Assembly: GCA_030538415.1 (NCBI GenBank)
Contig: JAUNTY010000031.1
Coordinates: 1-34,619 of the forward strand
Length of the DNA: 34,619 nucleotides
DNA from: Neisseria sp.
Lineage (GTDB): Bacteria > Pseudomonadota > Gammaproteobacteria > Burkholderiales > Neisseriaceae
Direction of reading: 5' to 3'
Shown in pieces: positions 1-34,619 of the stretch (its first letter is position 1; every line of letters begins with the position of its first letter). A program made the translations under genes and the position numbers. The notes beneath the pieces are model-generated. The model searched no databases. It was not told the origin of the DNA and saw only the letters and a list, made by a program, of their open reading frames with translations.

Positions 1-32
1 TCTGAAAACCTGTTCAGGTTTTCAGACGGCCT
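1..32 (-). terminator. Inverted-DUS hairpin after clpX (cut by window edge)
   Basis: TCTGAAAACC and GGTTTTCAGA pair around a short loop and the right arm continues into GACGGCC. The left arm is cut by the window start. It lies just past the clpX stop, so it probably terminates clpX on the minus strand. Confidence 0.7.
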
Positions 33-51
33 ATCCCGTTATCCAAAATGT

Positions 52-1341
52 TTATGCTGCCGGTTTGTGTTTGCCGCCCGCCGGTTTTGCATCGGTTTCA
101 TACTCGCTGCCGTCGGCACGCAGCAGCTTGGGCTGCCCGCCGTTGTTGATGACCCGTTCGTTGACCACTGCTTTTTTCACTTCCTTCAATTCGGGCAGCA
201 GATACATGGTGTCCAACAAGCTGCGCTCGACAATCGAACGCAGGCCGCGCGCGCCGGTTTTGCGTTCCATCGCCTGCTTGGCGATGCTGTGCAAGGCAGA
301 GGGCAGAATTTCCAATTCCACGCCTTCCATCGCAAACAATGCCTGATATTGCTTCACCAGCGCGTTTTTCGGCTCGGTCAAGATGTTGACCAGCGCATCT
401 TCGTCCAACTCGGCCAAGGTCGCAATCACCGGCAACCGGCCGATTAATTCGGGAATCAGACCGAATTTAATCAAATCTTCGGGCTCGACGGTTTCAAACA
501 GCTCGGAAACATTGATGTTTTCGTCTTTGCTGCTCACCACCGCGCCAAAGCCGATGCCGCCTTTTTCGGTGCGTTGGCGGATGACTTTTTCCAAACCCGC
601 AAACGCGCCGCCGCAGATAAACAGGATATTGGTGGTATCGACGTTGATGAATTCCTGATTCGGATGCTTGCGACCGCCTTGCGGGGGCACGCTCGCCACC
701 GTGCCTTCAATCAGCTTCAGCAAAGCCTGCTGCACGCCTTCGCCCGACACATCGCGGGTAATCGAAGGGTTGTCGCTCTTGCGCGAGATTTTGTCGATTT
801 CGTCGATGTAAACAATGCCGCGCTGGGCTTTTTCGACATCAAAATCACATTTGCCCAACAGCTTGGTGATGATTTGCTCTACGTCTTCGCCGACATAGCC
901 CGCTTCGGTGAGCGTGGTCGCATCGGCCATCACGAAAGGCACGTCCAATTTGCGCGCCAGAGATTGCGCCAGCAGGGTTTTGCCCGAGCCGGTGGGGCCG
1001 ATCAGCAGGATATTGCTTTTCGACAGCTCCACGCTACCGCTGCTTTTCGGATGGCGCAAACGCTTGTAATGGTTGTATACCGCCACCGCCAGCGTTTTTT
1101 TCGCCTGCTCCTGTCCGATTACGTGGTCGTTGAGGTTGGCGACGATTTCGGCAGGCGTGGGCAGCTTGCCGCCTTCGTCCAACACGGGGCTTTCGCTTTC
1201 TTCATCAAACTGTCCCTGCAACATCACACCGCAGGTCTCCACACATTCATTGCAGATAAATGCGTGTTCGCCTTCAATCAGATTCTTTACTTCATGCTCG
1301 GGTTTGCCGCAAAACGAGCAAACGTGTTTTTCGTCAGCCAT
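52..1341 (-). CDS. clpX: ClpX, ATP-binding specificity subunit of the ClpXP protease
   Basis: AAA+ unfoldase that recognises substrates and threads them into ClpP in the cytoplasm. The protein has 429 aa from MADEK. An upstream in-frame ATG at 1527 would add 62 residues with no ClpX similarity, so it was not used. The N-terminal zinc-binding domain has Cys 8, 11, 30 and 33. Walker A GPTGSGKT is at 115-122 and Walker B ends in D180-E181. The pore loops GYVG (148-151) and RKH (224-226) and the ClpP-docking GIGF loop (262-265) are all intact. No clpP gene is adjacent: the upstream neighbour is a divergent penicillin-binding protein gene, so clpX is probably transcribed alone. The ribosome-binding site is weak (GAG before the ATG). 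Confidence 0.97.
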
Positions 1342-1395
1342 ACTTCTCGATTCTTGCAATCTAAACAGGAAGGGCTCTCGCCCGTCGAAGCTGTC

Positions 1396-1424
1396 AGTAT
1401 AATAAGTATTCGCCCGATTATCAA
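1396..1424 (-). promoter_or_regulatory. Probable sigma-70 promoter of clpX
   Basis: Read on the minus strand: TTGATA (1424-1419), a 17-nt spacer, then TATACT (1401-1396). This gives a leader of about 50 nt before the clpX ATG at 1341. Element match and spacing are good; there is no experimental support. Confidence 0.6.
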
Positions 1425-1753
1425 ACCCAACAACATGACAGCCAGACCGTTGTTTTTTCAGACGGCCTTGTTTCATCAATATGCAACAAACCCGCCAACC
1501 CCGTGCAAACAAACGCAAAATTTCCACTACATTACTTTACAAGCCGATTTTTTTTTACCACAATAGCCTCAAACCGCATTTTCCAGGGCTGTCTGCTTCG
1601 AAATTGAAGCGCTTCGCCGGAAATCCGACACCGACAACAAGGCAGACCGGCTACGTCAGCGGCATCCCGAACCACCACCCTGACACGCCGGCGCCAATCC
1701 GTCTCTCCAAACAGCGTCTTGCAACCACTCAACTTTAGCCGGAAACCGATATC
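1425..1753. other. Intergenic region between divergent clpX and the PBP gene
   Basis: Together with the clpX promoter this forms a 412-bp gap. It holds one reverse DUS (TTCAGACGGC around 1457-1468). No convincing gene was seen: the short open frames on both strands have no ribosome-binding site or recognisable protein. No clear promoter for the plus-strand gene was found. Confidence 0.5.
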
Positions 1754-2701
1754 ATGAAAATTGTTTCAGTTCGTAAAAAAATCATCGCCGCCTGCCTGAG
1801 CCTGGGTTTGGCGGGCGCATCCCTTCCTGCCGCGGCCGACGACTTGGACGTGCTCGGCCAGTTTCTGGAGCAAAATTTTCCGACTGACAGCGACCCTCTG
1901 GGCGCTTTCATGACGCAAAACCCCGCCGAACAGGTGGAAGCCCAGGCCGCCATGGCCGGCCCGCTGCTTTCCTCGCAATCGGCCATTATCCTGAACAACC
2001 GCACCGGTGAAGTGCTGTATCAGAAAAACCCCAACCGCGTGATGCCGATCGCTTCCATTTCCAAACTGATGTCGGCCATGGTGGTATTGGATGCCGGACA
2101 AAACATGGGCGAACGCATCACCATCACGCCCGATGAAATCGACCGCCTCAAAGGCACCGGCAGCCGCCTCTCCATCGGCACCACCCTCACCCGCGGCGAA
2201 CTCCTGCACCTGAGCCTGATGAGCAGCGAAAACCGCGCCACCCATGCGCTGGGTCGCAGCTATCCGGGCGGCATGGGTGCATTTGTCGACGCCATGAACC
2301 GCAAGGCGCAAAGCCTCGGCATGGCCAACACCCGCTTCTACGAGCCGACCGGCCTGGATTTCCGCAACGTCTCCACCGCCAACGACTTGGGCAAAATGGT
2401 GCAGGCCGCCAGCCAGTATCCGCTGATCCGCCGCAACTCCACCTCCAATTACGGCTCGGTCTACACCAGCTCGGGGCGTCAGCAAAGCTATAAAAACTCC
2501 AACACACTGGTGCGCGAAGGCGGCTGGAACATCGAATTGCAAAAAACCGGCTACATCCGCGAAGCAGGCCGCTCGATGGTGGTGAAAGCCAATGTGCAAA
2601 ACCAGCCTGTCACCATCGTTTTACTCAATTCGCCCTCATCCCTCAGCCGCGTCAACGATGCGCGCAAAATCGAATCCTGGATGCTGCAGCGCCGCTCCTG
2701 A
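1754..2701 (+). CDS. pbpG: D-alanyl-D-alanine endopeptidase, PBP7/PbpG-like (S11 family)
   Basis: Penicillin-binding serine peptidase that trims peptidoglycan cross-links in the periplasm. The protein has 315 aa. A signal peptide covers residues 1-28, with a basic start, a hydrophobic core and a likely cut after AAA. The three active-site motifs of the family are present: SISK (101-104, nucleophile Ser101 and Lys104), SEN (158-160) and KTG (264-266). Length and the absence of a C-terminal amphipathic anchor fit PBP7-type endopeptidases better than PBP5/6 carboxypeptidases, but the distinction is not certain from sequence alone. The gene stands alone and ends in an inverted-DUS hairpin. Confidence 0.88.
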   Translation: MKIVSVRKKIIAACLSLGLAGASLPAAADDLDVLGQFLEQNFPTDSDPLGAFMTQNPAEQVEAQAAMAGPLLSSQSAIILNNRTGEVLYQKNPNRVMPIASISKLMSAMVVLDAGQNMGERITITPDEIDRLKGTGSRLSIGTTLTRGELLHLSLMSSENRATHALGRSYPGGMGAFVDAMNRKAQSLGMANTRFYEPTGLDFRNVSTANDLGKMVQAASQYPLIRRNSTSNYGSVYTSSGRQQSYKNSNTLVREGGWNIELQKTGYIREAGRSMVVKANVQNQPVTIVLLNSPSSLSRVNDARKIESWMLQRRS

Positions 2702-2713
2702 TTCCCGTTACAC

Positions 2714-2755
2714 AAACCAAAGGCCGTCTGAACACGTTCAGACGGCCTTTGGTTT
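2714..2755 (+). terminator. Inverted-DUS terminator after the PBP gene
   Basis: Near-perfect 19-bp arms (AAACCAAAGGCCGTCTGAA and its complement) around a short loop, running into TTTT. It lies between convergent pbpG and apt and can serve both. Confidence 0.85.
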
Positions 2756-2820
2756 TACGGTTTAAACCTGCCCTGCCAAAGCACAGCCACCGCAGTCAGG
2801 TTATTTTTTATAAACGGACA

Positions 2821-3390
2821 TCACTCATCCGGCATGGAGCCGTCATTCTGATACAGCGTAAACAGCGGCACGCCTTTTTCACGCATGGTTTTGCCGCCCG
2901 GCAAATCGGTAAATTCCAAAATCGCCGCCGCCTCGACCACCTCGCCGCCCAGCTTGCGAACCAACTCCACACCCGCCTGCATGGTGCCGCCGGTGGCCAC
3001 CAAATCGTCGACCAGCAACACCCGCGCCCCCTGCTGAATCGCATCGGTATGAATTTCCACCGTCGCCTCGCCGTATTCCAACGCATAACTTTGCGACAAA
3101 GTATCAAACGGCAGCTTGCCCTTCTTGCGAATCGGCACAAAGCCCACATTCAATTGGTAAGCCAACGCCGCGCCGATAATGAAACCGCGCGCATCCAGCC
3201 CCGCCACCACATCAATCTTCTGCCCCATATAACGATAAACCATCAAATCCACCAACAGGCGGAAATATTCCGGGCTTTGCAAGATTGGTGTAATATCATG
3301 AAACAGAATGCCTTTTTTCGGCCAATCGGGCACTTTGCGGATTTTTTCGGCCAGCGCCGCCACGCCCATGACTTCAGGGTGAGTCAACAT
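2821..3390 (-). CDS. apt: Adenine phosphoribosyltransferase
   Basis: Converts adenine and PRPP to AMP in purine salvage. The protein has 189 aa. The PRPP-binding signature [13 protein letters not shown] is at 124-136, and the GLDARGF block (64-70) is typical of Apt. The start at MLTHPEVMG is supported by AAGGAA upstream and by the usual neisserial length. A possible promoter reads TTGGCG, 16 nt, TACAAT on the minus strand (about 3477-3450). It is divergent from gmk, another purine nucleotide gene, across a gap of about 150 bp. Confidence 0.97.
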
Positions 3391-3485
3391 ACACAGATTC
3401 CTTTTTCAGATACAAACAAGGCAAAAGCCCAAGCATATTCCAACCTGCGATTGTAGCAAACTTTCCCGCGCCGCCAAACAGGCCG

Positions 3486-3515
3486 TTGTCGCCGTATCGG
3501 CCGATGTGGCATAAT
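3486..3515 (+). promoter_or_regulatory. Probable gmk promoter with extended -10
   Basis: TTGTCG (3486-3491), an 18-nt spacer, then CATAAT (3510-3515) preceded by TGG, an extended -10. Transcription would start about 25 nt before the gmk ATG at 3545. Confidence 0.5.
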
Positions 3516-3544
3516 AAAAAAACATCAAAACACATGGAAACATC

Positions 3545-4162
3545 ATGCGCAGCATCAGCAAAGGCAATATATTCATTATTTCCGCCGCCTCCGGCACCGG
3601 CAAAACCACGCTGGTTTCGCGCCTGCTCAAGCACCACGACGACATCCGCGTTTCCATCTCGCACACCACCCGCCCGCCCCGCCAGGGCGAAATTCACGGC
3701 AAGCATTATTATTTTGTCGATTCCGGCAAATTTGAAGCCCTGATTGGCGAGAGCGCCTTTCTCGAGCATGCCAAAGTGTTCGACAACTACTACGGCACCA
3801 GCGTCGAAGGCGTCAACATCCTGCTCGAGCAGGGCTATGACGTGATTCTCGAAATCGACATCCAGGGCGCAGAGCAAGTGCGCCGCACCCTACCCGGCGC
3901 CTGCAGCATTTTCATCCTGCCGCCCTCGTTTCAGGTATTGGCCGAGCGCCTGAACGGCCGCGGCACCGACAACGCAGACATCATCGAAAAGCGCCTGAGC
4001 AAAGCCCGCCACGAAATCGAACAAGCCTTCCTGTTTGACTACGTCGTTATCAACGAAGACCTGGTGGCAGCCGAAGCGGATTTGCACCACATCATCAAAT
4101 CGCACAGATTAAAACAAACGGCACAACAGCCATTTATCGAAAATCTGTTGGAAAATTCCTGA
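3545..4162 (+). CDS. gmk: Guanylate kinase
   Basis: Phosphorylates GMP to GDP with ATP. The protein has 205 aa, normal for the family. The P-loop ASGTGKT is at 15-21, followed by the GMP-binding region with [11 protein letters not shown] and HYYFVD. It is the first gene of a same-strand cluster gmk-rpoZ-spoT, an arrangement shared with many proteobacteria that links guanine nucleotide supply to ppGpp metabolism. GGA lies before the start as a weak ribosome-binding site. Confidence 0.97.
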
Positions 4163-4230
4163 AAATTAGCGACAATACACCCCAAGTATTTTATTTATCG
4201 ACAATTCATTTATTAAAGAAAGCGACAATC

Positions 4231-4437
4231 ATGGCACGAATCACCGTAGAAGACTGCGTCGGCAAAATCCCCAACCACTTCGATCTCACCCTCACTGCCG
4301 CCCGCCGCGCCCGCCAGCTTGAAAACGGCACCGCACCGCTGGTAGACGACATCCGCAACAACAAACCCACCGTTACCGCCCTGCGCGAAATTGCCGCCGG
4401 CCAAATCGGTACCGAATTGCTGAGCCGCAACAAATAA
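4231..4437 (+). CDS. rpoZ: RNA polymerase omega subunit
   Basis: Small subunit (68 aa) that helps fold and assemble the beta-prime subunit and forms part of a ppGpp-binding site on RNA polymerase. The sequence is typical of omega: ARITVEDCV start, the [14 protein letters not shown] helix, then a conserved [15 protein letters not shown] segment. It is followed after 18 nt by spoT, consistent with co-transcription. Confidence 0.96.
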
Positions 4438-4446
4438 CATCAAAAG

Positions 4447-4456
4447 GCCGTCTGAA
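4447..4456 (+). promoter_or_regulatory. DUS overlapping the spoT start codon
   Basis: The DUS GCCGTCTGAA ends on the A of the spoT ATG at 4456. It occupies the place where a Shine-Dalgarno sequence should be, and no good ribosome-binding site is seen upstream. Translation may depend on coupling to rpoZ. Confidence 0.8.
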
Positions 4457-6612
4457 TGCCTGCACCCAAGCCCACCGCACCCTACGATTCCCTTACTGCC
4501 GAAGCCCGCAATTTATTGTTCCGCACGGCAGCCTATCTGGGTGACGAAGAACAGGCGCTGCTTGAAAAAGCCTGCGCCTACGCTTTTCATGCCCACGACG
4601 GCCAAACCCGCAAAAGCGGCGAACCCTACATCACCCACCCGCTGGCCGTCGCCACCCAACTGGCCGTTTGGCATATGGACATTCAGGGGCTGTGCGCAGG
4701 CGTGATGCACGACGTATTGGAAGACACCGGCATCACCAAGCTGGAAATGACCACGGAATTCGGCGAAACCATCGCCGAAATGGTCGACGGCCTCTCCAAA
4801 CTTGAAAAGCTCGAATACAACGACCAGGCCGAACATCAGGCCGAAAGCTTCCGCAAACTGATTTTAGCGATGACCAAAGACATCCGCGTCATCGTCGTCA
4901 AACTTTCCGACCGCCTGCACAATATGCGCACCTTAGGCTCGATGCGCCCCGAAAAGCGTCGCCGCATCGCCCAGGAAACGCTGGAAATCTACGCCCAAAT
5001 CGCCAACCGCATCGGCCTCAACAATGCCTATCAGGAATTGCAGGATTTATCTTTTCAAAACCTGCACCCGCGTCGTTACGAAACCCTGCAAAAAGCGATG
5101 AAAGCCAGCCGCCGCAACCGCCGCGACGTGGTCGGCAAAGTCTTGCGCGCCTTCAGCCAGCGCCTCGTCAGCGCCAATATCGAAGCCAAAATCAAAGGCC
5201 GCGAGAAAAACCTTTACAGCATCCATCAGAAAATGCAGGCCAAAAACCTGCGCTTTGCCGAAGTGATGGACATTTACGGCTTCCGCGTCATCGTCAACAG
5301 CGTGCCCGCCTGTTACGCCGCGCTCGGCGCATTGCACGGCCTCTACCAGCCCAAGCCCGGCCGCATCAAAGACTACATCGCCATCCCGAAAAGCAACGGC
5401 TACCAAAGCCTGCACACCACCCTCGTCGGCCCCTACGGCCTGCCGATTGAAGTGCAAATCCGCACCCGCGAAATGGATGCCGTCGCCGAAGGCGGCATCG
5501 CCGGCCACTGGATTTACAAATCCGGCGAAAACACCGTCGACCAAGCTACCCTGCGTGCCAACCAATGGCTGCAAAACATCCTCGATTTACAAGCCCGCAG
5601 CGCCAACGCGATGGAGTTTCTCGAACACGTCAAAGTCGATCTCTTCCCCGACGAAGTCTATATCCTCACACCCAAAGGCAAGATTCTGGTTTTGCCCGAC
5701 GGTGCAACCCCCATTGACTTTGCTTATGCGGTGCATACCGACATCGGCAACCGCACCGTCGCCGCCCGCATCAACAATACCATGATGCCGCTGCGCACCA
5801 AGCTCAAAACCGGCGACTCAGTCGAAATCATCACCTCCGAGCAGGCCAAGCCCAATGTAGCCTGGCTCAATTTCGCCGTTTCCAGCCGCGCCCGCAGCGC
5901 CATCCGCAACTACATCAAAAACATGAACCGCGAAGATGCGATTGTGTTGGGTGAAAACCTGCTGCAAAAAGCCCTTTCCAGCCTATTGCCGCAAAACGTA
6001 TTGCTTTCAGACGGCCTCAAGGAAAAATACCTCGCCGACCTCAACAACAAGCAAACCACCTTTGAAGACGTGTTATACAGCGTCGGCATGGGGCACACCC
6101 TGCCCGTTTCCGTCGCCATGCACATCGCCGAGCTGGCGGGCGAACACTTCGGCGACGAAGTCAAACTCAGCCCGATTAAAATCAACGGCAACGAAAGCGG
6201 CCGCGTACATCTGGCGCAATGCTGCAATCCGATTCCCGGCGACAGCATCCGCGCTGTCATCATCAAAGACCAGGGCATGATTATCCACCGCGACACCTGC
6301 CCCAACGTCTTGAAAGCCGACCCCGAACAGCAACTTGATGCCGATTGGGACAGCATCCACGACCGCAGCTACCGCACCCTGCTGACTGTCGGCGCGCGCG
6401 ACACCCACGGCTTGCTGGCTGCGATGGCACAAGCCATTTCCGGCGCGAATGCCGACATCGAATCCGTCGAAACTCCCTCGCAAAAACAGGCCGGCACCGA
6501 AGGCTTCATCGAATTCAAGTTTTTCATCAAAACCCAAAACCTCGACCAGCTCAACGAAATCATCCGTGCCCTGCACGCCATCCCGCAAGTGCGCCGCGTG
6601 GTGCGCAATTGA
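4456..6612 (+). CDS. spoT: Bifunctional (p)ppGpp synthetase/hydrolase SpoT
   Basis: Makes and degrades the stringent-response alarmone ppGpp. The protein has 718 aa. The N-terminal HD hydrolase domain has His61, H85-D86 and the SDRLHN motif at 151-156, so hydrolase residues appear intact. The synthetase domain has YGFRVIV (274-280), GRIKDYIAIPKSNGYQSLHT (302-321) and EVQIRT (332-337). The RIKD signature (303-306) is the RxKD type of bifunctional enzymes rather than the ExDD type of monofunctional RelA. A TGS domain (about 395-460), a Cys-rich segment with QCCNPIPGD and HRDTC (588-615) and an ACT domain (about 638-718) follow. A DUS inside the gene (near 6007) encodes the variable SDGL segment. 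Last gene of the gmk cluster. Confidence 0.96.
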   Translation: MPAPKPTAPYDSLTAEARNLLFRTAAYLGDEEQALLEKACAYAFHAHDGQTRKSGEPYITHPLAVATQLAVWHMDIQGLCAGVMHDVLEDTGITKLEMTTEFGETIAEMVDGLSKLEKLEYNDQAEHQAESFRKLILAMTKDIRVIVVKLSDRLHNMRTLGSMRPEKRRRIAQETLEIYAQIANRIGLNNAYQELQDLSFQNLHPRRYETLQKAMKASRRNRRDVVGKVLRAFSQRLVSANIEAKIKGREKNLYSIHQKMQAKNLRFAEVMDIYGFRVIVNSVPACYAALGALHGLYQPKPGRIKDYIAIPKSNGYQSLHTTLVGPYGLPIEVQIRTREMDAVAEGGIAGHWIYKSGENTVDQATLRANQWLQNILDLQARSANAMEFLEHVKVDLFPDEVYILTPKGKILVLPDGATPIDFAYAVHTDIGNRTVAARINNTMMPLRTKLKTGDSVEIITSEQAKPNVAWLNFAVSSRARSAIRNYIKNMNREDAIVLGENLLQKALSSLLPQNVLLSDGLKEKYLADLNNKQTTFEDVLYSVGMGHTLPVSVAMHIAELAGEHFGDEVKLSPIKINGNESGRVHLAQCCNPIPGDSIRAVIIKDQGMIIHRDTCPNVLKADPEQQLDADWDSIHDRSYRTLLTVGARDTHGLLAAMAQAISGANADIESVETPSQKQAGTEGFIEFKFFIKTQNLDQLNEIIRALHAIPQVRRVVRN

Positions 6613-6631
6613 GCAATGCCGCAACTGCCCG

Positions 6632-6667
6632 GGCCGTCTGAAAAACACCACGCTTTCAGACGGCCTT
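6632..6667 (+). terminator. Inverted-DUS terminator after spoT
   Basis: GGCCGTCTGAAA and TTTCAGACGGCC pair around a loop of about 11 nt and are followed by TTTAT, 20 nt after the spoT stop. Confidence 0.85.
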
Positions 6668-6675
6668 TATCTTTC

Positions 6676-6704
6676 TTGACAAAATCCGGCCGATATACGA
6701 TAAT
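6676..6704 (+). promoter_or_regulatory. Strong sigma-70 promoter of rpsU
   Basis: TTGACA (6676-6681), exactly 17 nt, then GATAAT (6699-6704): a near-consensus promoter. Transcription should start near 6711, leaving a leader of about 200 nt before rpsU. Its strength fits a ribosomal protein and sigma-factor operon. Confidence 0.8.
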
Positions 6705-6710
6705 TCAAAA

Positions 6711-6912
6711 TTAACTATAGCCGTCACAAACGGCTGAAAATATTTCCGGCTGCCGCGCTAAAATCTGCAGCAACCCCTGTTAGGAGGTGATGTTTGACAT
6801 CACGGCGCGTATCCCGCCCCGCCCTCAAGCGAAATCAGCGATACAAACCAACCTATTTCAAAAGGCCGTCTGAAAACAGACCGCCGCAAACCCCATACTG
6901 TTAGGAAATAAA
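6711..6912 (+). promoter_or_regulatory. Long rpsU leader with anti-SD decamer and hairpin
   Basis: The leader contains AGGAGGTGAT (6782-6791), fully complementary to the 3' end of 16S rRNA, yet 121 nt upstream of the rpsU start. Its second half lies in a perfect hairpin, GTGATG (6787-6792), loop TTTGA, CATCAC (6798-6803). A 27-codon open frame starts at the ATG 6790-6792 and ends at the TGA inside a DUS (6871-6873), but the SD-to-ATG gap of about 2 nt is too short for normal initiation. The rpsU gene has its own site, TAGGA before the ATG. An autoregulatory role is an inference. Confidence 0.5.
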
Positions 6913-7125
6913 ATGCCTGCTATCCGTGTAAAAGAAAACGAACCCTTCGAAGTTGCCATGCGCCGTTTCAAACGCGCCGTAGAAAAAACCGGTCTTCTGA
7001 CCGAGCTGCGCGCCCGCGAAGCCTACGAGAAACCGACCACCGAGCGCAAACGCAAAAAAGCTGCTGCCGCCAAACGTCTGCAAAAACGCCTGCGCAGCCA
7101 ACAACTGCCGCCGAAAATGTACTAA
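6913..7125 (+). CDS. rpsU: 30S ribosomal protein bS21
   Basis: Small basic ribosomal protein (70 aa) bound on the 30S platform near the 3' end of 16S rRNA, where it assists initiation. The sequence is typical: [20 protein letters not shown], then a strongly basic helix and a QQLPPKMY tail. It opens the macromolecular-synthesis region rpsU-yqeY-dnaG-rpoD, which in E. coli is rpsU-dnaG-rpoD. A terminator-like hairpin directly follows. Confidence 0.97.
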
Positions 7126-7142
7126 TCCGGCAAGCGATACGC

Positions 7143-7187
7143 TATAATCGAACACCGCAAGCGCAAACTTGCGGTGTTTTCGATTAT
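7143..7187 (+). terminator. Hairpin after rpsU
   Basis: AACACCGCAAG (7151-7161) pairs perfectly with CTTGCGGTGTT (7168-7178). The stem can be extended by ATAATCG and CGATTAT outside. The T-run is short, so it may be a partial terminator letting some transcription into yqeY. The left flank also contains TATAAT (7143-7148), a possible -10 with no clear -35. Confidence 0.65.
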
Positions 7188-7198
7188 GCCGTCTGAAA
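7187..7198 (+). other. AT-type DUS in an AG-DUS genome
   Basis: ATGCCGTCTGAA, the extended 12-mer preferred by N. meningitidis and N. gonorrhoeae, whereas almost all other copies here read AGGCCGTCTGAA. Confidence 0.8.
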
Positions 7199-7259
7199 AC
7201 CATTCATCCCTCTGCCAGCCGGATATACCCTTATCCAGCAACCCCACCGGAAACCCGCC

Positions 7260-7706
7260 ATGACCCTCAAAGCCCGCCTTACCGAAGACATGAAAACCGC
7301 CATGCGTGCCAAAGACAGCGCCGCCCTTTCCACCATCCGCCTCGTCAATGCCGCCATCAAACAATTCGAAGTCGACGAACGCAGCGAAGCCGACGATGCC
7401 AAAGTAATTGCCATCCTCACCAAAATGGTGAAACAGCGCAAAGATTCCGCCCAAATCTACGCCGATGCAGGCCGACAGGATTTGGCCGACAAAGAAAACG
7501 CCGAAATCGACATCCTCAACCGCTATCTGCCGCAAATGCTTTCCAGCGCCGAAATCGAAGCCGAAGTCACCGCCGCCATTGCCGAAACCGGCGCTGCGGG
7601 CATGGCCGACATGGGCAAGGTCATGGGCGTTTTGAAAGGCAAACTCGCCGGCAAGGCCGACATGGGCGAAGTCAACAAAGCCCTCAAAGCCGCATTAACC
7701 GCTTAA
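7260..7706 (+). CDS. yqeY: GatB/YqeY domain protein
   Basis: Protein of 148 aa made of the YqeY fold: an N-terminal helical region starting MTLKARLTEDMKTAMRAKD and a C-terminal part (about 90-148) related to the tail of GatB, the tRNA-dependent amidotransferase subunit. The exact function of stand-alone YqeY proteins is unknown; a tRNA-related role is suggested only by the shared domain. Its place between rpsU and dnaG is common in many bacteria. Confidence 0.9.
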   Translation: MTLKARLTEDMKTAMRAKDSAALSTIRLVNAAIKQFEVDERSEADDAKVIAILTKMVKQRKDSAQIYADAGRQDLADKENAEIDILNRYLPQMLSSAEIEAEVTAAIAETGAAGMADMGKVMGVLKGKLAGKADMGEVNKALKAALTA

Positions 7707-7714
7707 TCCCAAAA

Positions 7715-7744
7715 GGCCGTCTGAAAACGTTCAGACGGCCATTC
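7715..7744 (+). terminator. Inverted-DUS hairpin between yqeY and dnaG
   Basis: GGCCGTCTGAA and TTCAGACGGCC around a 4-nt loop (7715-7740), without a real T-run. It ends 15 nt before the dnaG ATG, so it may act as an attenuator or a processing site rather than a full stop. Confidence 0.6.
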
Positions 7745-7755
7745 AAACCCTTACC

Positions 7756-9537
<1,782 letters not shown>

Positions 9538-9699
9538 CAATACTGGCCGTCTGAAAACCTTACCCCTGCTGCAACCGAGTCGTCTTGAACCTACCGCAGA
9601 ACACCCGTTTTCATTTTCAAACGCCCAGCATCCAGACTGCCAAGCGACACCATTCCGGCGCTTGCAGACTATCGTAACCGTTTACCAACCGAGATATCT
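9538..9699 (+). other. dnaG-rpoD spacer
   Basis: A 162-nt spacer with one DUS (TGGCCGTCTGAA at about 9545-9556). No clear promoter, terminator or ribosome-binding site could be assigned. Confidence 0.4.
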
Positions 9700-11664
9700 A
9701 TGTCCAATCAAAATCCCAACGCAAACGATACCGAACACGAAGATCAAGACGACAACCGCCCGCTGACCCTCGAAGAGCAACGCGCCCGCCTGCGCCAGCT
9801 CATCATCATGGGCAAAGAGCGCGGCTACATCACCTATTCCGAAATCAACGACGCCCTGCCCGACGACATGTCGGATGCCGAGCAAATCGACAACATCGTC
9901 ACCATGATTTCCGGCCTCGGCATCCAGGTTACCGAACATACGCCTGATGCCGAAGACATTCTGCTGAGCGACAACACCGCCAACATGACCGACGATGACG
10001 CCGTCGCCGAAGCCGAAGCAGCCTTATCGAGCGCCGACAGCGAATTCGGCCGCACCACCGACCCCGTGCGCATGTATATGCGCGAGATGGGGCAAGTGGA
10101 TTTGCTCACCCGCGAAGACGAAATCATCATCGCCAAAAAAATCGAAAACGCGCTGAAAAACATGGTGCAGGCCATTTCCGCCTGCCCCGGCTCCATTGCT
10201 GAAATTTTAGAGCTGATTAACCGCATACGCGAAGACGAAATCAAGGTGGATGAAGTGGTGGAAGCCATCATCGACCCCAATGAAGTCTTGCTCAACGAAT
10301 TGGGGCTGGGGCATCTGGAAAGCGTGGCCGCCGACAGCAGCGAAGACGAAGAAGACGATGTAGACAACGGCAGCAGCGATGAAGCCGAAGACGAAGACGA
10401 AGAAGGCGATGCCGAAGCCATTGCCGCTACCAACCTCGAAGAGCTGAAACAAAAAGTATTCGAGCACTTCGACCGCATTCGCGACGATTACAACCTCATG
10501 GTTGCGGCGCTTGCCAAACACGACAGCCGCCACGGGGAATATCTGCAATACCGCGATGCCATCGCCTCCAAACTGCTGGAAGTGCGTTTCGCTACCCGCC
10601 AGATTGAAGCCCTGAGCAGCAACCTGCGCGACCGCGTCGACAACATCCGCAAGCTCGAGCGCGAAATCCGCGACATCTGCATTAACCGCGTGCACATGGA
10701 GAGGGAATACTTTATTGCCAATTTCCTGCCACAACTGACCAACCTGCAATGGGTGGAAGAAGAAGTGGCCAAAGGCCGCGTATGGAGCAATGCCCTCGAG
10801 CGTTTCCGCCATGCCATTGTCGAAAAACAAACCGAGCTTGCCAACATGGAAAAAGACATGCAGATTTCCATCGAAGAGCTCAAAGACATCAACAAAAACA
10901 TGGTCATCAGCGAACGGGAAACCGCTGCCGCCAAGCAGGAAATGATTCAGGCCAACCTGCGTTTGGTGATTTCGATTGCCAAAAAATACACCAACCGCGG
11001 CCTGCAATTCCTCGATTTGATTCAGGAAGGCAACATCGGCCTGATGAAAGCGGTCGACAAATTCGAATACCGCCGCGGCTACAAATTCTCCACTTACGCC
11101 ACTTGGTGGATCCGTCAGGCCATCACCCGTTCGATTGCCGACCAGGCGCGCACCATCCGCATTCCGGTGCACATGATTGAAACCATCAACAAGATGAACC
11201 GCATTTCGCGCCAATACCTGCAAGAAACCGGCGAAGAGCCCGATTCTGCGAAGCTGGCCGAATTGATGGAAATGCCGGAAGACAAAATCCGCAAAATCAT
11301 GAAAATCGCCAAAGAGCCGATTTCGATGGAAACCCCCATCGGCGACGATGACGATTCGCATCTGGGTGACTTTATCGAAGACATCAACAATGTCGCCCCT
11401 TCCGACGCCGCCATGTATTCCAGCCTGCGCGAAGTGACCAAAGACGTGCTCGAAAGCCTGACTCCGCGCGAGGCCAAAGTGTTGCGCATGCGTTTCGGCA
11501 TCGACATGAATACCGATCACACGCTGGAAGAAGTGGGCAAACAGTTTGACGTCACCCGCGAACGCATCCGCCAAATCGAAGCCAAAGCCCTGCGCAAATT
11601 GCGCCACCCCACCCGCAGCGACCGCCTGAAAAGCTTTCTCGACAGCGAAGAAAACAAACAGTAA
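9700..11664 (+). CDS. rpoD: RNA polymerase primary sigma factor (sigma-70)
   Basis: Directs RNA polymerase to housekeeping promoters. The protein has 654 aa. Region 1.1 lies in about 20-80 and region 1.2 in about 120-150 ([11 protein letters not shown]). A very acidic stretch is at 211-239, inside the non-conserved region found in proteobacterial sigma-70. Region 2 (about 415-486) includes the core-binding and -10-reading segment with [15 protein letters not shown]. Region 3 follows, and region 4 (about 583-645) has the helix-turn-helix [20 protein letters not shown] that reads the -35. All key regions look intact. Confidence 0.98.
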
Positions 11665-11679
11665 ACACCACAGCAAAGC

Positions 11680-11711
11680 AAACGCAGGCTTCTTCAAGCC
11701 TGCGTTTTTTA
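11680..11711 (+). terminator. Rho-independent terminator after rpoD
   Basis: AAACGCAGGCTT and AAGCCTGCGTTT form a stem around a short loop, followed by a T-run. This one is not built from DUS. Confidence 0.88.
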
Positions 11712-11745
11712 TGGGTGTTTTATGCATATTTTGAATCAAAAGACC

Positions 11746-11961
11746 GAGGCCTTTGCAAAAAAATAACCGTCGCACCCGCGCAGGCGGGTGCCTAGTCTGA
11801 AGCACAGCTTCAGTTTAAATCCGACAGTTCTGTAAATTAGCAAGATTTTGATTTATATTGTATTTTAAAATTCAAGCCATGAGGGGACAAGCAAAGCCAG
11901 GCTTTGCACTGGGCACCCGCCTGCGCGGGTGCGACGGGCAGGGGAATTTTGCAAAGGTCTC
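11746..11961. mobile_element. MITE-like element with GAGRCCTTTGCAAAA ends
   Basis: A 216-bp non-coding element with terminal inverted repeats of about 50 bp (11746-11796 and 11908-11961). The ends read GAGGCCTTTGCAAAA and, on the other strand, GAGACCTTTGCAAAA, resembling ends I associate with neisserial IS5/IS1106-type elements (from memory, not searched). Each arm contains an internal palindrome, GCACCCGCGCAGGCGGGTGC, of the dRS3 type. The AT-rich middle has no open frame. The right end directly abuts a DUS (AAGCCGTCTGAA). Confidence 0.65.
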
Positions 11962-12113
11962 AAGCCGTCTGAAAACTTGATAATCGCTGCTAATGGCAGA
12001 AACACCAAGCAAACAAAAACCAAGCGATTGCAAAAACAAATCCAGCGGCCAGGGTTTCCTGAACAACAGCAAAAACTTCAGAGAAAATACACAACAAAGC
12101 AATCGGGAAAAGA

Positions 12114-12154
12114 AAAACAAAAAACCGCGTGAATCGCCAGATTCATGCGGTTTT
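12114..12154 (-). terminator. Terminator of the tRNA gene
   Basis: A 15-bp stem, AAAACCGCGTGAATC with GATTCATGCGGTTTT (one G-U pair), followed on the minus strand by TTTTTTGTTTTT, five nucleotides past the tRNA end. Confidence 0.85.
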
Positions 12155-12158
12155 CAGC

Positions 12159-12234
<76 letters not shown>

Positions 12235-12304
12235 CGAATTACAACAAAGGCGGCTATTTTAACATAAACTCAACCTTATTCAAGCCTGTTTGAAGCCCCG
12301 CCGC

Positions 12305-12480
12305 TACAGTCGAAGAAATTATAGAGGGAAAACTTAATTCCTACTACGGCGTTGCTGCGCCTAGCCGTACTATCTGTACTGTCTGCGGCTTGCTGCCTTG
12401 TATTAGAGTAAGTTTTCCCTCTATAGATTCTGCTACGGCGTTGGCTCGCCTCGTATCAGAATCTAATTTCTCCGACTATA
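12305..12480. repeat. Correia-like element interrupted by a second one
   Basis: The outer ends are TACAGTCGAAGAAATTA on the left and, reading inward from the right, TATAGTCGGAGAAATTA. Removing 12322-12425 rejoins the left arm to GATTCTG and restores a matching inverted repeat, giving an ancestral element of about 72 bp. The outer element is non-coding. Confidence 0.7.
12320..12425. repeat. Inner 106-bp Correia-like element
   Basis: Bounded by TATAGAGGGAAAACTTA and its inverted copy, with the conserved core GTACTATCTGTACTGTCTGC followed by GGCTTGCTGCC. It was inserted at a TA inside the left arm of the surrounding element. Confidence 0.75.
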
Positions 12481-12973
12481 TCTTTCCAAAGCCCGCCGAT
12501 GCAATGATTCGAAAGCGTTTTGCCTTTGTTCTGGCCGGCTTCAATCCCTCCCTTATCCGTAGCCCTCACGCATATGCACATCAAAACAAGCCAGCATGGC
12601 AAGCGCAGCCGCATTATATTGGCGCGTATCCAGGATAAAATTTTTGATTAATTTTGGCATTTCAGCAACTTGCTCCCACTTACGCTTACCCACAACCCAC
12701 GTTATATGACATACGCGCTTGCTGGCGATAAGCCGCGTTGCTGCCGCATCTGTTTACCTTTTTTGAATGGATATAACGAAACCCATGCCTGGCTTAATAG
12801 ATAATAACAAATAATACTATTTTCATATTAGAAAATAATTATTAGAGTAATCACATGCCTACTGTTAATATGCCGAATATCAAAAATAAAAACCGATTAT
12901 CGGTATGCTTGCTCTTAACACATTATTTATTGCGTCATACTCCCGAAAATAAAATATTTCAAGGGATAACAAC
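12481..12973. other. AT-rich intergenic stretch with a possible gene remnant
   Basis: On the minus strand 12553-12753 is open between stops (about 66 codons, internal ATG at 12660). It would encode a peptide containing KRKWEQVAEMPKLIKNFILD. I do not recognise it and no ribosome-binding site is visible; it may be a decayed gene end. From about 12780 the sequence becomes very AT-rich. ACCGATTATCGGT (12892-12904) is a perfect short palindrome 70 bp before the next gene and could be an operator. Confidence 0.35.
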
Positions 12974-13636
12974 ATGACCACCATCGCCATTGACCTGCAA
13001 CCCCAATGTCGTTTTACCTGCCATGCGGCCAACGATGTCATGCATGTACACCGACCCGAGCAGATTGTTGACGAACTCAATCGTCAGGCACAGTATGCGC
13101 ACTTGCGTCTGCTGATTGAAAATACATCCCCGATAAAACACACTTTATGCACAAGTCTTGGCAACCGCCAGAATTTGTCCGAACACCAGTATTTTGTTTT
13201 CAGCCAAGCGCCCCGCCTGCTGCGCAAGGCCGAAGAATGCCATGGCCGCCACTTCCTGCCCGGCCTGCCCTGCCCCGCCGACTACGACCATGAAATCGAA
13301 ACGCAAGGCAGTGAAAACTTCAGCGCCTGCTTTCACGATGCTTCCCAAAGCCGCAGCAGCGGCCTGATTGAATGGCTTTTCGCACATGATGCCGAAACCA
13401 TCATTATCGGCGGCCTTGCCACCGAACACGCCATCCGCAAAACCGCCTGCCAGCTGCATTGGTATGGCAACTGGAACGTCATCGTCAACCTGGCTGCCTG
13501 CCGCGGCTATACGCCGGAGGGCACCATCCAGGCCGTTTATGACATGCGTCACGCCGGCGTGACCGTGATTAACGACAGCAGCGAGCTGCCCGCCTTGCTG
13601 CACACAACCGCCCAACCGCAATATCGCGCGGTGTGA
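12974..13636 (+). CDS. Isochorismatase/nicotinamidase-fold protein, catalytic residues missing
   Basis: Protein of 220 aa with the cysteine-hydrolase (nicotinamidase-like) fold. Asp7 in IAIDLQ matches the N-terminal catalytic Asp. The nucleophile motif of nicotinamidases, GLATDYCVKATA, is here GLATEHAIRKTA (147-158), so the cysteine is Ala153. The catalytic lysine of the usual RKG is replaced as well (TQG, Gln111), and the usual metal-site DxH pattern is not seen. It is therefore likely a non-hydrolytic relative, perhaps a binding or regulatory protein. AAGGGA precedes the start. The reading frame is intact, so this is not simple decay. The gene stands alone and ends in a strong hairpin. Confidence 0.75.
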   Translation: MTTIAIDLQPQCRFTCHAANDVMHVHRPEQIVDELNRQAQYAHLRLLIENTSPIKHTLCTSLGNRQNLSEHQYFVFSQAPRLLRKAEECHGRHFLPGLPCPADYDHEIETQGSENFSACFHDASQSRSSGLIEWLFAHDAETIIIGGLATEHAIRKTACQLHWYGNWNVIVNLAACRGYTPEGTIQAVYDMRHAGVTVINDSSELPALLHTTAQPQYRAV

Positions 13637-13659
13637 ACGTCAGGCAACCGTTAACCGTG

Positions 13660-13697
13660 CCCGAGGCCGTCTGAAAGTATTTTCAGACGGCCTCGGG
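13660..13697 (+). terminator. Inverted-DUS terminator
   Basis: CCCGAGGCCGTCTGAAA pairs perfectly with TTTCAGACGGCCTCGGG around a 4-nt loop, 24 nt after the stop of the nicotinamidase-fold gene. Confidence 0.85.
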
Positions 13698-13773
13698 TCT
13701 TTATCCGTTCAGTCAAATCACTTAAATAAAAACCCGTCCGCCAACCAGCAGACTGTCTCCCATACATTTAGCC

Positions 13774-13890
13774 ATAACCGTAGCGTGGGCTCTGCCCACG
13801 ACCACACCATAACCTGCGGGGACGATGTTGCTGAAAGCACGGTATCAGCAGCGAATTGACAACGTGGGCAGAGCCCACGCTACTGGTTAT
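13774..13890. repeat. Inverted pair of a GTGGGC palindrome repeat
   Basis: Arms 13774-13800 and 13863-13890 carry TAGCGTGGGCTCTGCCCACG in opposite orientation, about 60 bp apart, and the match extends into flanking ATAACC. Each arm is itself a small hairpin (CGTGGGC/GCCCACG). Single copies occur at 19792-19812 and 28679-28700. Confidence 0.75.
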
Positions 13891-13973
13891 TGTGAAACGA
13901 CGCCGATAACAGGGTAAAACTACGGATTAGGCGCTTCGGCACCTTGTTCAAGCCGCCGCCCTGCCAAACAAAA

Positions 13974-14007
13974 GGCCGTCTGAAAGCAATCATGCTTTCA
14001 GACGGCC
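13974..14007 (-). terminator. Inverted-DUS terminator after pta
   Basis: GGCCGTCTGAAAGCA and TGCTTTCAGACGGCC around ATCA, 17 nt past the pta stop on the minus strand. Confidence 0.85.
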
Positions 14008-14024
14008 TCGAAGCCCGATTAGCC

Positions 14025-15530
14025 TTACATCTGGGTAGACTGAATCGCCGTCAGCGCAATGGTATACACGATGTCGTCAACCAGCGCACCGCGCGACAAA
14101 TCGTTGACCGGCTTGCGCAAGCCTTGCAGCATCGGGCCCACGCTCAACACGTTGGCATTGCGTTGCACGGCTTTGTAGGTGCAGTTGCCGGTGTTCAGAT
14201 CCGGGAAAATCAACACGGTGGCTTCGCCGGCCACTTTGCTGTCGGGCGCTTTCGATTTGGCCACGCTCGGTACGGTGGCGGCATCATATTGCAGCGGGCC
14301 GTCGATGGCCAGGTCAGGGCGTTTTTCCTGTGCGATTTTGGTGGCTTCGGCCACTTTTTCCACCGCAGGACCTGCGCCCGAAGTGCCGGTAGAGTAGGAA
14401 ATCATCGCCACTTTCGGCTCGATGCCAAAAGCTTTGGCCGAATCGGCCGACTGGATGGCGATGTCGGCCAACTGCTCGGCGGTCGGCTCGGGATTCACGG
14501 CGCAGTCGCCGTATACCAATACCTGGTTCGGCAGCAGCATGAAAAACACGCTCGATACCAAGCTCGCGCCCGGAGCGGTTTTAATCAACTGCAAGGCCGG
14601 GCGGATGGTGTTGGCGGTGGTGTGCACCGCGCCGGACACCAGCCCGTCGACGTCGTTTTGCGCCATCATCATGGTGCCGAGCACCACGGTGTCTTGCAGC
14701 TGCTCACGCGCCTGCTCGGGTGTGAGGCCTTTACTCTTGCGCAATTCGCACATCGGGCCGACATATTGCTCCACCAAATCGGCGGGATCGATGATTTCCA
14801 ACGAATCGGGCAACGTGATGTGGCGCTCGTTAGCCACGGCTTCCACTTCTGCACGCGGCGCCAGCAATACGCAGCGGGCGATGCCTTTTTCATGACAGAT
14901 GGCGGCGGCCTGCACGGTGCGCGGCTCGGCACCTTCCGGCAACACGATACGCTTATTGGCCTTGCTGGCCGATTCCATCATGTTGACGCGGAATTGCGCC
15001 GGCGACATGCGGCCGCCGGCTTTTTTCAACAGAATATCCAGGCTGTCGAGTTTGTCGCTGCTGCCCAGATAGGTCAGGCCGGTTTTCTCGGCAACCGCCG
15101 CACCTGCGCCTGCGTCTGCGCCGTCGAGCGTAAAGGCCACGGCGGCGCCCGGGGCATTCACATAAGCCTGTTTGGCCAGATTCAAACGGTTGGCCACGTG
15201 CTCGACATCATCGGTATCGGTGTACATGCCGAACACCACGCTTGCATCAAACGACAAGGCCAAGTCCACGTTTTTGGTGGCCAAAAATACGCGTTCGGGA
15301 TCGGCTTTCACGCCTTTCAAAATCACGTTTTCCGCATCAAGCTTGCCGACAGCGGCCACCAGCGCATCCAGCCAATCGTCGCTTTTACCGGCGCATACCA
15401 TTTTTTCAGCTTCGCCCGCTTCATCGAAAACGCGTTGTACAACTGCTTTAGGCAAGGCATCGGCAATCGCACCGGCAATTGTCCAGCCGTTGGCTTTGGT
15501 AGAAACGGGAACCACTAAGATATTAGCCAT
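14025..15530 (-). CDS. pta: Phosphate acetyltransferase
   Basis: Interconverts acetyl-CoA and acetyl phosphate in acetate metabolism. The protein has 501 aa. The catalytic PTA domain fills about residues 175-498, starting near [20 protein letters not shown] and including [24 protein letters not shown] and SYSTGTSG. The N-terminal 170 residues have no P-loop, so the enzyme is intermediate between the short (about 330 aa) and long (about 710 aa) classes and seems to lack the N-terminal ATPase-like domain of E. coli Pta. AAAGGA precedes the ATG. No ackA gene is adjacent. Acetyl phosphate can also phosphorylate response regulators. Confidence 0.95.
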
Positions 15531-15568
15531 ATTTTGTCCTTTATAAACCGGGTAGAAAGATTTTTCTC

Positions 15569-15577
15569 ATTATATCA
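15569..15577 (-). promoter_or_regulatory. Extended -10 promoter of pta
   Basis: On the minus strand TGATATAAT (15577-15569) is a perfect -10 with the TGn extension. No good -35 lies at normal spacing, as expected for extended -10 promoters. The leader would be about 30 nt. Confidence 0.6.
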
Positions 15578-15806
15578 CTCTGAAAAGGCAGTTTATACCA
15601 AAACGCCGCCCCATCAGCATGGCCGCCGCCTGTTTCAGACGGCCTGCACTGAGTAAATATACAATAGAATGAAATATTTGTAGCCTTTTCTCGCAAAAAT
15701 ATTTATTTCCAGTTTAATGAATTAAATCAAACAACAGTCCGTCTGAACAAAATCATGCCGTTTCATATTGATTTGATATTATCAATATTATCCGCTTGCT
15801 TTTAAA
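15578..15806. other. AT-rich upstream region of pta
   Basis: No gene. It holds one reverse DUS (about 15634-15645), a variant CAGTCCGTCTGAA near 15735, and an AT-rich part with TTGATATTATCAATATTATC (about 15772-15791). That stretch is loosely Fur-box-like but not convincing. Confidence 0.4.
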
Positions 15807-15835
15807 AAAGGCCGTCTGAATATTCAGACGGTCTT
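15807..15835 (-). terminator. Inverted-DUS terminator after eptA
   Basis: GGCCGTCTGAATATTCAGACGG, a nearly loop-free palindrome flanked by A- and T-rich tracts, 14 nt past the eptA stop. Confidence 0.8.
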
Positions 15836-15848
15836 TGCACAAGAAACC

Positions 15849-17486
15849 CTACCCCTGCCTGCATTCGGCAAACAAATCCAGCTCGCGCTTGTATTCCTGC
15901 GTATTCACATCATTGATGCCGAGCATGGAATGGAACACATTGTCGTGCGAATACGGTTTGGCGGCGTTTTGGCGCAAGCAGCTGGCCGACACGCCCAAAT
16001 CGCGGTACCAACCTTCGTTTGCCCAAAAAATCATCGGAATCTGCGTTTGCTCGCGCGGGGCGATGGCATACGGCGCGGCGTGCAGATACATGCCGTTTTC
16101 GCCCAAAGATTCGCCGTGGTCGGAGAAATACCACAAGGCGATGTCTTTGTCGGGCTGCTGTTTCAGTAAGTCGATGGTATTGGCCAGCATGCGGTCGATG
16201 GCGATGATGGTGTTGTTATAGGTGTTTTGCAATTCAGCGTTGCTGCAATCCTGAATCTGATTGGTGTCGCAAGTGGGCGCAAACTTGCGTTCGTCATCGG
16301 TGTAGCGCTGATAATAGGCGGGGCCGTGGCTGCCCATGGTGTGCAACACGATGACGCCGTCATCAGGCATGGCTTGGATTTCTTCGGCCAAACCGTTGAG
16401 CAGGGTGCGGTCGAGGCAGCCCTCGCTGCCGCATTGGCTTTTGTCGGCCAGCTCGCGGATGTCGATGTGCTTGATGCGGTCGCACGCGCCTTTGCAGCCG
16501 CCGTCGTTTTCACGCCAGCTGGTGTACAGCCCCGCGCGTTGAAGGATGTCCATCAAGCCTTCCTGATGTTTGGCGCGGTTGCCGTTGTAGTCGCTGCGGT
16601 TCATACGCGAAAACATGCAGGGCAGTGAAATCGCGGTGGCGGTGCCGCATGAGGACACATCGGTGTAATTAATCACTTCCGCGCCGAGTTTTTTCAATTC
16701 CGGCGTGGTATCGGGCGCGCCCGGGTTCAAGCCCCAGTTTTGCGCGCGGGTGGTTTCGCCCACCACCAACACCATCAGCCGCTTGCGCTCGCCCGCAGTG
16801 CGCTCGCGCTTGGCATCGAGGCCGATTTGCTCGAACGGGCGGTTGGCATCGTACACATTGTAAGCGGTTTTGAAGCTTGCGCCGATGAAGTTAATCGGCA
16901 CGATTTGATGGTTGACGCCTTTGTTGTTGCGGAAAAACGAAGCATAGTTTTGATAAGCAACCGCCGCCACGGCCAGCACCACCAGCAGCGAAGCCAGCAT
17001 ACTCGCGCCGCGCCAGCCCAAGCCTTTATACCAAGCCGAGGCCGGGCTGATTTTGCCGTAGCGCGCATACAGAAAAGCAGGCAGCACACCGGTCAGCAAA
17101 ATCCAGCCGATAAATTTCACCGACAGCCAGGCCGTCGCCTCCGACTGATTGGTTTGCAGCAGATTCTGAATCATGTCGGAATTGAAATAAATTCCCTGCA
17201 CCATCACCGCATACGAAGCACCTGCGCCCAACACCAGCAGCAGCGGCATCAACACGCGGTGCACTTTCGGCCAAAACAAAAGCTGCATCACGAAATTCAT
17301 CGCCGCCAAAATAAACAGCGGCATGGTCGCCAGCAGCAGCCAGTCGTGCCCTGCCGCCGACCGGCTTTTCTGCCACACTTCCTGCCAAAATCCGATATTG
17401 AACACCAGCATCGAATACACACAAAACAACAAAACCGCGCGGTTGGCGGTAAGGCGCATCCACGCCTTACCGCTTTTTTCCGCCAT
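15849..17486 (-). CDS. eptA: Lipid A phosphoethanolamine transferase, EptA/LptA type
   Basis: Inner-membrane enzyme that transfers phosphoethanolamine from phosphatidylethanolamine to lipid A, lowering negative charge and giving resistance to polymyxin-like peptides. From ATG 17486 it has 545 aa, close to the usual 544; an ATG at 17501 adds five residues and one at 17588 runs into the control region. About five hydrophobic segments fill residues 15-180, then the periplasmic sulfatase-like domain. The zinc/nucleophile set is present: GETTRAQN (Glu244), SSCGTATAISLPCMF with nucleophile Thr282, DNDGGCKGACDR-like Cys-rich block, HTMGSHGPAYY and SDHGES. It is divergent from the qseBC-type pair and shares its regulatory region. 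Confidence 0.94.
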   Translation of the reverse strand: MAEKSGKAWMRLTANRAVLLFCVYSMLVFNIGFWQEVWQKSRSAAGHDWLLLATMPLFILAAMNFVMQLLFWPKVHRVLMPLLLVLGAGASYAVMVQGIYFNSDMIQNLLQTNQSEATAWLSVKFIGWILLTGVLPAFLYARYGKISPASAWYKGLGWRGASMLASLLVVLAVAAVAYQNYASFFRNNKGVNHQIVPINFIGASFKTAYNVYDANRPFEQIGLDAKRERTAGERKRLMVLVVGETTRAQNWGLNPGAPDTTPELKKLGAEVINYTDVSSCGTATAISLPCMFSRMNRSDYNGNRAKHQEGLMDILQRAGLYTSWRENDGGCKGACDRIKHIDIRELADKSQCGSEGCLDRTLLNGLAEEIQAMPDDGVIVLHTMGSHGPAYYQRYTDDERKFAPTCDTNQIQDCSNAELQNTYNNTIIAIDRMLANTIDLLKQQPDKDIALWYFSDHGESLGENGMYLHAAPYAIAPREQTQIPMIFWANEGWYRDLGVSASCLRQNAAKPYSHDNVFHSMLGINDVNTQEYKRELDLFAECRQG

Positions 17487-17540
17487 CTTTCTTTCTTCCA
17501 TAATCCTGCCGATACATTTCGTTAAAACAAACATGAGCGG

Positions 17541-17573
17541 ATGATAGGCAGGCAGAATTAAGGGAAACTTAAG
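17541..17573 (-). promoter_or_regulatory. PmrA-type box and -10 for eptA
   Basis: On the minus strand CTTAAGTTTCCCTTAAT (17573-17557) is two YTTAAK half-sites with a 5-nt spacer, the PmrA-box arrangement. Ten nt further lies TATCAT (17546-17541), a plausible -10. No -35 is needed if the regulator recruits polymerase. Confidence 0.7.
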
Positions 17574-17608
17574 GCCGTCTGAAAACACGTTCAGACGGCC
17601 TTAAGTTT
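17565..17608. repeat. Inverted DUS between divergent promoters
   Basis: Perfect 19-bp arms, AAACTTAAGGCCGTCTGAA and its complement, around AACACG. The neighbouring genes point away from it, so it cannot be an ordinary gene-end terminator. Its outer arms contain one half-site (CTTAAG) of each flanking regulator box. Confidence 0.9.
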
Positions 17609-17632
17609 CATTTAAGCTAATTTTGCTTTAAT
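17600..17632 (+). promoter_or_regulatory. PmrA-type box and -10 for the two-component operon
   Basis: CTTAAGTTTCATTTAAG (17600-17616) is two YTTAAK half-sites with a 5-nt spacer. After exactly 10 nt comes TTTAAT (17627-17632), a plausible -10. This mirrors the eptA side and implies autoregulation. The leader would be about 107 nt. Confidence 0.7.
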
Positions 17633-17746
17633 ATACCCACAGCGACAGAGCGCTGTATTCCTTCATCAAAATATTTCTGCCTGTGATTGCGCTTCAAACG
17701 CAGCGCAGGCAGTTTCTTTAATCTTCGTAAGTGGTATAGTGACCCC

Positions 17747-18412
17747 ATGCGTATTTTACTGATTGAAGACGACCCCCACATCGGCGACGGCCTCTATCAC
17801 GGCCTGTTGAAACACGGCTTTACCATCGATTGGTTTAAAGACGGCAAACTCGGCCGCGACGCCCTGCCTTGCGCGCCTTACGATGCGGTGGTGCTCGACC
17901 TCGGCCTGCCCGGTCTCGACGGCATGGCGATTTTGGCCCACTGGCGCAAACACCGCTTCGACACGCCGGTGTTGATTCTCACCGCCCGCGACGCCCTGCC
18001 CGACCGTTTGGCGGGGCTCAACGGCGGCGCCGACGATTATCTCTGCAAGCCGTTTGCGCTCGATGAAGTGGCCGCCCGCCTGCTCGCCTTGGTGCGCCGC
18101 AGCCAGGGACGCGCCGTCGCCACGCTCGATTACGGCAGCCTCAGCCTCGACACCGCCTCCAAAACCGCCACCCTGCAAGGCCGACCGCTCACGCTCACCC
18201 AGCGCGAATATATGCTGCTCGAGCTTTTGTTGTCGCAACCGAAACACATCCACAGCCGCGCCCAAATCGAAGACAAACTCTACGGCTGGGATCAGGAAGT
18301 GGAAAGCAACGCCGTCGAAGTGCACATCCACCACCTGCGCAAAAAAATCGGCGCGGGTTTTATCCAAACCCGCCGCGGCCTCGGCTACCAACTCGGCGAG
18401 TTGCCCGCATGA
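17747..18412 (+). CDS. qseB: OmpR-family response regulator, QseB/PmrA type
   Basis: DNA-binding response regulator of 221 aa, started at MRILLIEDD; an upstream ATG at 17687 adds 20 residues foreign to the family. The receiver domain has the acidic pair D8-D9, phospho-acceptor Asp51, Thr79 and Lys101. The C-terminal winged-helix domain covers about 125-218 with [14 protein letters not shown] and RGLGYQLGE. By eye it is closer to E. coli QseB ([19 protein letters not shown]) than to PmrA, but the PmrA-type boxes upstream and the divergent eptA suggest a PmrA-like role. It overlaps the kinase gene by four bases (ATGA). The ribosome-binding site is poor. Confidence 0.88.
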
Positions 18413-19752
18413 GCCGCCGCCACAACGCCAGCCTGCGCCGCCGCCTGTTTACTTATCTCAGCGGCGGCCTGCTCGGCTTATGGCTGGCCACCGCCATCGG
18501 CAGCGCGGCGATTGCCCTGCACGAAGTCAACGAAATGGCCGACACTCAAATGGCGCAGCTTGCCCGCTCGATGATGTCGGTTTCTATCGGCTTCGACAAA
18601 CAACACGAAACCCCGCTCGCCCTGCCGCCCGCTCTCGAGCATGAAGACGACAGCAACAACGGCTTCACCATCTGGAATGCCGAAGGCATCCGGCTCGCCG
18701 CCGACCGCTACGGCCACGAAATCCCTTTTCAGACGGCCTCCGGCATTCATAACAACCGCCCCTTCTGGCAAGGCGGCGCGTGGCGTTACCTCTATCTCCA
18801 CGACGAAACCAGCGGCTACACCGTCGCCGTGTCGCAGCGGCTGAAAGAGCGCCTCTCCACCCTCACCAACGCCTTGTGGGTGCAGTTTGCCCTGTCGCTA
18901 TTGATGCTGCCCTTATTGATGTGGCTGACCGCATACGGCATCCGCCGCGGCCTGCAACCGCTCGCCGATCTCGGTCGAGAGTTGCAAGGGCGCGATGCCC
19001 AAAGCCTGCAAGCCGTGTCGGAAAACGTGCCGCGCGAAACCCTGCCGATGGTGCAATCGCTCAACGGCCTCTTGGGGCGCGTATCTGCCGCCATCAGCCG
19101 CGAGCAGCGCTTTACCGCCGATGCCGCCCACGAATTGCGCAGCCCGCTGGCCGCCATCAAAGTGCAGGCCGAAGTGTTGGCGATGAGCCGCGACGAAACC
19201 GAACAGCAACATCACCTCGCCAACATCCGCCAAAGCCTCGAGCGCGCCGGCCGCCTCACTGAGCAGCTGCTCACCCTCGCCCGCCTCGACCCGATGCAGG
19301 CGCTGGCCGACGCCGAAACCATCGACTGGCAGCAAACCGCCCATCAGGTGCTGCAAAGCGTCAACCTGCAAGCGCGCGAAAAACACATCCGCCTCCAACT
19401 CGACCACCCCGACGGCTTGAGCGATATTTTCCCCCGCGAAGGCAACCCCGTGCTGCTGCAACTGATGCTGCGCAACCTGCTCGACAACGCCATCCGCTAC
19501 AGCCCCGAAAACAGCCGCGTTACCCTCAGCCTCGCTTCAGACGGCATCAGCGTTTGCGACCAAGGCCCCGGCATCGCCGCCGAACACCTGCCGCGCATCC
19601 GCGAACGCTTCTACCGCCCCGCCGGACAAACCCAACAAGGCAGCGGCCTCGGCCTCTCCATCGTCGAACGCACCGCCACCCTGCACGGCTTGATGCTGGA
19701 GATTGAAAACCGAAGCGGAGGCGGTTTGTGTGTGACGCTGACGCGTTTGTAA
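18409..19752 (+). CDS. qseC: Sensor histidine kinase, QseC/PmrB type
   Basis: Partner kinase of the preceding regulator, 447 aa. TM1 is at about 18-36, the periplasmic sensor at about 38-152, TM2 at about 156-176, then HAMP. The dimerisation box [17 protein letters not shown] carries phospho-acceptor His241. The ATPase domain has the N box [13 protein letters not shown] (Asn360), DQGPGI (384-389) and GSGLGL (411-416), all intact. The sensor includes an acidic EHEDD stretch (77-81); whether this binds metal as in PmrB is unknown. A DUS inside the sensor encodes PFQTAS. The signal is not known; QseC and PmrB relatives sense iron, cationic peptides or catecholamines. Confidence 0.88.
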
Positions 19753-19791
19753 AAAACCGAGGCCGTCTGAAGCGGCAGCACGGCAATACGC

Positions 19792-19812
19792 GTAGCGTGG
19801 GCTCCGCCCACG
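19792..19812. repeat. Single GTGGGC palindrome repeat
   Basis: One copy of TAGCGTGGGCTCCGCCCACG, the repeat found as an inverted pair at 13774-13890. A DUS lies just upstream at about 19760-19771. Confidence 0.7.
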
Positions 19813-19884
19813 TTTTACCGCAACCCGCCGCACAATACCGCCCGGGCAATGCCGTTTGATTTAATACATCAGAAAAAAACAACA

Positions 19885-19926
19885 ACTTGAGGCCGTCTGA
19901 AAACCATGTTTCAGACGGCCTCAAGT
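19885..19926. terminator. Bidirectional inverted-DUS terminator
   Basis: ACTTGAGGCCGTCTGAAA pairs perfectly with TTTCAGACGGCCTCAAGT around a 5-nt loop. It lies between convergent qseC and the namA-like gene, abutting the stop of the latter. Confidence 0.85.
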
Positions 19927-19928
19927 CA

Positions 19929-20993
19929 TCAGGCAAAGCCGCGCAAATATTGGCGCGGCACAAACTGCACCGCTTCGGCATCGCTCACGGGCTGGCGGTA
20001 TTGCGCATTCAGCAGCCAGTTCGGATCGCGCAGCAGGCCGCGGCCTACGGCCACCAGATCGGCGGATTCGTCGCCAATCACAAAATCGGCCAGCGCGGCA
20101 TCGTCAAGCATGCCCACGGCAATCACCGGCTTGCCGGTGGCCTGTTTTACCGCGCGCGCCATGTGCACCTGATAACCCGCCTTGAAAACCGGCATGTGTT
20201 CGGGGTGCAAATCGCCGTCGCCGCCGCCGCTCACATGCAACACATCCGCGCCTGCGGCGGCATAGCGTTTGGCCACCTCGCAGCCGTAGGTCAAATCGTA
20301 GCCGTGTTCGCCGTATTCCTGCGCGGAGAGGCGCACAAACAGCGGCATTTCCGGCGGCATCACTGCGCGGGCGGCGGCAATCACCTGTTCGCCGAACAAG
20401 GTTTTGTTTTGGCCGTATTCGTCATCGCGCAGATTGGTTTTCGGCGCGTGGAATTCGTGAATCAGATAGCCGTGTGCGCCGTGGATTTCAATCGCATCAA
20501 AGCCTGCTTCCAGCGCGCGCTTCACCGCATTTTGGTAATCCTGCACCAAGCCGCGCACTTCTTCGGTGCTGGGGGCATACGGGGTTTGGTAGCTGTAACC
20601 GCTGGTGCCGTCGGCGCCTTCGTAGCGCAAGGCCGAAGGCGCGATAACTTGATCCGCCCCCAACGCCTTGCGGCCTGCATGGGCAATCTGGATGGCGATT
20701 TTGGCGCCTTGCTGATGCACCGAATCGACAATGCGCTTGAAGGCATCGCGCTGGGTGTCGTTCCACAAACCCAGACACATCGGCGTGATGCGGCCGTTGG
20801 CCGCGATATTGGTCATCTCCACGATAACCAGCCCCACGCCGCCGATGGCGCGGGCGGTGTAGTGGGCGAAATGCCAATCGTTGGGCACGCCGTCGGTGGC
20901 ACTGTAAGTACACATCGGCGGCATCACCAGGCGGTTTTTCAATTCAAGGTTTTTGATGCTGAAAGGGGTCAGCAAATGGCGGAATTTAGCCAT
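19929..20993 (-). CDS. namA: NADH:flavin oxidoreductase, old-yellow-enzyme family (NamA/YqjM-like)
   Basis: FMN-dependent ene-reductase of 354 aa that reduces activated C=C bonds with NAD(P)H. TIM-barrel features are clear: VMPPMCTYSA near the start with Cys28 and Tyr30 matching the Cys/Tyr pair of YqjM-type enzymes, AHAGRKA (105-111), and the substrate-binding pair His171/His174 in IEIHGAHGYLIHEF. The C-terminal phosphate-binding segment VGRGLLRDPNW is present. AAAGGA lies 9 nt before the ATG. The broken lysR gene upstream and divergent may once have regulated it; this is inferred from position only. Confidence 0.9.
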   Translation of the reverse strand: MAKFRHLLTPFSIKNLELKNRLVMPPMCTYSATDGVPNDWHFAHYTARAIGGVGLVIVEMTNIAANGRITPMCLGLWNDTQRDAFKRIVDSVHQQGAKIAIQIAHAGRKALGADQVIAPSALRYEGADGTSGYSYQTPYAPSTEEVRGLVQDYQNAVKRALEAGFDAIEIHGAHGYLIHEFHAPKTNLRDDEYGQNKTLFGEQVIAAARAVMPPEMPLFVRLSAQEYGEHGYDLTYGCEVAKRYAAAGADVLHVSGGGDGDLHPEHMPVFKAGYQVHMARAVKQATGKPVIAVGMLDDAALADFVIGDESADLVAVGRGLLRDPNWLLNAQYRQPVSDAEAVQFVPRQYLRGFA

Positions 20994-21063
20994 AACGGGG
21001 TTTCCTTTATCAAGATGTTTCAGACGGCCTGAGGGGTTGCTTTGGCCAATGGCTGCAAAATAA

Positions 21064-21166
21064 TATGGTCGAAGAGATGAGTTTCTGCTACGGCGTTGGC
21101 TCGCCTTGTCGTACTATAGTCGTTCCGTTAGATTGATACAGCATTGCTGCGCCTTGCCGTACTATA
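21064..21166. repeat. Two half-size Correia-like elements joined head to tail
   Basis: The first (21064-21118) runs TATGGTCGAAGAGATGAG... to GTACTATA. The second (21115-21166) runs TATAGTCGTTCCGTTAG... to GTACTATA. Each is half of a full element, ending at the centre of the core, and they share a TATA. They replace the 5' half of the lysR gene. Confidence 0.65.
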
Positions 21167-21802
21167 TCAGCTTTATGTCGGCGCACGGGCAGGATGTGCA
21201 GGCCATGCTGGATAAGGGCGAATGTGATGTGGCCATGCTCGGTGAGCAGAGTGTGCCGCCGCGCATGCACGCCAGGCGGCTTTACCGGCAGAATTACGTT
21301 TGCGCCGTGCGCCCGAATCACCCGGTGCTGCAGCAGGCGTGGAATCTGGATGCGTTTTGCGCGCTGGATTTCGTGCTGCTGTCGTTCAAGGGCGGCGGTT
21401 TTACCGGTACCACCGATGAGACGCTGGCCAAGCTCGGGCGCAGCCGCCGCGTGGTGATGTCGCTCACCGATGCCTTGCTATAGTCGTTTCAATTTAGTTT
21501 GATACAGCGTTGCTGCGCCTAGCCGTACTATCTGTACTGTCTGCGGCTTGCTGCCTTGTCTCAATCTAAATTGAAACGACTATATAATGCCGGAAATTCT
21601 GCGGCAGAGCGATTTGGCCACGGTATTGCCCGACCACTTTCTCCACGAAAAAGACCATCTGCACCTGCTCACGCCGCCGCTGCAAATAGAAGGTTACGAC
21701 AAAATGATGGCCTGGCACGAGCGCAGCCACCACGACCCGGCGCAGCAATGGTTGCGGCAGCTTTTGTATCAGGCTGCCGATGCAGGCCGCCGTGTTGCCT
21801 GA
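21167..21802 (+). pseudogene. LysR-type regulator, truncated and interrupted
   Basis: Only the ligand-binding half remains. Segment 1 (to 21483) encodes ISFMSAHGQDVQAMLDKG... to SLTDALL and stops at the TAG at the edge of a Correia-like element. Segment 2 (21587-21802) continues MPEILRQSDLATVLPDHFL to WHERSHHDPAQQWLRQLL, the typical LysR C-terminus. Deleting 21479-21584 rejoins TDALL to MPEIL in frame. The helix-turn-helix part, about 140 residues, is missing; its place is taken by repeats ending at 21166. It cannot be functional. Confidence 0.85.
21479..21584. repeat. 106-bp Correia-like element inside lysR
   Basis: Ends are TATAGTCGTTTCAATTTAG and its inverted copy. The core contains GTACTATCTGTACTGTCTGC. 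Inserted at a TA, and its own TATAG creates the stop codon. Confidence 0.8.
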
Positions 21803-21920
21803 TGCCCGATTGCGCGGATTATTGAATCCTGCTCACAAGCTTATGCAGTTTCAAGCGCTTAATCCGCCACCGCCAAGCCGTTACAATGGGCGCATCACTT
21901 CACCGCTTTGCGAGCACACC

Positions 21921-22748
21921 ATGCACAAAACCGCCGCCCTCGCCCTCCTGCTGTGCAGCGCCTGCAGCGCCGAGCCTGCCGCCGTAGCCGAACACACAGC
22001 TCCGCCGTTTCAGACGGCCTCTGCGTCCGCAGCCACCGCGTTCACCAACACCATCGGCATGACATTTGTCGAAATCCCCGCCGGACAATTTATGATGGGC
22101 TCGGTCGAAGCCGATGCCGATGCACGCGAACAACCGGCGTATCCCGAAACCATCGCCCGGCCGTTTTACATCGGCCGCCACGAAGTCACCCAGGCCGACT
22201 GGCAGGCGGTGATGGGCGAAAATCCTTATGTGCGCGACCGCTCCAATCCGTATTACAACTTGCCCGGCATGGCGGCGCGGATTACCAAACCCGACCACCC
22301 CGCCACCGTGTCGTGGCACGACGCGCAGGAATTTATCGCCCGATTAAACGCACAAGACACGCAATACCGCTACCGCCTGCCCACCGAAGCCGAATGGGAA
22401 TATGTGGCGCGCGCAGGCACAAGCAGCCGCTATTTCTTCGGCGATGCCCGCGCAGATTTGGGCAAATACGCTTGGTATGGCGAAAACTTCAGCAGCGGCG
22501 GCACCCATCCCGTCGGTCAAAAACTGCCCAATCCGTGGGGCGTGTATGACATTTACGGCAATGCGTGGGAATGGGTGCAGGATGCCTACCGCCCCGATTA
22601 CCGTACCGCGCCGACTACCGACAAAACCGTGCGCGGCGGCAGCTGGCACAGCACCGCAGGCGGCTGGCACAGCGCCTGGCGCAAGCCTTATCCGGCAGAT
22701 TACCGTGGGATAAGTATCGGCTTTCGCTTAGTTTTAGAAACAAAATAA
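21921..22748 (+). CDS. FGE/SUMF1-fold protein, putative lipoprotein
   Basis: Protein of 275 aa from ATG 21921, chosen because it begins with a secretion signal (MHKTAALALLLCSACSAEPA) with cysteines at 12 and 15; LCSAC is a weak lipobox. The domain (about 45-272) is the formylglycine-generating-enzyme fold: GMTFVEIPAGQFMMGS, FYIGRHEVTQADWQAVMG, YRLPTEAEWEYVARAG, NAWEWVQD and VRGGSWHS. The two catalytic cysteines of true FGE, downstream of GGSW, are absent (Ser/Trp/Ala there), so sulfatase activation is unlikely. Family members have varied, often unknown roles. A DUS encodes PFQTAS in the linker. It ends 11 nt before the dehydrogenase gene, so the two are probably co-transcribed. Confidence 0.85.
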   Translation: MHKTAALALLLCSACSAEPAAVAEHTAPPFQTASASAATAFTNTIGMTFVEIPAGQFMMGSVEADADAREQPAYPETIARPFYIGRHEVTQADWQAVMGENPYVRDRSNPYYNLPGMAARITKPDHPATVSWHDAQEFIARLNAQDTQYRYRLPTEAEWEYVARAGTSSRYFFGDARADLGKYAWYGENFSSGGTHPVGQKLPNPWGVYDIYGNAWEWVQDAYRPDYRTAPTTDKTVRGGSWHSTAGGWHSAWRKPYPADYRGISIGFRLVLETK

Positions 22749-22759
22749 GGAGTAACAAT

Positions 22760-23581
22760 ATGAAAAAACAGATTAATGTAGTCATCGGCACAGGCTCGAT
22801 TGCGATTGCCATCGCCCGCCGCGTCAGCGTGGGCAAACCCATTTTATTGGCGGATATCCGTTTGGAAAACGCCGAAGCCGCCGCCAAAACCTTGCGTGAA
22901 GCGGGCTTTGAATGTCACACCGCCCAAGTGGACGTGGCAGACCGCACTTCGGTGCAGGCACTGGCAGACCAAGCCGCCGCTCTGGGCGAAGTGTACCGCC
23001 TGATTAACACCGCCGGGCGTTCGCCGTCGCAAGCCAGCCCGCAAGCCATTTTGCAGGCGGATTTATACGGCACGGCATTGGTGTTGGAAATTTTCGGCAA
23101 CATCATCGCCGAAGACGGCTCTGCCCTGATGACCGGCTCGCAGTCTGCTTTCCGGCTGGAGCCGCTCACCGCTGAAGACATTCATGCCTTGGCAACAACG
23201 CCCACCGAAGCATTGCTGGATTTGCCGCTGGTCAAAGCCATTGACGACAGCCTGCGCGCCTATCAGATTTCCAAACGCGGCAACGCCCTGCGGGTGCAGG
23301 CAGAAGCCGTGCGCTGGGGCAAACGCGGCGCCAGGGTAAACTGCATCAGCCCGGGCATTATTTTCACCCCGCTGGCATTGGACGAATTAAACAGCGAAGA
23401 GCGCGGCGGCTTTTACCGCGACATGCTCGCTTCCATCCCGGCCAAACGCGGCGGCACACCCGACGAAGTGGCAGACCTGGCCGCGCTGATGCTGAACGCG
23501 GGCTACATCACCGGCAGCGATTTCCTGATAGACGGCGGCGCGACGGCGCAGTTTTGGTATGGCGGTGCGGAAAAGCAATAA
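22760..23581 (+). CDS. Short-chain dehydrogenase/reductase
   Basis: NAD(P)-dependent oxidoreductase of 273 aa. The ATG at 22760 has a strong AAGGAG site 7 nt upstream; a longer frame from 22565 overlaps the preceding gene and is not used. The catalytic residues are Tyr168 and Lys172 (YQISK) with Ser in MTGSQSA (127/129). The cofactor loop GTGSIAIAIA (10-19) departs from the classical TGxxxGxG, with Ala in place of the second Gly pair. An NTAG motif (83-86) and the C-terminal GSDFLIDGGA are typical. Substrate unknown. It lies directly behind the FGE-fold gene. Confidence 0.88.
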   Translation: MKKQINVVIGTGSIAIAIARRVSVGKPILLADIRLENAEAAAKTLREAGFECHTAQVDVADRTSVQALADQAAALGEVYRLINTAGRSPSQASPQAILQADLYGTALVLEIFGNIIAEDGSALMTGSQSAFRLEPLTAEDIHALATTPTEALLDLPLVKAIDDSLRAYQISKRGNALRVQAEAVRWGKRGARVNCISPGIIFTPLALDELNSEERGGFYRDMLASIPAKRGGTPDEVADLAALMLNAGYITGSDFLIDGGATAQFWYGGAEKQ

Positions 23582-23635
23582 TCTTTCCGAACCAGACCGC
23601 CCCATCCGTCGGCGGGTGCGGCTTTGGTTCCGTCT

Positions 23636-23766
23636 TATAGTAGAAAAACTTAATTTTTAATATAGTCGTTTCAATTTAGATTGAGACAAGACAGCAAGCC
23701 GCAGACAGTACAGGTAGTAAGACAAGGCGAGCCAACGCCGTAACAGAACTCATTTCTTCGACTATA
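23636..23766. repeat. Correia-like element with mismatched ends, plus a fragment
   Basis: 23661-23766 is 106 bp with a left end TATAGTCGTTTCAATTTAG and a right end of a different type (CATTTCTTCGACTATA). 23636-23660 is a fragment beginning TATAGTAGAAAAACTTAA, an end type seen complete at 32734. Confidence 0.75.
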
Positions 23767-23824
23767 AATCTACTGTCTCCAACTCACAGCCTTGGGTTGT
23801 TCCTTATTTTAAATGACGATAAAA

Positions 23825-23852
23825 AGGCCGTCTGAACGCTTTCAGACGGCCT
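23825..23852 (-). terminator. Inverted-DUS terminator after proS
   Basis: AGGCCGTCTGAA and TTCAGACGGCCT around a 4-nt loop with A-rich left flank (U-run on the minus strand), 18 nt past the proS stop. Confidence 0.85.
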
Positions 23853-23869
23853 GTATCTTTGCCCGGATA

Positions 23870-25585
23870 TCAGCCCTGCAACACCGCCAACACCTTAGCC
23901 GCCACTTCGCCCACGGCCACGGTTTCGTTTTCCGCGGCGGTGCGGGCGCGGTATTCGACGTTGCCTTCTTTCAGGGCGCGGTCGCCGATGACGATGCGGT
24001 GCGGAATGCCGAGCAACTCGGAGTCGTTGAGCAACACGCCCGCGCGTTCGTCGCGGTCGTCGAGCAGCACGTCTGCGCCTGCGGCCAGAAGTTCGGCGTA
24101 GAGTTGGTCGGCGGCTTCGCGCACGCTGTCGGATTTCTTGTAGTTCATCGGCACAATCACCACCGCGAAAGGTGCCATCGCGGGTGTCCAGATGATGCCG
24201 TTTTCGTCGTTGTTCTGCTCGATGGCGGCGGCAACGATGCGGGTGATGCCGATGCCGTAGCAGCCCATTTCCATGATTTGCGCTTTGCCGTTGTTGTCGA
24301 GGAAACTGGCGTTCATGGCTTCGGAATATTTCGTGCGCAATTGGAACACATGGCCGACTTCGATGCCGCGTGCGAGTTTCAGACGGCCTTGTCCGTCGGG
24401 GCTGGCATCGCCTTCGACGACGTTGCGCAAATCGACGAATTCCGGCTCGGCGGCATCGCGGCCGAAGTTGAAACCGGTGTAATGGTAGTCGTCTTCGTTC
24501 GCGCCGATCACCCAATCCGCGCCTTTTTCGGTGGCGAAATCGGCATACACTTTGCCTGTGAATCCGACGGGGCCCAGCGAGCCGCCGTTGGCACCGAATT
24601 GGGCACGGATTAGTGCGGGATCGGCCATCGTGAGCGGCGATTTCACGCCCGCCAGTTTCTCTGCCTTGATGTCGTTAAACTCATGATCGCCGCGCAACAG
24701 CAGCAACACGATTTCGCCCTCTTCCCCGCCTTCGACGACGATGGATTTCAGCGTTTGCTCAATCGGCAGATTCAAAAACTCCACCAAGGCGGCGATGGTT
24801 TTGACGTTGGGCGTGTGAACTTTGTTCAATTCCGCAGTTGCAGCGGCGCGCTCGCCCGCCAGCGGCAAAGTAGCGGCCAATTCGACGTTGGCGGCAAAAT
24901 CGGAGCTGTCGCTGTACGCAATCACGTCTTCGCCGCTGTCGGCCAATACTTGGAATTCGTGCGAGCCGGTGCCGCCGATGCTGCCGGTGTCGGCGGCCAC
25001 GGGGCGGTAATTCAGGCCGAGGCGGTCGAAGATACGGCAATAAGCGTCATACATCGGCTGATAGCCGTCGCGCACCAAGGATTCGTAATCGGCGTGAAAA
25101 GAATAAGCATCTTTCATCACAAATTCGCGCGCGCGCATCACGCCGAAACGCGGGCGCACTTCGTCGCGGAATTTGGTTTGAATGTGGTAGAAATTTTTCG
25201 GCAGTTGTTTGTAGCTGGTGATTTCCTTGCGCACGATGTCGGTAATCACTTCTTCGCAAGTCGGCCCCATGCAGAAATCGCGGTTGTGGCGGTCGCTGAT
25301 ACGCAGCAATTCCTTGCCGTAAAATTCCCAGCGGCCGCTTTCCTGCCACAATTCGGCGGGCTGCACCACCGGCATCAGCAATTCGACCGAACCCGCGCGG
25401 TTCATCTCTTCGCGCACGATGTTTTCCACTTTGCGCAACACCCGCAAGCCCATCGGCATCCAGGTATAAAGACCGGAGGCGATGCCTTTAATCAGGCCGG
25501 CACGTATCATCAGCTGGTGGCTGGGCAGCGTGGCTTCGGCGGGGGCTTCTTTAAGGGTGGAAATAAAGAATTGGCTGGCTTTCAT
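23870..25585 (-). CDS. proS: Prolyl-tRNA synthetase (bacterial type with editing domain)
   Basis: Charges tRNA-Pro. The protein has 571 aa from MKASQFFIS; an ATG at 25690 would add 35 unrelated residues. The class II core has motif 2 near 140-157 ([17 protein letters not shown]) and motif 3 near 440-452 ([14 protein letters not shown]). Between them lies the insertion (about 220-390) that hydrolyses mischarged Ala-tRNA-Pro in bacterial ProS. The C-terminal anticodon-binding domain (about 470-571) has [10 protein letters not shown] and [22 protein letters not shown] inside the gene encodes part of GQGRLKLA. No strong ribosome-binding site is seen. Confidence 0.97.
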
Positions 25586-25850
25586 GATATGTAAATTCTG
25601 GTGTGTAAAATGATGCGTGATTGTACCGCGAAACGGCTGAAGCAGCACATTTTTATCCGCCCGTCCAGCGTATTCCGGCATTTCATACACAGTTTTCAGA
25701 CGGCCTTGTTTTTACTAAGCTTTTTCTTAATTGCTCGGGCGAAAGTGATAGCTTATATTTAAATACTTGATTTTTATATATTTTATTTTGCTTTATTTTT
25801 GAGCAGCGGCCATGGAGCGTTTGCAGCATAACGCTTTTTTCAAATTACTC
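25586..25850. other. AT-rich divergent region upstream of proS
   Basis: No gene. It holds a reverse DUS (about 25694-25705) and a strongly AT-rich block (about 25740-25800). Promoters could not be assigned with confidence. Confidence 0.4.
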
Positions 25851-25855
25851 ATGGT

Positions 25856-25890
25856 TTATACACAAAGTTATCCACAGTTTATGTGTATGA
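25856..25890. promoter_or_regulatory. Cluster of DnaA boxes
   Basis: TTATACACA (25856-25864) and TTATCCACA (25868-25876) both match the DnaA consensus TTATNCACA. TGTGTATGA (25882-25890) is an inverted copy with one mismatch. They are spaced 12 and 14 bp apart next to the AT-rich block. Confidence 0.55.
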
Positions 25891-26029
25891 ATTGTGACGC
25901 TGCCGCACAGGCCGTCTGAAAATGTCATCAACGTAAGCGCATATTAACCTGCCCTTGTATTATCGACGCTTTAGGATTAGGCTCTCCGATTGAACAACAC
26001 ACACACCGAAATCAAATAAGGAACCCTTC

Positions 26030-26686
26030 ATGAGCCACAAAACCCAGGCCGAGATTTTCGCCCACAACCGCGAATGGGCGGAAACCAAATTGCAGGAAGA
26101 CCCGCATTTTTTCGAGCACTTATCCGCCGCACAAACGCCGGGCTACCTCTACATCGGCTGCTCCGACAGCCGCGTGACCGCCGAAGAAATGATGGGCATG
26201 CAGCCCGGCGAAGTATTTGTGCACCGCAATATCGCCAATATGGTCAATTCGATTGATTTAAATACCGCTTCGGTGGTCAATTACGCCGTACAGCATCTGA
26301 AAGTAAAGCATATTGTTGTCTGCGGGCATTACGAATGCGGCGGCGTGCTGGCGGCCATGCAGGCGCGCGATCTCGGCATTCTCAACCCGTGGTTGCGCAC
26401 CATCCGCGATGTGTACCGTCTGCACCGCGAAGAATTGGATGCGATTGACAACAAAAAAGCCCGCTACGACCGCCTCGTTGAACTCAACGTGCAGGAACAA
26501 TGCATCAACCTGATTAAAATCGCCTGCATCCAGAAGCGTTATCTGAAAGAGCAATACCCCACCGTGCACGGCTGGGTATTCGATATCCGCACAGGCCGTC
26601 TGAAAGATTTACAGATTGATTTCAAAGGTATTTTGAAAGACATTCAACGGATTTACGATTTGACCGACAGCGAATGGTCGATGTAA
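26030..26686 (+). CDS. can: Beta-carbonic anhydrase
   Basis: Zinc enzyme interconverting CO2 and bicarbonate, supplying bicarbonate for carboxylations. The protein has 218 aa. The zinc ligands Cys44, Asp46, His100 and Cys103 lie in CSDSRV and GHYECGG, and Arg48 of the Asp-Arg dyad is present. AAGGAA precedes the start. A DUS near the 3' end encodes TGRLKD. The gene is monocistronic, with a shared terminator toward the ABC-F gene. Confidence 0.96.
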   Translation: MSHKTQAEIFAHNREWAETKLQEDPHFFEHLSAAQTPGYLYIGCSDSRVTAEEMMGMQPGEVFVHRNIANMVNSIDLNTASVVNYAVQHLKVKHIVVCGHYECGGVLAAMQARDLGILNPWLRTIRDVYRLHREELDAIDNKKARYDRLVELNVQEQCINLIKIACIQKRYLKEQYPTVHGWVFDIRTGRLKDLQIDFKGILKDIQRIYDLTDSEWSM

Positions 26687-26706
26687 AGATTTAAATCAGC
26701 ATACAA

Positions 26707-26745
26707 AAAGGCCGTCTGAAACCAATTTTGTTTCAGACGGCCTTT
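26707..26745. terminator. Bidirectional inverted-DUS terminator
   Basis: AAAGGCCGTCTGAAAC pairs perfectly with GTTTCAGACGGCCTTT around a 7-nt loop, between convergent can and the ABC-F gene. Confidence 0.88.
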
Positions 26746-26762
26746 ATCATCAAGCAGCGATT

Positions 26763-28388
26763 TTACACGCCTTTTTTATCCAGATAGCTTTCGTAGTCGC
26801 CCAGATAATGTTCGTAGCCGCCTTTGCCGTCCAGCTCGATAATCTGGGTGGCGAGCGAGGAGACGAACTGGCGGTCGTGCGACACGAAAATCAGCGTGCC
26901 GTTGTATTTTTCCAGCGCCATATTCAGCGATTCGATGCTCTCCATGTCCATGTGGTTAGTGGGTTCGTCCATCACCAACACGTTCGGTTTCAGCAGAATC
27001 AGTTTGCCGTAGAGCATGCGGCCTTTTTCGCCGCCGCTCAATACCTGCACTTGTTTAACCACGTCGTTGCTGCCGAAGAGCAAACGCCCCAAGGTGCCGC
27101 GGATGACTTGTTCGTCGTCGCCTTCCTGACCCCATTGGCGCATCCATTCGGTCAAGTCCATCGCCACGTCGAAATCGTTTTCGTGGTCTTGCGGGTAGTA
27201 GCCGACGTTGGCTTTTTCCGCCCATTTGATGCTGCCTGAATCGGCGGCGATGCCGTCGGCGTAATCGGCTGCAAATGCGCCTGCCAACAGCTTCAGCAAG
27301 GTCGATTTGCCCGCGCCGTTGGGGCCGATAATTGCCAGTCGTTCGCCCGCTTCGAGGATGAAATCGAGTTTTTTGAACAGCTGGGTTTCAAAGCGTTTTT
27401 CCAAACCGGCCACTTCCACGGCTTGGCGGTGCAGCTTGGCTTTTTCGTCGGTTTCAAAGCGGATGTAGGGATTTTGGCGGGTGGAAGGTTTCACCTCGAC
27501 CATTTCCGATTTGATTTTGTCGGCCTGCTTCAAGCGGCTGGTGGCTTGGCGGGCTTTGGATTTGTTGGCCGAGAAACGCGCCACGAATTCTTGCAGCTCC
27601 TGCAGTTTTTCTTTCGCTTTGGCGTTGTCTTTCATCGCCCGCTCGCGCGATTGGGCGGAGGCGAGCATGTAGTCGTCGTAGTTGCCCGGATAAATGGTGA
27701 TGCTGTTGTAATCCACGTCGGCCATGTGGGTGCAGACTTCGTTCAAAAAGTGACGGTCGTGCGAGATGATGATCATGGTCGAATCGTATTGGTTGAGCAT
27801 GCCTTCGAGCCAGCGGATGGTGTTGATATCCAAGTTATTGGTCGGCTCGTCGAGCAGCAAAACGTCGGGCTTGGAAAACAGCGCCTGCGCCAGCAATACG
27901 CGCAGTTTGAAGCCGGGGGCGACTTCGCTCATCAGCGCGTTGTGCAAATCTTCGGAAATGCCCACGCCGCTCAACAATTCGGCGGCGCGCGCTTCGGCGG
28001 TGTAGCCGTCGTATTCGGCGAACTTGGCTTCCAATTCGGCCGCGCGCATATAGTCGTCTTCGGTGGCATCGAGGTTGGCGTAAATCGCGTCGCGTTCGGT
28101 CATCGCCGCCCACATTTCGACGTGCCCCATCATCACCACGTCCAACACGCGCATGTCTTCGTAGGCGAATTGGTCTTGGCGCAACTTGCCGAGGCGCACG
28201 CCGTTTTCAATCGCCACTTCGCCGCTGGTAGGCTCCAAATCGCCGCCGAGGATTTTCATAAAAGTGGACTTGCCCGAGCCGTTGGCACCGATCAGGCCGT
28301 AGCGGTTGCCCTCGCCGAATTTCACAGACACATTTTCAAACAGCGGCTTCGCGCCAAACTGCATGGTAATGCCGTTGGTAGAAATCAT
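26763..28388 (-). CDS. ybiT: ABC-F ATPase, YbiT-like
   Basis: Ribosome-associated ABC-F protein of 541 aa with two ATPase domains and no membrane segments. Started at [12 protein letters not shown]; upstream codons to 28601 are unrelated. Walker A motifs are GANGSGKS (34-41) and GPNGAGKS (355-362). Walker B motifs are [11 protein letters not shown] (Asp180-Glu181) and [11 protein letters not shown] (Asp474-Glu475). The second signature is canonical LSGGE (450-454); the first is VAPGFKLR (156-163), the variant typical of YbiT rather than EttA or Uup. The charged linker (about 245-310) is the P-site tRNA interaction motif region. Exact translational role unknown. Confidence 0.9.
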
Positions 28389-28470
28389 TTTGTGTAAACC
28401 TTTTGCAAAAGAATCAGTTAAATCGGCGGCGATTGTATCATATCCGCGTGAAGCTTGCCCTGCTATTCTT

Positions 28471-28500
28471 GGCCGTCTGAAAGCTTTCAGACGGCCTTTT
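28471..28500. terminator. Inverted-DUS hairpin upstream of the ABC-F gene
   Basis: GGCCGTCTGAAAGCTTTCAGACGGCC is a continuous palindrome (28471-28496) followed on the plus strand by TTTT. No plus-strand gene ends here, so its role is unclear. Confidence 0.55.
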
Positions 28501-28715
28501 GTTTGAAACCGCAAACCAACAGGCCGGACACTCAGAATCCGGCGCTGGTTTGCAAAACAAGCATCACGACAACAGAAACTGCGGTTTGCCCTTGCGGGCA
28601 AATGTCGGATTCGAGAATCCGATCTACGGCGGTTTCAGACGGCCTTGAACACACTTGGGAATTCGTGCCTTTCCCGACCGTAGCGTGGGCTCCGCCCACG
28701 AAAACATCTCAGGCC
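28501..28715. repeat. Repeat-rich spacer
   Basis: No gene. It contains a short hairpin CGGATTC/GAATCCG (about 28606-28623), a reverse DUS (about 28633-28645) and a copy of TAGCGTGGGCTCCGCCCACG (28681-28700). Confidence 0.5.
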
Positions 28716-28912
28716 GAGACCTTTGCAAAATACCTTTTACCACATCACAAAAGCATCAGCCTCGTCATTCCGGCGTAGGCCGGAATCTACGGTTAACTTC
28801 TATAACACATTGTTTTAATAAAATTATCCAAGTGAAAAAGTGGATTCCGGCCTACGCCGGAATGACGGGTTCAATGGATTTTTCAAGGGAAAAAGTATTT
28901 TGCAAAACACTC
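28716..28912. mobile_element. Second MITE-like element
   Basis: A 197-bp element with ends GAGACCTTTGCAAAATAC and, on the other strand, GAGTGTTTTGCAAAATAC. Inside are two inverted copies of ATTCCGGCGTAGGCCGGAAT, a dRS3-like palindrome. AGGCC flanks it on both sides (28711-28715 and 28913-28917), a possible 5-bp target duplication lying within a DUS. No open frame. Confidence 0.7.
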
Positions 28913-28927
28913 AGGCCGTCTGAAAAC

Positions 28928-28966
28928 ACAAAGGCCGTCTGAAACGTTTCAGACGGCCTTTGTTTA
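28928..28966 (-). terminator. Inverted-DUS terminator after gldA
   Basis: ACAAAGGCCGTCTGAAAC and its perfect complement form a continuous stem, 17 nt past the gldA stop on the minus strand. Confidence 0.85.
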
Positions 28967-28979
28967 CAACAGCTAAAAA

Positions 28980-30080
28980 TTAATCTTTGTATTGTTGCAG
29001 TAATTTGTCGGCGGCTACGATGGCATCGTAAACCATGTCCGGCGTTACTTTAAACGGCTCGTTGTGAATGGTTTCGCCTTCCGCACAAGACAGCTCGGCC
29101 ACTTGGCGCCATTCCGCTTCTTTGAATTCTTTCAAGCCCAAATCGGCCAAAGTCAGCGGTAAGCCTACGCCTTTGATGATTCCGATCACTTCGTCCAGCT
29201 CTTCGGTTGAAGCACCTTCCATAACTAATTGGGCAACCAGACCGAAAGCCACTTTTTCACCGTGCATCGCGCCGTGCAGGTCGTGAACGGCGGTCATGCC
29301 GTTGTGAATCGCATGTGCGGCAGCCAAACCGCCGGATTCCGCTCCCACGCCGCTCATGTAGATGGTGGCTTCGATGGTGCGTTCCAACGCCGGAGTGACG
29401 GCTTTGGCGGCCACCGCGCTCATGGCTTGCGGGGCGTAGTCGCGGATGGTTTCGTAACACATTTTGGCGATGCCCAAACCGGCCAGACTCGGTTGCATCA
29501 GCACCAGGTTGATGCCGTTGCTGGCGTAGCAAGTGCGCGCTTCAAAGTAAGTGGCCAAGCCATCGCCCACACCGGCGGCGAAGAAACGTGCCGGTTCGGC
29601 GGCCAGCAGTTTGGTATCGGCCAACACAGCATTCGGGTTGTTCGGCAAGAACAGATAGCGGTTGAACGAGCCGTCGGCGTTGTAGACCACGGTCAGCGCG
29701 GTACACGGCGCATCGGTAGAGGCCAGGGTGGGGAAAATCACCACCGGTGCGTTTTTATAGTAAGCTACGGCTTTGGCGGTGTCGAGCGTTTTGCCGCCGC
29801 CGATGCCGACCACGAATTCGCAGCCGTTTTGGTCGAATTCGGCTTTGTGCCGGTCGATTTCCTCATCGGAGCATTCACCGCCGAAGGTGGTAAATACGGG
29901 TTTCACTTCGTTTTCTTTGAAGCTTGCCGCCGCATCGGCTTCGGCTTTGGCTGCGATAAACGGGTCGCAAATCACAAGGCCGCTTGCGCCGTATTGTTTG
30001 ACGTGCTTGCCCAAATCAGCCAACAAACCGGCCTGAATCAGGAATTTCATCGGGGAAGTGATGGATTTGACCACAGCCAT
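28980..30080 (-). CDS. gldA: Glycerol dehydrogenase (iron/zinc-type alcohol dehydrogenase)
   Basis: NAD-dependent oxidation of glycerol to dihydroxyacetone. The protein has 366 aa and resembles E. coli GldA along its length (FGGECS, GIGGGKTLDTAKA, PTLASTDAPC, RYLFLPNNPN). The NAD-binding GGG is at 94-96. The metal ligands Asp173, His256 and His273 are in GVGDGLATYFEA, AAHAIHNG and HGEKVAFG. AAAGGA lies 8 nt before the ATG. No glycerol kinase or dihydroxyacetone kinase gene is adjacent, so the physiological substrate could be another small polyol or aldehyde. Confidence 0.92.
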   Translation of the reverse strand: MAVVKSITSPMKFLIQAGLLADLGKHVKQYGASGLVICDPFIAAKAEADAAASFKENEVKPVFTTFGGECSDEEIDRHKAEFDQNGCEFVVGIGGGKTLDTAKAVAYYKNAPVVIFPTLASTDAPCTALTVVYNADGSFNRYLFLPNNPNAVLADTKLLAAEPARFFAAGVGDGLATYFEARTCYASNGINLVLMQPSLAGLGIAKMCYETIRDYAPQAMSAVAAKAVTPALERTIEATIYMSGVGAESGGLAAAHAIHNGMTAVHDLHGAMHGEKVAFGLVAQLVMEGASTEELDEVIGIIKGVGLPLTLADLGLKEFKEAEWRQVAELSCAEGETIHNEPFKVTPDMVYDAIVAADKLLQQYKD

Positions 30081-30254
30081 TTTATTTTCCTTTCAAATTT
30101 GAAGATGTGTCGGTGAAGCTTTATTACTGCCAATATACGCGCATGCGTCCAAAAGAGATTTGCGCTATGTCAAGCAGACGGGCGCATATTAATATATTAT
30201 CAGAGGCCATCTGAACCATCATGCCTGATGATGCGCTTTTGGCATGACCGCTGC

Positions 30255-30467
30255 ATGGAGCCTGACTTGGAAACCGAAAAAATTTATTACAGCGTGGTGA
30301 TTCTACTTTCCGCCGCCTCCATCCTGCTGAGTCCGTTTTTTTATGTGCGCCGCAGCAAGCGCCCGTCGTCAGGACGGCTGGTCAGGCGGCAATGGAAAAT
30401 CGTGTTCGCCAGCAACCTCGTCATCGTGCTGGTTTTGCTGGCCGTATGGTGGCTGTGGCTGCGCTGA
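30255..30467 (+). CDS. Small two-helix membrane protein, unknown
   Basis: Predicted 70 aa from ATG 30255 (79 aa from ATG 30228). It has two clear hydrophobic helices, IYYSVVILLSAASILLSPFF and WKIVFASNLVIVLVLLAVWW, joined by a very basic loop (RRSKRPSSGRLVRRQWK) that should face the cytoplasm. No ribosome-binding site is strong for either start, and I do not recognise a family. A DUS follows the stop, as for many real genes here. Confidence 0.6.
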   Translation: MEPDLETEKIYYSVVILLSAASILLSPFFYVRRSKRPSSGRLVRRQWKIVFASNLVIVLVLLAVWWLWLR

Positions 30468-30550
30468 CACAGGCCGTCTGAACGCCCGCACACAAACCGC
30501 CCGGTTTCTTGTATATTCCCATGACAAAACAAAATAATGAAAGACAAAAC

Positions 30551-30973
30551 ATGAAAGCCGCCTTTACCCTCCTGCTGCTCACCACCGCCCTGCCCGCCCT
30601 GGCCGCGCCGGTATACGAATGCACCGACAAAAACGGCCGCCGCACCTACACGCAAGACCCGCGCGGCAACTGCCAGACCAGCAAACTCGGCAAACCGAGC
30701 ATTTACAGCGCCGCACCGGTATATCAGACATCGGCGGCCGCACCTGCCGACAACGGCAACCAGGCCTCCGCCAACACGGCAGAGCTCGCTTCCGCACAGC
30801 AACAGCTTGAGCAGGCCAGAACAAATCTCGAAGAAGGCAGAAAAGTGCGCTACGGCAACGAGCGCAATTATGTGCGCTATCAGGAGCGCATCGCCGGATT
30901 GGAGCAAGCGGTGGCCGAAGCCCAGCAAAAACTGGATGCTGTTCAACAGGGCGGCGCGGCCGGCATACAGTAA
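30551..30973 (+). CDS. DUF4124-type secreted protein
   Basis: Protein of 140 aa. A signal peptide (MKAAFTLLLLTTALPALA) precedes APVYECTDKNGRRTYTQDP, the short DUF4124 motif, then a low-complexity Ala/Ser linker and a coiled-coil helix (about 72-135, SAQQQLEQARTNLEEGRK). Presumably periplasmic; function unknown. A start at 30509 would place charged residues before the signal and is less likely. Confidence 0.75.
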   Translation: MKAAFTLLLLTTALPALAAPVYECTDKNGRRTYTQDPRGNCQTSKLGKPSIYSAAPVYQTSAAAPADNGNQASANTAELASAQQQLEQARTNLEEGRKVRYGNERNYVRYQERIAGLEQAVAEAQQKLDAVQQGGAAGIQ

Positions 30974-31188
30974 AACGAGCCAACAAAATGGTTTTTTTAA
31001 ATGGCGATAAACGGCTCATCCTGTTATTTTGGCTGTAGATACTTGGCTGTGGATACAAGGTCGGGCAGTCATGCCTGTCAATCCGAGGCCATCACCACGT
31101 GATACCATTTTTTAAGACTTGGCACGGGAATGTCAGGGTTTCCTGGCAGCGCAGCGGTGTCAGGAAGCCCTAGAGCATGACCACCCGT
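30974..31188. other. Intergenic stretch with small repeats
   Basis: No gene seen. It has a 14-bp tandem duplication, TTGGCTGTRGATAC (31029-31056), and a hairpin AGGGTTTCCTG/CAGGAAGCCCT (31135-31171) that might terminate transcription weakly. Confidence 0.45.
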
Positions 31189-31269
31189 CTTGTCTCAATC
31201 TAAATTGAAACAACTATAGTACGGCAAGGCGAGCCAACGCCGTAGCAGAAACTCATTTCTTCGACTATA
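31189..31269. repeat. Correia-like end fragment joined to a 55-bp half element
   Basis: 31189-31218 is an end fragment (CTCAATCTAAATTGAAACAA then CTATA). 31215-31269 is a half element from TATAGTACGGCAAGGCGAG to CTTCGACTATA. They share a TATA. Confidence 0.7.
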
Positions 31270-31286
31270 TTTTCAATGTTCAGTTG

Positions 31287-32480
31287 TTAAGGACGTTTGC
31301 CGAACTCTTCTTCCAATACAACCAGCGACAAAGCCTGCTCGCTCAAGGTAACTCCCAAGCCATAGCGGTCGGAGAGCCACATTCTGCCGTCTTTCAGCAA
31401 CAGTTGTTCGTTAAACAGTGGACTGAGCCATTCGAAGTGTTCCAGCCACGGTTCGCTCGGGTAAGCGGCGGCCAGGTGAATATGGATTTCCATGGCAAAG
31501 TGCGGGGCGAGTTTGCGGCCGTGGCGGTGGGCAAGCTGCATGATTTGCAAAAACGGCGTGATGCCGCCCACGCGCGGGCAGTCGGGTTGCACAAAATCGC
31601 TGGCGTTGCCCAAAATGAGCTGCTCGTGTTCGCGGTAGCCGGTGAGCATTTCGCCGGTGGCAATCGGCGTATCCAAAGCGGCAGTCAGTGCGGCGTGGCC
31701 TTCGACATCGTAGGCGTCAAGCGGCTCTTCAATCCACACCAAGTCAAATTGCTCGAGTTTGCGCCCCATGCGGATGGCGGTTTCCCTGTCCCATTGTTGG
31801 TTGGCGTCCACCATCAACGGAAAGTCGCCCAATTCGTTGCGCACAGCGGTCAGGCGTTTGAGGTCTTCGGTGTTGTTCGGGTGGCCGACTTTGATTTTGA
31901 TGCCGCCGATACCGCTTTCGCACGAAATGGCGACGTTTTTTACCACTTGGTCGAGCGGCGTATGCAGGAAGCCGCCGGATGTGTTGTAGCATTGCACCGA
32001 ATCACGGTGTGCGCCGATTAATTTGGCCAGCGGCAATTTGGCGCGTTTGGCTTTCATGTCCCACAGGGCGATGTCAAACGGCGAAATGGCCTGCACGGTC
32101 AGGCCGCTGCGGCCGACAGACGCGCCCGCCCACAAAAGTTTGGTGTAGATTTTGTCGATGTCGTTCGGGTCTTCGCCCAGCAAATTATCGGCGATTTCTT
32201 TGGCGTGGGCATAAATACCGTAGCCGCCCGCGCGTTTGGAGTAGCTGAAACCGATGCCGTCGAAGCCGTCACGGGTGTGGATTTCGGCGAAGATAATCGC
32301 TACTTCGGTCAGCGGTTTTTGGCGGCCGGTTAAGACCTTGGCATCGCTGACCGGTGTGGCCAACGGTAAAAAGGCTAACGATACTTTAACCCACTCGATA
32401 CGGTCGCCGCTTTCGGCTGCTGTCTTACCCTCAGAAGCTTTGGTGTAGCTGACGGCATCGGAATTTCCTGAAATAGACAT
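31287..32480 (-). CDS. L-talarate/galactarate dehydratase (enolase superfamily)
   Basis: Magnesium-dependent sugar-acid dehydratase of 397 aa, strongly similar as recalled to the characterised Salmonella talarate/galactarate dehydratase (PLATPVSDAKVLTGRQKPLT, SYSKRAGG, YNTSGGFLHTPLDQV). The catalytic Lys197 is in GIKIKVG (Lys195 also), His327 in LAPHFAM; metal ligands are Asp225, Glu251 and Glu277. The ATG at 32480 has AAAGGAGAT 4 nt upstream, decisive over the ATG at 32561. No transporter, aldolase or regulator of galactarate use is adjacent, and repeat clusters flank both sides. TTTGTTAAA occurs twice in the AT-rich upstream region. Confidence 0.88.
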   Translation of the reverse strand: MSISGNSDAVSYTKASEGKTAAESGDRIEWVKVSLAFLPLATPVSDAKVLTGRQKPLTEVAIIFAEIHTRDGFDGIGFSYSKRAGGYGIYAHAKEIADNLLGEDPNDIDKIYTKLLWAGASVGRSGLTVQAISPFDIALWDMKAKRAKLPLAKLIGAHRDSVQCYNTSGGFLHTPLDQVVKNVAISCESGIGGIKIKVGHPNNTEDLKRLTAVRNELGDFPLMVDANQQWDRETAIRMGRKLEQFDLVWIEEPLDAYDVEGHAALTAALDTPIATGEMLTGYREHEQLILGNASDFVQPDCPRVGGITPFLQIMQLAHRHGRKLAPHFAMEIHIHLAAAYPSEPWLEHFEWLSPLFNEQLLLKDGRMWLSDRYGLGVTLSEQALSLVVLEEEFGKRP

Positions 32481-32608
32481 GAGCATCTCCTTTAAGTTGA
32501 TAAATCCGGTTGAGAAAACGATTTTATAATAATGTTTTAACAAAGAATCTGCATTATTCACTTTAACAAAAAAATCAATATTTTAATAAAGTTTTTTGGA
32601 AAATTTTC
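32481..32608. other. AT-rich upstream region of the dehydratase gene
   Basis: Very AT-rich. On the minus strand TTTGTTAAA occurs twice about 26 nt apart, possibly operator sites, and TATAAA follows; no confident promoter. Confidence 0.35.
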
Positions 32609-32839
32609 TATAGTGGTTAAACTTAATATTTGATACAAGGCAGCAAGCCAACGCCGTAGCAAATATTAAGTTTAGCCACTATATCTGTACTGTCTGCGGC
32701 TTGCTGCCTTGTCTCAATCCAAATTGAAACGACTATAGTGGAAAAACTTAATTCCTACTACGGCGTTGCTTCGCCTAGCCGTAATAGCTGTACTGTCTGC
32801 GGCTTGCCGCCTTGTATTAGAGTAAGTTTTCCCACTATA
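32609..32839. repeat. Three Correia-like elements in a chain
   Basis: 32609-32683 (75 bp) has ends TATAGTGGTTAAACTTAATA and an internally shortened core. 32682-32737 is a half element (TATCTGTACTGTCTGC to ACGACTATA). 32734-32839 is a full 106-bp element with ends TATAGTGGAAAAACTTA. Neighbours share TATA bases at each junction. Confidence 0.78.
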
Positions 32840-32851
32840 TATGTTAAATGA

Positions 32852-32881
32852 AAGGCCGTCTGAAACTTTTCAGACGGCCTT
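32852..32881 (-). terminator. Inverted-DUS terminator after mpl
   Basis: AAGGCCGTCTGAAA and TTTCAGACGGCCTT around a short loop, 16 nt past the mpl stop, with A-rich flank giving a U-run on the minus strand. Confidence 0.83.
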
Positions 32882-32896
32882 GGCTTTTTAACAATA

Positions 32897-34273
32897 TCAT
32901 TTCAAATTTGCCAGCAGCTTGTCATGGATGCCGCCGAAACTGCCATTACTCATCACCAGAATATGATCGCCGCTGCGGGCGCTTTCCACGATTCCGTCAA
33001 CAAAGGCATCAAAATCCCGGCCAACATGGAGCTTGCCGCCCAATGGCGCCAATGCCCCGGCCACGTCCCAATCCACACCGCCTGCGTAGCAAAACACCAA
33101 ATCGGCCTCGTTCAGGCTTTGCGGCAGCGCGGCTTTCATGGTGCCGAGCTTCATGGTGTTGGAGCGCGGCTCCAACACGGCCAGAATGCGCGCCTTGCCT
33201 ACTTTTTGGCGCAGCCCGGCCACGGTGGTGGCGATTGCGGTGGGATGGTGGGCGAAATCATCGTATACGGTGATGCCGTTTACTTCGCCTTTGGTTTCCA
33301 TGCGCCGCTTCACATTCTTGAATTCGCCCAGCGCCTCGCAGGCGGCAGTAATGCCTACACCGACATGGCGGGCTGCGGCAATCACCGCCAACGCATTCAT
33401 GCGGTTGTGTTCGCCAATGATTGCCCACGCCACATGGCCGACGGTTTTGCCGTGCAACAACACGTCAAACGCACCATCGGGCTGCACGTTGGCCACCTGC
33501 CAATCATCGGTATCGCCGAAAAATTCCACCGGCGTCCAGCAGCCTTTGCCCAGCGTATCGCGCAGGCTTTGCTCAATGCCGTTGCTCACAATCAGTCCCG
33601 CCCCCGGCACGGTGCGCACCAGATGATGAAACTGGGTTTGAATCGCGGCTAAGTCGGCAAAAATATCGGCATGGTCGAATTCGAGGTTGTTCAACACGCA
33701 AGTACGCGGGCGGTAATGCACAAATTTGCTGCGTTTGTCGAAAAAAGCAGTGTCGTATTCATCGGCTTCAATCACGAAAAACGGCGATTTTGAATGCGGG
33801 TCTTGCCGCGGCGTTTGCGGCAGGCGCGCCGATACGCTGAAATTCTGCGGTATGCCGCCAATCAGGAAGCCCGGCGCCAAACCGGCATGCTCCAATACCC
33901 AGGCCAGCATGCTGGCGGTGGTGGTTTTGCCGTGGGTGCCGGCCACGGCCAACACCCAGCGGCTGTGCAACACATTCTCCGCCAGCCATTGTGGGCCGGA
34001 AATATACGGCAGGCCGCGGTTGAGAATGGCTTCCACCACCGCCATGCCCCGTTTGGCCACATTGCCGATTACATACACATCAGCGTCGAATTCGTCCAGC
34101 TGTGCGGCATCAAAACCTTCGTGCACATCAATCCCGAGCGCCTCAAGCTGCGTGCTCATCGGCGGATACATTTTGGCGTCGCAACCGCTCACCTTGAAAC
34201 CTGCCTCTTTGGCAATCGCGGCCACGCCGCCCATAAACGTGCCGCCGATACCGATGATGTGAATATGTGTCAT
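32897..34273 (-). CDS. mpl: UDP-MurNAc:L-Ala-gamma-D-Glu-meso-DAP ligase
   Basis: Murein-peptide ligase that attaches recycled tripeptide to UDP-MurNAc. The protein has 458 aa, the usual neisserial length. An N-terminal Rossmann domain begins HIHIIGIGGTFMGGVA (Mpl type). The Mur-ligase P-loop is AGTHGKTTT (111-119), with EADEYDTAFFDKRSKF for metal and carbamate-side contacts, GEHNRMNAL, and the C-terminal YDDFAHHPTAIATT. Started at MTHIHI; an ATG at 34342 adds 23 unrelated residues. A possible -10 TATAAT lies on the minus strand at 34313-34308 without a clear -35. Confidence 0.95.
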   Translation of the reverse strand: MTHIHIIGIGGTFMGGVAAIAKEAGFKVSGCDAKMYPPMSTQLEALGIDVHEGFDAAQLDEFDADVYVIGNVAKRGMAVVEAILNRGLPYISGPQWLAENVLHSRWVLAVAGTHGKTTTASMLAWVLEHAGLAPGFLIGGIPQNFSVSARLPQTPRQDPHSKSPFFVIEADEYDTAFFDKRSKFVHYRPRTCVLNNLEFDHADIFADLAAIQTQFHHLVRTVPGAGLIVSNGIEQSLRDTLGKGCWTPVEFFGDTDDWQVANVQPDGAFDVLLHGKTVGHVAWAIIGEHNRMNALAVIAAARHVGVGITAACEALGEFKNVKRRMETKGEVNGITVYDDFAHHPTAIATTVAGLRQKVGKARILAVLEPRSNTMKLGTMKAALPQSLNEADLVFCYAGGVDWDVAGALAPLGGKLHVGRDFDAFVDGIVESARSGDHILVMSNGSFGGIHDKLLANLK

Positions 34274-34371
34274 GCTGTTGGCCAGATATAATAAAAAACA
34301 AAACGGCATTATAGCCGAATAATACCCATTCAAAAAACACACCGGCTGCGCTGCCCTGCCGCCTTGGCCTT

Positions 34372-34467
34372 TTAGAGTGGATTAATACAGAAAAAAGACA
34401 AGACGGCGAGCGCAGCCAGTGCGGCAAGACGAAACCACCGCCGGATCGTTTGTGTTAATCCACTATA
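34372..34467. repeat. Correia element with classical ends
   Basis: Left end TAGAGTGGATTAA (one change from TATAGTGGATTAA) and right end TTAATCCACTATA, the classical neisserial Correia termini. The interior is diverged. Confidence 0.7.
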
Positions 34468-34619
34468 ACTGAACAACACATTCTGCATACCAGACAGCAA
34501 GCCGCAGTCTGTACTAATGGTGAATTTGGTGGTGCTTCAGCACCAAAACTTTCCGTTCTCTTTGAGCTATAGTCGAAGAAATTAGTTTCTGCTACGGCGT
34601 TGGCTCGCCTTGTCGTACT
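34468..34619. repeat. Degenerate and window-cut Correia-like pieces
   Basis: 34485-34510 carries a core fragment (CAGCAAGCCGCAGTCTGTAC). 34519-34545 is a hairpin around TTTGGTGGTGCTTCAGCACC. 34568-34619 is the half element TATAGTCGAAGAAATTAG... to GTCGTACT, cut by the window end; the same piece is at 21064 and, reversed, at 31215. Confidence 0.6.

Follow-up and report, generated by a model that had tools for sequence, protein, structure and literature searches.

In enteric bacteria, the response regulator PmrA (BasR), which controls eptA (pmrC), has as its operator the direct repeat (C/T)TTAA(G/T)-N5-(C/T)TTAA(G/T) (accessible text of PMC10729948), written here as YTTAAK-N5-YTTAAK and called the box. 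In Escherichia coli K-12, eptA carries CTTAAG-N5-CTTAAT, but the hexamer that follows after 10 nt (N10), GAGCAT, is not -10-like. PmrA and QseB overlap in enteric bacteria (accessible parts of PMC10729948 and PMC10597456): for E. coli QseB, binding to the arn promoter and a reported effect on eptA are on record (PMC10597456, PMC10729948), and the protein shifts an arnB fragment containing a box of this type, which reads CTTAAG-N5-GTTAAT-N10-TAAAAT (PMC10729948). The consensus published for E. coli QseB is, however, a different sequence and counts against a PmrA-type reading (PMC10729948). QseB also binds the promoter of its own operon (accessible text of PMC10714720), autoregulation of ygiW-qseBC being described for Glaesserella and E. 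coli, and a site before capD is given as CTTAAN4CTTAG. Between ygiW and qseB of K-12 we read CTTAAG-N5-GTTAAG, a box with one mismatch, followed by N10-TTAAAT on the strand facing ygiW and by no good -10 hexamer at N10 on the qseB strand, and four Pasteurellaceae loci (L040, L066, L068 and L079) have a box with N10-TTTAAT upstream. The Aggregatibacter QseB site is CTTAA-N6-CTTAA, a form that was not found in the literature searched. On Enterobacterales plasmids, expression of mcr-9 is reported to be QseCB-mediated and induced by colistin in a paper that cites other work for this and whose own qseCB-bearing isolate was colistin-susceptible (accessible text of PMC7161257). In Neisseria meningitidis, MisR/MisS is named as the two-component system acting on LOS decoration (accessible text of PMC3526765). 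Finally, inverted pairs of uptake sequences (DUS) are frequent in Neisseriaceae and linked to terminators (accessible text of PMC3630211).

The locus analyzed here lies in a 34,619-nt stretch of a Neisseria sp. genome (contig JAUNTY010000031.1 of GCA_030538415.1), hereafter the window, and comprises the following features.

15849–17501, minus strand: eptA, lipid A phosphoethanolamine transferase (EptA_B_N and Sulfatase domains; 43.0% identical to K-12 EptA).
17541–17546, minus strand: predicted -10 hexamer of eptA, TATCAT (sequence; N10 to the box in 17/17 orthologues).
17557–17573, minus strand: eptA-side operator CTTAAG-TTTCC-CTTAAT, predicted QseB-type binding site (pattern search, conservation).
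17564–17609, no strand: perfect 46-nt palindrome with 20-nt arms and a 6-nt loop.
17574–17599, no strand: inverted DUS, GCCGTCTGAA-6 nt-TTCAGACGGC (reverse complement), filling the entire 26-bp inter-operator gap.
17600–17616, plus strand: qseB-side operator CTTAAG-TTTCA-TTTAAG (its counterpart in relatives faces PepSY-cyt b561(-qseBC)).
17627–17632, plus strand: predicted -10 hexamer of qseBC, TTTAAT (sequence; TTTAAT/TTAAAT at N10 on the PepSY side of G003, G011, G012 and G029).
17747–18412, plus strand: QseB-type OmpR/PhoB-family response regulator (profile scores; K-12 comparison).
18409–19752, plus strand: QseC-type sensor kinase (weak 2CSK_N, HisKA, HATPase_c).

Read directly, the eptA side runs on the minus strand as CTTAAG-TTTCC-CTTAAT (17573–17557), 10 nt and TATCAT (17546–17541), and the qseB side on the plus strand as CTTAAG-TTTCA-TTTAAG (17600–17616), 10 nt and TTTAAT (17627–17632). 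The first-pass annotation had described 17541–17632 correctly to the base. PmrA-type boxes lie on both sides, one per divergent promoter and equally spaced from the -10 hexamers, and they are conserved across genera; the inner half-sites lie within the perfect arms of the inverted DUS, the palindrome spanning both of them and, given its 46 nt, also 4 bases of each spacer. Judged on their letters, both boxes have the form of PmrA-type operators, with direct hexamers, a 5-bp spacer and 0 mismatches to YTTAAK-N5-YTTAAK. Counted over the 2,839,161-base assembly in the narrower form CTTAAG-N5-YTTAAK, the pattern has 2 occurrences, which are these two boxes, and its reversed control has 1. This rarity, together with the recurrence of the box at 17/17 eptA orthologues (see below), excludes a chance origin. 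With a probability of about 0.8, the two boxes are an operator pair for the neighbouring QseB-type regulator, which would switch on eptA and its own qseBC.

The locus resembles the PmrA system in the direct-repeat form of the operator, in half-sites identical to those of K-12 eptA and in having the regulator gene adjacent to eptA. It differs in that the window regulator is QseB-type and divergent, whereas K-12 eptA, basR and basS stand in a same-direction row, and in the N10 spacing to a -10-like hexamer, which is absent at K-12 eptA. It shares with mcr-9 a phosphoethanolamine transferase gene near a QseBC pair; there, however, wbuC-qseC-qseB lies downstream of mcr-9 (accessible text of PMC7161257), whereas the window genes are divergent with paired operators. 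The ygiW-qseBC operon is alike in the binding of QseB to its own promoter (PMC10714720) and in the box-N10-TTTAAT of the four Pasteurellaceae loci, but there ygiW, and not PepSY or cyt b561, precedes qseB. The DUS pair is of the AG type, inverted and capable of forming a stem-loop, like other such pairs of Neisseriaceae; unlike them, it lies between divergent promoters and its extended arms are operator half-sites.

EptA scored 622.7 bits against the domain family P_eth_NH2_trans (cut-off 500), with Pfam EptA_B_N and Sulfatase present, and 625.3 against the EptA equivalog PRK11598, slightly below the cut-off of 660; a second possible ATG start of its gene is at 17486. The best-scoring family of the regulator was the NCBIfam equivalog QseB, yet at 293.3 bits it stayed below the cut-off of 345, and the second-best, PmrA, reached 221.2 of 330 bits. 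The kinase likewise scored best with the equivalog QseC, at 330.9 bits below a cut-off of 475, and its 167.9 of 314 bits with PmrB places it outside PmrA/PmrB (BasR/BasS); it is 36.2% identical to K-12 QseC. The regulator is closer to K-12 QseB (60.6% identity) than to K-12 BasR (42.6%), and the 15 residues of its recognition helix are closely similar to TNTLEVHIHNLREKI of BasR. By these comparisons it is a QseB-like protein with a PmrA-like recognition helix. That a QseB-like regulator should have PmrA-like sites had been noted as a puzzle, which is resolved by the presence of such boxes near qseB of other bacteria and by the shift of the arnB box fragment by QseB; the two are no contradiction because the helix is PmrA-like and boxes occur at E. 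coli eptA, arnB and ygiW|qseB.

Conservation was analyzed in 83 Neisseriaceae genomes, of which 17 hold an eptA orthologue (E <= 1e-180) and 24 a qseB orthologue (E <= 1e-85), the 17 being a subset of the 24. Upstream of 17/17 eptA orthologues, from three genera, there is a box of no more than one mismatch, separated by exactly N10 from a -10-like hexamer (TATCAT, TATAAT, CATAAT, CACAAT, TACACT, TAAGTT or TAGACT), against 0.025 of 17 expected from dinucleotide shuffling with 400 shuffles per sequence; the orthologues are related, nine forming one tight Snodgrassella-type group, and are therefore not 17 independent trials. The spacing is 10 in all of them and never 9, 11 or 12, with 8 as a second reading in two. 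The comparison of boxes and spacing across Neisseria genomes that the first-pass annotation had proposed as a check thus came out in favour of both. An alignment of five Neisseria regions failed to bring the eptA boxes into line, so their register rests on the scan of the 17 promoters. Within 400 nt upstream of five eptA-like genes (41–47% identity) from genomes without a qseB orthologue no box was found, and the eptA box tracks the presence of the qseB orthologue (17/17 with, 0/5 without).

These promoters also bear on the reading in which the TTAAG runs are mere extensions of the inverted-DUS arms and the outer half-sites are due to chance. The genome holds 672 inverted DUS by the pattern used, 12 of them in the window, and in 27 distinct ones (the 12 and 15 fetched, of the 672) the arms are extended by 0–10 bp, this one being the longest and others reaching 9, 8 and 7; perfect arm extension by itself is unremarkable in this genome, and the 9-bp case, at 2723, lends this reading some support. 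However, the box is present at 16 orthologous eptA promoters that lack an inverted DUS within 350 nt upstream (one mismatch per arm allowed), and CTTAAG-N5-YTTAAK occurs nowhere else in the assembly. A single DUS within that distance is present in G011 and in G012, one each, and in none of the other 14. The case in which DUS arms were conserved and boxes were not, named beforehand as the one that would tell against the operators, came out the opposite way. As mere DUS arms the boxes are refuted by the 16 orthologues, and we regard that reading as extremely improbable. Two further pairs may be mentioned here: the 9-bp perfect extension belongs to another inverted DUS of the window (2723–2746), and one with a 7-bp extension (19892–19919) separates qseC from a convergent Oxidored_FMN (NamA-like) gene, a usual place for a terminator. 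Extended DUS arms may be a general feature.

The DUS itself had been suspected of a part in the switch. Both divergent genes and both predicted promoters lie downstream of it, so that it marks no transcript's 3' end and would terminate neither, in agreement with the earlier statement that the hairpin is no normal terminator here. That it insulates the promoters, or helps to spread the cassette by transformation, could be argued from its exact fit to the gap and from its being the only one of the 12 window inverted DUS between divergent genes, a count based on ORFs from a hand-set gene list with one gene start estimated. Yet the inverted DUS is absent at the other 16 eptA promoters. Against an insulating role stands the box-to-box gap, which is 26 bp in the window and, in the four other eptA-bearing Neisseria, 98 (G003), 132 (G012), 132 (G011) and 170 bp (G029) of other sequence, Snodgrassella-type genomes having one box only. 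Against a role in spread stand the 672 inverted DUS, among which its presence does not mark out this cassette, and the compatible trees of eptA and qseB. Both trees join the window with G003 (support 89/88 and 90/59). The eptA tree has G011/G012 as the next branch; in the qseB tree, which did not include G011 and gave G029 no firm position, that branch is G012 with Pelistega. There is consequently no sign of recent module transfer into the window. Both roles were rejected as unsupported, and a working DUS is in our view very unlikely. The Pelistega suis qseB (L003) is 78% identical to that of the window and nested among Neisseria, which suggests horizontal transfer to or from that genus.

Under the operator reading, the inverted DUS is probably a secondary, later addition, as the relatives keep the boxes without it. 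One DUS arm lies close to the PepSY-side box in G011/G012. A DUS at this box may be older than the arrangement in the window, in which loss of spacer would have moved the eptA box up to it; that sequence is uncertain, as G003, which is closest to the window in both trees, lacks a DUS at this place. It is also conceivable, but quite improbable, that the inner half-site of the qseB operator with four spacer bases, CTTAAGTTTC, was carried over to the eptA operator by a template switch across the DUS palindrome, and that the shared-base palindrome could extrude under supercoiling, removing both inner half-sites and coupling the promoters. TTTC opens the PepSY/qseB-side spacer in the window (G000), G003 and G029, GTTTG is found there in G011 and G012, and at the eptA box the four nearest relatives have GATTG, AAAGC, AATGC and CTTGC as spacers. 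The four shared bases are weak evidence for half-site copying, and long arm extensions are also found at other DUS.

The second box was traced through the relatives. In 5/5 eptA-bearing Neisseria, a second box with N10 and TTTAAT/TTAAAT faces away from eptA; in G003, G011, G012 and G029 (one mismatch in the last) the gene it faces is a PepSY_2 gene, which precedes one for cytochrome b561. qseB-qseC comes directly after PepSY-cyt b561 in G011 and G012 and lies elsewhere in G003 and G029. The order in G054 is eptA, VIT1, PepSY, cyt b561, qseB, qseC; this locus has two boxes of one mismatch each, one on the VIT1 side with N10-TATCAT behind it and one before PepSY with N10-TTTAAT. Pelistega suis likewise has a box with N10 and TTTAAT/TTAAAT before PepSY, with qseB after PepSY. 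In most Snodgrassella-type genomes (loci L004–L007; g10), eptA and VIT1-qseBC diverge around one box, VIT1 being the gene between eptA and qseB in most of these loci; in G078, eptA and qseB are direct neighbours. In the window genome neither PepSY (at E <= 1e-6) nor VIT1 (at E <= 1e-25) gave a match, and the first bases after the -10 hexamer of the window qseB, CCCACAGCGACAGAG, match the PepSY leader of G011/G012, ACCACAGCAACAGAG. For these reasons the qseB promoter of the window is likely the old PepSY promoter, now driving qseBC directly in this lineage. The ancestral order was likely eptA diverging from (VIT1)-PepSY-cyt b561-qseB-qseC, the middle genes having been lost in the window lineage, and the ancestral box-to-box spacer was likely about 100–170 bp.

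At qseB itself, the box is less constant than at eptA and not universal. No box (at most one mismatch) lies in the 4.8 kb upstream of qseB in G029; in G003 a box with N10-TTTACT is 856 nt upstream, with an opposite-strand ORF, by its appearance a candidate transposase, in between; and the N10-TTTAAT of the box next to qseB in G004 points to the divergent neighbour. Three of six g8 genomes (G058, G059 and G061; L180, L191 and L185) have a one-mismatch box, N11 and a perfect TATAAT upstream of qseB, which is a shifted version of the layout; of the others, G063 has a perfect box with N10-TAAAAC, G064 has boxes without a fitting -10 hexamer and G062 has none. In 74 named loci, the 900 nt before qseB contain YTTAAK-N5-YTTAAK at a density of 0.255/kb and the remaining sequence at 0.0035/kb (about 70-fold), self-complementary boxes being counted on both strands, and an exact box lies within these 900 nt in 12/74. 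Genome-wide, a looser pattern gave no enrichment in 46 genomes (24 matches vs 26 for the reversed control), so that a regulon search by pattern alone was unproductive. A stricter pattern gave 30 vs 11 over the 83 genomes, and 14 of these 30 matches fall at eptA promoters, spread over 13 genomes; a pattern anchored on the DUS, with 2 mismatches, was swamped by DUS flanks and yielded 18 matches in the genome of the window.

VIT1 was followed at 30 of its 34 matches. In genomes with the qseB orthologue, a box lies within 300 nt of VIT1 in 10/10, nine through the common eptA region. In G003, a stand-alone VIT1-family gene has a box with N10-TAAGAT (C1:657950–657982, minus strand; L212). Among 20 VIT1 genes of other genomes, a box was found at two, both g10 (G069 and G070, in which eptA and qseB missed the orthologue cut-offs), 17 had none, and that of G082 has a one-mismatch box without promoter layout. 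In Snodgrassella-type G069 (L219), eptA is in pieces and qseB is short, and the box is retained. The partners VIT1 and cyt b561 would point to a signal related to metals or redox.

In three g4 genomes in which no qseB orthologue reached the cut-off, the box adjoins another two-component pair, whose regulator is 48.6% identical. In these genomes (G050, G051 and G053; L208–L210) the box stands between that pair and a PepSY_TM/flavodoxin gene, and G050 and G051 each have one box that shows N10 and a -10-like hexamer whichever way it is read. G053, again with no qseB orthologue at the cut-off, also has a perfect box with N10-TAAGCT before an EptA-like gene of 43.5% identity (C3:179100–179132; L231). 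Other regulators may therefore read the box. For the window, this and the overlap of PmrA and QseB in enteric bacteria (PMC10729948, PMC10597456) would fit real operators read by another OmpR-family regulator, alone or with the QseB-type protein, or a QseB-type protein that represses. We hold this to be unlikely, given that the eptA box tracks this qseB orthologue (17/17 vs 0/5), that the neighbouring gene is the simplest reader and that N10 is a spacing suited to activation.

Boxes that are exactly spaced, conserved in relatives lacking an inverted DUS and found together with the gene of the regulator point most likely to direct activation of eptA by the QseB-type regulator, with autoregulation. 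The QseC-type kinase would sense a signal and phosphorylate the regulator, dimers of which would bind each box, ending 10 nt from the -10 hexamer. Bound regulator would activate in the class II manner, contacting polymerase near the -35 position, so that polymerase would be recruited at each -10 hexamer to transcribe eptA leftward and qseBC rightward, amplifying qseBC. EptA would then add phosphoethanolamine to lipid A. The lineage of the window would have lost the genes in the middle together with most of the spacer, and the DUS pair would fill what space remained.

In the open literature, which leaves most subscription papers uncovered, neither Snodgrassella and eptA nor Neisseria, QseB and eptA were found together. 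The locus offers a clean case in which an uptake sequence and an operator can be separated by comparison. It suggests that a QseB-type protein can take the place that PmrA occupies in enteric bacteria, and it predicts a regulator that would switch on the addition of phosphoethanolamine to lipid A in a branch of the Neisseriaceae that includes Snodgrassella, a bee gut symbiont.
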